A stretch of 64,000 bases of DNA from Bacteroidota bacterium (GTDB lineage Bacteria > Bacteroidota > Bacteroidia > Flavobacteriales_D > Crocinitomicaceae). The translations under genes and the position numbers were made by a program. The first letter of the stretch is position 1. Every line of letters begins with the position of its first letter. The notes under the pieces are model-generated. The model ran no database searches, was not told the origin of the DNA, and saw only the letters and a program-made list of their open reading frames with translations. Below are positions 1 through 64,000 of the stretch, piece after piece. The stretch lies in contig JACPUU010000012.1 in NCBI GenBank assembly GCA_016192075.1, positions 310,001-374,000 on the forward strand, given 5' to 3'.

Positions 1-182
1 GCTGCGTGTGCTGTAATCTGAAGGGCATTGCCGCCTTTGGAATCAACTACAAAAATATCGCCCTGGTATGCAAATGCAATTTTGTCACCGGCAGGTGAGA
101 TAGCAGGATAGCGCATCCAAAGCTGCTGGCTGAAAACCAGGTTACAGGCCAACAGGCTGCAGATTAAAAAGGTTTTATTCAT
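1..182 (-). CDS. Tricorn-protease-like S41 peptidase, N-terminal fragment
   Basis: Only the first 60 codons are present; the gene runs off the left edge. Translating leftwards from the ATG at 180-182 gives a signal peptide (MNKTFLICSLLACNLVFSQQ) followed by LWMRYPAISPAGDKIAFAY and a strand ending in GDIFVV. This 'WMRYPAISP.G..IAF' opening is what I know from the secreted tricorn-like S41 peptidases of Bacteroidota, whose N-terminal half is a WD40-like propeller and whose C-terminal half carries the PDZ and protease domains. The catalytic part is outside the window, so the protease assignment rests on the N-terminus only. It is probably a single gene with its own promoter, since the neighbour to the right ends at a terminator. 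Confidence 0.72.
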   Translation of the reverse strand, partial: MNKTFLICSLLACNLVFSQQLWMRYPAISPAGDKIAFAYQGDIFVVDSKGGNALQITAHA

Positions 183-270
183 AAGGGTTGTTTTTGAACG
201 GTTTAAAAGTAAGGATTCTTTCTGAATGAAACCTTGCGTTCAGGGCTGACGGCGAAAATCACGTATGAAC

Positions 271-303
271 AAAAAAAAACTCCCCGTGAAAGGGGAGTTT
301 TTA
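271..303 (-). terminator. Rho-independent terminator after the PorP/SprF gene
   Basis: A 10-base inverted repeat (AAAACTCCCC at 276-285, GGGGAGTTTT at 292-301, loop 286-291) lies just beyond the stop codon at 306-308. Read on the minus strand, the stem is followed by an uninterrupted T run (complement of the A run 271-279), as in intrinsic terminators. Confidence 0.85.
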
Positions 304-305
304 AA

Positions 306-1685
306 TTATTTGAGTTGGAATACCCATACATCGGGCTGCTCTGTTCTTCGCTCTTCAGCAAATTTAATGGCAGCGGCTTCATTCAGGGTATAGAAGACAT
401 TTACGTAATACAAATCTCCCATTTTATAAATAATCGTTGTTGGGTATTTGCTTGAAAACTGGGTTTTTACATTAAGGGCATTTTCTTTGTTTTTAAAGGC
501 TCCCATAATAACATAAAATCCTGGTTCAACGGGCTTGCCATTCTCATCCTGAAAGTCGGCTACATTTTCAACTCTGACTTCGGTATTGTCCTGGTCACCA
601 TTCAGGTCAATCATGCCGGTCTCTGTTTCTAACTTGAGTATTTCAATTTCTTCATTTAACCGTTCCAGTTCGGCATCATGTTCCTGGTCCTTACGGTTTA
701 ATTCATTGGCAAGACTGTCGTTGGTTGTTTCAGCGCTTTCAATTCGTTCATTGAGCAGGTCAAGCTCTTCTGTACTCAGGCCGCCGCTGTTACCGCCAAA
801 GGTAAAGCCAAGCATAATTTCATGTCCGCCACCTGAATAATTTCCAAGTGTTGAAAGAACATACTCATAGGTATAACCTGCAATCAGGTTATCGTTCAGT
901 TTGGTTCCGATGTTAAACCCAACGGCATATCCCAGGCGGTATGAAAAACCAGCCCTTACCATATCTTTCCATGCAAAGTTGGCATTGATATCAAGCTGTA
1001 CAGGTGCACCTTTTACGTAGCGCAGCATAACAGACGGAAGGAAGTCTACCTCGGCTGATTCACTCAGCGTCACCTTGTAATAAACCGATGTGATGAGGTG
1101 TCTTTTCAGCGTTGTATATACATTGGTATTTGTTTCAAGGTAGTTGATTTTGTTGCCAAGAATTTGCGGTACGCTGATTCCTACATGCAAATCTTTCCAC
1201 ATGTAAGCAACGCCGAAGTTTGCATCAACCGTTACCTTGCGCTGTGTCTGATTGTATAAAAGCGGATCATTAACATCGTGCGCATTGGAATTGCTGAAGT
1301 CTATTTTATTATCAATAACACCTGCAGACAACCCCAGTGTAAGGTCATGATCATCAGCCAGTGTAAACCGGTAAGAGTAAGATGAGTACAATCCGTTGCG
1401 GTTGAATATGCCCATTTGATCATTGAATAAACTTAAACCAAGACCTATTTTATTTTTAGATACCGGTCCGTCAACAGTCAGCGCATAGGTCACCGGTGAT
1501 CCGGGAATGTCTTTCCATTGCGAGCGGTGAATCAAAAATGCGTTGGACTGTGATTGAGTTCCAGTAAAAGCCGGGTTATATAAAAACCGGTTGTAGTAAT
1601 ACTGGCTGAATAAAGGCAATTGTTGTGCTTTCAAATCAAGAGTTGAAAGTATTGCCAAACTGAGTATGATTAAAAACTTTTTCAT
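306..1685 (-). CDS. PorP/SprF-type outer membrane protein with coiled coil and SPOR-like C-terminus
   Basis: 459 residues. Residues 1-20 form a signal peptide. Residues 21 to about 300 match the PorP/SprF family: the opening QQLPLFSQYYYNRFLYNPA, then alternating amphipathic strands with GLGLSLFNDQMG, typical of a type IX secretion-associated outer membrane barrel. Known family members are about 300-340 residues. Here about 150 residues are added: a charged heptad region (about 305-350, coiled coil) and a terminal domain (about 380-459) with GFYVIMGAFKNKENALN and YYVNVFYTLNEA, resembling SPOR-type peptidoglycan-binding domains. The gene follows the CHU_C adhesin gene by 12 bases, the usual PorP/adhesin pairing, so I infer that it helps that protein reach or stay on the surface. 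Confidence 0.88.
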   Translation of the reverse strand: MKKFLIILSLAILSTLDLKAQQLPLFSQYYYNRFLYNPAFTGTQSQSNAFLIHRSQWKDIPGSPVTYALTVDGPVSKNKIGLGLSLFNDQMGIFNRNGLYSSYSYRFTLADDHDLTLGLSAGVIDNKIDFSNSNAHDVNDPLLYNQTQRKVTVDANFGVAYMWKDLHVGISVPQILGNKINYLETNTNVYTTLKRHLITSVYYKVTLSESAEVDFLPSVMLRYVKGAPVQLDINANFAWKDMVRAGFSYRLGYAVGFNIGTKLNDNLIAGYTYEYVLSTLGNYSGGGHEIMLGFTFGGNSGGLSTEELDLLNERIESAETTNDSLANELNRKDQEHDAELERLNEEIEILKLETETGMIDLNGDQDNTEVRVENVADFQDENGKPVEPGFYVIMGAFKNKENALNVKTQFSSKYPTTIIYKMGDLYYVNVFYTLNEAAAIKFAEERRTEQPDVWVFQLK

Positions 1686-1697
1686 GTTTTCCGGGTT

Positions 1698-4600
1698 TTA
1701 TTTAGATCTGACAATATTCACTGTTCCTTTATACGAGTCACCTGAGTCTGTCAGCTCAATAATGTAATAATAGGCTCCTTCGGGTAGCTCGTCGCCGTTC
1801 CGTGTTCCGTCCCAGCTATTGGCATACGCTGTGGTTTCGTAAACAACCTGTCCGTAACGGTTGAAAATAGATACACTGTTATTCGGGTAATTCAGAATGT
1901 TATCAATAATCCAGGTATCGTTATAGTTGTCACCGTTTGGAGTGATAATATCATAAACCGTGAGTACCACATTTCCGTTAATAGTTACCAGAACGCTGTC
2001 TGATGCGCTGCAGCCATTATCGTCAGTAACAGTTAAGGTATATGTTGTTGTTGACGTTGGTGTACAGGTTGGATTTGCATTGAATGAATTATCCAGTCCT
2101 GTTGCAGGTGACCACAGGAATGAGGTACCGCCGGATCCGGACAGAATGGTAGAGAAACCAAGTGACACGTTGGTATCAAGTCCGGCATCAGCAATTGGAG
2201 CAGGGAACACAGTTACTTCTAATGAATCGAATGAAAAACATCCGTTTGTAATATCTGTTACAAAAACACCGTAATCATAACTGCTGTCTACAACAATGCT
2301 GTTGGTTGTTTCACCGGTGATCCAGAGATAGGTATAGTTTGGGTCACTGATGGTTCCAAGCTGAACGCTGTCTCCTTCACAGAAAGAAGTTGCGTCTGCA
2401 GCTGTAATATCAGCTACTGGTGAAGCATCTACCTGCATCAGGTGAGAAACTGTATCAGAGCAGCCAAAATTATTCATTACAAAAAGTATTGCGTTATACG
2501 ATCCGGCAGCTGAGTACAGGTGACTTGGATTGGTTGAAGTAGACGTGTTTCCGTCACCAAAATCCCATGAATAAAGTGTAACAAATCCGCTGCTGCTGGT
2601 TGTGGTATTTACAAAATTCATCGCATTTCCGCTGCATACTGTATCCTGCACAAAGTCAGCGGCAGGGGCAGGGTACATGTTAATAAAGGCGACAGCAGAA
2701 GTATCCTGCGGACAAATACCGTTTTGAACAATAGCGCGGTACCAGGTTGTATCAGCCAGGTTAGAATAGTTCTGGTTTATTCCGGTATTGGACAAACTGC
2801 CCCAGGTTGTTCCGTTGTCAGACGACGATTCCCAGTCGAGAATTACACCTGAGTAACCAGTGAGGGTGAGAACACCAAAGTTCAGGTTTTCACAAACGGT
2901 AGCACTGCTGCTCACTGCACCGGCAACTGTTTGCGGACTGACACTGATAGTAGCTGCTGCAGATGGTGCTGCCGTACATACACCGTTTTTAACATTTGCC
3001 CGGTAAGAGGTGGTGGTAGTTAAGTTCAAATAGTTTTGGAATGTGGTGCTATTTGAAAGAATCAGCCAGGTACTTCCACCGTCGGTAGACATTTCCCAGT
3101 TAAGCACACTTCCTGTATGACCAGACAAGGTCAGGATATCACTGTTTGCCAATTCGCAGACAATTGAGTCTTGTGTAACGGCGCCACCAACTGTTAATGC
3201 ATCTACGGTAACTGTTGCCGTTGCTGAAGTGTCATTAGGGCAAACGCCTGAAGCTAAAATGGTGCGATAGTCGGTCGTTAATGTGAGGTTGTTAAAGTTT
3301 TCAGTGGTTGTTGTGTTACCTATTGGTGCCCAGGTTACGCCGCCATCTGTTGATGATTCCCAATCCAGGATAGAACCTGAAGTACCAACCGATGTCAGTG
3401 ATCCGGAATTACTTCCTTCACACACTGTCGTACCGCCAATTATGTTTCCTGCGTCAGCTGCCTGATCAACAGTAATTGTAGCAATACCCGAAATAGAACT
3501 TGGACAGATGCCGCTTTGTACAACGGCTCTGTAAAGCGTATTACCGGTAATGTTCAGATATCCTTGTGACGTAGTTGTATTTGCAATATTAACCCAGGTA
3601 AAGCCACCATCGGCAGAAGATTCCCAGTTTAACACATTTCCGGTTTCACCGGTTAAAGTAAGGGTGCCTGAATTGCCGGATGCACATACGGTAGTATTTG
3701 AGTTAACAGTTCCGCCAGCCGTTACCGGATCGACACTAATAGTGACGGTGTCAGAATAAGCAGCTGGACAGGTTCCGTTTTTTACATTGGTTCTGTACCA
3801 GGTTGTATCCGTCAGATTTGTATATGTATTGGAAGTTGTAGTGTTTGCAATGATGTTCCAGGTCAACCCATTATCGTCTGAGTATTCCCAGTTTGAAGGT
3901 GTTCCGGTTTGCCCAAGCAGGTTGATAGTTCCGGTATTGCCCGATGCGCATTCAGTTGCATCTGAAGCAAGTGTTCCACCTACTGTTGGCTGATCAATTG
4001 AAATAGTAACCGGGTTTGAATAAGCACTTGCACAGGTTCCGGCCTGTACTATGGCACGGTACACGGTTGAAGTGATAATGTTGGTAAAAAATAATGAATC
4101 ATTTGAGGTACCGGTAGAACCATAAGTAAGTCCGCCATCCGTTGAAGATTCCCAATCAAGGATTGTTCCCACATATCCGGAAAGTACAAGCGTATCATCG
4201 TTGGCGCCGTTACAAACAGTCATGCTTGAACTGATTGTACCGCCGTTGGTATTAGGTACAATTGTAATTGTTGCCGGTGTAGAGTTAACTGTGGCACATA
4301 CTCCGCTTTTTACCTGAGCACGGTAAAGTGTATTGGTAGTTAGGTTTGTATAATTCTGCGTTGTAGCTGTATTGGCAATATTTGTCCAGGAGGTTCCACC
4401 ATCTGTTGAAAACTGCCAGTTAGGTATTGTTCCTGTATGTCCGGCAAGGGTTAGTGTCGCACTATTAGAGCCCGAGCATTCTGTTGCATCTGCGGTTACT
4501 GATCCACCCACTGAAGCCGGATTGATTGTAATGATTCGTTGCGTTGAATATGCGGCAGGACAAGATCCACTTTGAACAAGGGCGCGATAGCGGGTTGTAG

Positions 4601-5456
4601 TGGTTAAGTTCAGATATGAATTTGCAGTAGTGGTGTTGGCAATAATTGTCCAGGTTACTCCACCATCTATAGAATACTCCCATTGCACTACGTTACCGGT
4701 TTTTCCAAATAATGAAATGGTACCACTGTTGGCACCGGTACATGCAGGTGTTGTACCACCCGCAGTTGAACCTCCAACTGAAGTTGGGCTTATCTGAACA
4801 ACAGCAATAGAAGAAGTGGCAACCGCACAACTTGCATTCTGAACGTTTGCCCGGTACCAGGTTTCTGTAATCAGGTCATTATATGACTGAGAAGTGGTGG
4901 TATTTGAAATATTAAACCAGGTGATACCGGCATCATCCGAATACTCCCAGTTTAAAACGCTACCGGTATTTCCTGAAAGCGTTATATTACCTGAGTTGTT
5001 GTTATAACAAACGGTTGTACTACCATTGGCTGTTCCGCCATTCGAGGCGGCGTTGTTGGTAATAGAGTAACCAGTATACGTATTGTTACTGGCATTTGGA
5101 TCACCGGCAACGGTGACAGTAGCATCCATGGTATATACCCCTGCGGTACTGAGATCAGCGGTAGCAGTAAATGTGTATGTGAATGTACTGTTCTGAGGGA
5201 TAGATCCTACAAGCACTGTCTCAGTGGCAGAGGAGTTAATAGGCCCTGTGATATTGAAGTCAACATCAAAAGGTGCATTAATTGTACCTGGTCCTGAATT
5301 AAAAATTCTGACTGTAACTGTTTCTGTTGCTGTAAGCGAACAGCCGTTTGCTGGCGCTATTATTGATCCCAGCGGTGAAGCCAGAATTGCGTCGTCCTGC
5401 CCGAAAGAAATCTGAAAAGTACTAAACAAAGCAAGTGCGGTAAACCATTTTTTCAT
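1698..5456 (-). CDS. Gliding-motility-type repeat adhesin with PKD and CHU_C domain
   Basis: 1252 residues. A signal peptide (about 1-19) is followed by a CARDB-like segment (about 25-130), nine tandem Ig-like repeats of about 80 residues, a PKD domain (SWDFGDGNTSTSTNPSHLY), two more Ig/PKD-like modules, and a C-terminal CHU_C domain (about 1167-1252; DIITPNGDNYNDTW, NRYGQVVYE, WDGTRNGDELPEGAYYY). CHU_C is the type B sorting signal of SprB-like proteins, which are secreted by T9SS and often need a PorP/SprF partner. That partner gene follows by 12 bases. Each repeat shows 'W[EQ].S.D.G.TW' and two cysteines that could form a disulfide. Likely a long surface adhesin; ligand unknown. Confidence 0.9.
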   Translation of the reverse strand: MKKWFTALALFSTFQISFGQDDAILASPLGSIIAPANGCSLTATETVTVRIFNSGPGTINAPFDVDFNITGPINSSATETVLVGSIPQNSTFTYTFTATADLSTAGVYTMDATVTVAGDPNASNNTYTGYSITNNAASNGGTANGSTTVCYNNNSGNITLSGNTGSVLNWEYSDDAGITWFNISNTTTSQSYNDLITETWYRANVQNASCAVATSSIAVVQISPTSVGGSTAGGTTPACTGANSGTISLFGKTGNVVQWEYSIDGGVTWTIIANTTTANSYLNLTTTTRYRALVQSGSCPAAYSTQRIITINPASVGGSVTADATECSGSNSATLTLAGHTGTIPNWQFSTDGGTSWTNIANTATTQNYTNLTTNTLYRAQVKSGVCATVNSTPATITIVPNTNGGTISSSMTVCNGANDDTLVLSGYVGTILDWESSTDGGLTYGSTGTSNDSLFFTNIITSTVYRAIVQAGTCASAYSNPVTISIDQPTVGGTLASDATECASGNTGTINLLGQTGTPSNWEYSDDNGLTWNIIANTTTSNTYTNLTDTTWYRTNVKNGTCPAAYSDTVTISVDPVTAGGTVNSNTTVCASGNSGTLTLTGETGNVLNWESSADGGFTWVNIANTTTSQGYLNITGNTLYRAVVQSGICPSSISGIATITVDQAADAGNIIGGTTVCEGSNSGSLTSVGTSGSILDWESSTDGGVTWAPIGNTTTTENFNNLTLTTDYRTILASGVCPNDTSATATVTVDALTVGGAVTQDSIVCELANSDILTLSGHTGSVLNWEMSTDGGSTWLILSNSTTFQNYLNLTTTTSYRANVKNGVCTAAPSAAATISVSPQTVAGAVSSSATVCENLNFGVLTLTGYSGVILDWESSSDNGTTWGSLSNTGINQNYSNLADTTWYRAIVQNGICPQDTSAVAFINMYPAPAADFVQDTVCSGNAMNFVNTTTSSSGFVTLYSWDFGDGNTSTSTNPSHLYSAAGSYNAILFVMNNFGCSDTVSHLMQVDASPVADITAADATSFCEGDSVQLGTISDPNYTYLWITGETTNSIVVDSSYDYGVFVTDITNGCFSFDSLEVTVFPAPIADAGLDTNVSLGFSTILSGSGGTSFLWSPATGLDNSFNANPTCTPTSTTTYTLTVTDDNGCSASDSVLVTINGNVVLTVYDIITPNGDNYNDTWIIDNILNYPNNSVSIFNRYGQVVYETTAYANSWDGTRNGDELPEGAYYYIIELTDSGDSYKGTVNIVRSK
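2680..5050 (-). repeat. Nine coding tandem Ig-like repeats (about 250 bp each)
   Basis: Nine copies of an approximately 240-260 bp unit inside the adhesin gene. The core of each encodes WEYSDDAGITW, WEYSIDGGVTW, WQFSTDGGTSW, WESSTDGGLTY, WEYSDDNGLTW, WESSADGGFTW, WESSTDGGVTW, WEMSTDGGSTW and WESSSDNGTTW in N- to C-terminal order. Copies have diverged at DNA level. Unit borders are approximate. Confidence 0.85.
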
Positions 5457-5664
5457 AGGCTGTAGTTTTTAATAACAGTAAAAGTGATCAGGTGTGATTT
5501 AGAGGTAGGGTTCAATCTAATATACGCAAGAAAGAAAAAAAGGATTGCTTTAGATGTGAAATAATTTTCCATCGCCGGCAATTTGTCACCTTAAGTGAAG
5601 ATAATCAGTATTAAGCAATTTAACGTGTATGGCAGAAACTGCCGGTACAACTAAATTTCTGAAC

Positions 5665-7149
5665 TTATTTCTGACCAATATGATACAGGTATCGCTCCCA
5701 GGCTTTTTGTCCGACCTTTCTTCCCATAGCAAGTCCTTCCTGGTTTTCACATTCAATGTGATATCCTCCAAGAACCCGAGAGCGGCCGGCCATATTAGCA
5801 GTTTCAGTGAATGTTGTAAACTCCAGTACAATCGAATCCTGGGTAATTCCCGGTTCGGTCATGGCGCCTGGCATTAATGTTACACGCTCACCAAACTCAT
5901 CACTGCCGGTAAATAATTCCAGCACTTTTGAGCAGGCACCGCTCACCGTACTGTGTCCTGAAACGTAGCTTGGAAAAGGCGGGCATACAAATGTTTCAGG
6001 TGAATAAGGAACCCAGTTTTCGCCTTTCATGGTAACGGTACCTTTGTTAGGTCCGCCCCAGGCCTGAATGTCTTTTCCTTTATAGTGATTACGTATTAAA
6101 GAATAGGGACGGGCATAGTCGTAATACATTTTAGTTTCCCAGCAGGCAATAAATGCATCCATGGCAGCCATGGTAACCAGGAAATACATTTTTACATCCT
6201 GATCGAGTGTGTGGTTATCACGTCTTGATACATCCTGCGCAAAAATAAGCCAGTGGCCGGTTTGCTGAACAGATTTTGGGCCGTCACGCATAAACTCAAC
6301 CAATGCTTTTTCTTCGTTGGTCAGATTAGCCTGCAGGTTAATAACTTCTTCCAGTTCTTTGTTGAGCTGCTCAGAGCCAAGAGCCGGTGGTACAGGGGAG
6401 CGGAATTCGCTGGAAGAATCAAGCGCCAGTGTTTTTACATTTCCCCAATAAGGTGTCAGGCACGCAGGTGCAAATTTTCCGCCTTTACCGTCTGCAAAAT
6501 ATTTAGGCTGCCAGCGTGAAAGATTGGTGTTTTTATCAGGCGTATTCTGTGGTTTATAAGCTGTGTAATCCGTATAAGGGCCGGTCGATCCGGGCATATC
6601 ACCGTATTGGTTGGAACCGTCATTTTTGCGAGCCTCAATGACATCTTTTGCTGCTTTCATGCCAATTCCTTCCGGCGTTGTCAGGTCTGTTGAAGCCAGG
6701 TTTGGATCAAGTCCCAGTGAATCCATATATTCATCAAACATCACGGAGTCAGAAAAGAAATATTCATTCAGCGCGTAAAATGCGGCATACGAAATGGTCT
6801 TTTCTTTGTTTGCCAGTGTATGTTCTTCAACCGGACGTTTTTCAACCCCGTTCATGTAAACCGGAATGGCTTCAGAGTCATAAGCACTCCATGCATCAAA
6901 AATAGAGACAAAAACCAGTGCAAGCATTCTGCTGGTAACGGTTGGTCTTGGCCTGAAACGTTCGGTATCATTTGCTGTTGCAGTAAGTGCGAGCTTTGCC
7001 CATTTATAGGCCATGTTATTTTCTCCCTGCGGTTCTGTAACGGTAAGAGAATCTTTATTTTCAGTAACGCCTGAGTCAGCGGAGCCGCCGCAGGAAACCA
7101 GAGTAGAAAAAGAAACTGCAATCAACAGTGAATAAAAAACGGTTTTCAT
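5665..7149 (-). CDS. Vanadium-dependent haloperoxidase-type (PAP2 superfamily) lipoprotein
   Basis: 494 residues from the ATG at 7147-7149. An upstream in-frame start (7170) falls inside an exact TAnnTTTG promoter box, so I reject it. The N-terminus MKTVFYSLLIAVSFSTLVSC ends in a lipobox (Cys20). The three phosphate/vanadate-binding segments of the PAP2/haloperoxidase fold are present: K340...R347-P (KMYYDYARPYSLIR), SGHS with His399 (SYVSGHSTVSGA) and SR..x..H (SRVLGGYH, Arg458 and His464). Family members either oxidise halides with peroxide or act as phosphatases; sequence alone does not say which. It stands alone between the adhesin operon and a divergent glycosyltransferase gene. Placement outside the cytoplasmic membrane is inferred from the lipobox. 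Confidence 0.85.
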   Translation of the reverse strand: MKTVFYSLLIAVSFSTLVSCGGSADSGVTENKDSLTVTEPQGENNMAYKWAKLALTATANDTERFRPRPTVTSRMLALVFVSIFDAWSAYDSEAIPVYMNGVEKRPVEEHTLANKEKTISYAAFYALNEYFFSDSVMFDEYMDSLGLDPNLASTDLTTPEGIGMKAAKDVIEARKNDGSNQYGDMPGSTGPYTDYTAYKPQNTPDKNTNLSRWQPKYFADGKGGKFAPACLTPYWGNVKTLALDSSSEFRSPVPPALGSEQLNKELEEVINLQANLTNEEKALVEFMRDGPKSVQQTGHWLIFAQDVSRRDNHTLDQDVKMYFLVTMAAMDAFIACWETKMYYDYARPYSLIRNHYKGKDIQAWGGPNKGTVTMKGENWVPYSPETFVCPPFPSYVSGHSTVSGACSKVLELFTGSDEFGERVTLMPGAMTEPGITQDSIVLEFTTFTETANMAGRSRVLGGYHIECENQEGLAMGRKVGQKAWERYLYHIGQK

Positions 7150-7167
7150 AGAATGTATTTGAAGTGC

Positions 7168-7175
7168 CAAATGTA
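7168..7175 (-). promoter_or_regulatory. Bacteroidota -7 box for the haloperoxidase-type gene
   Basis: CAAATGTA on the plus strand is TACATTTG on the minus strand, an exact TAnnTTTG. It ends 18 bases before the chosen ATG. No convincing -33 TTG is seen. Confidence 0.5.
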
Positions 7176-7253
7176 TTCATTTTAATTCAGTTTTCTTATT
7201 GAAAAGCTACAAGTAATTGTATTTGTACGAAATGTTAAATTTACAGGCTTGTC

Positions 7254-8246
7254 ATGCAACAGCAGTTACCTGAAATTTCAATTCTTATGCCGGTCTTTAA
7301 TATGTCCGGATTTTTGCAGGAGTGCATTCATTCCATTCAAATGCAACAAAACGTTTCGTGGGAACTGATAGCCGTGGATGATTTTTCAGATGACGAATCC
7401 TTGAAGTTGTTGGAAAATTTTGCTGCTTCAGATTCCAGAATCAGGGTGCTCAGAAATACGGATAAAGGCATCATTGCTGCGCTGACTCTGGCGTTTAGCC
7501 ATTCCAGGGGGACGTATATAACGCGCATGGATGCTGATGATGTAATGCCAGAGCATAAATTGACAACCCTAAAACAAATTGCAGTAAGTGATGCCCTTAA
7601 AGTAGCTACCGGTAACGTGTCTTATTTTTCGGCTGCACCGGTAAGTCCAGGATATATCCGTTACCAGAACTGGCTGAATGAGGTGGCTGCCCGGGGTACT
7701 TTTTCTGAAAATATGTACCGTGAATGCGTTATTGCATCACCCAACTGGATGGTTCACCGTTCTTGCTTTGAACAAAAAATTGACCTGAATAAACTGCGTT
7801 ACCCTGAAGATTACGACCTGGTTTTTCAGTGGTATAAAAACGGATATGCTTTTGAGTCTTCAGCAAATGTGACGCATCTTTGGCGTGAGCATGCAGGGCG
7901 AACATCGAGAAACTCCGAAATCTATCAGCAAAAATCCTTTTTCAAACTGAAAACACATTATTTTATTGACCTCGAATTAAGCAACAACCAACCTGTGCAG
8001 CTTATTGGAGCTGGTATAAAAGGAAAACTGGTGGCAGCTATTCTTCATGAAAGAGCGATACCCTTTCATTGGTTTACGTATGGCCATGCAGCAGAAAAAA
8101 AGAGACTGAAACCTGTATCAGAACTATCCGGTACTTATAAAACAATACTTACCAATTGGCCCACCAGTACAGCTGTGCAGTCAGAGATTACTGCTTTTCT
8201 GGCTGAGAAAAAACTGGTACCAGGTAAAAACCTGTGGCTATTTTAA
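7254..8246 (+). CDS. Family 2 glycosyltransferase with extra C-terminal domain
   Basis: 330 residues, no signal peptide or membrane segment, so cytoplasmic. Residues 1 to about 220 are a GT-A fold: ISILMPVFNMSGFL at the start, the nucleotide-sugar loop VDDFSDDES (41-49), the metal-binding MDADD (92-96) and the acceptor-side PEDYDLVFQW (184-193). Such enzymes move a sugar from a UDP- or GDP-sugar to a lipid or glycan. Residues about 248-330 are not part of the GT domain: LIGAGIKGKLVAA looks like a Gly-rich nucleotide-binding loop, so this may be a second small domain. The gene overlaps the convergent AlkC gene by nine bases. Donor and acceptor cannot be told. Confidence 0.85.
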   Translation: MQQQLPEISILMPVFNMSGFLQECIHSIQMQQNVSWELIAVDDFSDDESLKLLENFAASDSRIRVLRNTDKGIIAALTLAFSHSRGTYITRMDADDVMPEHKLTTLKQIAVSDALKVATGNVSYFSAAPVSPGYIRYQNWLNEVAARGTFSENMYRECVIASPNWMVHRSCFEQKIDLNKLRYPEDYDLVFQWYKNGYAFESSANVTHLWREHAGRTSRNSEIYQQKSFFKLKTHYFIDLELSNNQPVQLIGAGIKGKLVAAILHERAIPFHWFTYGHAAEKKRLKPVSELSGTYKTILTNWPTSTAVQSEITAFLAEKKLVPGKNLWLF

Positions 8247-9314
8247 GGTGAACGAAGCGCGCTCTGAAACAACACCGTTTATTTTTAGTGAAATAAAATG
8301 TTTACCCGGGTAATGTTTGCGGGTAGATAGATTTTTGAAATCCAGTTTTTTTTCAAAAACTTCTTCCTGGTTGGTACCCAGTGTTTTTTCAGCTATCTGA
8401 AAAACTTTGTCTGAGTAAGTACCATTGTTTTTCAGGTATGAAATGGCATATTCAAATCTGAATTTTGAACTTTTTCCCCGGTTTGCAACGTGAACGCTCA
8501 GTTGTGTTGAGTGACCAATAGGTATTGCTTTTGCCGCTATAGAAAAATGAATGATGTCAAGACTTTTTCCGGGAGCAAAGCCAAACAGCTTCATCGCATC
8601 CGCATTTCCTCTTTTCAGCAGCGTTCGTAATGCATGTTTGAGCACCCAATCTGTGGTATCTGATTTTCCTTTCCACTTTAACCCGAGGTCAAGTACCAGG
8701 TCTGGCTGGTTTTTTGAAATATCATTCAGGTTGTTGGCTACACTTCTGTAAACATAATCTTCCGGATCATTTTTCAGCCGTTCTAAAATAGGGAGTATAG
8801 GTTTGGGGTCTGTCACATATTGCTCCAGCTTCATAGCCCATGGCAACAAGGGGCGGCAGCCTTCACTTGACAGCCGGCGCACGTGAAAGTTTTTATCGCG
8901 TGACCAGTCGTAGAGGGTCTTTATAAGATCCGGATTTTTTTTGAGAAAAGGCCTTATAGCAAATTCACTGGTTGAAAATGGGGTGTAAAATTTTAACGCT
9001 TCCAATGATCTGGCTTCAGCATGCTGTCCGTATTTTTCTACAAAATTTGGAAATACGGTGCCGGTAAATCCACGAAAAAGAGGGGCAACGTGGTCAATAA
9101 CAGCAAGCTGATCTTCGTAATCCTGTTCCAGGGATTCGTTCAGGTGCCGGGTAATGTGATGCATGCGGTCTTTTAATTCACGGTTTTCCCAATCGGCATC
9201 CAGAATTCCGCCAATAAATTTTTTCCGGTTAAAATTTTTTGTTTTCCGGTTAAGTTCAGCCGCCAGTTCTTCAACAAATGTTGCAGAGAACATGTTTTTT
9301 AGTAATTCAGCCAT
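8238..9314 (-). CDS. alkC: AlkC-type DNA alkylation repair glycosylase with Ig-like domain
   Basis: 358 residues. Residues 1 to about 250 are helical HEAT-like repeats of the AlkC/AlkD superfamily, with AlkC-specific segments (HVAPLFRGFTGTVFPNFVE, EFAIRPFL, VRRLSSEGCRPLLPW, DPEDYVYRSVANNLNDIS). These enzymes remove 3-methyladenine-type lesions without flipping the base out. Residues about 260-358 form a beta-rich domain (IPIGHSTQLSVHVANRGKSS ... LSTRKHYPGKHFISL) that fits the Ig-like domain known from one AlkC subgroup. The gene lies three bases downstream of ispE on the same strand and is probably co-transcribed with it. Convergent overlap with the glycosyltransferase gene. Confidence 0.87.
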   Translation of the reverse strand: MAELLKNMFSATFVEELAAELNRKTKNFNRKKFIGGILDADWENRELKDRMHHITRHLNESLEQDYEDQLAVIDHVAPLFRGFTGTVFPNFVEKYGQHAEARSLEALKFYTPFSTSEFAIRPFLKKNPDLIKTLYDWSRDKNFHVRRLSSEGCRPLLPWAMKLEQYVTDPKPILPILERLKNDPEDYVYRSVANNLNDISKNQPDLVLDLGLKWKGKSDTTDWVLKHALRTLLKRGNADAMKLFGFAPGKSLDIIHFSIAAKAIPIGHSTQLSVHVANRGKSSKFRFEYAISYLKNNGTYSDKVFQIAEKTLGTNQEEVFEKKLDFKNLSTRKHYPGKHFISLKINGVVSERASFTLK

Positions 9315-9317
9315 AAA

Positions 9318-10124
9318 CTAGGAATGAAGCTTGGTTATAAATTCAAATTTTCCAATACCGGTATTTGTCGGTTTCTTCTCAAAGAGGCCATAAAAGGCTG
9401 ATCCGCTGCCTGACATGCTGACATAAAAAGCACCCTCTTTCTGGAGTTCTGTTTTTAGTTGGTTAAGGACCGGGTAATTTGCCATTAAATATAGTTCAAA
9501 ATCGTTTTTAAAACAATTTTTATACAGCTTTGGATCCTTGTTGATGGCTGATATTAAATCAGATGCGTTATTATTGGGCTGAATACCCTGAAACGCCTCA
9601 CGGGTGCTGATTTCGAGTCCGGTATGCACTAGTTTTATCCAGTAACCTGACAAATTGAGCGTTATTTTTTGCACGTTTTCTCCCCGGCCGGTAACCAGGC
9701 AGGGGCTATTATAAACGAAGAACGGACAGTCGCTGCCCAACATTGCGGCATAATTCAGCAGTGCTTCATCTGTTAGCTTCAAATCAAACAGTTTGTTCAG
9801 TAAAGAGAGCGTAAATGTTGCATCAGAAGAGCCAGCCCCAAGGCCTGCACCGGTTGGAATAACTTTGTGCAGGTAAATGGCAACCGGTGGCAGGTCAAAT
9901 TCTTTTTGCAGCAATTTATAAGCTTTAATTACCAGGTTTTCTTCCGGCTTCCCGGGTATTTCAAGTCCGGACACCTTAAAGAGAAATTCGTCTGATTTGA
10001 CAATTTCAAGAATGTCACACCATTGTACCGGGTAAAAAATACTTTGCAGGTTGTGATATCCATCGGGTCTTTTGCTTAAAACATTGAGACCCAGGTTTAT
10101 TTTAATGTTTGGAAAAACAACCAT
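9318..10124 (-). CDS. ispE: 4-diphosphocytidyl-2-C-methyl-D-erythritol kinase
   Basis: 268 residues. This GHMP kinase phosphorylates CDP-ME in the non-mevalonate (MEP) isoprenoid pathway. Seen: the N-terminal substrate segment FPNIKINLGLNVLSKRPDGY, the ATP loop PTGAGLGAGSSDAT (90-103), the catalytic Asp region GSDCPFF (Asp132), and the C-terminal GHMP motif MSGSGSAFYGLF. Length fits the family (about 260-290). It is divergent from accA across a 100-base gap. A near-match -7 box (TATCTTCG, complement of 10142-10149) lies 18 bases upstream of the start. Its cytosolic product feeds undecaprenyl phosphate and menaquinone synthesis. Confidence 0.95.
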   Translation of the reverse strand: MVVFPNIKINLGLNVLSKRPDGYHNLQSIFYPVQWCDILEIVKSDEFLFKVSGLEIPGKPEENLVIKAYKLLQKEFDLPPVAIYLHKVIPTGAGLGAGSSDATFTLSLLNKLFDLKLTDEALLNYAAMLGSDCPFFVYNSPCLVTGRGENVQKITLNLSGYWIKLVHTGLEISTREAFQGIQPNNNASDLISAINKDPKLYKNCFKNDFELYLMANYPVLNQLKTELQKEGAFYVSMSGSGSAFYGLFEKKPTNTGIGKFEFITKLHS

Positions 10125-10192
10125 GGCTGAGCGCTTTTGAGCGAAGATAGCACTAAAAGTGCGGGTGATTTTTCGGACTTATTAAAAAGTTG

Positions 10193-10200
10193 TAAATTTG
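10193..10200 (+). promoter_or_regulatory. -7 box for accA
   Basis: TAAATTTG is an exact TAnnTTTG match, 24 bases before the ATG at 10225. It overlaps the in-frame TTG at 10198, which is why that codon is not taken as the start. Confidence 0.6.
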
Positions 10201-10224
10201 GCCCCTCATAAGCACAAAAGAAAA

Positions 10225-11184
10225 ATGGCAAATTATCTACCCTTCGAAGAACCTATTTTACAGATAGAGGAAGAAATCAAAAAGGCAAAGGAGATTGAAG
10301 AAAACAGCGGGGTTGATACGTCTAAAATGGTAAAAGACCTTGAAAAGAAACTAAAGGATACCACCAAAGACATTTTTGAGAAACTTACCCCCTGGCAGCG
10401 TGTGCAGTTGTCCCGTCATCCGGACAGGCCTTATACATTGGAGTATATTAACACCATGACAGCAAATACATTTGTTGAACTGCATGGTGACCGGGGTGTA
10501 AAAGATGACAAAGCCATGATTGGCGGCTTTGGTCAGTTGGATGGTCAAACCATTATGTTTGTTGGTCAGCAAAAGGGCATTAATACCAAAATGCGCCAGT
10601 ATCGTAATTTTGGAATGCCTAATCCGGAGGGGTACCGTAAAGCGCTGCGTCTTTTCAGATTGGCGGAGAAATTCAATAAACCCATTGTTACTTTAATTGA
10701 TACCCCGGGTGCTTTTCCAGGCCTTGAAGCTGAAGAGCGCGGGCAGGGAGAGGCTATTGCACGCAATATTTATGAAATGATGACACTAAAAGTACCCGTG
10801 ATCTGCATTATTCTTGGAGAAGGTGCATCAGGCGGGGCACTTGGTATTGGTGTAGGTGACAAGGTAATGATGATGGAAAACTCATGGTATTCAGTTATTT
10901 CTCCTGAAAACTGTTCAACCATTCTTTGGAGATCATGGGATTATAAAGAAAAAGCAGCTGAAGCACTGAAGCTTACATCAACCGATATGAAAGAACTGAA
11001 ATTGGTGGATGAAGTAATTAAAGAGCCAGTTGGCGGAGCACATCGCCATCACGAAGAGGCTATCATGAATGTCAAAAAAGCAATTCTTAAAACATTGGAG
11101 AAATTATCACCAATGGATCCGGATGATCGTTGCCAGAAACGGGTTGAGAAGTTCTGTAAAATGGGAGTTTTCAACAGTAAATAA
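10225..11184 (+). CDS. accA: Acetyl-CoA carboxylase carboxyltransferase subunit alpha
   Basis: 319 residues from the ATG at 10225. AccA pairs with AccD and moves the carboxyl group from biotin to acetyl-CoA, giving malonyl-CoA for fatty acid synthesis. Seen: the N-terminal [14 protein letters not shown], the coiled region, [30 protein letters not shown], the CoA-side loop [17 protein letters not shown], and the oxyanion glycine stretch [15 protein letters not shown]. Length is usual (about 315-320). A membrane protein gene follows 17 bases downstream. Divergent from ispE. Confidence 0.97.
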
Positions 11185-11201
11185 ATCTAATTTCGTTCGT
11201 A

Positions 11202-11921
11202 ATGATTGGTGCTGATTTCGAAAAGATTCACTTTGTTCTTTTCGGTTTAAATCTGGTTGAACCCATGGCGTTCATTACAGATCTTATAATGGGGTCGGTT
11301 AGCATTTACCTGGGCGTAAAAGTACATCGTATAAAATCAAACCTGGCGTTTTACACCTATTGGAAATGGTTCTATTTTCTTTTTGGAGTGGGTGCACTTA
11401 CCGGTGGAATTGGTCATACCTTTTACAATTACCTGGGCGTTGCCGGTAAATTTCCGTCGTGGATTTGCGGCCCTGTTGCGGTGTATTGCCTTGAGCAGGC
11501 CATGATCTCTATTCATCCGGTAGAGCGCCGTTTTGAACTTTTCAAACTGCTTTCAACACTCAAACTCTTTGCGGTTTATATAGCTTTTCTCATTATTTGC
11601 ATCAACCTGCCAATTGCAGAAAAACCATCGCTGGCCTTTTTGCCCATTACAATCAATACCATTTTAGGCGTGTCAGTCACGGCAGGATTGCTGGCACTGA
11701 GGTTTAGTAAAATACTCTCTTCCAAATTCAATTACTTTTACCTGGGAGTGCTCATCATGATTCCGTCAGCGTTTATTTTTCTATTGAAAATTAATTTGCA
11801 TCAGTGGTTTGATAAAAATGATCTGAGCCATGTGTTACTCACGGCCGGTATTATTTATTTCTACATTGGAATTTCTAAAATTTCAAAAGGGTTGAAAGAC
11901 ATACCCGTTTTTTCACATTAA
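11202..11921 (+). CDS. Unrecognised polytopic membrane protein
   Basis: 239 residues with about seven hydrophobic segments (near 20-37, 48-66, 85-102, 118-136, 144-164, 178-195, 206-224). I cannot assign a family with certainty. Visible landmarks are GGIGHTFYNYLG after the second segment, EQAMISIHP, and the Asp/His-containing WFDKNDLSHVLLTAG before the last one. The Gly-His-Thr-Phe and Asp-x-x-His arrangement is reminiscent of seven-helix CREST hydrolases (ceramidase-like), but this is only a weak resemblance. It starts 17 bases after accA and may be co-transcribed, which would suit a lipid-related role (inference). Confidence 0.7.
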   Translation: MIGADFEKIHFVLFGLNLVEPMAFITDLIMGSVSIYLGVKVHRIKSNLAFYTYWKWFYFLFGVGALTGGIGHTFYNYLGVAGKFPSWICGPVAVYCLEQAMISIHPVERRFELFKLLSTLKLFAVYIAFLIICINLPIAEKPSLAFLPITINTILGVSVTAGLLALRFSKILSSKFNYFYLGVLIMIPSAFIFLLKINLHQWFDKNDLSHVLLTAGIIYFYIGISKISKGLKDIPVFSH

Positions 11922-11987
11922 CATTGCTTACCGGCTTTTAAAACAGCTTCTGAAATTAGATTTTGTATCTTGCTTAAAAATTAAGGC

Positions 11988-12590
11988 ATGATTTATTCTT
12001 TCAACGGATTTATTCCGGTGGTTCACGAAAGTTCGTTTGTTCATCCGCAGGCGGTGGTAACAGGTAATGTTATTATTGGCCGTGATGTCTACATTGGTCC
12101 GGGTGCTGCATTGCGGGGTGATTGGGGCCAGATCATTGTTGAAGACGGCTGCAATGTGCAGGAGAATTGTACCATTCACATGTTCCCGGGTACCACAGTA
12201 ACGTTAAAGAAGTCAGCGCACATTGGGCATGGTGCAATTATTCACGGTGCAACCATTGGTGAAAATTCAATGGTAGGTATGAACGCTGTTTTGATGGATG
12301 ATGTGGTGGTAGGCAAAAATTGCATCATTGGCGCGCTTTCCTTTGTTCCGGCTAAAATGACTATTCCCGATAAAAGCCTGGTGGTTGGGAATCCGGCTAA
12401 AATTATCAAAGAAGTTTCAGATGAAATGATTCAGTGGAAAACCATGGGAACAGCCCTTTATCAGAAACTGCCCGCAGAATGTTTTGCCACGTTAAAAGCA
12501 TGTGAACCATTGCGTGAAATTGAACCCAACAGGCCTGCGCAGGAGTCTATGTACAAAACCTGGGAAGAAATTAAAAGAAATGAAAATTGA
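11988..12590 (+). CDS. PaaY/gamma-carbonic-anhydrase-like hexapeptide repeat protein
   Basis: 200 residues. It carries left-handed beta-helix hexapeptide repeats from about residue 10 to 140 (VVTGNVIIGRDVYIGPGAAL, NVQENCTIHMFPG, HIGHGAIIHGATIG, MVGMNAVLMDDVVVG), then PAKIIKEVSDEMIQWK and a helical tail with EPLREIEPNRP. Three histidines at the repeat faces (IHMF, HIGHG) suit metal binding between subunits of a trimer. The tail matches the PaaY branch, whose described member is a thioesterase for dead-end CoA esters in phenylacetate breakdown; the wider family is gamma-carbonic-anhydrase-like. No paa catabolic genes are in the window, so the substrate is open. Confidence 0.85.
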   Translation: MIYSFNGFIPVVHESSFVHPQAVVTGNVIIGRDVYIGPGAALRGDWGQIIVEDGCNVQENCTIHMFPGTTVTLKKSAHIGHGAIIHGATIGENSMVGMNAVLMDDVVVGKNCIIGALSFVPAKMTIPDKSLVVGNPAKIIKEVSDEMIQWKTMGTALYQKLPAECFATLKACEPLREIEPNRPAQESMYKTWEEIKRNEN

Positions 12591-12657
12591 ATCCGGTAAT
12601 CTGAACAGAACATCTTTTAGCAATAGGAACTCACAAACCCTGTGCGCAGATAATCCG

Positions 12658-12665
12658 TATTTTTG
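12658..12665 (+). promoter_or_regulatory. -7 box for the choice-of-anchor B gene
   Basis: TATTTTTG is an exact TAnnTTTG, 16 bases before the ATG at 12682. No clear -33 TTG at the right distance. Confidence 0.45.
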
Positions 12666-12681
12666 AATAAGACACTTGCCT

Positions 12682-15033
12682 ATGCGTAGTTACAGTTTGC
12701 TTTTCTGGATGACGGTTTTTACCTGTAGCGCCGCAGCGCAACTGAATATGACGCAATTGGGCTACCTTGATATTCCAACCAATCACGCAACACAACTGAA
12801 CGGCATTTGGGGCTATACCGATGAAGCCGGAAATGAATATGCACTGGTTGGAACAAAAGACGGCGTTTCTATTGTTGACATTACCGTGCCGTCGAACCCG
12901 GCTGAGATTTTATTTATTGCCGGCCAAAATTCAATCTGGCGTGAAATTAAAACCAACGGTGATTACGCCTATGTAACCACCGAGGCAGAAGAAGGTCTGC
13001 TGATCATTGATCTTTCTCCGCTGCCCGCAAGCACAGCTTTGCCTGTAAGTTACTATACCGGCCCGGTTGGTAATGAATGGAACACCGCCCATTCACTCTA
13101 TGCAGCAAACGGTTATGTTTACATCAATGGTTCCGGCCGTGGAAACGGCGGACTGATTATATTGGATGTTGCAACAGATCCCATGAATCCTGTTGAAGTG
13201 GGTGATTTTGATACCTGGTATGTGCATGATTGTTACGTGCGTGACGATACGGCTTACCTGGCACACATCTACGATGGGTTTTTCAGCATACTGGACATTA
13301 CCGATAAAGCAAATCCAATTCTGCTTGGTTCAGCTATTACGCCAACCAGTTTCAGTCACAATGTCTGGACATCAACCGATGGAAATTATGCCTTTACAAC
13401 CGATGAAGTTTCAGGCGGATTTATTGGTGCATTTGATGTTTCTGATCCGTCAAACATTGTTTACCTCGATAAAATTCAATCTTCACCAGGCAGTGGAATT
13501 GTTCCTCACAACGCGCATGTCAACGGTAATTACCTGGTTACGTCGTATTATGCAGATGGAGTTGTTGTGCATGATATTACGTATCCATACAACCTGGTTG
13601 AGGTAGGAAATCACGATACCAACCCCCACGAAAATCCAACAACGTCAGGCTGCTGGGGCGTGTATCCGTATTTTCCGTCGGGTAACATCATAGCCAGCGA
13701 CCGTGAAGAGGGACTTTATGTTTTTGGTGTCAGTTATCAGCCGGGTGCTTATCTGGAAGGTACTATTACTGAAATGGGTACCGGAAATCCAATCAACAAT
13801 GTAACCGTTACCATCGATGGTCAGGACATTACGGATTATTCAGGCGTCCCCGGCAATTATGCAACAGGTATTGCGGCAGGCGGCACGTATGATGTTTCGT
13901 ATTTTAAAGTATTGTATTATCCGCAAACTATTTCAACGGTGCTGACCAATGGTGTTGTTCAGGTGCAGGATGTAGTGCTTGAAAAAATTCCGCAGTTTAA
14001 TTTAACCATAGAGGTGTTGGATGCGGCTACATTTGACCCGGTTGAAAATGCGCAGGTCAAATTACAGCATACCTATATTGCACACGAAGGGGTGACTGAT
14101 GCAAACGGTCTGGTGACGCTGGGGCTTTATTACCAGGACAATTATGATCTCTACGCCGGCAAATGGGGTTTTGAATCAGCCTGCTACATCGATACACTCA
14201 TCACAAACACCAGCGCAACGGTGACCATTTATGTCAACCAGGGATATTACGATGATTTTACATTTGATTTTGATTGGCTGAGTGCCGGTGACGCTGACCG
14301 CGGCTGGTGGGAGCGCGAAATACCGGTGGGTGTTACCGGAACTTCAGGTGCGGTTCAGAATCCGTATGCAGACATTTCATGGGAGTGTGGAAATTTTGCT
14401 TACCTGACCGGGAACGGTACTATGGTCAGCAATGCAGAAGAGGTAAACGGCGGAGAGGCCGTGTTGATTTCTCCGGTTTTTGATTTGACCGGTTACAGTG
14501 ATCCACACCTGAATTTTTCATCGTGGTTCTACAATCAGTTTGGGTATAGCCCTGTAAATGATACGTTGAAATTTTATTTGTTTGATGGAACCAGCACTGT
14601 TTTAATTGATAAAAAATTTGATGCAAACACGTATATGAGTCAATGGGTTCCAAACTCTATCCGCATCAGTGATTTTACAGTCCCTAATTCAACCATGCAG
14701 CTGATCGTTAGCCTGAGTGATGAACTGGCTACTGAAAATATTACCGAGGGCGGGATTGATTATTTTTCAATTACAGATTTTTCGCTGCTGAGTGTAAATA
14801 CAGAGAGTGAAAATACGCTCACCATTTTTCCCAATCCGGCGCAGAATTCGTTTACAATAAAAGGTGTTTCAGAAGGGCGGGTTGAACTCTGTGATTTGAC
14901 CGGAAGGGTGATTTCTGAACAACCCGTGCGTGAAGAACAATGCTGTACTAATTTTAGTCCGGGCATATACCTGGTGCGTATTTTTGATCCATCAGACAAA
15001 CTGTTATCCATCCAAAAACTTGTTATTGAATGA
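12682..15033 (+). CDS. Secreted choice-of-anchor B protein with T9SS sorting domain
   Basis: 783 residues from the ATG at 12682; a TTG two codons earlier is less likely. Signal peptide about 1-20 (ending SAAAQ). Residues about 25-360 are a propeller of LVIVD-type repeats (GVSIVDITVPSNPAEI, LLIIDLSPLP, LIILDVATDPMNPVEVG, DDTAYLAHIYDGFFSILDI), the 'choice-of-anchor B' family. Then follow two carboxypeptidase-regulatory-like Ig domains (about 360-510), a jelly-roll-like region, and a type A sorting domain in the last 75 residues (LTIFPNPAQNSF ... PGIYLVRIFD). It should be exported by Sec, then T9SS, and be released or attached to surface LPS. Its stop codon overlaps the next start (ATGA). Confidence 0.88.
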   Translation: MRSYSLLFWMTVFTCSAAAQLNMTQLGYLDIPTNHATQLNGIWGYTDEAGNEYALVGTKDGVSIVDITVPSNPAEILFIAGQNSIWREIKTNGDYAYVTTEAEEGLLIIDLSPLPASTALPVSYYTGPVGNEWNTAHSLYAANGYVYINGSGRGNGGLIILDVATDPMNPVEVGDFDTWYVHDCYVRDDTAYLAHIYDGFFSILDITDKANPILLGSAITPTSFSHNVWTSTDGNYAFTTDEVSGGFIGAFDVSDPSNIVYLDKIQSSPGSGIVPHNAHVNGNYLVTSYYADGVVVHDITYPYNLVEVGNHDTNPHENPTTSGCWGVYPYFPSGNIIASDREEGLYVFGVSYQPGAYLEGTITEMGTGNPINNVTVTIDGQDITDYSGVPGNYATGIAAGGTYDVSYFKVLYYPQTISTVLTNGVVQVQDVVLEKIPQFNLTIEVLDAATFDPVENAQVKLQHTYIAHEGVTDANGLVTLGLYYQDNYDLYAGKWGFESACYIDTLITNTSATVTIYVNQGYYDDFTFDFDWLSAGDADRGWWEREIPVGVTGTSGAVQNPYADISWECGNFAYLTGNGTMVSNAEEVNGGEAVLISPVFDLTGYSDPHLNFSSWFYNQFGYSPVNDTLKFYLFDGTSTVLIDKKFDANTYMSQWVPNSIRISDFTVPNSTMQLIVSLSDELATENITEGGIDYFSITDFSLLSVNTESENTLTIFPNPAQNSFTIKGVSEGRVELCDLTGRVISEQPVREEQCCTNFSPGIYLVRIFDPSDKLLSIQKLVIE

Positions 15034-15572
15034 AACCTGTTTATTGTATTTCTTTTATCTTTTTATTCGCTTGCGGCGGTGAGCCGGCTGGTACAACAGA
15101 TCATTCCCTGGATGGAAAAGACACCATCAAGGAGTTTGAGATGAGTGAACCGCGCCTGACAGCGGTTGAGTTCAACAATGAAATGACGTTCATGCAGGAT
15201 GCTATACTGAGCCAGGTTGATGAACTTTTTAAGTCTGATTCGTCCAACATAGATTTAAACCTTGAAAATACCTTGTTTGAAATAGATCTGAATCTTGAGA
15301 GCCTGAACAACATGAAAGTGCCCGAAAATGGGGAAGCATTTTTGAATGCGATGAAAAATCTCATGAATTTTTACCATTCTGAACTTACCGGGCCGTTTCA
15401 GCAAATTGTGCCATTGCTTAAAAAAGCAGATTGGAGCAAAGCTGATGAAAAGCAGGTAAGTGTTTACGATGTCAGTTTCGTTGAGTCAGAAAAAGCCTGG
15501 TTTGACAGCGTTTTTGCCGAGCAGGAAAAATTTGCAAAAGCAAACAACATTAAACTTGAAACAGCATATTAA
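15030..15572 (+). CDS. Small lipoprotein of unknown function
   Basis: 180 residues; no family recognised. The N-terminus MKPVYCISFIFLFACGG is a short lipoprotein signal with Cys15 as the likely lipidated residue. The rest is mostly acidic, helix-prone sequence (EFNNEMTFMQDAILSQVDEL, VSFVESEKAWFDSVFAEQEK), resembling small helical-bundle lipoproteins. Its ATG overlaps the stop of the preceding gene by four bases, and the PqiA-like gene follows after 12 bases, so the three are very likely one operon. Translational coupling to the secreted protein is probable. Confidence 0.75.
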   Translation: MKPVYCISFIFLFACGGEPAGTTDHSLDGKDTIKEFEMSEPRLTAVEFNNEMTFMQDAILSQVDELFKSDSSNIDLNLENTLFEIDLNLESLNNMKVPENGEAFLNAMKNLMNFYHSELTGPFQQIVPLLKKADWSKADEKQVSVYDVSFVESEKAWFDSVFAEQEKFAKANNIKLETAY

Positions 15573-15584
15573 CTCCGTTTTACC

Positions 15585-16442
15585 ATGAAGAAATTTACGT
15601 TTTTGTTTGTTTCTTTCATGCTGCTTTTCAGCGGTGTAGTGTTTCTCACGTTCAGCATTTCAGATGATCTGGCAGCTTACCACAAAAAGAAAACAGAGAT
15701 GTCAGAGAAGCTTGATTTTAAGGCCCGTTTTTCAGATGTTTGGGAATATGTTCCGTTTTCTTCTGCGGCAGATGATAAAGTAGCGCTTTGGCAGCAGCTG
15801 GAAAAAGAGTCGTCTTACTATTACCGGAGTGCTGCAAAAAAAGGGTTTGTTCTGGCGGGTCTGGTTCTTGCTTTTTTTATTTCCAACAGGATTTATTACC
15901 GCAAGCGCGATCACAAACTTCAGATTTATGGTTTGGTCATGGTTTTTTCAGCCTTGTCATTTTTATACCTGGGACTGCAGGCCCCGTTTCTTGAAATAGA
16001 AGCCTTCAGCAGAGATTTGACCATCACCAGTCCTTTTGAGTTTACGTATAAAGGAAGAATCTATTACCTCTACCAAAACAAATCGGTTTTAGAACTCATC
16101 AAATTACTTTATACCGGCGGCAATTTTCTGGTAGCCATTTGTCTTTTACTGGCCAGTATTATTTTCCCGGTCACCAAACTGGTTACATCCATGATCGTTT
16201 TTATGAACCCGCACACAACCTTTTCACGCCGCGCCGTACCTGTCATTAATAATTTGGGCAAATGGAGTATGGCCGATGTTTTTGTTGCAGCTATTTTTCT
16301 GGCGTTTTTTTCATTCACCAATATGAATGTTGGGGTTGATACCGGCTCAACTACCTTAATAGGAACTTATTTTTTTCTGAGTTTTGTGGTACTGTCTATT
16401 GCCAGTGGTTCGGTTTTCAAAAAACTGACAGGAAAACAATAA
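15585..16442 (+). CDS. PqiA-like (paraquat-inducible protein A family) membrane protein
   Basis: 285 residues. One N-terminal segment (about 5-25) is followed by a periplasmic stretch of about 60 residues and then membrane segments near 88-104, 112-128, 185-205, 235-252 and 256-276. The segment IIFPVTKLVTSMIVF followed by LGKWSMADVFVAAIFLAFF matches the core of the PqiA family (Pro-Lys loop, then 'GKWSM.DVF..A'). PqiA proteins are inner membrane partners of MCE-type lipid transporters. An MCE/MlaD gene lies 4 kb away in the same block, a possible partner (inference). Last gene of a three-gene operon; ends at a hairpin facing the convergent lptD-like gene. Confidence 0.75.
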   Translation: MKKFTFLFVSFMLLFSGVVFLTFSISDDLAAYHKKKTEMSEKLDFKARFSDVWEYVPFSSAADDKVALWQQLEKESSYYYRSAAKKGFVLAGLVLAFFISNRIYYRKRDHKLQIYGLVMVFSALSFLYLGLQAPFLEIEAFSRDLTITSPFEFTYKGRIYYLYQNKSVLELIKLLYTGGNFLVAICLLLASIIFPVTKLVTSMIVFMNPHTTFSRRAVPVINNLGKWSMADVFVAAIFLAFFSFTNMNVGVDTGSTTLIGTYFFLSFVVLSIASGSVFKKLTGKQ

Positions 16443-16447
16443 TCCAA

Positions 16448-16480
16448 TCTCAGGCCAGGCCTTAAGTTCTGGCATGAGAT
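16448..16480. terminator. Hairpin between convergent genes
   Basis: ATCTCAGGCCAG (16448-16459) pairs with CTGGCATGAGAT (16469-16480) with one mismatch. It lies between the two converging stop codons. No T run follows on either strand, so a terminator role is only likely from position. Confidence 0.45.
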
Positions 16481-16482
16481 GA

Positions 16483-19014
16483 TCAGAAGAAAAACGGTGG
16501 TTTCGTATACTCCAGTTTAATATCCTGAAACATGGATGCCTTAATGTTTACGCGGAACAGAAAATTGATGTTTGTACTGGTTCCTTCCCACGGGCCATAT
16601 TGTATCCAGCTCAGGCTGGCTTCCCAGCAATGCAGATCACGCCAGATTGAAAAATTGTAGGTAGGTATAATCTGGTTTTTTTCAGTGGCCTGTAAATCAA
16701 ACGCAACGCCGTAGGTAAATTTCCACTTTTCGGTAATGTTAAAATCACCATCAGCCCTTACGGTTTGCACTAATTTGACTGAGTCAACATAATCCAGCGA
16801 ATCGTTCCGTACCGATGAACGGGTGTAATTGAAATTGTACGATAAATTCAGTTTCCAGGGAATTTCAAAACTGGTGAGGTTTGGATTGGTAGCAATTTCA
16901 TTACTGGTTGCATTGTTTGCAGTGGCCATATCCAGCTCTTTTTGTTTTTTGCGGCCTTTGGAATTGGTAAAATTGGCATTGATAGTAGCGTTGGCTGTTT
17001 TGATACGTCCCAGTCCCTGATCCATGTTCCACGCATATTCTTTGTGCTCAAAACCGGTAATGGCATCATACGAGTAAGGGCTCAGCGCTGCGCCGCTCTG
17101 GAAACTGAATACGTTCAGAAAACGGGCTGTTCTGAATGCAAAATTAATGTTTGACAGGCGGGAGGTGTCTTTGAAAATATCATACGATCCGTTAATGGAA
17201 AACGCATCAACCAGTTTGTAATTTTTAAAGGTTTCATTGAGGGAATCTTTTTTATCACGCACTTTCATCTCCAGCGTATTTCCAATTGAAAAACTGACAA
17301 TGCCTGCTGTACCAAAACCACTTTCACGGTACAGGCTGTTTTGAAACGGTGAATAATAGGTTGTGTTGTTTAAGGTGTCTTTTTGAATTTGTTCATACAG
17401 CCCCAGGTCAGGCCGGTATGAAAAACTGACAGATGGTGAGGCCACGTGGCGGAATTTCATTTGCTTTTTGCCCAGCATTTTGTAATAACCAAAAAAGTTC
17501 GAACTAAGGCCTGAACTGAAAGCCAGTGAGCGCGATGATTTGAATCCGTTAATTTCGGTCGTGTCAATTTTTTCGGTTCCGGGGTTCCAGGTATTTTTTT
17601 CGTATTGAAAATTCCAGAGTTCTGAATAGTTGACACTGGGTGACATCATAATTCGTCCCCCAAAAAGCCGCAGGTTAGACTGAACCGTAGCCGTGTGCTG
17701 AACACCGTTGAGAACATAGTCATTCACGAGGTACAAATTTTCATTGCGGAAAACGCTGTCAGGTGCGGCAATGTAATTTTTTGCGTTCATGGCGTATGTC
17801 ACGTTAATGGTTTCATACCATTTTTTTCCAATGCGTTCTTTTCTTAAAACGCCAAGATCAAAGCGGTTTACAGATACGTTAAACGAGGGTAATTCCAACG
17901 TGTAATTTTTGCTTTGTGCATTCTGCTGCAACGATGTTTTTAATCCCATGGTACCTGAAAAATTTCCGGCTTTCCATCGTTTGCTGACGTTTACGGCTGA
18001 GTTGAACTGGTTGTTGAAATATGTGGGGTTAACCGCTTCAAGGGTTGTTTTGGGATTGTTATCTGAAATAAAATTAATATCTGTACTGAATTTCAGTGTA
18101 GGGTGTGCTTTTGCATCCTGAACGTGTTTCCAGGTAAATGTCCATTTGTTGGTGACGAGTGAATCGTAGAATTTGCCCCTGAACTGTTCAAATTTTAAAC
18201 CAACACTGCCGTCGTATTTGTATTTGCGGTAATAGTTAGACGTGTTTTGAACACCAAACCGGCCGCTGGTAAACACCGTGGCATAGAAATATGTTTCCCA
18301 GTAATCTCCCAGCGGAATGTAGTATCCAAAGTCCTGCAAACCGAAACCATATTTGGCGGTATTGGCAAAACGGGGAATAATAATGCCGTGCTTTTTTGAG
18401 TCTGAATTGGGGAAAAATCCAAAAGGTGCCGCCAGCGGTAATGGAATTTTAAACAGTTTCATGTAAACCGGTCCGGTTACAATCCGCTCATCCGGCACAA
18501 TGATGGCTTTGGTTAATTTGAAGTGATAATGCGGCGTATCGGCATCACAGGTTGTAAATTTTCCGTCTTTCAGGTGAACTTCTTCATTGGGATGAATTTT
18601 AGATTCAGCCATGTGTATATAACCTTCGCCCTGCTGGGCGCGGACTTCTTTGACATACCCTTTTTTGGTGTTGAAATTATAGCGGATGTAATCACATCTG
18701 CTTTCTTCACCACCGGTTGTGAAAACCGGTTTTCCAACCGGTAATCCAAGGCTGTCAAGCGTATAGGTGGCTAAAACTTCTCCTTTTTTCAGATCAATTT
18801 CAATAAAATCAGCCCTTAGTTCAACATCTTCAAACGCAACAACTGCCTCACCGTAAAGGCGCACAACCTGGTTGGGAATATTGGCTACAATAGAGTCGCG
18901 CGCCTCATAGTTCACCGCCGACGAGGGGCCCTGGGCAAGCATATTTTGCCCGGCAACCATCATGCTTATCAACAAGATTGAATTGAAAACTAACGATATG
19001 TAATTACGGCGCAC
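16483..19014 (-). CDS. lptD: LptD-like LPS assembly outer membrane protein
   Basis: 843 residues. Signal peptide about 1-27. The N-terminal OstA/LptA-like domain (about 40-170) starts with NQVVRLYGEAVVAFEDVELR and contains Cys107 (SRCDY) and Cys156 (TTCDAD). The LptD barrel follows, with the junction IPLPLAAPFGFFPNSDSKKH and many aromatic beta strands, ending near HCWEASLSWIQYG with a third Cys at about 796. The family places LPS in the outer leaflet together with LptE. Cysteines in both halves suit the interdomain disulfides known from LptD, though the pattern differs from E. coli. Divergent from an amidase gene; the Bacteroidota order lptD, amidase, MCE is conserved as far as I know. Confidence 0.88.
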   Translation of the reverse strand: MRRNYISLVFNSILLISMMVAGQNMLAQGPSSAVNYEARDSIVANIPNQVVRLYGEAVVAFEDVELRADFIEIDLKKGEVLATYTLDSLGLPVGKPVFTTGGEESRCDYIRYNFNTKKGYVKEVRAQQGEGYIHMAESKIHPNEEVHLKDGKFTTCDADTPHYHFKLTKAIIVPDERIVTGPVYMKLFKIPLPLAAPFGFFPNSDSKKHGIIIPRFANTAKYGFGLQDFGYYIPLGDYWETYFYATVFTSGRFGVQNTSNYYRKYKYDGSVGLKFEQFRGKFYDSLVTNKWTFTWKHVQDAKAHPTLKFSTDINFISDNNPKTTLEAVNPTYFNNQFNSAVNVSKRWKAGNFSGTMGLKTSLQQNAQSKNYTLELPSFNVSVNRFDLGVLRKERIGKKWYETINVTYAMNAKNYIAAPDSVFRNENLYLVNDYVLNGVQHTATVQSNLRLFGGRIMMSPSVNYSELWNFQYEKNTWNPGTEKIDTTEINGFKSSRSLAFSSGLSSNFFGYYKMLGKKQMKFRHVASPSVSFSYRPDLGLYEQIQKDTLNNTTYYSPFQNSLYRESGFGTAGIVSFSIGNTLEMKVRDKKDSLNETFKNYKLVDAFSINGSYDIFKDTSRLSNINFAFRTARFLNVFSFQSGAALSPYSYDAITGFEHKEYAWNMDQGLGRIKTANATINANFTNSKGRKKQKELDMATANNATSNEIATNPNLTSFEIPWKLNLSYNFNYTRSSVRNDSLDYVDSVKLVQTVRADGDFNITEKWKFTYGVAFDLQATEKNQIIPTYNFSIWRDLHCWEASLSWIQYGPWEGTSTNINFLFRVNIKASMFQDIKLEYTKPPFFF

Positions 19015-19028
19015 CGCTACTTTGGTCT

Positions 19029-19036
19029 TAACTTTG
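19029..19036 (+). promoter_or_regulatory. -7 box for the amidase gene
   Basis: TAACTTTG is an exact TAnnTTTG, 46 bases before the amidase ATG. It lies to the left of the opposing lptD box, so the two predicted start points overlap. Confidence 0.45.
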
Positions 19037-19059
19037 TTAGTACTATACGTAAGAAGTTA

Positions 19060-19092
19060 CAAATCTATCAATTTTAAAAGAGATGAATTCAA
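19060..19092 (-). promoter_or_regulatory. Promoter of the lptD-like gene
   Basis: CAAATCTA (19060-19067) reads TAGATTTG on the minus strand, an exact -7 box. CAA at 19090-19092 gives a TTG -33 element with a 22-base spacer. The -33 part would lie inside the first codons of the divergent amidase. Confidence 0.5.
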
Positions 19093-20189
19093 GGCTAAAT
19101 AACAGATCGGGTTTGATTTTATTGTCTTTTCTGATCTTTTTTTCATTTACGTCAACTGCACAGGACGATGGCTCACTTGCCGGACTAAAAACGGTGGTTA
19201 TTGATGCAGGTCACGGCGGTAAAGACCCTGGTTGCCATGGTGCCAGCTCGAATGAAAAAACGGTGACACTTGCAATTGCCCTGAAATTGGGTGAGTTTAT
19301 CAAAGAGACGTTTCCGCAGATCAAAGTGGTTTATACCCGTGATACTGATGTATTTGTAGAATTGGATGAGCGTGCGCAGATTGCCAACCGCAACAATGCT
19401 GACCTTTTTATATGCATTCATGCAAATGCAGGTCCTGCAACTGCTTATGGCGTAGAAACCTATGTGCTGGGGCTTCATAAAACAGAGGCTCAGAAACAGG
19501 TTGCTGAACGTGAAAATGCCATCATTGAACTTGAAGATGACGGAGGACAGAAGTACAAAGACTTTGATCTGAGTCCTGATGCAATCATTGCACGCCAGTT
19601 ACAGCTCAGCGTTTTTCTGGATCACAGCATTGTGTTTGCAACCAAATTGCAGGAACAGTTTGTGAGTATTGGACGCAGTGACAGGGGAGTAAGACAGGCA
19701 GGTTTCCTGGTTTTATACCGTACCACCATGCCCAGTGTGCTTATTGAAACGGGGTTTTTAACCAATGCCGATGAAGAAAAATTTCTGGCTGATCCTGAAA
19801 GTCAGAAAAAAATGGCACAATCAATTTTCAAAGCGTTTACGGAGTATAAAAAGTACTATGAGGCCGGAGATGTTGTATCAGACAATACAGACGGAAATAC
19901 AACCACCGTAAGTCAGGCTGAATTTGGTCTCCCTGAAAGTGAAGTAAAATCCGATGAACTCATTTACCGTGTTCAGATTGAAACGTCTACCACTAAAATA
20001 GCTACAAATGATACTCGTTTTAAAGGCATGACTGTTTTTATGTATGAAGACAAAGGTCTTTATAAATATACGGTAGGTGCGTTCCGCGACGCTGAATCAG
20101 CAAATGAGCTGAAGAAAGAAATGCGTACCCTGGGCTATGAACATGCCTTTGTCATTACTATGAAAGGGAATGTACGTGTTAATCTTTAG
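19083..20189 (+). CDS. N-acetylmuramoyl-L-alanine amidase with SPOR-like C-terminus
   Basis: 368 residues. Signal peptide about 1-26 (ends STAQ). Residues about 35-255 are an Amidase_3 (AmiC/CwlV) domain that cuts the bond between muramic acid and the peptide stem in the periplasm. The zinc and catalytic residues are visible: His44 (VIDAGHGGKDPG), Glu58 (NEKT), His113 (CIHANAG) and Glu222 (LIETGFLTN). Residues about 155-200 form the regulatory-helix-like insertion seen in Ami proteins. Residues about 290-368 (YRVQIETSTTK, YKYTVGAFRDAESANELKKE) are SPOR-like, which would target septal glycan. A short hairpin with T run follows; an MCE gene is next. Confidence 0.92.
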   Translation: MNSRLNNRSGLILLSFLIFFSFTSTAQDDGSLAGLKTVVIDAGHGGKDPGCHGASSNEKTVTLAIALKLGEFIKETFPQIKVVYTRDTDVFVELDERAQIANRNNADLFICIHANAGPATAYGVETYVLGLHKTEAQKQVAERENAIIELEDDGGQKYKDFDLSPDAIIARQLQLSVFLDHSIVFATKLQEQFVSIGRSDRGVRQAGFLVLYRTTMPSVLIETGFLTNADEEKFLADPESQKKMAQSIFKAFTEYKKYYEAGDVVSDNTDGNTTTVSQAEFGLPESEVKSDELIYRVQIETSTTKIATNDTRFKGMTVFMYEDKGLYKYTVGAFRDAESANELKKEMRTLGYEHAFVITMKGNVRVNL

Positions 20190-20207
20190 TACGTAAATAT
20201 TAGGATT

Positions 20208-20231
20208 GATTGAGTTTCAATCTATTTTTTT
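20208..20231 (+). terminator. Weak terminator after the amidase gene
   Basis: GATTGA (20208-20213) and TCAATC (20217-20222) form a 6-bp stem with a 3-base loop, followed by TATTTTTTT. The stem is short and AT-rich, so read-through into the MCE gene is likely. Confidence 0.45.
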
Positions 20232-20270
20232 GCACTATTTTAGCACTCTGAAACATTAGCCGTCCCAATA

Positions 20271-21308
20271 ATGAAAGTTTCGAAAGAATTTAAAGTTGGT
20301 CTCCTTGTCGTATTAGGTCTTTTACTGCTCTTTGTGGGCGTAAATTTTTTGAAAGGAGGCCTCATATTTGGGAAAAGCCGTGAGTTTTATGCGGTATTCA
20401 CCAATGCTTCAGGGTTAAAACCATCCAATGAAGTTCAGCTGAACGGCGTTAAAATAGGTCAGGTATTGGAGGTTGGACTTCACCCGCTTGATCCGCAAAA
20501 AATTCTTGTAAAATTTAATGTAGACGATAAAGAACTGCAGATTCCGGCTAATTCTGAAGCCTGGCTCATCAGCTCTGATTTGTTGGGGACAAAATGCCTG
20601 GATTTGAGGTTGGATACACTTCCAATGACCGAGCACAGCTATTACGAAGATGGTGATACCGTACTCTCCAACATTGAAGTTTCGCTGGAAGACAAAGTAG
20701 AAGCACAATTGCTGCCGCTTAAGCAAAAGACAGAAGAATTGATTGGATCTGTAGAAGGTATTGTGGTTTCAATCAACGCTTTCTGGGATACCAGTGCGGC
20801 CTATACCATTGAAGAAAGTATGTATGAAGTGCGTGAAGCCATTGGTACATTCGGTGAGCTGGCAAACAACCTGAGTATTTTAATTTCGCAGGAAACCGAA
20901 ATGGTAGGCAAAATTCTGAAAGACGTGCATACAGTTACCGATAACCTGGCGAATAAATCAGAACAGATATCCAACACCATTGACAATATTTCTGCCATTT
21001 CAGATACACTTTCCAACACCGATATCAAGGGCGTAATTGCTGAAACCAAAACAACCCTTACTGAAATAAACGGTGTCTTGTCTATGGTCAACAGTGGTGA
21101 AGGTACGCTTGGTTCGCTGCTTCACAGTGACAGTCTCTACAACGCACTCGTAAACACCAATGAGTCGGTACAACATCTGCTGGATGACATGGCCGCGAAT
21201 CCAAACAAATATGTTCACTTTTCATTATTCGGTCGAAAGGTGAAAGGTGTTCAGCTAACGACGGAAGAGGAGAAGAAGTTGAAAAACTGGCTTCAGACCC
21301 AACCTTAA
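20271..21308 (+). CDS. MCE/MlaD family lipid-transport protein
   Basis: 345 residues. A single membrane anchor (about 8-28) is followed by an MCE domain (about 38-120: REFYAVFTNASGLKPSNEVQ, LNGVKIGQVLEVGL, LLGTKCLDLRL) and a long helical region (about 150-320) with regular hydrophobic spacing. That is the layout of MlaD-type periplasmic substrate-binding subunits, which form hexameric rings or tubes carrying phospholipids between membranes. No MlaE/MlaF permease or ATPase gene is next to it in the window, so those must be elsewhere. It follows the amidase in the same direction and precedes the Fe-S gene by 27 bases. Confidence 0.9.
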   Translation: MKVSKEFKVGLLVVLGLLLLFVGVNFLKGGLIFGKSREFYAVFTNASGLKPSNEVQLNGVKIGQVLEVGLHPLDPQKILVKFNVDDKELQIPANSEAWLISSDLLGTKCLDLRLDTLPMTEHSYYEDGDTVLSNIEVSLEDKVEAQLLPLKQKTEELIGSVEGIVVSINAFWDTSAAYTIEESMYEVREAIGTFGELANNLSILISQETEMVGKILKDVHTVTDNLANKSEQISNTIDNISAISDTLSNTDIKGVIAETKTTLTEINGVLSMVNSGEGTLGSLLHSDSLYNALVNTNESVQHLLDDMAANPNKYVHFSLFGRKVKGVQLTTEEEKKLKNWLQTQP

Positions 21309-21335
21309 TACCCGGTTTTCTAAAAATCAATTCTC

Positions 21336-22619
21336 ATGGGAATCAGTAACATTATCTTCGCTCTAATCCTGATCGGAGCAAGTGTCCTGTTTACAATCAA
21401 CGTGCGCAAAATTATTGCCAATATCCGCCTGGGGCGTGATGTTAACCGCAGTGATAAACGATCAGAACGCTGGAAAACAATGATCCGCGTTGCGCTTGGA
21501 CAGTCTAAAATGCGAACCAGACCTTTTGCTGCAATTTTGCACCTTTTTGTGTACGCCGGGTTTATTCTCATCAACATTGAAATGCTTGAAATAGTGATTG
21601 ATGGCGTGGTTGGTTCACATCGTATTTTTCAACCTTTTTTAGGTAATTTTTATTATTTCATCATTAATTTCTTCGAGATACTGGCGGCACTTGTCGCAAT
21701 TTCCTGCATTATCTTTCTCATTCGCCGGAATTTCAAAAAAGTGGCGCGCTTTCAGGGGCCTGATTTGAAAGGCTGGGCCTATACCGATGCCAACCTGATT
21801 CTGATTACAGAAGTTTTGCTGATGAGTGCACTTTTAATTATGAATGCTGCTGATCCGCATGGTGGATTTGTCATTTCAAAACACATTGCACCTATGTTGC
21901 CCCAAAATGCAGAAACATTGCACGGGGTAGAACAGGTTGCCTGGTGGTTCCACATAATTGGTGTATTGGCTTTTCTGAATTATTTACCTTACTCAAAACA
22001 CCTGCACATTATCTGGGCTTTTCCAAATACGTTTTTTTCAAACCTGAATCCGAAGGGTAAATTTAATAACATGGAAAGCGTTACCCGTGAGGTGAAACTG
22101 ATGATGGACCCAACTGCTGATCCTTACGCCGCACAACCGGCAGCAGAAGGTGCACCGCAGCGTTTTGGAGCAAAAGATGTAACGGATCTTACCTGGATTA
22201 ACCTGATGAATGCCTATACCTGCACTGAGTGCGGACGTTGTACGTCATCGTGTCCGGCAAACATTACCGGCAAAAAATTATCACCGCGCAAAATTATGAT
22301 GGATGTGCGTGACCGGGTTGAAGAGCTGGCAGCAGCAAAACGTAAAAACGGGGCTGATTTTCACGACGGCAAATTTCTCATCGGTGATTATATTTCTGAA
22401 GAAGAAATATGGGCCTGTACCAGTTGTAATGCCTGTGTTCAGGAATGTCCTGTAAACATTGATCCGCTGGCCATTATTATTGATTTGAGAAGATACCTGG
22501 TGATGGAAGAATCCAAATTACCGGCTGAACTGGCAGGTATGGCAACAAACATTGAAAACAACCAGGCCCCTTGGCAATTCTCTCCGGCTGATCGGTTTAA
22601 CTGGGCAAAAGAAGCGTAG
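21336..22619 (+). CDS. Membrane Fe-S protein, HdrC-like with fused cytochrome-b-like part
   Basis: 427 residues. Membrane segments lie near 3-20, 64-85, 100-124, 150-170 and 205-225, with several His residues, as in a NarI/HdrE-like part. Residues about 290-390 hold two 4Fe-4S motifs, CTECGRCTSSCP (near 295) and CTSCNACVQECP (near 361), arranged as in HdrC-type subunits. Together with the HdrB-like gene at 23112-23906 it forms a heterodisulfide-reductase-like membrane module, common in Bacteroidota but of unproven partner. I infer quinone- or thiol-linked electron transfer. A small HAD gene starts one base after its stop codon. Confidence 0.88.
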   Translation: MGISNIIFALILIGASVLFTINVRKIIANIRLGRDVNRSDKRSERWKTMIRVALGQSKMRTRPFAAILHLFVYAGFILINIEMLEIVIDGVVGSHRIFQPFLGNFYYFIINFFEILAALVAISCIIFLIRRNFKKVARFQGPDLKGWAYTDANLILITEVLLMSALLIMNAADPHGGFVISKHIAPMLPQNAETLHGVEQVAWWFHIIGVLAFLNYLPYSKHLHIIWAFPNTFFSNLNPKGKFNNMESVTREVKLMMDPTADPYAAQPAAEGAPQRFGAKDVTDLTWINLMNAYTCTECGRCTSSCPANITGKKLSPRKIMMDVRDRVEELAAAKRKNGADFHDGKFLIGDYISEEEIWACTSCNACVQECPVNIDPLAIIIDLRRYLVMEESKLPAELAGMATNIENNQAPWQFSPADRFNWAKEA

Positions 22620-22620
22620 T

Positions 22621-23031
22621 ATGTTAGAAGAAAAAATGGAAAACGGCGAGCGCATTTCGCCTAAATTACCGGCACATATAAAAAATTACCTGATTGATAT
22701 TGACGGGACAATTGGTGACGATATTCCCAATGAAGAACCTGAACGTATGGTAACAGCACGGCATTATCCGGATGCTCTTGAAATCTGCAATAAATGGTAT
22801 GATGAAGGACATATTATCACCTTTTTTACCTCACGTACGGAAGAGCATCGTGTTGTGACCGAGGAGTGGTTAAAGAAATGCGGATTTAAATATCAGTACC
22901 TGTTAATGTGCAAACCGCGCGGAGGAAATTATCACTGGATTGATAACCACATTGTGCGCGCCACACGGTTTGAAGGCAGGTTTACCAATTTGATTGAAGT
23001 GGATTCTAAAATCCAGGTTTTTGAAAAATAA
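22621..23031 (+). CDS. Small HAD-superfamily phosphatase-like protein
   Basis: 136 residues from the ATG at 22621, one base after the preceding stop. A longer frame would start inside the upstream gene, so I do not use it. The HAD motif I is YLIDIDGTIGDDIPNEEP (Asp-x-Asp-Gly-Thr), motif II is ITFFTSRTEEH, and motif III/IV residues follow in CKPRGGNYHWIDNH. Such proteins are often labelled phosphoheptose isomerase by error; the motifs say phosphohydrolase. It is small and lacks a cap domain, so substrate is unknown. It sits between the two halves of the Hdr-like module and is probably co-expressed with them. Confidence 0.85.
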   Translation: MLEEKMENGERISPKLPAHIKNYLIDIDGTIGDDIPNEEPERMVTARHYPDALEICNKWYDEGHIITFFTSRTEEHRVVTEEWLKKCGFKYQYLLMCKPRGGNYHWIDNHIVRATRFEGRFTNLIEVDSKIQVFEK

Positions 23032-23111
23032 TGAATTGTTAAAAACAGCAAAGGAGTATTCGGACCTTGAAGCAAATAGCCCGGAATTTTAAATGCTGAA
23101 AAATAAAAAAT

Positions 23112-23906
23112 ATGAGTAACCCAATTACCGTAAAAACCATGTCCCAGATGCTCGCTGAAGGCGAAACTCCGGATATTTTATTTTGGGTAGGATGCGCCGG
23201 AAGTTTTGATGACCGGGCAAAAAAAATTACCAAAGCCATTGTCAAAATTCTGAATCACTGCAACGTGAAATTTGCAGTGCTGGGTACAGAAGAAGCATGT
23301 ACCGGTGATCCGGCAAAACGTGCCGGCAATGAATTTCTTTTCCAGATGCAGGCCATGATGAATATCCAGGTGTTGAACGGATATGAAGTTAAAAAAATTG
23401 TAACCGGCTGCCCGCATTGTTTCAACACCTTGAAAAATGAATATCCTGAACTGGGTGGAAATTATGAAGTGATTCACCATACCCAATTGCTGGAACAATT
23501 GTTTAAAGAAGGAAAAATTCAGATCAAGGGCGGCGGTGAGTTTAAGGGAAAACGAATCACCTTTCATGATCCATGCTATTTGGGGCGCGCCAATGATGTC
23601 TACGAAGCACCGCGTGAAGTACTTCAAAAGCTGGATGCCGAACTGGTAGAAATGAAACGCTGCAAAACAAAAGGTTTATGCTGTGGTGCAGGCGGTGCAC
23701 AAATGTTTAAAGAAGCAGAACACGGTAACAAAGAAATTAACGTGGAACGGACTGAGGATGCGCTTGAAACCAAACCACAGGTTATTGCAACCGGCTGCCC
23801 TTTCTGTAACACCATGATGACTGATGGTGTCAAAAATTTCAACAAAGAAAATGATATCCGGGTAATGGACATTGCAGAAATGATTGCCCAGGCAGCAGAT
23901 TTGTAA
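23112..23906 (+). CDS. HdrB-like CCG-domain Fe-S protein
   Basis: 264 residues, soluble. Two CCG-type cysteine clusters are present: the first around WVGCAGS, EEACTGDPAKRAG and TGCPHCFNTLKNEYP, the second around HDPCYLGR, GLCCGAGGAQM and TGCPFCNTMM. In HdrB-type proteins these bind a non-cubane 4Fe-4S cluster that reduces disulfides or passes electrons. The membrane Fe-S gene upstream gives the HdrC-like half. The order HdrC-like, HAD, HdrB-like, all on the same strand within 2.6 kb, suggests one transcript. Ends at a strong terminator shared with the convergent TonB receptor gene. Confidence 0.9.
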   Translation: MSNPITVKTMSQMLAEGETPDILFWVGCAGSFDDRAKKITKAIVKILNHCNVKFAVLGTEEACTGDPAKRAGNEFLFQMQAMMNIQVLNGYEVKKIVTGCPHCFNTLKNEYPELGGNYEVIHHTQLLEQLFKEGKIQIKGGGEFKGKRITFHDPCYLGRANDVYEAPREVLQKLDAELVEMKRCKTKGLCCGAGGAQMFKEAEHGNKEINVERTEDALETKPQVIATGCPFCNTMMTDGVKNFNKENDIRVMDIAEMIAQAADL

Positions 23907-23920
23907 ACGAAATCAAAGAA

Positions 23921-23967
23921 AAAAAAGCAAGGGGCGGAAGATACGATTTTCCGCCCCTTGCTTTTTT
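23921..23967. terminator. Strong bidirectional terminator
   Basis: A perfect 19-base inverted repeat (23921-23939 and 23949-23967, core GCAAGGGGCGGAA / TTCCGCCCCTTGC) with nine-base loop and A/T runs on both sides. It serves both the HdrB-like gene and the convergent TonB receptor, whose stop codon overlaps its edge. Confidence 0.93.
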
Positions 23968-26437
23968 AAAGCTTAATCAGCAACCGCGTCATAAAATTGA
24001 TTCCCGCCTGCGGATAGTAGAAGTTCTCTGTCGTTGTTTGTCCACCGTAAAAATAACTGTAGGTATACCCATTATTTTCATAAAGTTCATTGAAGAGGTT
24101 GTTGACCTGAACACCTAAAACCAGCTCTTTAAACAATTTGCTTTTCCACGAATAGCTGGCATCTATCGATGAAACAAAATAGGCATTGAGTGAACGGTCG
24201 TCATTAGACGTGTTATCCAGGAACTGTTTGCTGACATATTTTGAAATAAAAGTCAGGCTCATTCCCTTAAACGGTATGTACTCGAGTGCACCCGATGCAA
24301 TCAGGTTTGGTGAAAAGGCCAGGTCGGTATTGGAATGTTGTATGGCAACCTGTCCGCCGTTATCGTAATCATCGTAATATTCTGTGAAAGATGGAATTTT
24401 ATTCTGGCTGTACGTGAAGTTACCTGAAAGACTTAGCCCTTTTGTAATGCGGTATCCTGCTTCCAGTTCAATACCTGCACGGTAGCTTTCGGCTACGTTG
24501 GTTCTGGCATAGGCGCCTACATCATTTATGGCGCCGGTAAGTATCAGTTGATTTTTATAATACATCAGAAATACGTTTGCATTGGTCATAAACCGTGCTG
24601 ATTTGTAACGATAACCCGTTTCAACATTCTGAAGTGTTTCATGTGAGGGGCGTGATCCGGATGTGCTGTTGGTAAAATCATCTCTTACCGGTTCGCGGTT
24701 AGCAACCGCCACAGATGCATAAACATTGTTACGCGCATTGAAGTCATACATGATACCGGCCTTTGGGTTGAAAAAATCATAACTCACATTTTGATCGGTG
24801 TCAACCAGCTCTCCGTTCACCTGGTCTGGCCCGACAAAGGAATAATTGATGTGCCGGTATTGAAGATCGCCGTAGAAGGTGAATTTTTTCCATTCATAGG
24901 TTGCTTTCAGGTAAGAACTTGCATCGAGTTTGGTAGCGTCACTGTCATAGTAGTGATCACGTATCTGGCTGTTTGAAGCAAATTCGGCCCATATAATTTC
25001 ACCGTAATGGCCGCCCAGGTATTGATTAACAGCGCCGCCCCAGGTAATGTCCAGTCCTTTGTGATCTGAATAATTGAGTGAAAATATGCCGCCGTAAAAA
25101 TGGTTATCTAGCCAGCGGCGCCTTATAAAATCGCCATTTGTTACCGTATCGTTTGAAAAAATAACCGGACTTAAACCGTAGTCAGCCAGCGCATCGTTTT
25201 TGCGGTATTGCTCATAATATCCGCGGCCGCGTGTATAATGTGCCGCCAGGTTAAAATTCAATTTGCTGCTGAAGCTGTGAAGAAAATGCAGTTGGTAATG
25301 ATCTTGCTGGTAATGGTCCACTTCGTTTTCATAGGTATAGTAATTGTAGGTTCTGCCAGAGCTGAATAAGTTGGTGCTGTCTCCGGCATCGAGGTAAGTA
25401 ATTCCAAGGTTATTGTAATAGTGCGTGGTTAATGCATCGGTATTCCCTGTAATAACTGCCTGCGGTGTTCCCCACCAGGCCTGGTAGGTAATTTCTTTAC
25501 CACTGAAAACATTGGCGCGCAGTACTGATTTTTTTCCAAGCCAGGCTCCGGAAACATAGAATGATTTAAGATCTGAACTGGCACGGTCAATGTATCCGTC
25601 TGATGTAATTTGTGACAGGCGTGCATCCATCGTAAATTTTCCATCAATTAAACCTGACCCCACTTTAACGGTATTTTTGAGGGTGTTGAATGAACCGTAA
25701 GATGTTCCAACCTCGGCATACGGATCTTTGTGAACTTCATTGGTTTTAATGTTGATGCTGGCACCAAATGCCGCTGCGCCGTTAGAAGAGGTTCCTACAC
25801 CGCGCTGAATTTGAATATTTTCAACAGACGATGCAAAGTCAGGCATGTCTACCCAATAGGTACCGTGTGATTCAGAATCGTTGACCGGAATTCCGTTAAT
25901 GGTTACATTGGTTCGTGTAGGGTCAACACCTCTGATGCGTATGCCTGTATACCCAACGCCTGCGCCTGCATCTGAAGTAACAACCGTAGATGGTGTGAGG
26001 TTAAAAAGATAGGGGAGATCCTGGCCGTAATTGAGTTTTTCTATTTCTGGTAATGAGAGGTTGGTATAGGTTGCTGGTGTTTTATCACCGGCGCGCAGGG
26101 CTGATACAACAATCTCTTCAGATAAATACGAAAGCTCTTCCAGCATATAGTTGCGGGTGAGGTTACCGGTAGAAATCTGTAGCGTATCTTTTTCAGTGAC
26201 ATAACCCAGGGCTGAAATTTCTACAACCCAGGTTCCGGGTTTGATTCCTGAAAGCGTGTATGATCCGTCCGGTGCGGCAACAACTCCCTGAAAGGTATTG
26301 TGGATTACAATCCGGGCAGCCGGTATGCCTTCTCCTGAAAGGGTGGTGATTTTTCCGCTTAAGGTAGATTGAGCATTCGTCAAGTAGGGCACGAACATAA
26401 AAATCGTACCAATTAAGTGTATGTTTCTTGTTTTCAT
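23966..26437 (-). CDS. TonB-dependent receptor, TPP-riboswitch controlled (probable thiamine or precursor uptake)
   Basis: 823 residues. Signal peptide about 1-22 (ends TNAQ), a CarboxypepD_reg-like domain (about 24-110: LSGKITTLSGEGIPAARIVI, GTWVVEISALGYV), a plug domain (about 125-235: GYTGIRIRGVDPTRTNVTIN, IQIQRGVGTSSNGAAAFG) and a 22-strand barrel ending GINFMTRLLIKL with a terminal aromatic-poor strand. Such receptors import large or scarce molecules across the outer membrane with TonB energy. The leader contains a TPP riboswitch, so the cargo is probably thiamine or a precursor (established logic, not shown here). The PnuC-type and kinase genes upstream support vitamin uptake. Confidence 0.9.
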   Translation of the reverse strand: MKTRNIHLIGTIFMFVPYLTNAQSTLSGKITTLSGEGIPAARIVIHNTFQGVVAAPDGSYTLSGIKPGTWVVEISALGYVTEKDTLQISTGNLTRNYMLEELSYLSEEIVVSALRAGDKTPATYTNLSLPEIEKLNYGQDLPYLFNLTPSTVVTSDAGAGVGYTGIRIRGVDPTRTNVTINGIPVNDSESHGTYWVDMPDFASSVENIQIQRGVGTSSNGAAAFGASINIKTNEVHKDPYAEVGTSYGSFNTLKNTVKVGSGLIDGKFTMDARLSQITSDGYIDRASSDLKSFYVSGAWLGKKSVLRANVFSGKEITYQAWWGTPQAVITGNTDALTTHYYNNLGITYLDAGDSTNLFSSGRTYNYYTYENEVDHYQQDHYQLHFLHSFSSKLNFNLAAHYTRGRGYYEQYRKNDALADYGLSPVIFSNDTVTNGDFIRRRWLDNHFYGGIFSLNYSDHKGLDITWGGAVNQYLGGHYGEIIWAEFASNSQIRDHYYDSDATKLDASSYLKATYEWKKFTFYGDLQYRHINYSFVGPDQVNGELVDTDQNVSYDFFNPKAGIMYDFNARNNVYASVAVANREPVRDDFTNSTSGSRPSHETLQNVETGYRYKSARFMTNANVFLMYYKNQLILTGAINDVGAYARTNVAESYRAGIELEAGYRITKGLSLSGNFTYSQNKIPSFTEYYDDYDNGGQVAIQHSNTDLAFSPNLIASGALEYIPFKGMSLTFISKYVSKQFLDNTSNDDRSLNAYFVSSIDASYSWKSKLFKELVLGVQVNNLFNELYENNGYTYSYFYGGQTTTENFYYPQAGINFMTRLLIKL

Positions 26438-26504
26438 GTTTTAAACATTCATACAAGAACAAGGGGCTGATTCCTGGGGATTAATAAATTGGTTACTAGT
26501 TACA

Positions 26505-26588
26505 GTCACTTTCCTTCGCAGGCATTATCCTGATCAGGTCAATGGGTATAATCTCAGCACTGCATGACACAGAGCACCCCTTAGAGAC
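26505..26588 (-). promoter_or_regulatory. TPP riboswitch (THI element)
   Basis: Read on the minus strand the leader contains, in order, AAGGGGTGCT, GTGCTGAGATTATACCC, TTGACCTGATCAGGATAATG and CCTGCGAAGGAAAGTGAC. These are the conserved THI-box blocks (GGGGUGC, CUGAGA..ACCC, ACCUGAUC.GGAUAAUGCC.GCG.AGGGAA). P1 can form between AGAGAC at 26583-26588 and the complementary bases at 26505-26510. It lies 68 bases upstream of the TonB receptor start. It binds thiamine pyrophosphate and represses the gene below it in known cases. Confidence 0.93.
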
Positions 26589-26592
26589 AATG

Positions 26593-26624
26593 CAAAGTTA
26601 AGGTATAAAAAATTGAAAATCCAA
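26593..26624 (-). promoter_or_regulatory. Promoter of the riboswitch leader
   Basis: CAAAGTTA (26593-26600) is TAACTTTG on the minus strand, an exact -7 box; CAA at 26622-26624 gives TTG with a 21-base spacer. Transcription would begin a few bases before the riboswitch, so the receptor has its own transcript. Confidence 0.65.
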
Positions 26625-26681
26625 TCTTGTTTGCTAACAAGCCGGGGTGATAAATTCCAAAAGAGATAGATTGTTTGCCAC

Positions 26682-27194
26682 TCAGGGCAATACTTTTAGC
26701 GTATCAATTGCTTTTACCGCTGCCTGCAGGCGCTCTTCTGCCGCACCTCTGACAATGATAAAATTCAAGTTAAGTTCACGCATTTTTTTGTAATAGCTTT
26801 TAAAAAGCTCATCGCGGTCATATTCATTTTCCCGCAGGGGATCATAGGTCCAGGGTACATCGGTATCACATAAAATGTAAAGATCAAATACCTGCTGCTG
26901 TACTAATTTCTGAATAAGCGGAGATGCTTTTCCATATACCACCACTGACCAAATGTACATGACGATCATGTCCGTATCTGAAATCAAGAGTGGACCATTT
27001 GTAAAATTCTGAATAGATTCCTGCTGGCCTGTGGCAATGGTATCGAGATCTTCCTGCGAATATTTTCCACCGCTTTGCATGAGGAATTCGCGTGAATACT
27101 CAGGTACGAAAGTGGTTTTATAATGAGCAGCCAAAGCCTCAGCAAGACTTGTCTTACCGCAGGACTCGGGACCGGTGATGGCTACGCGGATCAT
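26682..27194 (-). CDS. NadR-like P-loop kinase
   Basis: 170 residues. Walker A is GPESCGKTSLAEAL (8-21), then VPEYSREFL, SDTDMIVMYIWS (Walker B-like) and LCDTDVPWTYDPLRENE, the segment typical of the ribosylnicotinamide kinase domain of NadR. No nucleotidyltransferase domain is attached, so it is a stand-alone kinase. It overlaps the PnuC-type gene upstream by four bases (ATGA), so the two are translationally coupled. Such PnuC/kinase pairs trap an imported vitamin by phosphorylation. The TPP-controlled receptor next door makes thiamine a candidate substrate besides nicotinamide riboside; sequence does not decide. Confidence 0.85.
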   Translation of the reverse strand: MIRVAITGPESCGKTSLAEALAAHYKTTFVPEYSREFLMQSGGKYSQEDLDTIATGQQESIQNFTNGPLLISDTDMIVMYIWSVVVYGKASPLIQKLVQQQVFDLYILCDTDVPWTYDPLRENEYDRDELFKSYYKKMRELNLNFIIVRGAAEERLQAAVKAIDTLKVLP

Positions 27195-27838
27195 GCCCTG
27201 AAATCAGATTTTGAATCAATCACATCCGTATGGCCGGGATCGTTTTTTTGCAGGTGATATTGCCTGGTCCATTGCACCAGGGCGTAGATTGCCATGCCTG
27301 TAAAAATTCCGTAAAGTAGTGCTGAAAGGACAAGATCACGCGATGCATAAAGGAAGATGGCTGCGAAATCTACCACAATCCAATAGATCCAGTTTTCAAG
27401 TACTTTTCGCGCAGTCATAAAGGTAGCCACTAAACTGAAAACGGTTATGGATGCGTCCAGGTAAGCACTTGCCTGGTTGGTGTGCTGTTCAAAAACAAAA
27501 CCAATTATAAAGGCCAGAAAAAGTCCGAGGCACAGTATTTTTATATGAAACCAGGCGTTTCGGGTGGCTATTTTAAGTGTTGAACCAACAGCCGTTTTCC
27601 AGGTTATCCAACCATAGACAGACATAATAACATAAAAAAGCTGAAGACCTGTTTCAATGTATAGTTGAGCCGTAAAACAGAGATAAACATAGATGACAGA
27701 ACTGATAAGCCCAAAAAACCAGCACAGAATTTTTTCATAAGCGGCCAGTGCTACATAGGTAATACCGGTTAATACGGCAATCCATTCCAACACGGTGGTT
27801 TCTTTAACTGCCTGTATGAGATTTTCAGTAAATGCCAT
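27191..27838 (-). CDS. PnuC-family vitamin transporter (nicotinamide riboside or thiamine)
   Basis: 215 residues from the ATG at 27836-27838; the longer frame would need a TTG start. About seven membrane segments. Family marks: EWIAVLTGITYVALAAYEK, WFFGLISSVIYVYLCF, LQLFYVIMSVYGWITW and the C-terminal NWIYWIVVDFAAIFLY. PnuC-type proteins are energy-independent facilitators for nicotinamide riboside; related groups PnuT and PnuX move thiamine and riboflavin. The downstream overlapping kinase gene provides metabolic trapping. The next gene in the same direction is TPP-riboswitch controlled, which favours a PnuT role, but the riboswitch itself is not in front of this gene. Confidence 0.85.
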   Translation of the reverse strand: MAFTENLIQAVKETTVLEWIAVLTGITYVALAAYEKILCWFFGLISSVIYVYLCFTAQLYIETGLQLFYVIMSVYGWITWKTAVGSTLKIATRNAWFHIKILCLGLFLAFIIGFVFEQHTNQASAYLDASITVFSLVATFMTARKVLENWIYWIVVDFAAIFLYASRDLVLSALLYGIFTGMAIYALVQWTRQYHLQKNDPGHTDVIDSKSDFRA

Positions 27839-27917
27839 GGTACATGAATGCGTAAATATAGCCAATCCGGCATTTATGAAATCATACCGCTTTTATAGGC
27901 AATCACAATTTTAGGAT

Positions 27918-27925
27918 TATCTTTG
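27918..27925 (+). promoter_or_regulatory. -7 box for tRNA-Val
   Basis: TATCTTTG is an exact TAnnTTTG, 11 bases before the first base of the mature tRNA. Confidence 0.6.
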
Positions 27926-27936
27926 TTTCCCGCAAC

Positions 27937-28011
27937 GGGATATTAGCTCAGCTGGTTTAGAGCACTACCTCGACAAGGTAGGGGCCACTGGTTCGAATCC
28001 AGTATATCCCA
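27937..28011 (+). tRNA. tRNA-Val (anticodon GAC)
   Basis: A 75-base cloverleaf. Acceptor GGGATAT pairs with ATATCCC (28004-28010), D stem GCTC/GAGC, anticodon stem CTACC/GGTAG with loop TCGACAA, T arm ACTGG TTCGAAT CCAGT, discriminator A at 28011. The anticodon GAC is at 27972-27974. CCA is not encoded. Position 33, almost always U, is C here (27971). Confidence 0.95.
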
Positions 28012-28016
28012 CAAAG

Positions 28017-28052
28017 GAAAAGCCGCAAGTCGATCGACTTGTGGCTTTTTTT
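28017..28052 (+). terminator. Terminator after tRNA-Val
   Basis: AAAAGCCGCAAGTCGA pairs with TCGACTTGTGGCTTTT (one G-U), immediately followed by T residues. The loop is nearly absent because the centre GTCGATCGAC is itself a perfect palindrome. Confidence 0.8.
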
Positions 28053-28135
28053 ATCCGGGACCGCTGAAAATTTATTTTCAAAAGGGACTGGATAAAAAAA
28101 GCCAGAAACGAGCAAAGCGAGTTTGGCTTTTAATT
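28043..28135. repeat. Chain of overlapping inverted repeats behind the tRNA
   Basis: GGCTTTTTTTATCC (28043-28056) and GGATAAAAAAAGCC (28090-28103) are perfect 14-base arms around an inner TGAAAAT...TTTTCA hairpin. The right arm AAAAAGCC (28096-28103) can also pair with GGCTTTT (28125-28131). Left arm sequences are shared with the tRNA terminator, so several hairpins exclude one another. No gene is seen here. Confidence 0.7.
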
Positions 28136-28184
28136 TGAAACCGCCCGCGGCAGCGTCTGGATCACGAAGTAATCCGGTTGGCTA

Positions 28185-28283
28185 AAAATTCAGTTTCAAA
28201 AGCGCACAAACAAAAAAGCAAGAAATTAGCAATCGGGTTTGGCTTTTGGTTTGGGGGCGAATGAATATTCGCCCATACCAATC
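28185..28283. repeat. Intergenic direct repeat, copy 1
   Basis: About 99 bases nearly identical to 28321-28420. It holds a degenerate hairpin (AAAAAAGCAAGAAATTAGC...GGCTTTT) and the perfect palindrome GGGCGAAT-gaat-ATTCGCCC followed by ATACCA. No coding potential seen between the tRNA and the C25-like gene. Confidence 0.85.
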
Positions 28284-28320
28284 CCTCAAGTGACTTGCGA
28301 AATCAAATAATCCAGCGTTG

Positions 28321-28420
28321 AAAATTTAGTTTCAAAAGCGCACAAACAAAAAAGCAAGAAATTAGCAATCGGGTTTGGGTTTTGGCTTGGGGGCGAATCA
28401 ATATTCGCCCATACCAAATC
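28321..28420. repeat. Intergenic direct repeat, copy 2
   Basis: Second copy, offset 136 bases. The arms of the GGGCGAAT/ATTCGCCC palindrome are unchanged while the four-base loop is caat instead of gaat. The rest of 28284-28483 is short unique spacer without genes. Confidence 0.85.
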
Positions 28421-28483
28421 GCCTGTACCAAATTCACCTTACCAAACTGTCAGGCAAAAAAGTAAGGCGGGCAGAGCCACCTT

Positions 28484-30451
28484 TTACTCCTTCACAAATT
28501 TTACAGCTGTATGTGTCGAATTCATAAGAACCAGTGTATAATTTCCGGCAGCCAGTTTTGAAATGTCAATGACCTGGTTTGACGAATTAACCGTACCGGA
28601 TACCATTAATTTTCCAGCTGCATCGATGACCTGATAACCGGAACCTACTACTTCGTCCGGCAGTGTAAGTTGAATAAATTGCTGCGCCGGATTTGGATAC
28701 AGTTTCACGGTCACGTCATTTTCAACTGCAATTCCTACGGTTGAAACAGCGCTGATTTTAGCCCCGAGTGATTCATTTTCATAAGACCCCGAAGGTGTTG
28801 TTTTCATTTCAACAGCTTTAACGTAATAATAGACCGTTCCTGCAACGGGCAATGTATTGTCTGTATAAGTCAACGCGGTAATTGGTGTGGTATTTAATTT
28901 TACAAAGTCAACCGAATCAGCATACCGCCGGTAAATATTGTAACCGGTTTCACTGCCTCCTGCTAACCATGTCAGATCATTGGAATTTCCGTTAGCGGTT
29001 ACGGCAACATTGGTTGGCTGTGGAATGTAGAACAGGCGCAGCGATGGATCACCCATCAGGTTAACGGATACCATTCGCGCCAGACCGCTGTAAACGCTTG
29101 AAATATAAAGCGCGTTGTTATTTTGTGTAAGCCGTGTTGCGTAACCAATGTTTTCACCCATGGCCATGTGATTGAAATACCAGTTAGGGCGTCCGGCCCA
29201 GCAATTGGTGAGTGTATTTCCCTGCGCCAGCGGCGCACGCAAAAAAGCATTCTGATAATGCCAGTCACCAAAATAAGAGCCGAATAACATCGTAAACGGG
29301 GCGCTCAGTGTATCGGTTGTAAAATTGCTGGTATTGCCAATTCCTCCGGCGCTGGTATAGGTTCCGCCACCACAGCCATAGGCCCATAAATAAGTTCCGG
29401 TGGTGGAGGTAGTGTAACTTAATTGCGTGAAATAATCGGCCTGAACGGTATTGCTTCTTCCAACAATGGCAGCAAAATTATTGTAACCGCTTTGTGAAAA
29501 TCCTTCGTCATACGAGGTGAAATTATCATCAATCAGCGCTTGTTCACCAACCAGAATCTGTGCCGTTTTGAAACGATGGTTTTTGTCCATGTAACGAATC
29601 AGCAGCTCTTCTTCCGTTACTGAAAAAGCCGGCAGATTGGAAAGATCAACGCGACCAGCCTGAAGGTCAACATCTGACGGAATGTAAGATTGGTCAAATT
29701 TACCATCACCCGGCGTGTTGTGATTGAGGGTATTGGATGATACGGTATTGTTTACGGAAGCATCGGTCCAGGTACCATTCACATCGGCGTAATAGGTGTC
29801 TGTAGGCCAGGCTCCTTCGTGATCCGGATGCCCGTCAGGGTTCAGTTCGCCCGAATGCGGCACGGGTACATTGCCCAGCAATATCAGCAGTTTTGTTTTG
29901 GAAGGATTTTCATTGTAGCTGGTTAGTATAGCAGCCTTTACAGTTGTCACCTGGTCAGCTGAACTGACGTAAATGGTTTTTGGGTACCAGCCATCCAGCT
30001 CAAGGTCTTCTAAAAAAACATCGGTTGCAGTTTGAAAGGGAATGTTGGCCATGTAGGTTGATTCAATAACCACCAGGGCAATTCCGCGATTGCTGTTTGC
30101 GGTGACCTCAATGCCTGAAGACAGGTAACCGTATTTAGTTGGGGAAGACCCTGAGGTCATCTGAATTTTATAATCATACAACGTATTCACAGTAACTGCT
30201 GCATCGGTATAACCGGTTGCATTGGCCGGTAATGTTGCAATTGCTGTGCCCCACGAGGCGGCTCCCTTTGCTTTACGGTACACCACAAAATTGGTGGCGT
30301 CGTTGTCAGCCGGCCAGTTCAGACTGATGGAAGGGGCCAAAGCATCAACCGTTGCTTCAGCCTTTACTGAAAGTGAATCACCGTAAGGTTGTGAAAAAGC
30401 AGCGGGAATTAAAGTGATGCTTAAACTTATCAGGGTAAAGAGTTTTTTCAT
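28484..30451 (-). CDS. Secreted C25-like (gingipain-fold) protein with T9SS sorting domain
   Basis: 655 residues. Signal peptide about 1-20 (ends AAFS). An Fn3-like domain (about 30-115) precedes a Rossmann-like region (about 122-475) that resembles peptidase C25: LVVIESTYM, LLILLGNVPVPHSGELN, DLQAGRVDLSNLP, and the family-typical end NLMGDPSLRLF (464-474). A second Fn3 (about 478-565) and a type A sorting domain (about 575-655; VKLYPNPAQQFIQL, AGNYTLVLM) follow. In active C25 enzymes a His-Gly pair and a downstream Cys form the dyad. Here the corresponding places read WAYGCGGG (356-363) and FTMLFGSYFGDW (386-397), without the expected His or Cys. It may be an inactive relative. Exported by T9SS. 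Confidence 0.8.
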   Translation of the reverse strand: MKKLFTLISLSITLIPAAFSQPYGDSLSVKAEATVDALAPSISLNWPADNDATNFVVYRKAKGAASWGTAIATLPANATGYTDAAVTVNTLYDYKIQMTSGSSPTKYGYLSSGIEVTANSNRGIALVVIESTYMANIPFQTATDVFLEDLELDGWYPKTIYVSSADQVTTVKAAILTSYNENPSKTKLLILLGNVPVPHSGELNPDGHPDHEGAWPTDTYYADVNGTWTDASVNNTVSSNTLNHNTPGDGKFDQSYIPSDVDLQAGRVDLSNLPAFSVTEEELLIRYMDKNHRFKTAQILVGEQALIDDNFTSYDEGFSQSGYNNFAAIVGRSNTVQADYFTQLSYTTSTTGTYLWAYGCGGGTYTSAGGIGNTSNFTTDTLSAPFTMLFGSYFGDWHYQNAFLRAPLAQGNTLTNCWAGRPNWYFNHMAMGENIGYATRLTQNNNALYISSVYSGLARMVSVNLMGDPSLRLFYIPQPTNVAVTANGNSNDLTWLAGGSETGYNIYRRYADSVDFVKLNTTPITALTYTDNTLPVAGTVYYYVKAVEMKTTPSGSYENESLGAKISAVSTVGIAVENDVTVKLYPNPAQQFIQLTLPDEVVGSGYQVIDAAGKLMVSGTVNSSNQVIDISKLAAGNYTLVLMNSTHTAVKFVKE

Positions 30452-30470
30452 GGTTTATACGTTTGAGTAA

Positions 30471-30478
30471 CGAAGATA
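30471..30478 (-). promoter_or_regulatory. Possible -7 box for the C25-like gene
   Basis: CGAAGATA reads TATCTTCG on the minus strand, one base off TAnnTTTG, 19 bases upstream of the start. No -33 element seen. Confidence 0.35.
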
Positions 30479-30594
30479 AAAGGATCAGCGGAATTCATTC
30501 TGAAATCGTTCTAATTTGAACGTCTGCGGTTTTTAAAGAAATAATTTATAACAGCAATTTAAGGTCAGATAACTTTAATTGAATAGCGCAATCT

Positions 30595-30624
30595 CTTGTT
30601 TTTCTGATTAAAACACTAATTTTG
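30595..30624 (+). promoter_or_regulatory. Promoter of the gene at 30644
   Basis: CTTG with TTG at 30596-30598, an 18-base spacer, and TAATTTTG (30617-30624), an exact -7 box, 19 bases before the ATG. Confidence 0.65.
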
Positions 30625-30643
30625 CGGCCTGAAATAGAATAAC

Positions 30644-31414
30644 ATGATATTAGGCATAGCAATTTACGCAGCATTACAGGTTTCAAATCCGGCAGGCACG
30701 CAAAGTCCGGCCGAAAAAATTACGGGTCAGTGGAAAGGGATTGAAATGTACCAGGATGCCGCGTCGTATGATGGACGGACGTTTTACCTGCCTAATTCAG
30801 AAGAACTGATTATTGATAAAACAAAATTTAAGGTTTATTTCTACCCGTATTTTAAAAGTGAAGAGTTTGATGCGGTTATTACCGCAAAATCAATTGTGTG
30901 CAACATTGGTAAAAAGAAAGTAAAAAGTGACTATTCGTTTATTGGCGACACGCTGGTGATAAGCATGAATTTTATCAATAAGAATTTTATTAAAATGTAT
31001 GAACGCGTTACGTTTGATGATGCGGTTATTGCTGAACTGGATGGCTATGGCTTCAACCCTTCAAGCCTGACAAATGAATTTGAACTGGATACGCTGCATC
31101 CTGAACTTAAAAGAGGATTTACGTATTTTGATTCGCTTGGTTTTGACCCCATTTATCACCTGCGTTTTATAGATGATTATCACATTCTGGTAAACCGCAC
31201 CGAGAAACTGGAAGTGGAACGTTTATACCAGGCGTTCAAATACACCCGCAATGGCCGCGAAGAAACCTATCGGATTCTGAAAGTGCAGGGTACACAGCAG
31301 TTTTCACTGATTCCGTTTTCATATTGTCAGTGTGATACGATTCAGATTCCTTACCTGGTTGTTTCCTGGGCTGACCGCATACGCCAGCGCATAGCTGAAG
31401 ATGCAGCCTACTAA
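30644..31414 (+). CDS. Hypothetical protein, probably exported
   Basis: 256 residues; no family recognised. The N-terminus MILGIAIYAALQVSNPAG is hydrophobic but short and lacks positive charge, so export is uncertain. The remainder is beta-rich: ITGQWKGIEMYQDAASYDGR resembles the opening of lipocalin-like 'GxW' domains, followed by strands such as IDKTKFKVYFYP and DTLVISMNF. A second half (about 130-256) has YGFNPSSLTNEFELDTLHPE and ends with FSYCQCDTIQIPYLVVSW. It has its own promoter and is convergent with the acyltransferase gene with only one base between the stop codons. Reading frame length and codon use argue that it is real. Confidence 0.7.
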   Translation: MILGIAIYAALQVSNPAGTQSPAEKITGQWKGIEMYQDAASYDGRTFYLPNSEELIIDKTKFKVYFYPYFKSEEFDAVITAKSIVCNIGKKKVKSDYSFIGDTLVISMNFINKNFIKMYERVTFDDAVIAELDGYGFNPSSLTNEFELDTLHPELKRGFTYFDSLGFDPIYHLRFIDDYHILVNRTEKLEVERLYQAFKYTRNGREETYRILKVQGTQQFSLIPFSYCQCDTIQIPYLVVSWADRIRQRIAEDAAY

Positions 31415-31415
31415 C

Positions 31416-32756
31416 TCAGGCTTTTGATTTTTCGAATTCAACTCTGCAGCTTTCTAAAAGGGCCACCAGGTTTTTACGGTCAACCAGCAGTTGCTCAATC
31501 AATACTTTATTATTACGTGAAACGGTCCGCAGATTGCGCCGCTGTGCACTGTAACGGATAGCCGCCAGGTACATTTGTGCGTACACACCGGTAATGTACA
31601 TCACCACCGGTATGGCAAAAGCCCACCATTTGACGGGGGTAAAAATTCCAAGCAATAGGGCCGTTGCGGCATAGAACAGGGCAAAAATGATGAGCCCCGC
31701 TGCTACAATCATCGATCCCTGAAAGTTATCGTGAAAACGTACTTTTTTCAGAATAAACTGGACCAGGTTGTAGGGAATAAAGTTGGTGAGCAGTCCCACC
31801 AGGAAAAAAGGTAACCCTAAAATATACGAGGTAATGCGGCGGAATGATTTCTGGAATTTAAGTTCTTTGATATCCTTATCAGTGAGCCCGCTGTTTTGTA
31901 ATTTCAGCAGGTAGGCATCAATGGCATTAACCGTGGCATCAAATTTCTGCGTGTTGGAATGCCTGAAATAATCAATCGCTTCAAGCATGTCTTTTTGCAT
32001 TTCAAACTCACGTTCCTGCTCATTGTATTCAATACCAAGTTCCTGTTTCAGATCACGGGAATAAATGCTGTTCAGTTTATAGAGCAATGAATCGTCTGCA
32101 TTGTTTTCAACATGAAGGGTTGTTTCAAGCAGTGCTTTTTCAGCCGCTTCTGTTAGTTTTTCTACTTCTTCAAATTCGCTGGACTCAGCTGCGGTAATAA
32201 AGCTGCTGACCGGGATAGCACGGCCAATGTTTATAAATACATCGCTCCTGAACTTGTGCGGATTACTGTAATTCAGTCCAACCGGAACAATGTGGCTGTT
32301 CAGTTTAAGGTCATTGCGGATTTCAGCACCGCGGGCAATACGCGCAACACCTGTTTTAAAGGGTTTTATTTTTCGCTCGGTAATACTCACTCCTTCTGGA
32401 AATATGAGCAATGCTCCGCCGCTGGTTAAATGATCAAAGCAGTGATTGAACATGTCTTTGTTTTTGTGGACATCTTCAGGCCGTGTGCTGGGTCTGAAAA
32501 CGGGTATCATGTGCAGCCATTTTTTGAAAACATAGCCTTTGATTCCCTTACCAACGTATTCACCGGCGGCAATAAAATAAACCGGTTGTTTTACGGTTGT
32601 TGCCACCATAATGGGGTCCATAAAAGCACTGGGGTGATTGGCAATAAAAATTACAGGGCCTTCGGCCGGTATGTTTTCTTTGCCAATAATCCGTATCCGC
32701 CTGAAATAAGATTTCAGCGTAAGTTTTGAAAGTATTTTCAGAATGAAATAGAGCAC
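31416..32756 (-). CDS. 1-acyl-glycerol-3-phosphate acyltransferase (PlsC) family, with C-terminal membrane part
   Basis: 446 residues. The PlsC domain (about 1-215) has motif I NHPSAFMDP (His41, Asp47... 40-48), motif II-like FRPSTRPED, motif III FPEGVS (119-124) and VPVGLNYS. These enzymes put an acyl chain on a glycerol phosphate or similar lipid acceptor at the inner membrane. After a helical linker (about 220-305) come four hydrophobic segments (about 310-330, 348-370, 375-395, a fourth weaker) and a basic tail. The longer size compared with classical PlsC (about 240) matches a Bacteroidota subgroup. It starts 27 bases after the end of the large GAF sensor gene, likely one transcript. Confidence 0.87.
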   Translation of the reverse strand: MLYFILKILSKLTLKSYFRRIRIIGKENIPAEGPVIFIANHPSAFMDPIMVATTVKQPVYFIAAGEYVGKGIKGYVFKKWLHMIPVFRPSTRPEDVHKNKDMFNHCFDHLTSGGALLIFPEGVSITERKIKPFKTGVARIARGAEIRNDLKLNSHIVPVGLNYSNPHKFRSDVFINIGRAIPVSSFITAAESSEFEEVEKLTEAAEKALLETTLHVENNADDSLLYKLNSIYSRDLKQELGIEYNEQEREFEMQKDMLEAIDYFRHSNTQKFDATVNAIDAYLLKLQNSGLTDKDIKELKFQKSFRRITSYILGLPFFLVGLLTNFIPYNLVQFILKKVRFHDNFQGSMIVAAGLIIFALFYAATALLLGIFTPVKWWAFAIPVVMYITGVYAQMYLAAIRYSAQRRNLRTVSRNNKVLIEQLLVDRKNLVALLESCRVEFEKSKA

Positions 32757-32783
32757 ACTGATTGTATATTAGCGTTTACAGTA

Positions 32784-35700
32784 TCAGGGTCTGATTCCAA
32801 TGACACAGACATCATCAATCTGCTCCAGGTCACCTTGCCATTCTTCAATCATGTTGTTCAGAATATCATGTTGTTCAGACATGGCTTTTGCATTGATTTC
32901 AACAAGTATTTCCTTGAAGCGGGAGTATTTGAATTTTTTGCCTTTAGGGCCGCCAAACTGATCGGCATATCCGTCAGAAAACAGGTAAATACAATCACCC
33001 TCTTTGAGTTGAATGACGTTGTTGGTAAATTCAGGATTTTGCGCAAACCCGGCTCCAATCGGGAATTTGTCTCCTTTAATTTCTTCCATGTTATTGTTGC
33101 GCACCAGGTAAAGCGGATTAAATGCACCGGCAAACTGCAACAGGTTTGTAGTCAGGTTCAGTGAACAAATAGCCATGTCCATGCCATCTTTAATGCTGGT
33201 AGTACCGGTGTTGTTGTTGTGAAGTGTTTTGGATACAATGCGGTTGAGCTCTTCCAGAATTTTGTTAGGCTGATAAATTTTTAATTCGTTCACAATCTGG
33301 TTCAGGCTGTTGTGGCCAATGAGTGACAAAAAGGCTCCTGGTACACCGTGCCCGGTACAATCCACCACGGCAAACAAAATGGTGTCTTCAACCCGTTCAA
33401 TCCAGTAAAAATCACCTGATACAATGTCTTTTGGCTTGAAGAGTACAAAGGAATCATGCAGGTAATTACGCACGAGTTCTTTTGCAGGCAATGTAGCATC
33501 CTGAATACGTTTGGCGTAGATGATACTGTCTGTTATATTCTTGTTTTTTTCTTCAATGATTTCTTTTTGTTTCACCACTTCAGCAGTACGTTCTTTTACT
33601 TTGTCTTCAAGACTTTCATAGAGCTTTGCATTTTCAATGGCAGCAGCAATTGTTGTAGCAAGGCCGCGGAGAATATCCATGTGATATTCCGTATAGGCTT
33701 CTTTTTCATAACTCTGCACGGTTATTAAACCAACCACGCGGTCTTTTAACCAAAGCGGCAGGTAAATAATAGATGCGGAGTCTTTACCTGAAACCGGCTT
33801 TAGCATGCCTTTGATGTACTTGCTGTATTCGTTAAAGTAATTGCTGATAAAAATTTCTTTGCGGTTATTGAAGCACCAGGTCGCCAAACGGTCATCCTGA
33901 ATTTTGTATTCAAAATCTTCCATGCTTTCACCGTTTTCAATGAAGCCGGGCATTTTGATACTTTCAGCCACCGGGTCGTAAATACCAATTCCAAAGCAGG
34001 TGGCATCCATCAATGTGTTGATGTTATCATACACTTTGCTGATAATTTTTTCAATCGACAATGCTTCCGCAATATCACGGCTGATCTGGCCAATCAGTTT
34101 GGTATTCTGATAGGCTTTGTCAATTTCCTGTGTGCGTTCCACAACCCGTTCTTCCATGTTTTCATAAAGGCTGGCGTTGTCTATGGCAATACCGGTATAT
34201 ACCGCAATGGATTGCAGAATATTCAGGTGATATTCAGTATAGGCGTATTTTTCAAAACTCTGTACGGTAATTACACCAATTTTTTTATCCTTGGCCATAA
34301 GCGGCAGGTAAATCAGTGATGTTACTTCTTCTCCAACCTGTGGTTGATTGTAGGTTGGAATGTACTTGCTGTATTCCTGCTGAAGATTGCCAACAACGAT
34401 CTGCGCATCATTGTTAAAACAATAAGAAGCCAGGTTGTTTTTATTGTCCAGGGCATCGTAGCATTCTTCCAGAATCTCTCCGCGTTCAATGTATCCGGGA
34501 TAAAAAATACGGTTTTGGTTTTCTTCAAAAATGCCAATTCCAAATCCTTCAGCATGCATTAGTTTATTAATGCGTTCGTATACAACTTCATTAATTTTTT
34601 CAATGCTCAGCTGAGAGGTAATTTGTTTTCCGATTTCACTCAGCAGTTTAGCGTCTTCGTATGTTTTTTCAATTTCTTCTTTTTGTTTTACAACTTCCAG
34701 CGTACGCAATCTCACTTCTTCCTCCATCCGTTCAAAATGCAGGGAGTTCTCCAGGGCAATAACGGTGTAGTGTGCCAGTGTGCGCACAATGTTCAGGTGA
34801 TAGTCAGAGTAGGCATTTTTTTCAAATGACTGAAGGCTGATAACCCCCAGTACCTTTTCACCTTTGCGCAGCGGACAGAAAATCATGGAGTGGGTAAACT
34901 CTCCGGCAACCACATGAAGTTCATTGACGTATTTTTTGTATTCTTTTTCGTGATCGTTGATTAGAATTTCAATGTTCTTTTTCACGCAGACCACTGAAAA
35001 ATTGTTGTCATTGTTCATTGAAACTTCAATGGGCTCATAGCGTTTTCCATGTTCAATGATATACGCGTAATTGATGACATTTTTTGTTTCATCCAGCAAG
35101 CGAATGCTGAATGAAGCAGAATCCATCAGCTCTTTTACATACTTGTAGAGTGTTTCAAAAGCGGTATTGAAATTCAGGGTTGAAATCAGTTCTTGCCCAA
35201 TCTGGTTGAGCAGGCGGGAATCTTCGTGTGATTTAACAAGTTCCCGTGTTCTTTCAGCCACGCGGTCTTCCATGCCTTTATAAAGGTTTGCATTTTCAAT
35301 GGCGCTGGCAATGTAAACGGAAAGTGTACGCAATATATTCAGGTGGTATTCACTGTAAATTTCGCGTTCAAAACTCTGAACGGTGATCACCCCAATTTTG
35401 TTTCCTTTGGATAGCAAAGGCAGGTAGATCATAGATTCAGGCATTTCACCCTGTGAGGCTTCATAATCTTCAGAAACATACTGGGTAAATTCATTGAGCC
35501 AGTCATTGATCACAATTTCAACTGAATTATTAAAGCAGCGGGTTGCAATTTTTTCTTCGCGAATGTTGTAGGAATAATCGTCCAGGCGGGCATTTTTTTC
35601 CATTACGCCTGAAAAATAAAGATCTTCTGTTGCCGGCCGGTAAATACCAATTCCAAAAATGGTGGCATCCATCAGGGTATTAACATTGTTATATACCTTG

Positions 35701-37970
35701 GATATAATGTCAGGTATGGAAAGTTCAGTGGCAATGCCTTTGCCTATTTCGCTAAGCAGTTTGGTGTTTTCGTAGGAACGCTGAACTTCTTCTTTTTGTT
35801 TGACCAGTTCTGCCGTACGTTGTTTTACCTCGGCTTCCATGTTTTCATAGTTGCGGGCATTTTCAAGGGCAATAACGGTATAATGTGCCAGTGTTTTTAC
35901 AATGTTTACGTGGTAATCAGAGTAGGCATTTTTTGAGAAAGACTGAACGCTGATTGCACCCAGCACCCGGTCACCTTTTCGCAGCGGATAAAAAATAAGC
36001 GAGTAGGGGAAATCACCCCCAACCACCATTACCTTGCTGACATACTTTTTGTAATCAATTTCGTTGTCGTGAATCAGAATTTCCTGGTTGTTTTTAATGC
36101 ACCAGACTGAGTAATTGTCTTTGTTGTCTAATGAAACGGAAAGTGTTTCCAGCCTTTCTCCCCGTTCATATTCATAGAGGTAATCAACGGTATTTTTTTC
36201 TGAGTTAACCAGCCTGACACCAAATATGGTGGCATCCATCAGTTCATTTACATTGCGGTAAAGGCGCTCAAAAACATTTTCAAAATTCAGGGTTGAAATC
36301 AATTCCTGACCAATGCGGTTGAGTGTTTCGGTATTTTTGTAAGATTGTTCCAGGGCAGTGGTGCGCTGGCGTACAATCTCTTCCATGTTTTCATAGAGCC
36401 GGGCATTCTCAATGGCAATTGCAACGTAACTGGCAAAGCTTTTCAGCAGGTTGAAATGGTGCTGGCTATAGGCTGCTTTTTTATTACTTTCAACGTACAG
36501 CACGCCAATTACTTTCTCTTTTGCCATCAGCGGCAGAACGACCAGTGAAGTCATGGCAGACTGAAAGAGCACTTCTTTTTCTGCCAGGTAGCGGGATATT
36601 TCCTGCTCGTAATCGTTTATGTGTATTTCAAGTCCTTTGGTTGCAACCAGTACCGGCAAGCGGCGGGTGTCATCCAGGTCGTATTCAAAATAGTTGTCCC
36701 GTTTTCCATCCAGCATGGCCAGTTTTACTTCCAGCTTATTGCGTGATTCATTGCAGAGTGCAACAAATCCGCCTGAGGTATGCATGAGTGTGTTGATGCG
36801 TTCGTAAACAATGGTAATAATGCTTTCCAGGTCAAGTGTTGATGTAAGCTCATTTCCTATTTTACTCAATGTTTTTACATCTTCAAAGTACGACTGCAGT
36901 TCTTCATTTTTTGCTTCAAGCAGTTCTTTTTCTTTTTGAATCTGCTCCAGCTTACCCTTTAATTCAAACGCTTTGATTTTTTTATTTTCAACCTCACTGG
37001 TATGTTTCTGCTTTGCATCGTGATAGGCTTTGAAGTGTTCTACAAACGATGCCAGGTTGCCCATTTTCTCATACAATTCAGATAAGCCGAAATGAGCCTT
37101 GAAGCGGAGTTCGTTTGAGTTTAATTCATCTGCTATTTTCAGTGATTCTTTATAGTACTTGAGTGATGCCAGATTATCTCCGGCAACGGCATACGTATCT
37201 GCAATGTGAAGGTTGGTATCTGCAATTCCCTTTTTGAAGCCCATTGCTGTGCGCAGTTCCAGTGACTTTCTGAAATGATCCAGCGCTTTGGTATAATCTT
37301 CAAGCCGCGTATAAATTTCACCCAGGCCGTCGTGTGCATACGATTGAATTTGTTTATTTCCCAATTCATTGACAACGTCAAGGCTTTTGTTTTTGAACTC
37401 AAGCGCTTTCTGGTAATTTTCAAGGTGAAAATAAGATTGTCCCAGGCCATCATAAACTTTGCCCAGTACATTTTTGTCGCCAATTTCAATTGCAATTTCA
37501 GCCCCTTCCGTCAGGTACTCAATAGCTTCTTCGTTTTTTCCAATGTAATAATGAACCGTTCCAACACCGTTGAGACCATTGGCCTCACCAGACCGGTCAC
37601 CAATTTTGCGAGCCAGGTGAAGCGACTCAAATGCATAATGCAGCTGTCTGTCAGGGTCACCTAAAAAGTGGAAAACAATAGAAAGATTATAGAGAATCTG
37701 AACCTCTTGCTTTAGTTCGTCTGTTTCATGAAGCAGGTCTACCGCTTTGTATGAATATTCGAGTGCCTTTTCATAATTGCCCAGCCAGGTATGTGCTGCT
37801 CCCATGTTTCCATAAGACCATGCAATTCCTTTTTTATAATCAAGCTTCAATGATTCAGCCAGGCATTTTTCAGCCATTTGCTCTGATTTGGCGGGGTCGG
37901 TACGTACAATAAGCCACGCTTCCTGATTAGAGGCGTCTATACTCTTTGTAAGTTCCATGGTTTCTGCCAT
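32784..37970 (-). CDS. TPR - six GAF - SpoIIE/PP2C phosphatase sensor
   Basis: 1728 residues, no signal peptide or membrane segment, so cytoplasmic. About seven TPRs (residues 15-320), a coiled coil (325-370), six GAF domains (about 370-525, 550-705, 742-893, 922-1077, 1110-1265, 1294-1445) joined by 'ME..V..RT.E' helices, another coiled coil (1446-1490) and a SpoIIE-type PP2C phosphatase (about 1500-1728). Phosphatase metal residues are present: VSGDFYW (Asp1520), DCTGHGVPGAF (1537-1547), DGMDMA, FSDGYADQFGG and DDVCVI. Such proteins dephosphorylate anti-sigma antagonists or similar partners when a ligand is sensed. No partner gene is adjacent. GAFs 2/4 and 3/5/6 are more like each other, suggesting duplication of a two-GAF unit. 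Confidence 0.92.
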   Translation of the reverse strand: MAETMELTKSIDASNQEAWLIVRTDPAKSEQMAEKCLAESLKLDYKKGIAWSYGNMGAAHTWLGNYEKALEYSYKAVDLLHETDELKQEVQILYNLSIVFHFLGDPDRQLHYAFESLHLARKIGDRSGEANGLNGVGTVHYYIGKNEEAIEYLTEGAEIAIEIGDKNVLGKVYDGLGQSYFHLENYQKALEFKNKSLDVVNELGNKQIQSYAHDGLGEIYTRLEDYTKALDHFRKSLELRTAMGFKKGIADTNLHIADTYAVAGDNLASLKYYKESLKIADELNSNELRFKAHFGLSELYEKMGNLASFVEHFKAYHDAKQKHTSEVENKKIKAFELKGKLEQIQKEKELLEAKNEELQSYFEDVKTLSKIGNELTSTLDLESIITIVYERINTLMHTSGGFVALCNESRNKLEVKLAMLDGKRDNYFEYDLDDTRRLPVLVATKGLEIHINDYEQEISRYLAEKEVLFQSAMTSLVVLPLMAKEKVIGVLYVESNKKAAYSQHHFNLLKSFASYVAIAIENARLYENMEEIVRQRTTALEQSYKNTETLNRIGQELISTLNFENVFERLYRNVNELMDATIFGVRLVNSEKNTVDYLYEYERGERLETLSVSLDNKDNYSVWCIKNNQEILIHDNEIDYKKYVSKVMVVGGDFPYSLIFYPLRKGDRVLGAISVQSFSKNAYSDYHVNIVKTLAHYTVIALENARNYENMEAEVKQRTAELVKQKEEVQRSYENTKLLSEIGKGIATELSIPDIISKVYNNVNTLMDATIFGIGIYRPATEDLYFSGVMEKNARLDDYSYNIREEKIATRCFNNSVEIVINDWLNEFTQYVSEDYEASQGEMPESMIYLPLLSKGNKIGVITVQSFEREIYSEYHLNILRTLSVYIASAIENANLYKGMEDRVAERTRELVKSHEDSRLLNQIGQELISTLNFNTAFETLYKYVKELMDSASFSIRLLDETKNVINYAYIIEHGKRYEPIEVSMNNDNNFSVVCVKKNIEILINDHEKEYKKYVNELHVVAGEFTHSMIFCPLRKGEKVLGVISLQSFEKNAYSDYHLNIVRTLAHYTVIALENSLHFERMEEEVRLRTLEVVKQKEEIEKTYEDAKLLSEIGKQITSQLSIEKINEVVYERINKLMHAEGFGIGIFEENQNRIFYPGYIERGEILEECYDALDNKNNLASYCFNNDAQIVVGNLQQEYSKYIPTYNQPQVGEEVTSLIYLPLMAKDKKIGVITVQSFEKYAYTEYHLNILQSIAVYTGIAIDNASLYENMEERVVERTQEIDKAYQNTKLIGQISRDIAEALSIEKIISKVYDNINTLMDATCFGIGIYDPVAESIKMPGFIENGESMEDFEYKIQDDRLATWCFNNRKEIFISNYFNEYSKYIKGMLKPVSGKDSASIIYLPLWLKDRVVGLITVQSYEKEAYTEYHMDILRGLATTIAAAIENAKLYESLEDKVKERTAEVVKQKEIIEEKNKNITDSIIYAKRIQDATLPAKELVRNYLHDSFVLFKPKDIVSGDFYWIERVEDTILFAVVDCTGHGVPGAFLSLIGHNSLNQIVNELKIYQPNKILEELNRIVSKTLHNNNTGTTSIKDGMDMAICSLNLTTNLLQFAGAFNPLYLVRNNNMEEIKGDKFPIGAGFAQNPEFTNNVIQLKEGDCIYLFSDGYADQFGGPKGKKFKYSRFKEILVEINAKAMSEQHDILNNMIEEWQGDLEQIDDVCVIGIRP

Positions 37971-38001
37971 TTAACTGAGTTTGGGTAGGTTTTGCAAAAA
38001 C

Positions 38002-38009
38002 CAAATATA
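38002..38009 (-). promoter_or_regulatory. -7 box for the GAF sensor gene
   Basis: CAAATATA is TATATTTG on the minus strand, an exact match 31 bases upstream of the ATG. No well-placed -33 TTG. Confidence 0.5.
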
Positions 38010-38241
38010 ACTAATTTCAGTGAATTCATTCTAAATAGCAAGAGTTAAACCATTTAGTTGGCATGGCACAAATCAATCCTGTCTGGTGTAACCGGGGTGT
38101 TTTTTAATGTTTTAAACGAATTAACATAACCAATGCACAATCAATTAATTAACAATTTTTTGATCTCGTCAGGTATGGCACAGGAGTTGATAAAATACAA
38201 CTGTTGTGAAACCCTTTTTTAAATGACACCGTAGAAAAGCC

Positions 38242-38460
38242 ATGACAACAGCCATAAAACCAAACACGATGAATTTAGATCAAATCAAAACCGAATTAAT
38301 TAATGCCGCTCAGGCAAAATTAAAAGCACATGCTCAAATGGGAGCAAGCTCAAGACTGTCAATTCTTGAAGTTGCACAGCTGCGTGATATCATTGCCGGA
38401 AATGTTGAGTTAAACGTCAACCCATCTGCACAATTTTTTGGGTTGCATAGTTTGAATTAA
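38242..38460 (+). CDS. Small hypothetical protein (72 residues)
   Basis: 72 residues; not recognised. It may start at the ATG at 38242 or nine codons later (38269, MNLDQIKTELINAAQAK). The sequence is mainly one or two amphipathic helices (TELINAAQAKLKAHAQ, LSILEVAQLRDIIAGN) with a short tail NPSAQFFGLHSLN. It sits alone between the GAF sensor promoter and another hypothetical gene. Reasons to believe it: clean codon use, AT-rich upstream region, and a hairpin after the stop. Reasons to doubt: no promoter box found. Confidence 0.5.
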   Translation: MTTAIKPNTMNLDQIKTELINAAQAKLKAHAQMGASSRLSILEVAQLRDIIAGNVELNVNPSAQFFGLHSLN

Positions 38461-38477
38461 TCAAACCTTTTTAATTT

Positions 38478-38521
38478 GACCAGGCAGCAATTTCCAAATT
38501 GGAAAATCAAATGGTCTTATT
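38478..38521 (+). other. Hairpin / 15-base palindrome after the small gene
   Basis: GACCA (38478-38482) and TGGTC (38512-38516) enclose the near-perfect palindrome TTTCCAA-a-TTGGAAA (38491-38505), then TTATTTT. It could end the small gene's transcript or be a protein-binding site. The rest of 38522-38658 shows no feature. Confidence 0.4.
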
Positions 38522-38657
38522 TTCAAACGGAATGGGGAGAATTTTTTCTTCCTTGTTCTTCCAAACTGCCAGGACAAAATGCTTCATTGCCTTCCGGCAG
38601 AAAATTAGCCTTTTAAGAGCCTGCAGAGATCTATCAAAATTTTCAAAATTTCATAAT

Positions 38658-38684
38658 CGGGGCGAATGAAGATTCGCCCATACG
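38658..38684. repeat. Third copy of the GGGCGAAT palindrome
   Basis: GGGCGAAT-gaag-ATTCGCCC followed by ATAC, the same core as in the repeats at 28185 and 28321, 10 kb away and without their other parts. Confidence 0.8.
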
Positions 38685-38745
38685 AATTATGTTGTTTCAG
38701 ATTTCTTCAGAGAAGTGTTGACTAACCCGCTCAATAACGTATAAA

Positions 38746-39327
38746 ATGACTGCCGAAAAAACGAAAGAATTGCTTGCCAGTATTGAAAAAAACAGTGCGC
38801 TGCTTTTTCCTGAAATTAGCCAAAAAGATTCTTTCTATGCTGCTTTTATGGATCAGGAGCGTGGTGTTTTGGCTTTTTCAGCAGTGGGCTGTGAGTGTAT
38901 TTTTTTTTACGATTATAGACGCAAAAAACGCCTTTTCACGGGTATGATAGAAGGGGTTATACGTGCCGTTTCATTCCATCCTGAACAGGATATTGCTGCT
39001 GTTTCAACATTGGGACATGGTGGGTACGGTGAAGTGTTTGGACAGGTTTATCTGTTGAATTATAGTACCGGTGAAATTCAACCTGTTTTCAGTGATGCAC
39101 TGAGTCCGGGAGTATATTCAGCTTCTTTTAAACCCGGAAACCGACTCTGGATGCAGCTTACAGATGTAGCAGGTCAATGTTATGAAACGGAAATTGATCT
39201 CACGGGGTTACCAGTTGATAGCCAAATGCTCAGGAATTATTTTAGTGTTTCAAAAACAATCATTCCGGAACCTTCCCTTGAAGTTACGGCGGGGATTCTT
39301 GAAAGGATCATTCGTGAAGTGAGCTGA
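38746..39327 (+). CDS. Hypothetical protein, WD40-like
   Basis: 193 residues; no exact family recognised. No signal peptide. Residues about 30-150 look like two or three propeller blades (FYAAFMDQERGVLAFSAVG, VIRAVSFHPEQDIAAVS, VYSASFKPGNRLWMQLTDV): each has the 'sF.p....a..s' rhythm of WD40-like beta blades, but too few for a full propeller. Tail residues 150-193 are mixed. The gene is convergent with the T9SS hybrid gene at 39330, two bases between the stop codons. Confidence 0.65.
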   Translation: MTAEKTKELLASIEKNSALLFPEISQKDSFYAAFMDQERGVLAFSAVGCECIFFYDYRRKKRLFTGMIEGVIRAVSFHPEQDIAAVSTLGHGGYGEVFGQVYLLNYSTGEIQPVFSDALSPGVYSASFKPGNRLWMQLTDVAGQCYETEIDLTGLPVDSQMLRNYFSVSKTIIPEPSLEVTAGILERIIREVS

Positions 39328-39329
39328 AA

Positions 39330-40259
39330 TTAGTCGACCTTCATTACTTTAACAGTCTCCTGCTGTTTCGCTGACCACACTTTTACAAAGTAGGTTCCGG
39401 CATTAAAATCCGTCAGATCGATATTGAAATTATGTCTTCCTTCTGCCAGATCACCGTGGTGTATTTCTGTTATTTTTTGTCCATTAATAGCGTAAACTTC
39501 AATCAGAAATTGTGCTGTTTCATGAATGTAGATTGAAAACTTTGAAATATCAGCCGTTGGATTCGGATATAGTTCAGTTTCAAACGGATTGTAAACCGCA
39601 TATACAGGATCTGCCAGGGTTGTTTTACTATTGGTGTCAACGGTCTGGTCCAGGTAATTGATATACTCATGGCTGATCATCGGTCCGCCTGCAACCATCA
39701 CCGTCCGCTGTTCTTCATAATTAGTCACATCAGCAGGCGGAGCCATCATTTCACCCATAATGTGTAATTCAACTTCTTCAATCAACTCATCTTCTAACAG
39801 AGGAATCATTGCATCCGCAATAATGGCATCCTGAAAAAAGAACAACTGATCTGCCAGTTTTTGATCCGTTTCCATCGGCGAAGCAGCCAGTGATGATTTT
39901 AATTCAGTGGCATTCAGCGACGCAATTTTTTTGGCATCCTCCTCTTCACAACTAAAGAGTGTCAGGCCGAAAACGAGTAAAAGCGCAAATACAAAACGAC
40001 TTTGAAAGGTTGCCGGCTGATTCTGTTTCCAGGCGTCAAATTCAGTGTTCAGATCCTGCATCTGCTGTTTTTCAAACCGCCCGCAAAGGTGTTTTCCGGC
40101 ATTTTCTTTTAAAACCAGTTTGATCTGGCTGAGATTCATTTTACTGAAATCATAAACATCAATGGAACACTTTTGGCAAAAGGCACCGCGTTCAGTGGGG
40201 GTCATTTCCTGCCAGTTTTCATGGCAGGGGGCATCAATCCGGATTGCGCTCATACTCAT
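39330..40259 (-). CDS. Cys-cluster protein with internal lipobox-like segment and T9SS sorting domain
   Basis: 309 residues. There is no N-terminal signal peptide. Residues 1-65 carry a Cys cluster (Cys12 in DAPCHENW, C28-x-x-C31 in GAFCQKCSID, Cys59 in HLCGRFE), a small domain I have seen at the start of several Bacteroidota proteins and likely metal-binding. A hydrophobic segment (88-103, FVFALLLVFGLTLFSC) ends with a lipobox-like Cys104 followed by acidic residues. The C-terminal 75 residues are a type A sorting domain (ELYPNPTADISKFSI ... FNAGTYFVKVWSAK). The layout suggests cytoplasm to periplasm topology, unusual for T9SS cargo. Function unknown. Confidence 0.75.
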   Translation of the reverse strand: MSMSAIRIDAPCHENWQEMTPTERGAFCQKCSIDVYDFSKMNLSQIKLVLKENAGKHLCGRFEKQQMQDLNTEFDAWKQNQPATFQSRFVFALLLVFGLTLFSCEEEDAKKIASLNATELKSSLAASPMETDQKLADQLFFFQDAIIADAMIPLLEDELIEEVELHIMGEMMAPPADVTNYEEQRTVMVAGGPMISHEYINYLDQTVDTNSKTTLADPVYAVYNPFETELYPNPTADISKFSIYIHETAQFLIEVYAINGQKITEIHHGDLAEGRHNFNIDLTDFNAGTYFVKVWSAKQQETVKVMKVD

Positions 40260-40399
40260 TCGTTTTTAGTGATTACACCTTGCTTTTTGAAAGGTTCATT
40301 TTTCAGATGCAGGAATTAAGCCGATTCCATAAAATGAACTCAGACCGATTGATTTTTGCAGCGGGTTTGTTGCAATAATTTAGTTCGCCGGCAACGTTA

Positions 40400-41620
40400 C
40401 TAATCCGGGAAGGGATTGGAATATTTTGGATCAGTGATGTACGGATAATCGGTAAGTGTTTTCAAAAAAGCAATAAGACTTGCTTTTTGTGCTGCCGTAA
40501 AATTAAAATGAATTGGCGGGCCGCCCGTTGTTACAGTTGTGGTTAAACGGTCATCGAGATTTGGGTGAGCATTTACATCGGTCGAATAAAAGTCAAGCAC
40601 TTCTTCAAGCGTTGCAAAACGACCGTCGTGCATATAGGGTGCCGTAAGTTCAATATTGCGCAGCGACGGATTTTTAAACCGGCCAATATCCGCTTCGTTG
40701 TCTGTGACATAAGCCAGTCCAAGATCTGTATAAATAGCATCAAGCCCGTTGTTGTGCCTTTCAGTGCCGCCAAAATTCTGAGAGATATGACAGTTATTGC
40801 ATTTGGCATCTCCGCTGAAAAACAATTCTTTTCCTGCAAGTTCCTCTGCTGTGAAATCTGCAAAATTGGTTTCAACACCCAGGTCGTAATCAGATCTGAA
40901 ACTGCGCATGGATTTCATAAACATACCCAGCGCCGTAGCAATTTTTGAAGCCGTAATTTCCGGTGTGCCAAAAGCGGCCGTAAAGAGTTCAGGGTAGTAT
41001 GAAAGTGTCGCTAATTTTAATTCAAGGTTGCTCAGTGTCATCCCCATTTCAACAGCATTCTGAATGGGCATCAGCGCCTGGTCTTCAATAGTTGCTGCGC
41101 GGGCATCCCAAAAAAAACGACGTTGGTAATTGACATTTGAAATAGCCATGGCATTGCGCCCGGTTAGTTCACCCAGGTAACCGCTGCTGAATTTCATTCC
41201 GTCTGAAAAGGCTTTGTTTTGATGATGACAGCTTGCGCACGAAATGGTATTGTTTGCCGAGAGATTTTTGTCGTAGAAAAGAACCCGTCCCAGGGTTGCG
41301 CCTTCGTTGGTTATATTGTCTCCGTCATTGCTGTTGTTGGTAATGTTCAGAATGGGATCATTCAACATGTGCTGCGGGTAGACAATGTTTTCATAATCAT
41401 AGAGCGTGTCAGGCAAATTAGGCACATAGGGCACCGCTGTGCCCCCGTCATCAATCGAATCCAAAACCGGGGGAACGGGTGTAATCAATCCCGGATCTTT
41501 GCGACACGACACGACAACTACAGCAAGGCCTATGAAAAGCAAATGTTTCACCTGAACCGAAAGATACGGAATAATTTTGAGCGGCAGAAAGGTGTTAATT
41601 GCAGACAATTGAAATCTCAA
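40400..41620 (-). CDS. Di-haem cytochrome c peroxidase (MauG/CcpA family) lipoprotein
   Basis: 406 residues from the ATG at 41620; a GTG at 41551 (VKHLLFIGLAVVVVSC) may be the true start because it opens the signal sequence directly. Lipobox Cys39 in the long numbering. Two haem c motifs are seen: CASCHH (128-133) and CNNCH (274-278), plus GRNAMAISNVNYQRRFFWDARA and APYMHDGRFATLEEVLDFY around the second haem ligand. The family reduces hydrogen peroxide with electrons from cytochromes in the periplasm. Same direction as rpe, six bases upstream of it in genomic order; probably transcribed after rpe. It needs the cytochrome c assembly protein found at 59579. Confidence 0.9.
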   Translation of the reverse strand: MRFQLSAINTFLPLKIIPYLSVQVKHLLFIGLAVVVVSCRKDPGLITPVPPVLDSIDDGGTAVPYVPNLPDTLYDYENIVYPQHMLNDPILNITNNSNDGDNITNEGATLGRVLFYDKNLSANNTISCASCHHQNKAFSDGMKFSSGYLGELTGRNAMAISNVNYQRRFFWDARAATIEDQALMPIQNAVEMGMTLSNLELKLATLSYYPELFTAAFGTPEITASKIATALGMFMKSMRSFRSDYDLGVETNFADFTAEELAGKELFFSGDAKCNNCHISQNFGGTERHNNGLDAIYTDLGLAYVTDNEADIGRFKNPSLRNIELTAPYMHDGRFATLEEVLDFYSTDVNAHPNLDDRLTTTVTTGGPPIHFNFTAAQKASLIAFLKTLTDYPYITDPKYSNPFPD

Positions 41621-41626
41621 TTCCGG

Positions 41627-42274
41627 CTATAGTTTTTTCAGCTCCTGAATGGTTTTTACCGGGTCGGCTGATCCAAAAACAAAACTTCCCGCAACCAGTG
41701 CATCGGCCCCGGCATTGACCAGGCGTGCTCCGGTTTCAAGGTTTACACCGCCATCTACTTCAATAAGTGTATTCAGGTTTTGGGCTTTGATCATGGCTTT
41801 TAATTTGCTGACTTTTTCAACGGCTTGGTCAATAAATTTCTGACCGCCAAAACCGGGATTCACAGACATGATTAAAACAAGGTCGAGGTCAGGCAACAAC
41901 TCGCCCAATACAGAAACCGGCGTATGTGGATTAAGGGCAACACCTGCTTTCATTCCCTCCGATTTAATCAATTGAATGGTGCGGTGCAAATGCGTGCAGG
42001 CTTCATAATGAACGGTGAGAAAATGTGCTCCCGCTTTTTTGAATTCAGCAACGTATTGATCCGGATTGACAATCATCAGGTGTACATCCATTGGCTTTTT
42101 AGCGTGTTTTGACATTGCTGCCAGAACCGGAAAACCAAATGAAATGTTAGGGACAAAAACACCGTCCATAATATCTATGTGAAACCAATCTGCATTGCTG
42201 GAATTGATCATTTCGACATCGCGCTGAATGTTGGCGAAGTCACAGGATAACATGGATGGTGAAATGATAGCCAT
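41627..42274 (-). CDS. rpe: Ribulose-phosphate 3-epimerase
   Basis: 215 residues, a full-length TIM barrel. It interconverts ribulose 5-phosphate and xylulose 5-phosphate in the pentose phosphate pathway. Seen: SPSMLSCDFANIQRDVEMI, the metal-binding WFHIDIMDGVFVPNISFG, PMDVHLMI, LIMSVNPGFGGQKFI and IEVDGGVNLETG with the phosphate loop AGADALVAGSFVFG. Cytosolic. It lies seven bases after the hydroxyacid dehydrogenase gene on the same strand, in the order serC, serA-like, rpe, peroxidase; the tight spacing suggests one transcript for the last three. Confidence 0.96.
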   Translation of the reverse strand: MAIISPSMLSCDFANIQRDVEMINSSNADWFHIDIMDGVFVPNISFGFPVLAAMSKHAKKPMDVHLMIVNPDQYVAEFKKAGAHFLTVHYEACTHLHRTIQLIKSEGMKAGVALNPHTPVSVLGELLPDLDLVLIMSVNPGFGGQKFIDQAVEKVSKLKAMIKAQNLNTLIEVDGGVNLETGARLVNAGADALVAGSFVFGSADPVKTIQELKKL

Positions 42275-42281
42275 GGTATTT

Positions 42282-43241
42282 TTATTTCAGCAATTTGATA
42301 ATTTGTTCTGCCAGTTCAAGTCCAATGCGGTCTTGTGCTTCATCTGTTGCAGCACCTATGTGTGGCGTGGTGGCAATTTTTTCATTGGTCAGCAACTCTT
42401 TTTTAGGTGTTGGTTCATTTTCAAAAACATCGAGTCCAACCGCTCTTACCTGTCCTGACTCCAGGGCTTTTAAAAGCGCATTTTCATCAATAACACCACC
42501 GCGTGCAGCATTCACCAGGATGACTCCTTTTTTCAGTTTCGAAAATTCGGCTTCACCTATAACTGCAGCACCGTTAGGTTGTTTTGGAACGTGCAGGGAA
42601 ATGTAATCCAGCTCACCGATAACTTCAGCCAATTCTTTTTTAGGCGTAATGGTTACTTTAACATCACCGTGGCCCACAATTGGAACTTTAATATCAATAG
42701 GGTTGGTGTATAAATCAATGGCAACAACTTTCATTCCGCAACCAAGTGCATACGATGCAAGAGACTGACCGATTCTTCCAAAACCAACAATTCCAAGTGT
42801 TTTTCCACGAAGTTCCTGGCCTTTACCGTATTTCTTTTTCAGCGTTTCAAAATCTTTTTCTCCGCTCACGGGCATAGTGCGGTGTGAGTGAAAAAGATCA
42901 CGTGACAGGGAGAACATGGTACCAATTACCAATTCAGCAACGGATTGAGATGAGGCACCCGGTGTATTAATCACATGCAATCCTTTTCCGCGGGCATAAT
43001 CCACATCAATATTATCCATTCCAACACCGCCGCGTCCAATGAGTTTTAACCCGGGACAGGCGTCAATCATTTCTTTGCGGGCCGTTGTTGCGCTGCGTAC
43101 CAGCAAAGCAGAAATGTTCTCTTTGTTGATGTGATCAATTAATTGTTCCTGCGGAACTTTGGCTGTACTGATTTTGAATCCGGCAGCCTCAAGTGCTGCT
43201 ACTGCATCTTTTGAAATTCCGTCGTTGGCTAATATTTTCAT
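42282..43241 (-). CDS. serA: D-3-phosphoglycerate dehydrogenase-type 2-hydroxyacid dehydrogenase
   Basis: 319 residues. NAD-dependent D-2-hydroxyacid dehydrogenase with the SerA type short form (no ACT domain). Seen: the NAD loop GKTLGIVGFGRIGQSLASYA, LKLIGRGGVGMDNIDVDYA, LVNAARGGVIDENALLKAL (Arg), GLDVFENEP (Glu) and TPHIGAATDEAQDRIG (catalytic His). The neighbour serC makes the next step of serine synthesis, so phosphoglycerate dehydrogenase is the best call. The gene lies 132 bases after serC, separated by an inverted-repeat element that may cut or control transcription. Without an ACT domain, serine feedback control through it is not expected. Confidence 0.88.
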   Translation of the reverse strand: MKILANDGISKDAVAALEAAGFKISTAKVPQEQLIDHINKENISALLVRSATTARKEMIDACPGLKLIGRGGVGMDNIDVDYARGKGLHVINTPGASSQSVAELVIGTMFSLSRDLFHSHRTMPVSGEKDFETLKKKYGKGQELRGKTLGIVGFGRIGQSLASYALGCGMKVVAIDLYTNPIDIKVPIVGHGDVKVTITPKKELAEVIGELDYISLHVPKQPNGAAVIGEAEFSKLKKGVILVNAARGGVIDENALLKALESGQVRAVGLDVFENEPTPKKELLTNEKIATTPHIGAATDEAQDRIGLELAEQIIKLLK

Positions 43242-43289
43242 AATTTTTTTATTCTTCTTGTATTAGTGACGAATAGGTAGTTCGTCGCC

Positions 43290-43370
43290 CGTCGCTTCGA
43301 CTACGCTCAGCGAGCGGTTTATAGTTTAATTCTGTTGTATCCGGTGGCCGAGCGTAGCCGAGGCCACCCG
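43290..43370. repeat. Imperfect inverted-repeat element between serC and serA
   Basis: CTTCGACTACGCTC (43295-43308) faces GAGCGTAGCCGAGG (43350-43363), 11 of 14 pairing. The right side also holds the tight palindrome GGTGGCC...GGCCACC (43343-43349 / 43362-43368), the left CGCTCAGCGAGCG. It resembles the REP-like 'TCGACTACGCTCAG' elements scattered in many Bacteroidota genomes. Confidence 0.7.
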
Positions 43371-43373
43371 GCA

Positions 43374-44450
43374 CTATCCTTTTTTCTTTGCAAATTCTTT
43401 CATTACATCTACCAGCACCTGTACAGATCCTATTTCAAGAGCGTTGTACATGGATGCGCGGTATCCGCCAACATCACGGTGTCCTTTTAAGCCATCAATT
43501 CCGGCTGCTTTCCACATGTCATTGAATTCTTTTTCATGAGCGGCAGCATCTTTTAAAACAAATGTTGCATTCATGATCGAACGGTCTTCTTTGGCAGTTG
43601 TACCTTCAAATAATGGGTTTGCATCAATTTCACTGTAAAGCAGGTTTGCTTTTGCCTGGTTGCGTTTTTGCATACCTTCAACACCACCATTTTTCATGAG
43701 GTGACGCAGGTTTAACATAGAAACATAAACTGAAAAAACCGGCGGTGTATTGAACATGGATTCTTTGTCGTGATGAACTTTCAGGTTCAGGTAAGACGGT
43801 AAATTGGCATAGGTTGATTTACCTAAAATTTCTTCTTTTACAATGTATACCGTTGCACCGGCTGGTCCCAGGTTTTTTTGAGCACCGGCATAAATAATGT
43901 CAAAGTCAGCAACGTTTACCGGGCGTGATAAAAAGTCAGAAGACATATCACACACATGTGGTATCTGTACTTTTGGGATATCGTGTAATTGGGTTCCAAA
44001 AATGGTATTGTTAGAAGTAGAGTGGAAGAAATCAAAATCAGTACCCACCGTAAATCCTTTTGGAATATAGGTAAAGTTTTTATCAGCAGAACTGGCAACT
44101 TCAGTAACTGCGAGGCCTGCATTTTTTGCTTCTTTGATGGCAGCTTTTGACCAGGCACCGGTATTCAGATAGGCGGCTTTTTTTGTTCCGCGCATCATGT
44201 TCATGGCTACAATTAAAAAACCAAGACTTGCACCTCCCTGTAAATAAAGTACGGTGTATCCGGCAGGAACATTCAGTGCTTTCTTAATGTTTTCACGTGC
44301 CTCTTCCATCACATTGATGAAATCCTGGCTGCGGTGTGATACTTCGAGAATGGAAAGTCCGTTAAAATCCAAAACTGCTTTGGCAGACTGTTCAAATACT
44401 TCTTGTGGTAAGATGCAGGGACCTGCACCGAAATTGTGTTTTTTTGACAT
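43374..44450 (-). CDS. serC: Phosphoserine aminotransferase
   Basis: 358 residues from the ATG at 44448-44450 (MSKKHNFGAGPCILP); a longer frame adds ten codons with no support. A PLP enzyme of the serine and pyridoxal pathways, converting 3-phosphohydroxypyruvate to phosphoserine. Seen: NFGAGPCILPQEVFE, LEVSHRSQDF, YLQGGASLGFLIVAMN, DMSSDFLSRPV, and the PLP lysine in IIYAGAQKNLGPAG. Ends GLKGHRDVGGYRASMYNALE as expected. Cytosolic. First gene of the serC/serA-like pair; a near -7 box (CACATTTG on the minus strand, 44478-44485) lies 28 bases upstream. Confidence 0.96.
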   Translation of the reverse strand: MSKKHNFGAGPCILPQEVFEQSAKAVLDFNGLSILEVSHRSQDFINVMEEARENIKKALNVPAGYTVLYLQGGASLGFLIVAMNMMRGTKKAAYLNTGAWSKAAIKEAKNAGLAVTEVASSADKNFTYIPKGFTVGTDFDFFHSTSNNTIFGTQLHDIPKVQIPHVCDMSSDFLSRPVNVADFDIIYAGAQKNLGPAGATVYIVKEEILGKSTYANLPSYLNLKVHHDKESMFNTPPVFSVYVSMLNLRHLMKNGGVEGMQKRNQAKANLLYSEIDANPLFEGTTAKEDRSIMNATFVLKDAAAHEKEFNDMWKAAGIDGLKGHRDVGGYRASMYNALEIGSVQVLVDVMKEFAKKKG

Positions 44451-44752
44451 GAGATTCAGATCATTTGATTGACGGCACAAATGTGCGTGTTTTTTGGGAA
44501 TCAGACATTAATTTTTGATTGATTCTTTGCAAGATTATTAACAGCAGGGCAGGAATCTGTAATCTATTGTCAGGTAGCCTGGTAATCAGCGATGCCGTGA
44601 ATCTTCATTTAGCATATATGGGATCTTAGGTTTATGGCTAACGGATTACTCTAAGAAATACAACCTACCGATGTTCAACTTCAGCTCACCGACAATCTGC
44701 CCGGGCTTACCGAAAATTTGAACAGGGTCCGTTTTATGGGGCCAAGAATAAC

Positions 44753-44760
44753 TAATTTAG
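44753..44760 (+). promoter_or_regulatory. Possible -7 box for lgt
   Basis: TAATTTAG, one base off TAnnTTTG, 18 bases before the GTG chosen as start. The region 44486-44752 otherwise shows nothing I can name. Confidence 0.35.
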
Positions 44761-44777
44761 CATCAAATTTAGAACGC

Positions 44778-45695
44778 GTGGATTTACTTTTTATCAATTG
44801 GGATATGAACCCCAGTGTTATTCCATCCTGGAATATGCCGCGGTGGTATGGTATTATGTGGGCTCTTGGGTTTTACCTGGGATATGAGGTTCTCAAGCGT
44901 ATGTACCGGGCTGAAAAGACCCCCGAAAAATGGACAGACCAGTCTTTTATCTACGTGCTGGTAGCCGGTATTCTGGGCGCCCGGCTGGGACATTGCCTTT
45001 TTTATCAGCCTGATTATTACCTGGCAAATCCCATTGAAATACTTAAGATCTGGGAGGGCGGCCTGGCCAGTCACGGCGGTGCATTTGCCATTATTCTGGC
45101 TGTTTATTTTCTGAATAAAAAACACATTCACCAGGGCATGCTCTGGATTCTTGATCACCTGGTTGTTCCAACCGCTCTTGCCGGTGGTCTGATCAGGCTG
45201 GGAAACCTGTTTAACCACGAAATTGTTGGTAATATAACTACCTCGCCGTTCGGCTTTAAATTTCTGCGCAATGATATCAGCCCTGAACAGGCGATGCAGC
45301 TGACCGGAAAACTGAACTCAGATGAGGCTTATTCAGAAATAGCAAGTAATCCTTCATTTGCGGCTATTTGGGAACAAATTCCCGCAAGACACCCGGCCCA
45401 GTTGTACGAGGCCATTTGCTATTTTCTGATTTTTGGACTTTTGATGTACCTGTTCTGGAAAACAAACGCATCCAGGCTGAAAGGTTTTTTGACGGGCGTG
45501 TTTTTCATTACCATTTTCGGGTCCCGTTTTCTGGTTGAATTCATCAAAGAAGATCAGGTGGCTTTTGAGGGAGGAATGCCAATTAATATGGGACAGATTC
45601 TGAGTATTCCGCTTGTTTTGTTTGGAATTTACCTGGTGTTCAGAAATATCCGGAGTCTTAGTAAATCCAAACCGGAACCCCTTGTGTTAAAGTGA
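44778..45695 (+). CDS. lgt: Prolipoprotein diacylglyceryl transferase
   Basis: 305 residues from the GTG at 44778 (VDLLFINWDMNPSV), chosen because Bacteroidota Lgt proteins start with 'LFINW' and because the promoter-like box lies just upstream. It attaches diacylglycerol from phosphatidylglycerol to lipobox cysteines at the inner membrane. Seen: RWYGIMWALGFYLGYEV, LGARLGHCLFYQPDYY, WEGGLASHGGAFAI (catalytic His), GGLIRLGNLFNHEIVG (Arg-Asn signature) and RHPAQLYEA, with about seven membrane segments. It serves the many lipoproteins in this window. Stand-alone gene. Confidence 0.95.
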   Translation: MDLLFINWDMNPSVIPSWNMPRWYGIMWALGFYLGYEVLKRMYRAEKTPEKWTDQSFIYVLVAGILGARLGHCLFYQPDYYLANPIEILKIWEGGLASHGGAFAIILAVYFLNKKHIHQGMLWILDHLVVPTALAGGLIRLGNLFNHEIVGNITTSPFGFKFLRNDISPEQAMQLTGKLNSDEAYSEIASNPSFAAIWEQIPARHPAQLYEAICYFLIFGLLMYLFWKTNASRLKGFLTGVFFITIFGSRFLVEFIKEDQVAFEGGMPINMGQILSIPLVLFGIYLVFRNIRSLSKSKPEPLVLK

Positions 45696-45744
45696 TCAGC
45701 AGAAAATAAAGACGTGCTGAAACGCAGGTCTGAAAGCCCCTTTT

Positions 45745-46095
45745 TCAGTTTTCATAGTCAATATCCTCATCGTCACTTTCAATGATTCGGGTGAGGTAAT
45801 CGTCTGTTACGTCTGTATCTCCGTTACCTGGTTTACTCAGTTTTGAACTGATTAAAAAGTAAACCGGAATTCCAATAAATGCAAGTATAATCAAGCCGTA
45901 CAGAAATGTATCAATGTTCAGTATCAGGTACAGAACCAGTTCAATTTTTACAAACGTGTAAAGAACCAGGAAAGAAGTAAAAACAACGCCCAGCCAAAAC
46001 ATCACATCTGTGCGAAGCCGCCAGCTCAGAATACTGAAAATAAAGGCAGGAATTGACAGCACAATACTGTAGGTAAAAAAGAAGATATCGAACAT
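45745..46095 (-). CDS. Small membrane protein, unknown
   Basis: 116 residues; not recognised. Three hydrophobic segments (about 4-22, 31-52, 60-83) and an acidic C-terminal tail (SESDDEDIDYEN-like, rich in Asp/Glu). The tail presumably faces the cytoplasm. Gene is convergent with lgt. A near -7 box (TATATTCG on the minus strand, 46101-46108) lies close to the start. Confidence 0.65.
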   Translation of the reverse strand: MFDIFFFTYSIVLSIPAFIFSILSWRLRTDVMFWLGVVFTSFLVLYTFVKIELVLYLILNIDTFLYGLIILAFIGIPVYFLISSKLSKPGNGDTDVTDDYLTRIIESDDEDIDYEN

Positions 46096-46128
46096 TAAAA
46101 CGAATATAGAACAAAAATGAGCAGGAGC

Positions 46129-46161
46129 AAAAAAAAGAGGCTGCCCTTTTGAGACAGCCTC
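46129..46161 (-). terminator. Terminator after the HYR-repeat gene
   Basis: GAGGCTG (46137-46143) pairs with CAGCCTC (46155-46161); on the minus strand the stem is followed by a T run (complement of the A run ending at 46136). It lies 23 bases after the stop. Confidence 0.8.
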
Positions 46162-46183
46162 CGGTGCTTTTCAGCGGTTAAAT

Positions 46184-48043
46184 TTATTTTTTAGAGACTT
46201 TTACAGTAAAAAGACCTTCGTTCTCATTCATGCCCTGAATAACGTAAATTCCGTTTTCAAACTGGCTGAGATCAAGCGTCATTGTTTCACTGGTAACATT
46301 TTCAGTGTAAACAACACGTCCAAGGTTATCTGTAACCCGGATAGTTTGAACCAATCCTTTGTCAAGTTTCAGATTTAACAAACCAGTTGTTGGATTTGGA
46401 TAAACCTCAAAAACAGACTCGTTGGTTGAAAGACCTGCATTGTCAACTACAACCATCAGTGTTGCTGAACAACCTGCATCGGTAGCAGTTACATTATAGG
46501 TGCCTGCGGCCAGTCCTGTTAAATCTTCGGTGTCGTCGTTGTCTCCTGTTCCGTCATTGTCCCAGTCAAATGTAACTGTTCCGGTACTGCCGGTTACGGT
46601 CAGGTCAATAGCGCCGTCATTACCTGCATTCTCAAGGGTTGTAGTAGCCGAAAGAGAAAGGGTATTGGTAACAATGATGTTCTGATTTTGTGTCGTAATG
46701 TTTCCGTTTCCGTCATCATAAGTCCAGGTTACAACTGTGGTTCCAAGTGTCGTTACCGGGAAAACCGTAGTTGTTGTACCGGTAATTGTTCCGGCACAAT
46801 CATCTGTTGCTGTTGGTGCGGCAGGTGTATCTACCGAGCAGCCGTTGGTAATATCAGCCAGTGATGCAACATCAGCTACCGGTGCAACATCAGTAACAAT
46901 GATGTTCTGATCCTGTGTTGTGATGTTTCCGTTACCGTCATCGTAGGTCCAGGTTACAACTGTTGTTCCAACCACAGTTACCGGGAACACGGTAGTTGTG
47001 GTACCGGTAATAGTTCCTGAACAATCATCTGTAGCAGTTGGTGCGGCAGGCATATTTACAGAGCAACTGGCTGTAACGTCGGCTAAAGAAGGGGCATCAG
47101 CTACCGGTGCAGCGTCTGTAACAATGATGTTCTGATCCTGTGTTGTGATGTTTCCGTTTCCGTCATCGTAGGTCCAGGTTACAACTGTTGTTCCAACTGC
47201 AGTTACCGGAAACACGGTAGTTGTTGTACCGGTAATAGCTCCTGAACAATCATCTGTAGCAGTTGGTGCTGCAGGCATATTAACAGAGCAACTGGCTGTA
47301 ACGTCAGCTAACGAAGCGGCGTCAGCCACCGGTGCAACATTCGTAACAATGATGTTCTGATTCTGGGTTACACTGTTTCCGTTTCCGTCATTGTAGGTCC
47401 AGGTTACAACTGTTGTTCCAATCGCAGTTACCGGAAATACGGTAGCTGTTGTACCGGTAATTGCTCCGGCACATCCGTCGGTAGCAGTGGGAGCAGCAGG
47501 AGCGCTGACCGAGCAGGAGCCTGTAACATCTGCCAAAGATCCCAGGTTTGCAACAGGGGCAGAATAGTCTGAATCAAATGCAAAATTTGTTACGGTTAAT
47601 GTTCCCGGATCACAGCAGTCATCATCGCTGAGAATACGAAAAGCAAAAGTTCCACCCGAAGGCACAACAGCAGAGACACTTCCTGTTTGGGTCACGCCTG
47701 TTACAAAAGTTGCAACTCCGTTTACTACATAGTAAAACTCTTCAATATCAGGTTGATTAAAATTATAATCGAAGGTGATCAAGGTGTTTGCATCGCAAGT
47801 GGGAGGTAGGGTGACCATGTAATCATCGTATAAACCGCAGCAATCTCCAAAATATGAGTCGTTACCGGTAAATATGATGCTGGCAGGTGCGCCGCCTGTA
47901 TTAACACTGGCACTACTGCCAACGCTGGTGTTGACTAAGCTCCAGTTTACAGGAGCAAAGGCGCCCGAGAACTGTGCAATAGCTTGTGTGCTTGCCAGAA
48001 AAAGTCCTGACAGAAGGATTCGATTTAAGTAGTTTTGGTTCAT
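46184..48043 (-). CDS. Secreted HYR-repeat protein with T9SS sorting domain
   Basis: 619 residues. Signal peptide about 1-23 (ends AIAQ). An N-terminal beta domain (about 25-160) with Cys-Cys pairs (YFGDCCGLYDDYM, DDDCCDPG) is followed by four HYR-type Ig repeats of about 79 residues (ending TWTYDDGNGNITTQDQNI), a SprB-like repeat (TVTGSTGTVTFDWDNDGTGD) and a type A sorting domain (FEVYPNPTTGLLNLKL ... FENGIYVIQGMNE). A surface or released protein exported by Sec then T9SS; HYR domains suggest adhesion, but no ligand is known. Possibly transcribed alone. Confidence 0.87.
   Translation of the reverse strand: MNQNYLNRILLSGLFLASTQAIAQFSGAFAPVNWSLVNTSVGSSASVNTGGAPASIIFTGNDSYFGDCCGLYDDYMVTLPPTCDANTLITFDYNFNQPDIEEFYYVVNGVATFVTGVTQTGSVSAVVPSGGTFAFRILSDDDCCDPGTLTVTNFAFDSDYSAPVANLGSLADVTGSCSVSAPAAPTATDGCAGAITGTTATVFPVTAIGTTVVTWTYNDGNGNSVTQNQNIIVTNVAPVADAASLADVTASCSVNMPAAPTATDDCSGAITGTTTTVFPVTAVGTTVVTWTYDDGNGNITTQDQNIIVTDAAPVADAPSLADVTASCSVNMPAAPTATDDCSGTITGTTTTVFPVTVVGTTVVTWTYDDGNGNITTQDQNIIVTDVAPVADVASLADITNGCSVDTPAAPTATDDCAGTITGTTTTVFPVTTLGTTVVTWTYDDGNGNITTQNQNIIVTNTLSLSATTTLENAGNDGAIDLTVTGSTGTVTFDWDNDGTGDNDDTEDLTGLAAGTYNVTATDAGCSATLMVVVDNAGLSTNESVFEVYPNPTTGLLNLKLDKGLVQTIRVTDNLGRVVYTENVTSETMTLDLSQFENGIYVIQGMNENEGLFTVKVSKK
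46670..47560 (-). repeat. Four nearly identical coding HYR repeats (about 237 bp)
   Basis: Four tandem units in the gene above. The middle ones share long stretches of identical DNA (for example around CTGATCCTGTGTTGTGATG and GTAGCAGTTGGTGC), unlike the diverged repeats of the adhesin at 2680-5050. High identity points to recent duplication or ongoing homogenisation. Borders approximate. Confidence 0.85.
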
Positions 48044-48203
48044 AATGTAATTAAAAGTTTAAACACGAATTTAAAAAAATAAATGAATAAGACAAAGCCA
48101 AAAAGGCGGCCTGAACACAATAAATAGTACAGATCAGGTGTCTCAATCAAAATCAACGGGCTGATTAATTTGCCAAAGACTTAACGGATGGACTTACCTG
48201 CTT

Positions 48204-49628
48204 TTAGTGCTGGACGTTCAGTTTTTGCACAGACGCATAACCGCTTTTAATTACCTGAACCAGATACGTTCCGTTTTCAAAGAGGGCCGTATTAATTTCT
48301 TCTGTCGTGCCGGTTGCAGGTGAAACGCTGTAGACTAATTTTCCGCTTAAATCAAAAATACGTATTTGATCTGCCGCTTCAAACTGAATGGTTGCTATGC
48401 CCGACGCGGGGTTGGGGAAAATCGTCCAGGTTGATGCTATTGCTGATTCAGTTACTGAAACATCACCACCGGTAAACTGAATGTCGTCAACCAACAAGGT
48501 TGAGCCCAGGTTGTCACCGCTGAAGAAATAAATGATAACAGAGTCAGGCGCTTCTGTAAATGTCAGATCAATTGACCAGGGAGTCCAGACAGCGGCATCG
48601 AGCAGCGTATCGGCATACATGCTGTGAATTCCTGAAGTTGAATTCCAGAAATCAACATAAACGTAACCGGTATCAGCAAATGATGGGGCAAACTGATACA
48701 TACCACTGATCTGTGCGGGCTGGGCAATAAAGGGTGTTCCGCCAATAACGCTGTCCAGTGCGGGACTGAAAAAGCCATTGGTTAATATAGCCGGAATGCC
48801 ACTCATAATGGTTTCAAACGTTGTTTCAATTTGTGCAGAATAAGTTCCGGCAGATGCTGTGGTTGATTTAGTAACGTAAAGCGATTGTGTCATTGGGTAC
48901 AATAACTGGTCAAAAGAAAACCAGGCTGATGGTTGTTCGATTGTTTCATAAGTCCAGTTTTCAAAACTGTTATTGGGGATGGCTGCCGGTGTTACAGAGC
49001 CAGCCAGAAATCCAAAAGAAACATCGTCAATTTCAAGCCATGAGCCCGGTTTGGCAACGCCTGGATTAAACGGGTCGCTCGATGCAAAACCAACAAAAAC
49101 AGAGTCAGGTTCTTCACCGGCACCACCCGAAAGCGGAATGTTTAATTGTGTCCAGGAACTTTGCGAGCCAACAACCGGATAGTTAGTTGTGCTATAAGTT
49201 GTTCCGTTTTTTGAAAGTTCTACAATTATAACACCCATGTCTCCGGCAACAATGCCGCATTTGTACCAGCAGGTAAAAATGTCAACGGTATCGGTGTATG
49301 GAAATCCTATAAATCCGTACTGATTGGCAGCCTCTTTAACGGCATAACCAAAAAGGGTATCATTTTGTCCGGCTCCCTGATCATACCAAAGCACTGTTTC
49401 CATGTGTACGGCATACGAACCGCTGTGCGCATTTGAAATAGCATAGGTGTTATTTACATCCAGTATTCCACTGCTTTGATACTGCTGCGTGCTGATGTAC
49501 CAATAATCAAGTGAATCTTTTACATTTAACGTGTACCAGTTTTCAAAACTGTTATTGCCAACACTGGCCTGGCTAATGGCGAGCGTGCAGAACATACCGG
49601 TAAAAAGAGAGAGTAGTGTTTTTTTCAT
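48204..49628 (-). CDS. Secreted two-module protein with T9SS sorting domain
   Basis: 474 residues. Signal peptide about 1-19 (ends ISQA). Two related modules of about 200 residues start with NNSFENWYTLNVKDSLDYWY and NNSFENWTYETIEQPSAWFS; each ends with LDDVSFG or VDDIQFTGG, as in the CBM-like jelly-roll domains of secreted Bacteroidota proteins. The last 80 residues are a type A sorting domain (WTIFPNPASGIATIQF ... FENGTYLVQVIKSG). The modules may bind polysaccharide (inference from fold type). It has its own well-formed promoter, overlapping the end of the lipid kinase gene. Confidence 0.85.
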   Translation of the reverse strand: MKKTLLSLFTGMFCTLAISQASVGNNSFENWYTLNVKDSLDYWYISTQQYQSSGILDVNNTYAISNAHSGSYAVHMETVLWYDQGAGQNDTLFGYAVKEAANQYGFIGFPYTDTVDIFTCWYKCGIVAGDMGVIIVELSKNGTTYSTTNYPVVGSQSSWTQLNIPLSGGAGEEPDSVFVGFASSDPFNPGVAKPGSWLEIDDVSFGFLAGSVTPAAIPNNSFENWTYETIEQPSAWFSFDQLLYPMTQSLYVTKSTTASAGTYSAQIETTFETIMSGIPAILTNGFFSPALDSVIGGTPFIAQPAQISGMYQFAPSFADTGYVYVDFWNSTSGIHSMYADTLLDAAVWTPWSIDLTFTEAPDSVIIYFFSGDNLGSTLLVDDIQFTGGDVSVTESAIASTWTIFPNPASGIATIQFEAADQIRIFDLSGKLVYSVSPATGTTEEINTALFENGTYLVQVIKSGYASVQKLNVQH

Positions 49629-49646
49629 ACGGAAATGATTTTAAAT

Positions 49647-49677
49647 CAAATGTAAGGCAAAGCAGGTGTTTTGTCAA
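49647..49677 (-). promoter_or_regulatory. Promoter of the two-module secreted protein
   Basis: CAAATGTA (49647-49654) reads TACATTTG, an exact -7 box, and CAA at 49675-49677 gives TTGAC-type -33 with a 20-base spacer. The best promoter match seen in the window. Confidence 0.7.
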
Positions 49678-49682
49678 CTGAT

Positions 49683-50564
49683 TTAAATCAGGTTGAGGCC
49701 TGCATTAATTACACTTATTTCAAAGCTGGAATCTGAACCGGCAGGTTCTCCGTCTACGTGCAGTGACGCTGCCATGTCAGGGTCAAGTTGAATGGTAATG
49801 GTGTTGGTGATTTCGAATGATTCAAACAGCGGTGAACGGTGAACGGTGCCTCTGAAAAAACGAAGCGCCAGACCCGGGGTACGGTACCAGGGAAATTCTT
49901 TCAGAAAGATCAGTTCAAATTTGCCATCCTGTAAATCAGAGAGGGGAGAGATGGTGAATCCATTTCCAAACTGCGATGAATTTGCAACAGAACACATCAG
50001 CGCGGTCCGTTTAAAGGTGTGCCCGCCCGCATGCACTGTAAAATTTTGGGGTATGTATTTTTTGTATTCACGCATGACCAGTTTAATGTAACTCAAAAAA
50101 CCGCGCTTGTGATATTCGTCAAATTTTTTGGCAACGTGTGCATCAAAACCAAACCCGCAGGTTCCCAAAAAAAAGTGATTGTTTACTTTTCCGGCATCAA
50201 TTTTCTGAATCTGAAATGCATTAATACGTTTGATGGCGTCGGTAAAGTTGAGCGGAATTTTTGCATGTCTGGCAAGTCCGTTTCCTGATCCGCAGGGAAT
50301 AATAGCCAGTGCACAGTTACTGCCAATCAGGGCGCTTCCAATTTCATTGACTGATCCGTCACCGCCAACAGCTGCAACAACATCTGCTGTGTTTTTGTGA
50401 CTGGCTGCCAGTTCATGCCCATGGCCCCGGTGCCTGGTGTATTCAACCAGGTAATCATACGTTGTATGGTCAAGGTATTTTTCAATCAGCGGCGGAATGG
50501 TATTTTTTTTTCCAACACCTGAAATGGGGTTGATCAGAAAGACTATTTTTTTTTTTGCCACCAT
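49683..50564 (-). CDS. Diacylglycerol/lipid kinase family protein
   Basis: 293 residues, soluble. DAGK catalytic domain (about 5-130) with INPISGVGKKN, the glycine-rich VAAVGGDGSVNEIGSAL and IIPCGSGNGLARHAKI; then the C-terminal beta domain of the YegS/DgkB type (LGTCGFGFDAHVAKKFDEY, LSDLQDGKFELIFLKEFP, ASLHVDGEPAG). These kinases phosphorylate diacylglycerol or related lipids at the membrane surface, using ATP. The gene begins directly after the stop of the LTA-synthase-like gene (no spacer), so the two are translationally coupled. That arrangement would recycle the diacylglycerol released by a phosphoglycerol transferase. Confidence 0.9.
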   Translation of the reverse strand: MVAKKKIVFLINPISGVGKKNTIPPLIEKYLDHTTYDYLVEYTRHRGHGHELAASHKNTADVVAAVGGDGSVNEIGSALIGSNCALAIIPCGSGNGLARHAKIPLNFTDAIKRINAFQIQKIDAGKVNNHFFLGTCGFGFDAHVAKKFDEYHKRGFLSYIKLVMREYKKYIPQNFTVHAGGHTFKRTALMCSVANSSQFGNGFTISPLSDLQDGKFELIFLKEFPWYRTPGLALRFFRGTVHRSPLFESFEITNTITIQLDPDMAASLHVDGEPAGSDSSFEISVINAGLNLI

Positions 50565-52457
50565 TTATTTCGTTGTCATTTGATTGGTGATCAACGCGTG
50601 ATTGTATGTTTGAATGATTGCTTTCAGCGAGGTGAGTATGGTTTCACTCAGCACGGTATCACTCATCAGGTTTGTTGATTGAAGCTGATCTTTCAGGTTA
50701 TAGATGCCGCTGACTTGCTCATCCTGGTAAGTCAGCATGTATTTTTCATTGCCTACTTCATAAAAATACAGGTATTTGTTGCCAATAAAACTGGCGCTGT
50801 AGCCCGGCGTATTTTCAAATACCGAATGGCCGAAGGCAAAGAATGGCTTTTGATACCCCAACAGGTCCATAATACTTGGCATCACATCACTCTGGCTGAC
50901 AACTTTATCACTTCTTCCCCTGAAAAATTTGTTTGTAGGGTGAAAGAATACCAGCGGAATGTGCATGTTGCCCATATCCTTGAAATAGATATCGCTTCCT
51001 GAAGCGGGTGTGTGATCAGCCACAATGACAAACAGGGTATTGTTGTACCAGGACTGGCTTTTTATTTTTTTGAAAAAGGTGGAAAGTGCGTAATCTGTAT
51101 ATCTGACTGAGTTGTGCATTTCATCAGGTCCCTGGTTGAATATGTTTTTATAACGCTCAGGAAAAACATACGGCGGATGTGAGGAGATTGTGAATATAGT
51201 GGAGAAAAAAGGTTGAGGCATAGCACTGATCTGGTCTGCTGACCAGGCTAAAAATTCTTCGTCATAAATTCCCCATGTTCCGTCAAAATGTGCCTCGTTG
51301 TTATATTCTGATCTTCCAAAATACTGATCGTAACCGGCTACATCGCAAAATACGTCAAAGCTCATACTGCCATTGGTTGCTCCGTGAAAGAAAGACGATG
51401 TGTAATTTTGCTCTTTCAGCAGTTTGGGTACTGATTCAATGCGGTTAGACGCATACTGTGACGTCAGGTATTCAATCTCCATCAGTTTAGGAATTGATGA
51501 AACAAGTGACGGCATGGCATCAATGGATTTTTTTCCGTTTGCGTAACAATTGGTAAAAACCAGCGAGCTGTCAATCAGTGAATCCAGGAAAGGGGTGCAA
51601 ACATCGTCTGTGCCATTAATAGAAGCAATGTATTCCACTGAAAAACTTTCCAATACCAGCAGAACAACGTTGGTGTTTTGTAAATTTTCAGTCCGGTTGT
51701 ATTGCCTGATTGGGTTAAAATGGCTGACCAGGTCTTGCTCTGAGAAATACGATTTTTCTTCAAGTGTTACCGAACCCCAGGTTTTTATAACGGTAAATGC
51801 CGAGTTGAGTACCAGTGGAATGTTTTGTTCAATGGTATAACCTGCTGCCCTGGGTGCAGCAACCGGTCTTAAGCCAAAACCGCCACGGCCAATGACAACC
51901 ATTAAGGCAAGCATTACAGGCAGGTAAATAATTTGTTTCCACCAGGGTGTTTCAGCACTGTCATCAAGAATGCGGTTTACGCGCCTGTAAAGCCAAATGC
52001 CACCTATCTGCAGCAGTATCAGAAAAAGTATCAGGTACCAGAAATCACGTATAAAAGATGGTATTTGCTGCACCAGGTCATTCCCAAATCCCAGCATGGT
52101 AAACAGTGAGGTGGTTGAACGTGCCGCAGTAAATTTGAAATATTCAATATCTACCAGGTTTATGAGTACGCACAAAAAAAGTGAAACCTGAAAAGCCAGC
52201 GCCAGGAGCAGCTGGAATATTTTTTTGCCGCGCCATTTGTTTGGAAAAACTTCAAGTGCGGTAAGGGGGAGAAAAACAATGGCGGTAGTCATCAGGTCAA
52301 ACCACATGCCTGCCAGAAAATCTGTAAAATAAACAACCGGAAAGCTTTTCAGGTTAAATAACAGAAAGAGAATTCTGCACAGGGAAAAAACGAGCATAAA
52401 AATGCCCATTTTCAGAAAAAGGCGGATGATATATCGCGGAAAGATGTTGTAGATCAC
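50565..52457 (-). CDS. LTA-synthase-like sulfatase-fold phosphoglycerol/phosphoethanolamine transferase
   Basis: 630 residues. Five membrane segments in residues 1-190, then a periplasmic alkaline-phosphatase-superfamily domain (about 255-560). Active-site landmarks: VVLLVLESFSVEYI (Glu), a nucleophile loop NGKKSIDAMPSLVSSIP (Ser in place of the usual Thr), FSTIFTISSHPPYVFPERY, and VIVADHTPASGS (Asp, His). LtaS-type enzymes move phosphoglycerol from phosphatidylglycerol and release diacylglycerol; relatives in Gram-negatives decorate glycans or lipids. Two in-line neighbours: M61 protease gene upstream (10 bases) and lipid kinase downstream (0 bases). The acceptor is unknown. Confidence 0.88.
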   Translation of the reverse strand: MIYNIFPRYIIRLFLKMGIFMLVFSLCRILFLLFNLKSFPVVYFTDFLAGMWFDLMTTAIVFLPLTALEVFPNKWRGKKIFQLLLALAFQVSLFLCVLINLVDIEYFKFTAARSTTSLFTMLGFGNDLVQQIPSFIRDFWYLILFLILLQIGGIWLYRRVNRILDDSAETPWWKQIIYLPVMLALMVVIGRGGFGLRPVAAPRAAGYTIEQNIPLVLNSAFTVIKTWGSVTLEEKSYFSEQDLVSHFNPIRQYNRTENLQNTNVVLLVLESFSVEYIASINGTDDVCTPFLDSLIDSSLVFTNCYANGKKSIDAMPSLVSSIPKLMEIEYLTSQYASNRIESVPKLLKEQNYTSSFFHGATNGSMSFDVFCDVAGYDQYFGRSEYNNEAHFDGTWGIYDEEFLAWSADQISAMPQPFFSTIFTISSHPPYVFPERYKNIFNQGPDEMHNSVRYTDYALSTFFKKIKSQSWYNNTLFVIVADHTPASGSDIYFKDMGNMHIPLVFFHPTNKFFRGRSDKVVSQSDVMPSIMDLLGYQKPFFAFGHSVFENTPGYSASFIGNKYLYFYEVGNEKYMLTYQDEQVSGIYNLKDQLQSTNLMSDTVLSETILTSLKAIIQTYNHALITNQMTTK

Positions 52458-52467
52458 CGTTGCGGCA

Positions 52468-54249
52468 TTAATGGTGTGCTATATCTACTCTCAGCCAATA
52501 ATCAAAACGTTTGCGGTTCTCATCGTTGAAGTTTGGCTTAAAAATGTATTTTTTAGAACTTTTGCCACCCATTTTAAGGGTATAGGTTTTCAGAACATTA
52601 TCCCGTGAAATAAGAACTTCAAATTCGTCACCCGGATCAAGTGTTTTTACAAAAGCATCAAAATCATTCTGGTCTACCCGGTATCCGTTAATGGCAATGA
52701 TTTCATCGTTTACACTCAGCCCTTGTTCTTCAGCCGCACTGCCTGCTGTAATACCTGAAATAATAAGTCTGCCTGAGCCTGATGCCCTGACTCCGAGGAA
52801 TGGTTTTACAGAATCATCGCTGTTGTAAAATGTAAGACCGACATAGTCAAAGAATTTTTTATAGTCAGGTGTTTCTGTTCCATAAACATATTTTGTGAAA
52901 AACCAGTCCATGTCTTCACCCAAAAAGTCTTCAAGCGTTGCCTGAAATTCTGCTTCGGTAAAACCAACATCGTTTTTGAGGTAAAAATCTTTGTAAAGCC
53001 GGCGCATAAAATCATCAATGCATTTTTCGGCATTGAATTTCTGAATGATGTATAAGTCAAGTAATGCTGCCAGAATCTGTCCTTTTGAATAGTATGAAAT
53101 GGTGGTGTTGGAACTATTTTCAGTAGGTCTGTACGCTTTAATCCACGCATCAAAACTTGAATGTGCCACGCATTGTACCTGGTTACCCGGCTGGTTTTCT
53201 ACGTAGTTGATAGTGCCAATGATTTTGTTCAGGTATTCATCTTCATTGTAATAACCGGCGCGGCGTAAAAACAGTTCATCGTAATAGGATGTAAAACCTT
53301 CCATCACCCAAAGCAGATCCGTATAGTTTTCTTCGTCGTAATTAAAAGGTCCCAGTGCTTTTGGACGCAGTCGTTTTACGTTCCAGAGGTGAAAATATTC
53401 ATGCGCCACCAGGCTCAGGAAACCCATGTAATCATCACCCTGGTAGGTCCAGCGGTTTACCTCAAGCGTTGTGGAACTTTTATGTTCAAGCCCGCCGGAA
53501 GGGTCTGTTACGTTGTGGATAATGAACAGGTAATCTTTGTTTGGGTTTTCACCCATGGCTTTGGTTTCAGCTTCAACAATACGGGCCATGTCTTTCTGCA
53601 GGGTTGGAATATCGTAATTCCCTTCACCATACATGGCAACGGTGTGATTAACGCCGCCGGCTTCAAACTGAAACGTTTCCTGGTTCCCGATTTCAATTGG
53701 GCAATCAACCAACTCATCGTAATTTGTGAATGAATAAACGTTGTTGCCTTCCTGTTTGAGTGATGTGGAAATTTTTTTGAACGTGGAATAGGGTGTTATA
53801 CTCAGTTTTCCTTTGACATCCTGGTGCCCGTCAACATACATAAAAACGCTGGTGCCATTCAGGTAGCCGTGAGAATCGTCCAGAAAACTGGTGCGCACAG
53901 AAAGTTCAAAGGCATAAACATCGTACCGGATGTTAACTGATTTGGCATTGGTTGTATTGATTTCCCAGGTGTTTTTGCTGATTTTTTTTACTTCCAGGGT
54001 TTTTCCTTTTTCATCGGTGGCGGTTACAGTATTGATGTTTTTCGAAAACTCCCGCACCAGGTATGATCCGGGGGCCCATACCGGCATTTTTACACGCATG
54101 GATGTGTCTGTAAAACCGCTGACATTCATTTCTACTTCAAAATAATGGCTGTTGGGCTTAGACATGCCAAGTTTATAGCTGATATCAAGCGCTGCGGAAG
54201 AAAGCGAATAATAGGCAACAGCCAGCAGTAAAAAAATGATTTTTCTCAT
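52468..54249 (-). CDS. M61 family metallopeptidase with PDZ domain
   Basis: 593 residues. Signal peptide about 1-19. An N-terminal beta domain (about 20-175) is followed by the catalytic domain with VAHEYFHLWNVKRLRP (HExxH near 283) and the downstream Glu in MEGFTSYYDELF, typical of glycyl aminopeptidase-like M61 enzymes. A PDZ domain occupies about 480-570 (FLGVRASGSGRLIISGITAG, EIIAINGYRVD). Secreted or periplasmic. The gene is first in the M61, LTA-synthase-like, lipid kinase order and is divergent from the coiled-coil lipoprotein. A -7 box TACTTTTG (minus strand, 54266-54273) lies 16 bases upstream. Confidence 0.93.
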   Translation of the reverse strand: MRKIIFLLLAVAYYSLSSAALDISYKLGMSKPNSHYFEVEMNVSGFTDTSMRVKMPVWAPGSYLVREFSKNINTVTATDEKGKTLEVKKISKNTWEINTTNAKSVNIRYDVYAFELSVRTSFLDDSHGYLNGTSVFMYVDGHQDVKGKLSITPYSTFKKISTSLKQEGNNVYSFTNYDELVDCPIEIGNQETFQFEAGGVNHTVAMYGEGNYDIPTLQKDMARIVEAETKAMGENPNKDYLFIIHNVTDPSGGLEHKSSTTLEVNRWTYQGDDYMGFLSLVAHEYFHLWNVKRLRPKALGPFNYDEENYTDLLWVMEGFTSYYDELFLRRAGYYNEDEYLNKIIGTINYVENQPGNQVQCVAHSSFDAWIKAYRPTENSSNTTISYYSKGQILAALLDLYIIQKFNAEKCIDDFMRRLYKDFYLKNDVGFTEAEFQATLEDFLGEDMDWFFTKYVYGTETPDYKKFFDYVGLTFYNSDDSVKPFLGVRASGSGRLIISGITAGSAAEEQGLSVNDEIIAINGYRVDQNDFDAFVKTLDPGDEFEVLISRDNVLKTYTLKMGGKSSKKYIFKPNFNDENRKRFDYWLRVDIAHH

Positions 54250-54265
54250 CGTCCCGATTTTGACT

Positions 54266-54273
54266 CAAAAGTA
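54266..54273 (-). promoter_or_regulatory. -7 box for the M61 gene
   Basis: CAAAAGTA reads TACTTTTG on the minus strand, an exact TAnnTTTG match. Confidence 0.55.
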
Positions 54274-54295
54274 AGCATTTGCCCCAAATAATCCT

Positions 54296-54303
54296 TATTT
54301 TTG
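54296..54303 (+). promoter_or_regulatory. -7 box for the coiled-coil lipoprotein gene
   Basis: TATTTTTG, exact, 23 bases before the ATG at 54327. TTTG at 54278-54281 is too close (14 bases) to be a standard -33. Confidence 0.5.
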
Positions 54304-54326
54304 TCTGTATCATAAACCATACCCAA

Positions 54327-55190
54327 ATGAAGTATTTCAGCCTTTTAAGTTTTGTATTGATTCTGCTAACAGCTTGTAATACCGGTTCTCCTGAGGGTAC
54401 CGAGAATTCAGTGGATAGTGAGGAAATTGCGCGTTTGCGTTCAGAAAACCGTGACCTGCAGGGGCAGCTGGAGGAAAAAGATTCGGTGCTGAATGATGCC
54501 ATTATGCTGTTTAATGAGATTGAAGAAAACCTGGCGATGATCAATCTGAAAGATGATGAAATCAGATTGCGGTCAACCAACGTGGAATTGCCTGAAGATG
54601 GAAAGCAGTGGATTATTCAGGAAATTCAGAACATCAATTACCTGCGTGAAGAAAATGGTAAAAAGGTAGACGAGCTGAATAAAATGCTCAAGAGTGACAA
54701 ACTGCAGATTGCAGAATTGCAAACCATGGTAAACAACCTGCTGCACCAGATACAGGTTCAGGAAGAGGAAATTGAAATGCTGCGTCTTGAACTTTCTGAC
54801 CTTGACAGGGAATATGTAGAACTTCTGGAGGCGTATGAAGAGCAAACTGAAATTGCCTTTGAAACACTGAAAGAATTAAACAAGGCGTTTTATGCGTATG
54901 GCACTGAAGACGAATTGGTGCAGAACGGCGTTATTGTAAAAGAAGGCGGATTTATCGGGATCAACAAAAAAATTGCCCTGAAGTCTGATTTTAATGATGA
55001 CTATTTTACGCAGATTGACATGTCAAAAGATAAAACCATTGAAGTGGTTGGTAAAAAAATCAGATTTATCACAGATCACCCTTCCGGCGCTTATGAAATT
55101 GTGTCACTCGGGCAAAGTCATAAAGTGGTGATCCAGGATCCCAAATCATTCTGGAAAGTTTCAAAATACCTGGTGGTTGTTGTTGAATAA
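54327..55190 (+). CDS. Coiled-coil lipoprotein of unknown function
   Basis: 287 residues from the ATG at 54327; a longer frame starts with TTG before the promoter box and is rejected. MKYFSLLSFVLILLTAC is a lipoprotein signal with Cys17. Residues about 30-190 are long coiled coils (RLRSENRDLQGQLEEKDSVL, QVQEEEIEMLRLELSDLDRE), and the C-terminal 90 residues form a compact domain (VQNGVIVKEGGFIGINKKIA, TIEVVGKKIRFITDHPSGAY). A domain with this ending follows coiled coils in other Bacteroidota lipoproteins as far as I recall. Role unknown, maybe an envelope scaffold. A small membrane protein gene follows 16 bases later. Confidence 0.75.
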   Translation: MKYFSLLSFVLILLTACNTGSPEGTENSVDSEEIARLRSENRDLQGQLEEKDSVLNDAIMLFNEIEENLAMINLKDDEIRLRSTNVELPEDGKQWIIQEIQNINYLREENGKKVDELNKMLKSDKLQIAELQTMVNNLLHQIQVQEEEIEMLRLELSDLDREYVELLEAYEEQTEIAFETLKELNKAFYAYGTEDELVQNGVIVKEGGFIGINKKIALKSDFNDDYFTQIDMSKDKTIEVVGKKIRFITDHPSGAYEIVSLGQSHKVVIQDPKSFWKVSKYLVVVVE

Positions 55191-55206
55191 CTAAATCAAA
55201 TTTATT

Positions 55207-55548
55207 ATGGACGGTGGTGGCGTTCTTTTTGCCTTATTTCTGATTGCGGTTATTGTGCTATGGACCCTTTCATTTGTTCAGCTCAGTAAATTTGAAAGCC
55301 GCGGAATAAAGCATTTTTTTCTGATGTTTTTGCTGATGCTTGGCATAGCCGGTATTCTTTTCCTGGTGCTGATTGTACCAGTTCTTGATTGTCATGGTTT
55401 TTTATGCGGCCTTGGAGAGTTTCTTGTTTTTCTGGGTGCCTGCGGGCTCTTGCTGCTGATCTTCCCGATTATTTTGTTAACAGCCAGTGTAAGTTATTAC
55501 AGAAGACAGGCCAAACCATCTTCAGATGAGTTGATTGAGACTGATTAG
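55207..55548 (+). CDS. Small membrane protein, unknown
   Basis: 113 residues. Three hydrophobic segments (about 5-24, 35-58, 70-95) with two cysteines in VLDCHGFLCGLGEF between the second and third. No family recognised. Probably co-transcribed with the coiled-coil lipoprotein (16-base gap). The 267 bases after it to tatA show no convincing feature. Confidence 0.7.
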   Translation: MDGGGVLFALFLIAVIVLWTLSFVQLSKFESRGIKHFFLMFLLMLGIAGILFLVLIVPVLDCHGFLCGLGEFLVFLGACGLLLLIFPIILLTASVSYYRRQAKPSSDELIETD

Positions 55549-55815
55549 GTAAAAAAGTGTTGCTTTTTCTTCTCAGGTTTGTCTTGATCTTCGTATGATC
55601 TTTTCAGTACAAATTCTAATTATCAGCTAAACGAAATGGAAGCAAGGCGGATGATCGCTCCGCTGATTGCGGTTGGGTTGTGGTTTTCTTTCTGATCATT
55701 AAATGGTCCCGTTTTAAAGCAAATAAGCATTGAGCGTGAAATGCTGATGTAAAAGGCTTAGACGTGTTTGCAGGTAAAATTTTAAGACAATTTCTGCGGG
55801 CATTAAGAGCGGGGC

Positions 55816-56151
55816 TCAGGCCTTTGGGTTTTCAGTAGTGGGGTCCGGTTTTTTTTCAGCCGGTTTTGGATCTTCCATTTTCAGGAGTTCCTCCACTTCC
55901 GTGATCTCCTTTATCTCTGAATTTTTGGTCAGTTCTTCTACCGTGGGTACGTTCAAATCCCTTCGCATTTCCAACGCTGAGTTTTGAATGTCCCGTTTAA
56001 TTTCATCACTGGCTGCTTTAATTTCACGCATTCCTTTACCCAGGTTTTTGACAATGTCTGGGATACCTTTTGATCCAAATAACATGAGAACGACCAGGAT
56101 GATCAGAACAAATTCTCCGGTACCAATGCTATTTAAGAACAGTAAATTCAT
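55816..56151 (-). CDS. tatA: Twin-arginine translocase subunit TatA/TatE family
   Basis: 111 residues from the ATG at 56149-56151 (MNLLFLNSIGTGEF); the frame is open eight codons further up but begins at less likely start. One membrane helix (about 10-28: EFVLIILVVLMLFGSKG) is followed by the amphipathic helix IPDIVKNLGKGMREIKAASDE, the hallmark of TatA/B/E. It forms the pore of the Tat system, which moves folded proteins across the inner membrane. The tail is charged and disordered (PKPAEKKPDPTTENPKA). It lies just after the secDF terminator; no tatC in the window. Confidence 0.93.
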   Translation of the reverse strand: MNLLFLNSIGTGEFVLIILVVLMLFGSKGIPDIVKNLGKGMREIKAASDEIKRDIQNSALEMRRDLNVPTVEELTKNSEIKEITEVEELLKMEDPKPAEKKPDPTTENPKA

Positions 56152-56156
56152 TTCAT

Positions 56157-56192
56157 AAAAAAAGCCTTCCCACAAAGTTAGGAAGGCTTTTC
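56157..56192 (-). terminator. Terminator after secDF
   Basis: AAAAGCCTTCC (56160-56170) and GGAAGGCTTTT (56181-56191) form an 11-base stem; on the minus strand a T run follows. It lies 21 bases after the secDF stop and just before tatA. Confidence 0.85.
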
Positions 56193-56212
56193 AGATTATT
56201 TGTTAAATAAGA

Positions 56213-59200
56213 TCAGATTCTCTCACCTTCATTTCCTTTTTTACCAAAATCAAGGATAATAGGTGTTGCAATGCAGATAGAGGAATAAGTACCTACAACC
56301 ACACCAATCATAATGGCAAAAATAAACCCTTTGATTGCTTCACCACCCATTACAAACATGGCCAGCAATACAATGAATGTGGTCATAGAGGTATTGATGG
56401 TACGTCCCAATGTAGAGTTTACAGCCTGGTTGATCAGTTCGCGTTCTCCTTTTTTCGGATACATTCCAAAATATTCACGAATACGGTCAAACACAACCAC
56501 GGTATCGTTGATAGAGTAACCTACTACGGTCAGAATTGCGGCAATAAACGCCTGGTCAATTTCAAGCGAGAAAGGCAGAATACCCCAGAACAGTGAGAAG
56601 AGCGAAAGTACAATCAACACGTCATGCGCCAGTGAAATAGTTGCTCCCAAACCATATTGCCACCTTCTGAAACGAAGCAGGATGTAGAGGAAGATAATGA
56701 CGAGCGAGAATACAACAGCGTAAATAGAGTTGTTTTTAAGGTCTTTTGAAATGGTTGGAGCAATCATTTTTTGCTCAAGCACATCATAATCACCTGCCTC
56801 AGCTAATCCTTGATTCAACAGGGAGTCTACCTTAGCGTTTGCCTCATCAGAAACATCGGTTACCATATATTTTGTGGTAATCAGCACGGTTTGTTTATTA
56901 TCTACCCGTTTGGCAGTAGGTGTGCCTTCAAATTCTTCTGTCAGCAAATTGGCAATTTCCTGTGCGTTAACTTCTTTATTAAACTCTACCTTGAACTGGC
57001 GTCCACCCTGAAAGTCTACACCTAAATCAAGCCCGCGGGTAAACATGGATATCATACCTACGGTGATTACAGCACCTGAGATCAGGTAGAAGAATCTTCT
57101 TTTCTGAACAAACGGGAAATTGACTTTGAGGAACAGGTTTTGAGTCATTTTTGTAGAGAAAGTGATTTTTTTATCACGTTCAACAAAGAATGTCATGATC
57201 AAACGGGTAACCACAATGGCTGCAAAGAATGATGTGAAAATACCAATGATCAGGGTAGTGGCAAATCCTTTGATTGGGCCCGTTCCAAAAACAGCCAGCA
57301 CAATACCTGTGAGCAATGTGGTGATGTTACCATCGAGGATGGAAGACAAGGCACGTTTGAAACCTTCATCCATAGCGGCTTTAACGCCTTTTCCATGGCG
57401 CAGCTCTTCACGGATGCGTTCAAAAATAAGTACGTTGGCATCTACTGCCATACCAATGGTTAAAACGATACCGGCAATACCCGGCAGGGTCAGAATTGCT
57501 TTCAGAGAGGCCAATGCACCTACCAGGAAGAAAATGTTTACAATCAGTGCCAGGTTGGCGATCAAACCAGCGCGGCCGTAATAGAAAATCATGTACCCCA
57601 ATACCAGTAAGAAAGCCACTACAAATGAGGTTAAACCGGCATTGATGTTTGCTTCTCCAAGTGAGGCTTCAACAACACTCTCATCAATAATGCGGGCAGG
57701 GGCAGGAAGTGCTCCGGCATTTAATAAACCAGATAGTTCAGCACCTTCTTTCAAATCAATGGTTGGTCCGGTAATTTCTGAATAACCGTCTGTCATTTTA
57801 CCTTGTACAACCGGTGCAGAATAAACCATGTTATCCATGGTAATGGCAATTTGTTTACCAATGTTTCTGCCTGTCATTTCGGCCCATTTGTCTGTACCAA
57901 TCTGGGTCATAGACATGGTAACACGTACTTCACTCGGGTCCTGCGGGTTGGTAGAATAACCAGCGCGGTCAATATCTTCACCGTTTACTTCAGCCCCTGC
58001 TGCCGGAACTTTAATAGCATGCAGACGGATTAAGCCGGTTTCAACTTTATTTTCATCCAGCATCTCCTTCGATTCCCACATGAAAACCAGGTCTTCAGGC
58101 ATAAATTCTTTGAATTTCGGGTGATTCAGGCGCGGATTTAATACGGCGGTGTCACGTGTAGAGGCAAAACCAACCACTGATCCTTCGCTGAAACCAACCG
58201 GTTGATTCTGGTTGTTATAGTTGAATGAAGGAGTCAGTAAAGAGGTAATCGGGAATTTTTTCTCACGCTCTGCCTGCGTCATATTTTCGGCAGAAGTGGT
58301 GTCATTTTCAGCTTCGGCCTCAGCCAAAAGGTCTGTTTGCGCTGTATCTGCTTCTGCAGTCAGCAGGGTAGAGTCAGTAGAGTTCAGGGTTGTATCTGCC
58401 ACTGCAACAGTATCAGTCACTATTTCAGTCACAGGTGATTCAAGCGCTTTCGCCAGTTCTGCCTCAGCAGTCATCATTCTGTTACCAATCTGGTCGAGTG
58501 CATTGTCATATACTTCAAAGAACTCGAGGTTGGCAGTTGCCTGCAAACGACGGCGAACGGATTCTTTATCAACAACACCCGGTAACTCTACATAAATACG
58601 GTTTGAACCGGTTTGTTTCTGAATTGTTGGCTGGGACACACCAAATGCGTTAACCCGTTTTTCAATAATTACTTCAACACCATCCAGTGCACCTTCGGCT
58701 TGTTTTTTCAGGTAAGCAATAACGTCGTCGTTGGTGGCATCTGAAGCAATGGTTTCACGGTTGTGCGGGTGAAATATTTTAGCCAGTGATCCCTGCGGAT
58801 ACATTTTTTCATATTCGTCCTGAAACAGGTCAATAAAGTCACCTTCACCGTTTGTTGTGCGCACAAGCGCTGCGTCATACGGTTTTCTGAATTCCGGGTT
58901 GCGGGTATTTCCTGCAATTTCACTTACCAGTTCGGGTACGGAGATTTCGAGTGTTACACTCATACCTCCCTGAAGGTCAAGACCAAAGTTGAGCTCTTTT
59001 TCTTTACACTCAGCATAGGTGTATCCAAAGTGAACCACTTCATTGGCAACGTCTTTCAGGTACTCTTCACGGTAATAGTTCATGATAGCGTCCTGATCGG
59101 TTGAATCAGCCAGGTAAAGCGTGTCACGGCCTGCTTCAACATAAACAGCGTTTGCAGCAATCAGTGAATCCAGTTTTTCATTACCGTAATCCACCGCATC

Positions 59201-59299
59201 AGCTTCAATACCGCTGGTTTTCCATTTGAATGAAAGTTGGTATACACATGCTAAAGCAAGAGCAATGGTTATAGACCAAAAAAATCCTTTGTTTCTCAT
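56213..59299 (-). CDS. secDF: Protein translocase SecDF fusion
   Basis: 1028 residues, a fused SecD and SecF as usual in Bacteroidota. SecD part (about 1-660): GLDLQGGMSVTLEI motif D1-like, periplasmic P1 domain with VIIEKRVNAFGVSQPTIQKQ and NRIYVELPGV, and the helix bundle (AGIVLTIGMAVDANVLIFER). SecF part (about 720-1028): DLGVDFQGGRQFKVEF, then GYSINDTVVVFDRIREYF. Twelve membrane segments in total. It uses the proton gradient to pull proteins out of the Sec channel. Residues about 285-370 form a low-complexity acidic Ala/Thr/Asp-rich insert. Divergent from ccsBA. Confidence 0.96.
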   Translation of the reverse strand: MRNKGFFWSITIALALACVYQLSFKWKTSGIEADAVDYGNEKLDSLIAANAVYVEAGRDTLYLADSTDQDAIMNYYREEYLKDVANEVVHFGYTYAECKEKELNFGLDLQGGMSVTLEISVPELVSEIAGNTRNPEFRKPYDAALVRTTNGEGDFIDLFQDEYEKMYPQGSLAKIFHPHNRETIASDATNDDVIAYLKKQAEGALDGVEVIIEKRVNAFGVSQPTIQKQTGSNRIYVELPGVVDKESVRRRLQATANLEFFEVYDNALDQIGNRMMTAEAELAKALESPVTEIVTDTVAVADTTLNSTDSTLLTAEADTAQTDLLAEAEAENDTTSAENMTQAEREKKFPITSLLTPSFNYNNQNQPVGFSEGSVVGFASTRDTAVLNPRLNHPKFKEFMPEDLVFMWESKEMLDENKVETGLIRLHAIKVPAAGAEVNGEDIDRAGYSTNPQDPSEVRVTMSMTQIGTDKWAEMTGRNIGKQIAITMDNMVYSAPVVQGKMTDGYSEITGPTIDLKEGAELSGLLNAGALPAPARIIDESVVEASLGEANINAGLTSFVVAFLLVLGYMIFYYGRAGLIANLALIVNIFFLVGALASLKAILTLPGIAGIVLTIGMAVDANVLIFERIREELRHGKGVKAAMDEGFKRALSSILDGNITTLLTGIVLAVFGTGPIKGFATTLIIGIFTSFFAAIVVTRLIMTFFVERDKKITFSTKMTQNLFLKVNFPFVQKRRFFYLISGAVITVGMISMFTRGLDLGVDFQGGRQFKVEFNKEVNAQEIANLLTEEFEGTPTAKRVDNKQTVLITTKYMVTDVSDEANAKVDSLLNQGLAEAGDYDVLEQKMIAPTISKDLKNNSIYAVVFSLVIIFLYILLRFRRWQYGLGATISLAHDVLIVLSLFSLFWGILPFSLEIDQAFIAAILTVVGYSINDTVVVFDRIREYFGMYPKKGERELINQAVNSTLGRTINTSMTTFIVLLAMFVMGGEAIKGFIFAIMIGVVVGTYSSICIATPIILDFGKKGNEGERI

Positions 59300-59341
59300 T
59301 TTAATCGGTAGTTATTTTGTATCTGTTTTTTTGAACGGGTG

Positions 59342-59372
59342 CAAATATAGAATTTCAAATCAAATTAACCAA
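59342..59372 (-). promoter_or_regulatory. Promoter of secDF
   Basis: CAAATATA (59342-59349) reads TATATTTG on the minus strand, exact -7 box; CAA at 59370-59372 gives TTG with a 20-base spacer. Confidence 0.6.
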
Positions 59373-59508
59373 TTAAGCAGTCATAATAAAGCATATCCGG
59401 CTATCGAATGTGACAGGATACGGTGCAGGCTTTAATCCAAAGCAGCCTTGCCCTGCCGGTTTTTGGTAATTTTAACATCATTTGGCACTTGACCCCGTCA
59501 GGGCCTTT

Positions 59509-59543
59509 TTTGGAATGATTTCCTAAAATAATAGCTAAATTTG
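59509..59543 (+). promoter_or_regulatory. Promoter of ccsBA
   Basis: TTTG (59509-59512), a 23-base spacer and TAAATTTG (59536-59543), exact -7 box, 35 bases before the ATG. Confidence 0.6.
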
Positions 59544-59578
59544 TCACCCGCTTTACGCTTTTCCAAACTATACCACAC

Positions 59579-62500
59579 ATGGACAAATTTCTCAGGTCGG
59601 TTTTTTCAATGTCATTGATGGCATTGGCACTTTTTGCCTTTTTCATCGCAATTGCAGTTGCAACGTTTGTTGAAAATGACCTGGGCACCCCGGTGGCGCA
59701 AAAATGGATCTACAAATCAACCTGGTTTTCTATTATTTTATTTTACCTTTCACTGACCTTGATTTACAACATTTTCAGGTACCGGATGTTTCAGTTGAAA
59801 AAGATAGGAACACTGGTTTTTCACCTGGCTTTGCTCGTTATTGTTATTGGTGCTTACACAACTCGTAAAATTGGTTTTGAAGGAGTTATGACCATTCGTG
59901 AAGGTGAATCATCGAATTATGTCATTTCTTCTGAAACGTATGTACACATTAAAGTACACGACCTGGAGCAACAGTATGTTTACGATTTACCCATTATCCT
60001 GGATACGAACGTATATGAACGGGATGCCGCTGGTAAACCAGATTACAGCCACAACTATTTTAAGCATGAATTTGAGTTTCCGGGTCTGCCAGATCCCATT
60101 CTTATTGAGTTTGCAGACCTGGTTCCCAATGTGAAAGACACCCTTATTGCCGAGGTGGGCGGAAAAACCTACCTGGAACTTGTGACGGTGGGCCAGGGTG
60201 GAAGAGATTACAATTACCTTGAATCAGGTAAAATTCTGGACGACGGCGGAATACGAATTGCGTTTAACAATAGCAACGACACCAGTGCTGTCTGTGTTTC
60301 AGAAACCGATTCAGGACTCTATGTCATGAGTCCGTATGACATTACCTATTTGCAAATGAGTGATCAGTCAGAAGGTGTTGTAAAGCATGACAGTCTGCAG
60401 TTATTTCACACCAAACGACTTTATACGGTAAATGGTTTTGCATTTGTTTTCAGCCAGTATTATCCCAGCGCATTCCTGGAAACGATCACCAGTCATGAGC
60501 CTCCAAAAGGGTTTGATGGTATAAAAGTGAATGTTAAACAAGGGGCACTGGAACAGCAGGTAATGCTGCGGGGCGGTAAAGGTTTTTTTCCAACCAATAA
60601 TCTGTTTCAGCTGGGAGATCTTTATTATGAACTGGCGTATGGATCACAAATTGTTGAATTGCCCTTTTCACTGTATCTGCGTGATTTTGAACTGGAGCGT
60701 TATCCCGGAACGATGAATCCGTCGTCATTTGCCAGTGAGGTAACCGTGATAGACCATGTTACCGGTAAACAATTTGACCAGCGCATTTTTATGAATAATG
60801 TATTGGATTACGGCGGGTATCGTTTTTTCCAGTCGTCGTATGACGGCGATGAAAAAGGAACCATTTTATCAGTGAATCACGATGTGCCTGGTACAACCAT
60901 TACCTATATCGGATATTTGCTGCTGGGGCTTGGGTTTTTAATTAACCTGCTTTCACCCGGTTCCCGCTTCTGGCACCTGGTGCATAAATCTCAGGAACTG
61001 GTTGAAAAGTCTTCTGTCAAAGCCATGCTTGTGCTTTTACTAGGGCTATCTGTTTCAGCCAATGTATCAGCCCAGGTTACAAAAACAGTCGATTATGAAC
61101 ATGCTGAAAAATTCGGTCACCTGGTTATTCAGGATCAGGGCGGGCGGTTTAAACCTGTTCATACCATGGCAACAGAACTACTGCGCAAAATATACCGCAG
61201 TGATACCTACAAGGGGCAATCGGCCCTGCAGGTTTTTTTGGGAATTCACACCAATAATCAGCAGTGGAACCTGGAACCGCTCATTGCATTACCAAACGGT
61301 GAAATTGCTAAAAAACTGAATTTACCGGAGACCGAAAAATATGCCTGTATCCAGGATTTTATTTCGCCGGAGATGACCTATCTGCTGGAAGAAGATGTGC
61401 GTACGGCACAGCAGAAACGCCCGGCACTTCAGTCTAAGTATGACAAAGACATATTAAAAGCAGATGAACGGTTTAACATTCTGCTGGGTGTTTTCAGCGG
61501 GTTTTATTTTAAAATTTTTCCGCTGCCGGCTGATTCAAGTAATACCTGGTATTCGCCCTTTCAACCAGATTTGCCATTTGCCAAAGAAGATCTGGATTTT
61601 ATTCATTCAACCATGACTCTTTATTTCAGCTCTGTTGAGAAAGGGTATGAAACGGGAGATTGGTCAGCCGCCAATCAGGCCATTCAGTTAATTGATTTGT
61701 TTCAGCGGCGGGTAGCAGATCCTGAAATAATACCCGGCAAAGCTAAAATTGACTGGGAGATTCGTTACAACAAAATGAATTTGTTTAAGCGGCTTAATTA
61801 CGCCTACCTGCTGCTTGGTTTTTTAATGTTAATTGCCGGATTTGTTCAGCTTTTCAGTCATCGGTTTACCTTAAAATGGGCCCACAAAACTGGTTTCTGG
61901 CTCTTCCTGGTTTGTTTTATTTTACACGGGGCAGGGCTGGGGTTACGCTGGTATTTATCAGGACACGCACCGTGGAGTAATGGCTATGAAGCGGTTGTAT
62001 TTATTGCATTTGTGCTGGTACTTGCCGGTTTGCTTTTTCAACGCCTGCATCTCTTTATTCTGGCGGCCACAGGTATTTTAGTCTGGCTGATGTTGTTTGT
62101 GGCGCACATGAATTCACTTGACCCGGAAATAACCAACCTGGTGCCGGTACTAAAATCGTACTGGCTGATGATTCACGTGGCTGTTATTACCGGCAGTTAT
62201 GCGTTTCTGGGGCTTGCGGCCATTCTGGCCCTGGTGAATATGGTTATGTTTGTTTTTGTGAATGAGCGCAACAAATCATCCATTAATACAACGTCACGGC
62301 TGTTATCGTACGTTATTGAAATGACTGTAATTATAGGTCTTTTTATGCTTACCATAGGAACCTTTTTGGGCGGTGTTTGGGCCAATGAAAGCTGGGGACG
62401 ATACTGGGGCTGGGATGCTAAAGAAACCTGGGCGCTGGCTTCTGTGCTGGTGTATGCAATTATTCTGCATTTGCGTTTTATACCCGGACTTAAAAGTCAT

Positions 62501-62707
62501 TTTGCGTTCAACACAGCAGCGCTGTGGGGATTTTCATCTATTATCATGACTTTTTTTGGCGTCAACTTCTATTTAAGCGGGCTGCACTCTTATGCCAAAG
62601 GAGATCCGGTTCCAATTCCAGACTGGATTCCGGTCACGGTTATTCTTTTAATAGGCTTAAATATTTTAGCTTATCTTCGCTACCGTATCACCTTTAAAAA
62701 GCAGTAA
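59579..62707 (+). CDS. ccsBA: Cytochrome c biogenesis protein, ResB-CcsA fusion
   Basis: 1042 residues. The N-terminal part (about 1-480) is ResB/CcsB-like: membrane segments near 10-28, 45-62, 75-92 and 440-460 with a large periplasmic domain (GGYRFFQSSYDGDEKGT). The C-terminal part (about 730-1042) is CcsA, with about eight membrane segments and the haem-handling WWD-type stretch WGRYWGWDAKETWAL near 943, and flanking His residues. System II machines of this type carry haem out and attach it to CXXCH apocytochromes. Its likely client in this window is the di-haem peroxidase at 40400. A central periplasmic region (about 490-720) follows a hydrophobic, signal-like stretch ending NVSAQ. Overlaps the next start by one base. 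Confidence 0.94.
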   Translation: MDKFLRSVFSMSLMALALFAFFIAIAVATFVENDLGTPVAQKWIYKSTWFSIILFYLSLTLIYNIFRYRMFQLKKIGTLVFHLALLVIVIGAYTTRKIGFEGVMTIREGESSNYVISSETYVHIKVHDLEQQYVYDLPIILDTNVYERDAAGKPDYSHNYFKHEFEFPGLPDPILIEFADLVPNVKDTLIAEVGGKTYLELVTVGQGGRDYNYLESGKILDDGGIRIAFNNSNDTSAVCVSETDSGLYVMSPYDITYLQMSDQSEGVVKHDSLQLFHTKRLYTVNGFAFVFSQYYPSAFLETITSHEPPKGFDGIKVNVKQGALEQQVMLRGGKGFFPTNNLFQLGDLYYELAYGSQIVELPFSLYLRDFELERYPGTMNPSSFASEVTVIDHVTGKQFDQRIFMNNVLDYGGYRFFQSSYDGDEKGTILSVNHDVPGTTITYIGYLLLGLGFLINLLSPGSRFWHLVHKSQELVEKSSVKAMLVLLLGLSVSANVSAQVTKTVDYEHAEKFGHLVIQDQGGRFKPVHTMATELLRKIYRSDTYKGQSALQVFLGIHTNNQQWNLEPLIALPNGEIAKKLNLPETEKYACIQDFISPEMTYLLEEDVRTAQQKRPALQSKYDKDILKADERFNILLGVFSGFYFKIFPLPADSSNTWYSPFQPDLPFAKEDLDFIHSTMTLYFSSVEKGYETGDWSAANQAIQLIDLFQRRVADPEIIPGKAKIDWEIRYNKMNLFKRLNYAYLLLGFLMLIAGFVQLFSHRFTLKWAHKTGFWLFLVCFILHGAGLGLRWYLSGHAPWSNGYEAVVFIAFVLVLAGLLFQRLHLFILAATGILVWLMLFVAHMNSLDPEITNLVPVLKSYWLMIHVAVITGSYAFLGLAAILALVNMVMFVFVNERNKSSINTTSRLLSYVIEMTVIIGLFMLTIGTFLGGVWANESWGRYWGWDAKETWALASVLVYAIILHLRFIPGLKSHFAFNTAALWGFSSIIMTFFGVNFYLSGLHSYAKGDPVPIPDWIPVTVILLIGLNILAYLRYRITFKKQ

Positions 62708-63159
62708 TGGGTTCTATTCTCAATAAAAAAGATCACGAAGAGATTAAATTGCGCGTAGCAGATTTAAAGCGCGATGATTTACCGCTTTGGGGGAAAATGA
62801 ACGTGGGTGAAATGCTGTGTCACACTGCTGACCAGGTAAAACTGGCAACCGGTGAAATTCAGGTTGAAGACCGCTCAAAATTTATGACCCGCACGGTGCT
62901 GAAACGATTAATTCTGATGGGCATGAAAGCTCCCAAAGGAAAGGTAGAAACGCTGGCAGAGGTAAATCCACACAAACAGGGATCAAAACCGGTTAATTTT
63001 GAGTCAGACCGCGATTATCTTTTGCGAAAAATAGACGATTTTATTGCTGCATCAGGTGACACACCTGTACATCCTTTATTTGGTAAACTTACCAAAAAGC
63101 AATGGGGTAAACTGATTTATACGCACCTGGACCATCATTTGAGCCAGTTTGGATCATAA
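62707..63159 (+). CDS. DUF1569/DinB-like helical protein
   Basis: 150 residues, soluble. GKMNVGEMLCHTADQVKLATG resembles the first helix pair of the DinB-like fold, with a His that often binds metal, and LIYTHLDHHLSQFG at the end gives two further His at the matching site. Members of this fold are often thiol- or metal-dependent, but no reaction is known for this branch. Its ATG overlaps the ccsBA stop by one base, so the two are translationally coupled. Confidence 0.8.
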   Translation: MGSILNKKDHEEIKLRVADLKRDDLPLWGKMNVGEMLCHTADQVKLATGEIQVEDRSKFMTRTVLKRLILMGMKAPKGKVETLAEVNPHKQGSKPVNFESDRDYLLRKIDDFIAASGDTPVHPLFGKLTKKQWGKLIYTHLDHHLSQFGS

Positions 63160-63258
63160 GCTCCTGAAATCAGGCCTTTACATTTATTTTTTTTCGAAAC
63201 AGACAATATTCTGAAATCACCCGCGTTTATTTAAAAAAACAAAACCTAGTGATTGCCT

Positions 63259-63444
63259 ATGCCAAAAATTTACTCGTCTGATTTTAAAACCTCACCTAAA
63301 AACAATCCGGAAACGGAAACAAAGATTGGCCCGAAAGCAGAAGTACTCAACAACATTCTGAATTTCTCCAGAGCTTTGGAAGTTTTAAAAACAACTGTCA
63401 CCAATAAAACGGGGACATCGGCTGTTGAGATTGTGTTAAACTAA
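63259..63444 (+). CDS. Small hypothetical protein (61 residues)
   Basis: 61 residues from the ATG at 63259; a TTG two codons earlier is not needed. The start MPKIYSSDFKTSPKNNPETE is polar, followed by an amphipathic helix (EVLNNILNFSRALEVLKTT) and a short hydrophobic end. A strong terminator follows four bases after the stop, which supports it being real. Family unknown. Confidence 0.6.
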   Translation: MPKIYSSDFKTSPKNNPETETKIGPKAEVLNNILNFSRALEVLKTTVTNKTGTSAVEIVLN

Positions 63445-63447
63445 AAG

Positions 63448-63488
63448 AAAAGGCCGCATTCTGAATTTGTTTCAGGAGCGGCCTTTTT
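63448..63488 (+). terminator. Terminator after the 61-residue gene
   Basis: AAAAGGCCGC (63448-63457) pairs with GCGGCCTTTT (63478-63487), followed by T; an inner CTGAA...TTCAG can extend the stem. It also lies between convergent genes and could act for the caspase-like gene. Confidence 0.85.
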
Positions 63489-63504
63489 AAGTTTCCGTTT
63501 TTTT

Positions 63505-64000
63505 TTACTTCATAAACTTGTCGTAAACCACGTTCTGTGGATTACATTCGGTACATAGTTCTGATTTTTTCAGCGTTCCATTTACGGTTCCGGTCATTAC
63601 GTCTCCCCAATCAGGTTCATCATCCTGTTTGAATTTACTGATTTCTTCACGCAGCGCGCCAATAAAACTGCAGGTAAAAAAGCCACCGTTGTTCATTGTA
63701 CACCAGGAATATTCTCCTTTGCTGGCACCAGCAGCAATAATGTCGCCATCGGTCATCAGAAAAAGCTGTTTAAGTTTATTTACATCCGGATCAACGCTTG
63801 AGCGTGAATTCATAAAGCTGCTTCCAACAGACCTGGAGAAACCAATGTCACTGTTGCAGCAATCACCCAATACCAGGTTAAGGCGGGCTCCTTTTTGAAC
63901 AATGACATCAAACACCTGTTTCAAATTCATGGTTGCAGCATCATCGATGGGCTGGTATTCGCTGTACCGCATATCCAGCTGCGGGTATTTTTCTGTCTGG
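63505..64000 (-). CDS. Caspase-like (C14) peptidase, C-terminal part
   Basis: The frame is open from the right edge (64000) to the stop at 63505-63507; about 165 residues are visible and the gene continues outside the window. The visible part contains ARLNLVLGDCCNSDIG, whose Cys follows a hydrophobic strand and Asp as in the p20 catalytic Cys of caspase-like C14 peptidases (compare 'vlDaChSG'). Downstream are AAGASKGEYSWCTMNNGGFFT and a helical end with FIGALREEISKFKQ. The catalytic His would lie upstream, outside the window. Such proteins act in signalling or self-defence in bacteria; no partner gene is visible. Confidence 0.7.
   Translation of the reverse strand, partial: QTEKYPQLDMRYSEYQPIDDAATMNLKQVFDVIVQKGARLNLVLGDCCNSDIGFSRSVGSSFMNSRSSVDPDVNKLKQLFLMTDGDIIAAGASKGEYSWCTMNNGGFFTCSFIGALREEISKFKQDDEPDWGDVMTGTVNGTLKKSELCTECNPQNVVYDKFMK

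Follow-up and report, generated by a model that had tools for sequence, protein, structure and literature searches.

The window analyzed here, a 64,000-nucleotide stretch of a contig from a Bacteroidota bacterium of the family Crocinitomicaceae, contains on its minus strand, in this order, a pnuC-family transporter gene, a gene for a NadR-like kinase, a TPP riboswitch and a gene for a TonB-dependent receptor (Table 1). An earlier note on this DNA had described the transporter gene as overlapping the kinase gene on the same strand, upstream of a THI element that precedes the receptor. This arrangement is confirmed by the overlap of 4 nt, by the matches of the two proteins to the respective Pfam families, each being the sole match to its family in the source genome, and by the RF00059 covariance model, under which the aptamer scores above the gathering cut-off for TPP riboswitches. 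The riboswitch starts 89 nt past the kinase stop codon, so that in the source genome its direct control is possible for the receptor alone and not for the pnuC-kinase pair; as a correction to the reading in the note, the pair lies upstream of the riboswitch. The location of the TonB receptor gene directly downstream of a TPP riboswitch is the arrangement by which OMthi is recognized, and we propose that the product is an outer-membrane thiamine receptor of this type.

Table 1. Features of the putative thiamine locus in the window
Feature	Positions	Strand	Evidence
pnuC-family transporter gene	27191..27838	-	PF04973, 169.5 bits (cut-off 27.3)
NadR-like stand-alone kinase, 170 aa	26682..27194	-	PF13521, 101.1 bits (cut-off 27)
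TPP riboswitch aptamer (THI element)	26494..26592	-	RF00059, 59.6 bits (gathering score 54.3), E 3.7e-9
Candidate switching segment GCCCCTTG	26460..26467	-	6-nt Watson-Crick complement of aptamer AAGGGG
TonB-dependent receptor, 823 aa	23966..26437	-	plug, barrel and carboxypeptidase-regulatory-like (CarboxypepD_reg) domains

Riboswitch matches occur at only two places in the source genome, the present locus and the region ahead of the thiC operon. In the minimum-free-energy fold of the receptor leader, the segment GCCCCTTG pairs with the aptamer; overall, the leader folds no better than shuffled sequences (z 0.23), so this fold by itself is no evidence. Watson-Crick matches of at least 6 nt between aptamer and leader were detected in 25 of 39 leaders, compared with 3.9% in shuffles; this test replaced one that permits G-U pairs, which was too permissive (mean pairing 8.2 observed versus 7.5 shuffled). 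We infer that binding of TPP to the riboswitch would lower expression of the receptor; the probable means is a CCCCTT segment in competition for the aptamer.

The organization of the locus is shared with many relatives. Among the 80 named loci retained in the kinase search (80 of 580 confirmed relatives), pnuC lies directly upstream of the kinase gene in 58, and the flanking DNA covered contains a TPP riboswitch in 23 and none in 57; homologs of the receptor stand behind riboswitches in relatives. Because gene order is kept across so many relatives, the alternative raised in the note, namely that two unrelated vitamin loci happen to lie side by side, was rejected. In two relatives, the riboswitch is located upstream of the transporter, directly ahead of pnuC in L232 and ahead of a thiamine-binding-protein-like gene, pnuC and the kinase gene in L067. 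A thiamine-binding-protein-like gene precedes pnuC in 22 of the 97 stand-alone pairs, with the window pair among the 75 that lack it, in the single PnuC-kinase fusion, in 8 of 9 unfused f17 pairs and in 1 of 14 PnuC rows without an adjacent kinase, compared with none of four NadR pairs and none of the four PnuCs from genomes that encode thiamine pyrophosphokinase (TPK); one of the 133 PnuC rows, with less than 450 nt of upstream sequence, was omitted from this count. When 11 of these proteins were compared with the Pfam Thiamine_BP family, four scored above the gathering score, six were weaker matches (E < 0.01) and one had no match; the other assignments rest on a profile built in this analysis.

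The kinase itself contains a Walker A motif (GPESCGKT) and invariant Asp and Arg residues conserved in the NadR-like P-loop fold, and its only Pfam match is AAA_28. Against the NadR model TIGR01526, it covers positions 164-320 of 325 and scores 100.9 bits, compared with the model cut-off of 341; thus, as the note had stated, only the ribosylnicotinamide kinase domain is present, and the NMN adenylyltransferase domain that precedes it in bifunctional NadR is missing. The AF2 model (pLDDT 95.1) has as its nearest solved fold the NadR kinase domain (8x7f, Z 22.9) and is also thymidylate-kinase-like. Since the fold is that of NadR, activity on nicotinamide riboside (NR) is conceivable, and the closest solved structures, along with the Pfam and NCBIfam names of the proteins, would fit classical NR salvage, in which PnuC imports NR, the kinase makes NMN and the thiamine receptor is adjacent by coincidence. 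We consider this scheme very unlikely. Besides the linkage to the riboswitch, it is at odds with the presence of Trp82 in 99% of 134 stand-alone kinases where six NadR domains have Tyr or Phe. In the kinase tree, the window protein falls outside the NadR group, to which the kinase domains from E. coli and H. influenzae belong (SH-aLRT 99); this tree was built by a quick method from 95 of 153 sequences, including 40 of the 98 riboswitch-less rows, drawn at random, and 9 of 12 f17 sequences, and its NadR rows have long branches.

A further argument comes from the distribution of the kinase and TPK, identified here as PF04263 only. PnuC was found in 38 of 59 relatives; 32 of these encode the kinase only, four encode TPK only, none encodes both, and two, with genomes 59% and 81% complete, encode neither. 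The alternation is significant by the Fisher test (2e-4, kinship among the genomes being ignored) and contradicts NR salvage. The kinase profile matched 34 of the 59 genomes, of which 33 were kept: the match in G019 (53 residues, 1.1e-4) was discarded as chance, and G022, which lacks PnuC, was retained on two weak matches, the best at 1.4e-19. A riboswitch match lies within 400 nt behind the kinase gene in 14 of the 33 genomes, in five of them above the gathering score. The kinase and PnuC genes are apart in 6 of the 32 genomes (G037, G038, G044, G045, G051 and G057), and in G036 the two proteins are fused. G018 alone among the four TPK genomes has a riboswitch beside pnuC, in the order pnuC-THI-receptor without a kinase gene. 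The PnuC of G018 groups with those of L188 (75.6% identical) and L182 (97 in the quick tree), in both of which the order is pnuC-kinase-THI-receptor.

In the careful PnuC tree, the window protein belongs to a clade of 29 (support 99/96) that includes riboswitch-linked transporters and all four PnuCs of the set that come from TPK genomes. NadR-paired PnuCs stand apart from this clade, and the E. coli and N. mucosa proteins, the references for NR transport, fall outside it; these two are joined in the quick tree and split in the careful one but lie outside the clade in both. Placement within the classical PnuC clade, which the note had named as evidence against its proposal, was therefore not observed. 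The PnuCs of the TPK genomes occupy three positions inside the window clade, of which the starred branches force at least two and one, that of G019, is a long branch; the tree requires three changes between the kinase and TPK states. From this tree, in which the assayed PnuT of Shewanella woodyi is absent, and from the gene context, the window transporter appears to be of the PnuT (thiamine) type. One observation fits NR salvage, namely that the only PnuC of G044 groups with the NadR-paired PnuCs although the kinase gene of this genome adjoins a riboswitch; against it, G026 carries a NadR-paired PnuC in addition to a separate stand-alone pnuC-kinase pair. Given the alternation with TPK, the PnuC clade, Trp82 and the riboswitch linkage, NR salvage was abandoned as the leading view.

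We examined the thiamine genes in a draw of 198 genomes, in which 93 had any kinase match and only matches of at least 80 bits were used. Stand-alone kinases, defined by a frame shorter than 300 aa (with the exception of G128, a 498-aa frame that by eye runs into an epimerase-like part), are encoded in 36 genomes, none of which has TPK, all of which have ThiL and four of which have ThiC. Among the 32 without ThiC, ThiL is above the cut-off in every genome, compared with 37 of 82 ThiC-less TPK genomes that lack such a kinase (in 6 of the 82, the match reaches 280 bits); the pattern tracks classes, and the counts ignore kinship. Three genomes (G152, G223 and G239; TPK 0, ThiL 3) were set aside, and six that have only a NadR-length frame, part of which were examined, include one with TPK and six with ThiL. 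These numbers bear on the idea that the kinase transfers pyrophosphate and forms TPP directly, which would be a new fold for TPK activity. Such a reaction would explain the alternation with TPK, but it is difficult to reconcile with the consistent presence of ThiL in the ThiC-less kinase genomes or with the NadR/thymidylate-kinase-like fold, which is associated with monophosphate transfer, and appears extremely improbable. Seven genomes of genus g47 contain TPK along with a kinase inside a frame of 733-800 aa. In the three that were examined, the kinase is fused to DUF4301 (structure model poor, mean pLDDT 63.4), is encoded beside pnuC and belongs to the NadR side of the kinase tree, and two of these loci also include a riboswitch and a receptor; for the other four, the fusion is deduced from frame length.

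In the source genome, the search for TPK (PF04263) produced no match, and ThiL is encoded away from the locus. This genome also encodes ThiC and, going by names assigned by eye, a ThiD-like protein and further genes of the de novo route, and this capacity for de novo thiamine synthesis counts against a salvage role of the kinase. The kinase could instead act on a thiamine precursor imported by PnuC, either the thiazole alcohol or HMP, with ThiE and ThiL completing the cofactor. The presence of ThiL in 36 of 36 stand-alone-kinase genomes, ThiE-like genes near three loci (L168, L169 and L080) and the thiamine-binding-like proteins, which could bind precursors as YkoF does, are compatible with this possibility. 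Nevertheless, the substrate of TPK, with which the kinase alternates in genomes with related transporters, is thiamine itself, and the ThiD-like and other de novo genes are already present in the source genome, so precursor salvage seems highly unlikely.

Taken together, the comparison gives good support, short of proof, to phosphorylation of thiamine by the NadR-like kinase, and the locus likely encodes a thiamine uptake-and-trap system in which TPK has been replaced by the non-orthologous kinase. The TonB receptor would carry thiamine across the outer membrane and the PnuT-like transporter of the PnuC family across the inner one, the kinase would convert it to thiamine monophosphate (ThMP), which would be retained in the cell, and ThiL would then convert ThMP to TPP. 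Weighing against this reading are the g47 genomes with both TPK and a kinase, the 57 named loci without a riboswitch in the DNA covered, the six relatives in which the kinase and PnuC genes are apart, the grouping of the G044 PnuC, the restriction of a riboswitch beside pnuC to one of the four TPK genomes, the lack of a thiamine-binding-protein-like gene in 75 stand-alone pairs, the NadR fold of the kinase and the presence of ThiL in 37 ThiC-less TPK genomes. The earlier note had proposed that the kinase phosphorylates thiamine, or a precursor, once the PnuC-type transporter has brought it in, and trapping of thiamine in this way is supported by the alternation with TPK, the absence of TPK and presence of ThiL in the source genome, the retention of ThiL in ThiC-less kinase genomes and the trees, as well as by the riboswitch ahead of pnuC in two relatives, the Thiamine_BP-like neighbors and the PnuC-kinase fusion. 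More generally, the stand-alone NadR-like kinases of Bacteroidota are likely to constitute a distinct, unnamed family of thiamine kinases, labeled through homology as NadR or AAA ATPases, that replaces TPK and provides the first salvage step in many ThiC-less Bacteroidota. Their operon often contains a TPP riboswitch and in some lineages also a thiamine-binding-protein-like partner.

The proposed route resembles the enterobacterial ThiK-ThiL salvage, which converts thiamine to TPP in two steps through ThMP; however, ThiK has the aminoglycoside-phosphotransferase fold, and the window kinase, with AAA_28 as its only Pfam match, is not a ThiK. With PnuC-NadR salvage of NR, the locus shares a PnuC-family transporter, a P-loop kinase of the same superfamily and the trapping logic, but the kinase lacks the NMN adenylyltransferase domain, both proteins belong to other clades, and the context is that of thiamine. 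The OMthi/PnuT/tnr3 system of Bacteroides thetaiotaomicron, as described in the available text of PMC5613172, likewise combines a TPP riboswitch, a TonB receptor and a PnuC-family inner membrane transporter adjoined by a phosphorylating enzyme. There, tnr3 takes the place of the NadR-like kinase; the window locus also differs in having its riboswitch between the kinase and receptor genes, and, with no PF04263 (TPK) match in the source genome, ThiL would be needed. In the available text of PMC7749635, PnuT with a TPP riboswitch is likewise a PnuC-like transporter, with its specificity deduced from the riboswitch as for the window protein, and no NadR-like kinase is named.

In 32 of the 198 genomes, ThiC and TPK are both missing while the kinase and ThiL are present, which makes the kinase a candidate for the missing step. 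If this assignment is correct, the annotation of a widespread family currently named for vitamin B3 would be corrected, predictions of B1 use and sharing would change, and one transporter-kinase design would be seen to move between vitamins. The viral collection yielded no relatives; the plasmid search returned 19 records, and among the 10 listed, five are from E. coli, three of these annotated as nadR.

The gene arrangement described in the earlier note, a TPP riboswitch before a TonB-dependent receptor with pnuC overlapping the kinase gene just upstream on the same strand, is borne out by the coordinates of the features and by the match to RF00059. One refinement is needed: the riboswitch lies 3' of the pnuC-kinase pair, 89 nt past the kinase stop codon, and because of this position it can directly affect only the receptor in this genome. 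The kinase corresponds to the kinase half of NadR only, as the note had held in ascribing to it the ribosylnicotinamide kinase domain alone. Among 22 named loci with the riboswitch behind the kinase, the aptamer starts 6-63 nt past the kinase stop in 13 and 193-2162 nt past it in the other nine; the short spacing suggests that the riboswitch is located within a single operon.

Features of the pnuC-kinase locus and its surroundings in the window
Feature	Position	Strand	Remarks
TonB-dependent receptor	26437-23966	minus	823 aa
TPP riboswitch	26592-26494	minus	RF00059, 59.6 bits
NadR-like kinase	27194-26682	minus	170 aa; 4-nt overlap with pnuC
pnuC	27838-27191	minus	
tRNA	27937-28011	plus	upstream boundary of the gene group
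Direct repeat, first copy	28185-28281		97 nt; lies in the gap separating the tRNA from the next gene; 96% identity between the two copies
Direct repeat, second copy	28321-28417		97 nt
Protein with C-terminal secretion-system sorting domain (Por_Secre_tail, PF18962)	28484-30451	minus	655 aa

The genome itself (4.65 Mb, 99.94% complete) encodes one PnuC, one AAA_28 kinase, ThiL and ThiC, and contains two TPP riboswitch matches, one in the pnuC-kinase locus and the other before the thiC operon; a search with PF04263 yielded no match to thiamine pyrophosphokinase (TPK). With no match to TPK and with ThiL present, imported thiamine could be activated, among the enzymes sought (TPK by PF04263, the AAA_28 kinase and ThiL), only via the kinase and then ThiL.

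In 59 relatives, the kinase was detected in 33 (34 were matched, one being dropped as a 53-residue chance match), PnuC in 38 and TPK in 4. The PnuC genomes comprise 32 with the kinase only, 4 with TPK only, none with both and 2 with neither, the last two being 59% and 81% complete; Fisher's test within the PnuC genomes, which ignores kinship, gives 2e-4. None of the 21 relatives without PnuC encodes TPK, and one of them (G022) encodes weak relatives of the kinase. One of the diverged AAA_28-like proteins of G022, which is below the Pfam cut-off and has no recognisable P-loop, is encoded directly upstream of a TPP riboswitch and thiC (locus L065, 4959-5435, minus strand); a second diverged copy, with a P-loop, is found in locus L066 (5432-5926). 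The kinase and PnuC genes adjoin in 26 of the 32 relatives that possess both and lie apart in 6; in one of the latter, G044, PnuC groups with NadR-paired PnuCs, a placement that argues against a fixed kinase-PnuC partnership.

The likely reaction product was approached through 198 genomes drawn across the phylum and scored for the kinase, TPK, ThiL and ThiC. All 36 genomes with the stand-alone kinase have ThiL above the cut-off, none has TPK and 4 have ThiC. ThiC is missing in 82 of the 89 TPK genomes without a stand-alone or fused kinase, and in these 82, ThiL is above the cut-off in 37 and reaches at least 280 bits in 6. With ThMP as its product, a kinase depends on ThiL, whereas TPK is independent of it. 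The ThiL pattern is consistent with ThMP as the product of the kinase, in a comparison that ignores class even though the groups differ in class. Nine of the 36 genomes belong to a single family, f17, the kinases of which form a separate subgroup.

For the transporter, a careful tree (135 rows), of the kind proposed in the earlier note, places the window PnuC in a clade of 29 (support 99/96) together with the PnuCs of all four TPK genomes; the PnuCs of E. coli and N. mucosa, as well as the four PnuCs whose partner kinase is of NadR length, fall outside this clade, and one genome, G026, has a PnuC of each kind. The TPK-genome PnuCs appear at three places in the clade, of which the starred branches force at least two; that of G019 is a long branch of unsure placement. 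The PnuC of another TPK genome, G018, groups with those of loci L188 and L182 (97, quick tree) and is 75.6% identical to that of L188. The gene order in G018 is pnuC-riboswitch-receptor, with TPK elsewhere in the genome, whereas L188 and L182 have pnuC-kinase-riboswitch-receptor; the transporter is kept and the phosphorylating enzyme is exchanged. In the other three TPK genomes, no riboswitch match is found beside pnuC (the G015 and G019 regions were looked at again).

The exception to the alternation comes from f17. In seven genomes of the f17 genus g47, the kinase is part of a frame of 733-800 aa, and all seven encode TPK; in the three examined (G079, G113 and G226), the kinase is fused to DUF4301 (PF14134, named on an unfused homologue) and encoded beside pnuC, followed in two of the three by the riboswitch and receptor. 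This exception shows that the genomic link by itself is no guarantee of one function. A quick-method tree of 95 kinase rows, subject to a tool warning that the NadR rows include long branches, places the window kinase in an 80-row group; a branch with SH-aLRT 99 sets this group apart from NadR and the f17 kinases included, fused or unfused. Position 82 is Trp in 99% of 134 stand-alone sequences, and Tyr or Phe in 6 NadR and 12 f17 sequences. Given this branch and residue, the exception leaves the clade of the window kinase untouched. Among the f17 loci, DUF4301 occurs beside the NadR-side kinase and pnuC, fused in L164, L167 and L173 and as a separate gene after the kinase in L165, L171, L172, L174, L175 and L176 (PF14134 was named on L171, the rest by similarity); several of these loci also have a TPP riboswitch and receptor, and DUF4301 could represent a further vitamin-use step.

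The predicted structure of the kinase (mean pLDDT 95.1) best matches NadR kinase domains (8x7f, Z 22.9, 2.0 A, 170 residues), followed by thymidylate kinases. The modelled fold fits a small-molecule kinase; substrate choice is not set by the fold. Taken together, the alternation with TPK, the retention of ThiL and the trees make the earlier proposal, that the kinase traps thiamine or a precursor after PnuC-type entry, the best explanation in its thiamine form, and we consider thiamine phosphorylation by this enzyme quite probable. Uptake via PnuC would then be followed by trapping of thiamine as ThMP and conversion to TPP by ThiL.

Published studies describe OMthi, PnuT and tnr3 of B. thetaiotaomicron (PMC5613172), TPP riboswitches accompanying PnuT genes (PMC7749635), omr1 and pnuC as the chief B1 uptake transcripts in Baltic Bacteroidetes (PMC12442306), ThiL/ThiN as the last step and PnuT as the transporter (PMC6593275), and NadR of L. 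lactis (PMC7221760), with PnuT and OMthi also covered in a review (PMC6977713). No NadR-like thiamine kinase is named among the matches listed in the literature searched, a coverage that leaves out most subscription papers, and this silence is weak evidence of novelty. The system represents a known uptake design with an apparently new family of trapping enzymes.

In the 70 nt past the aptamer, 25 of 39 leaders, including that of the window, carry a complement of 6 nt or more to the GGGG region of the aptamer core, compared with 3.9% of shuffled leaders, the related leaders not being independent; in the minimum-free-energy fold of the window leader, the complementary segment is paired with the core. 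Together, these features point to a likely competing anti-aptamer, through which the riboswitch would act on the receptor. In PMC5613172, the mode of action of TPP riboswitches in Bacteroidetes is considered uncertain and the transporter transcripts of B. thetaiotaomicron vary little with thiamine, which calls for caution as to the control step.

Among 168 scanned loci, a riboswitch precedes pnuC in two: L232, from Niabella, where the kinase is encoded separately on the opposite strand, and L067, with the order riboswitch, thiamine-binding-protein-like gene, pnuC, kinase, riboswitch, receptor. Both extra riboswitches were found by a custom model, below the Rfam thresholds (32.1 bits for L067; neither in the list at E 0.01), and, judged by eye, retain the aptamer core motifs. 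The gene for a small Thiamine_BP/YKOF-type protein immediately precedes pnuC in 22 of the 97 stand-alone pairs, the one fusion (1/1), 8 of 9 unfused f17 pairs and 1 of 14 cases without an adjoining kinase, and in none of the 3 DUF4301-fused, 4 NadR-paired and 4 TPK-genome cases; none is found upstream of the window pnuC. A Pfam check placed 4 of 11 such proteins above the cut-off, with weak matches for 6. YkoF-type proteins bind thiamine. In L209 and L238, such a gene directly precedes the kinase, with no pnuC in the DNA examined, which ties it to the kinase itself.

In G036, the PnuC-kinase pair is a single 397-aa open frame, and in L013 (G013) the kinase, read by eye, runs on into a C-terminal GNAT acetyltransferase-like domain. 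Three loci carry distant taxonomic titles: the kinase and PnuC of L200 (Actinomyces viscosus) and L245 (Alphaproteobacteria) group with Bacteroidota in the trees, and the kinase of L241 (Desulfobacteraceae) is 42% identical to the window kinase; all three are possibly misnamed or mixed MAG bins.
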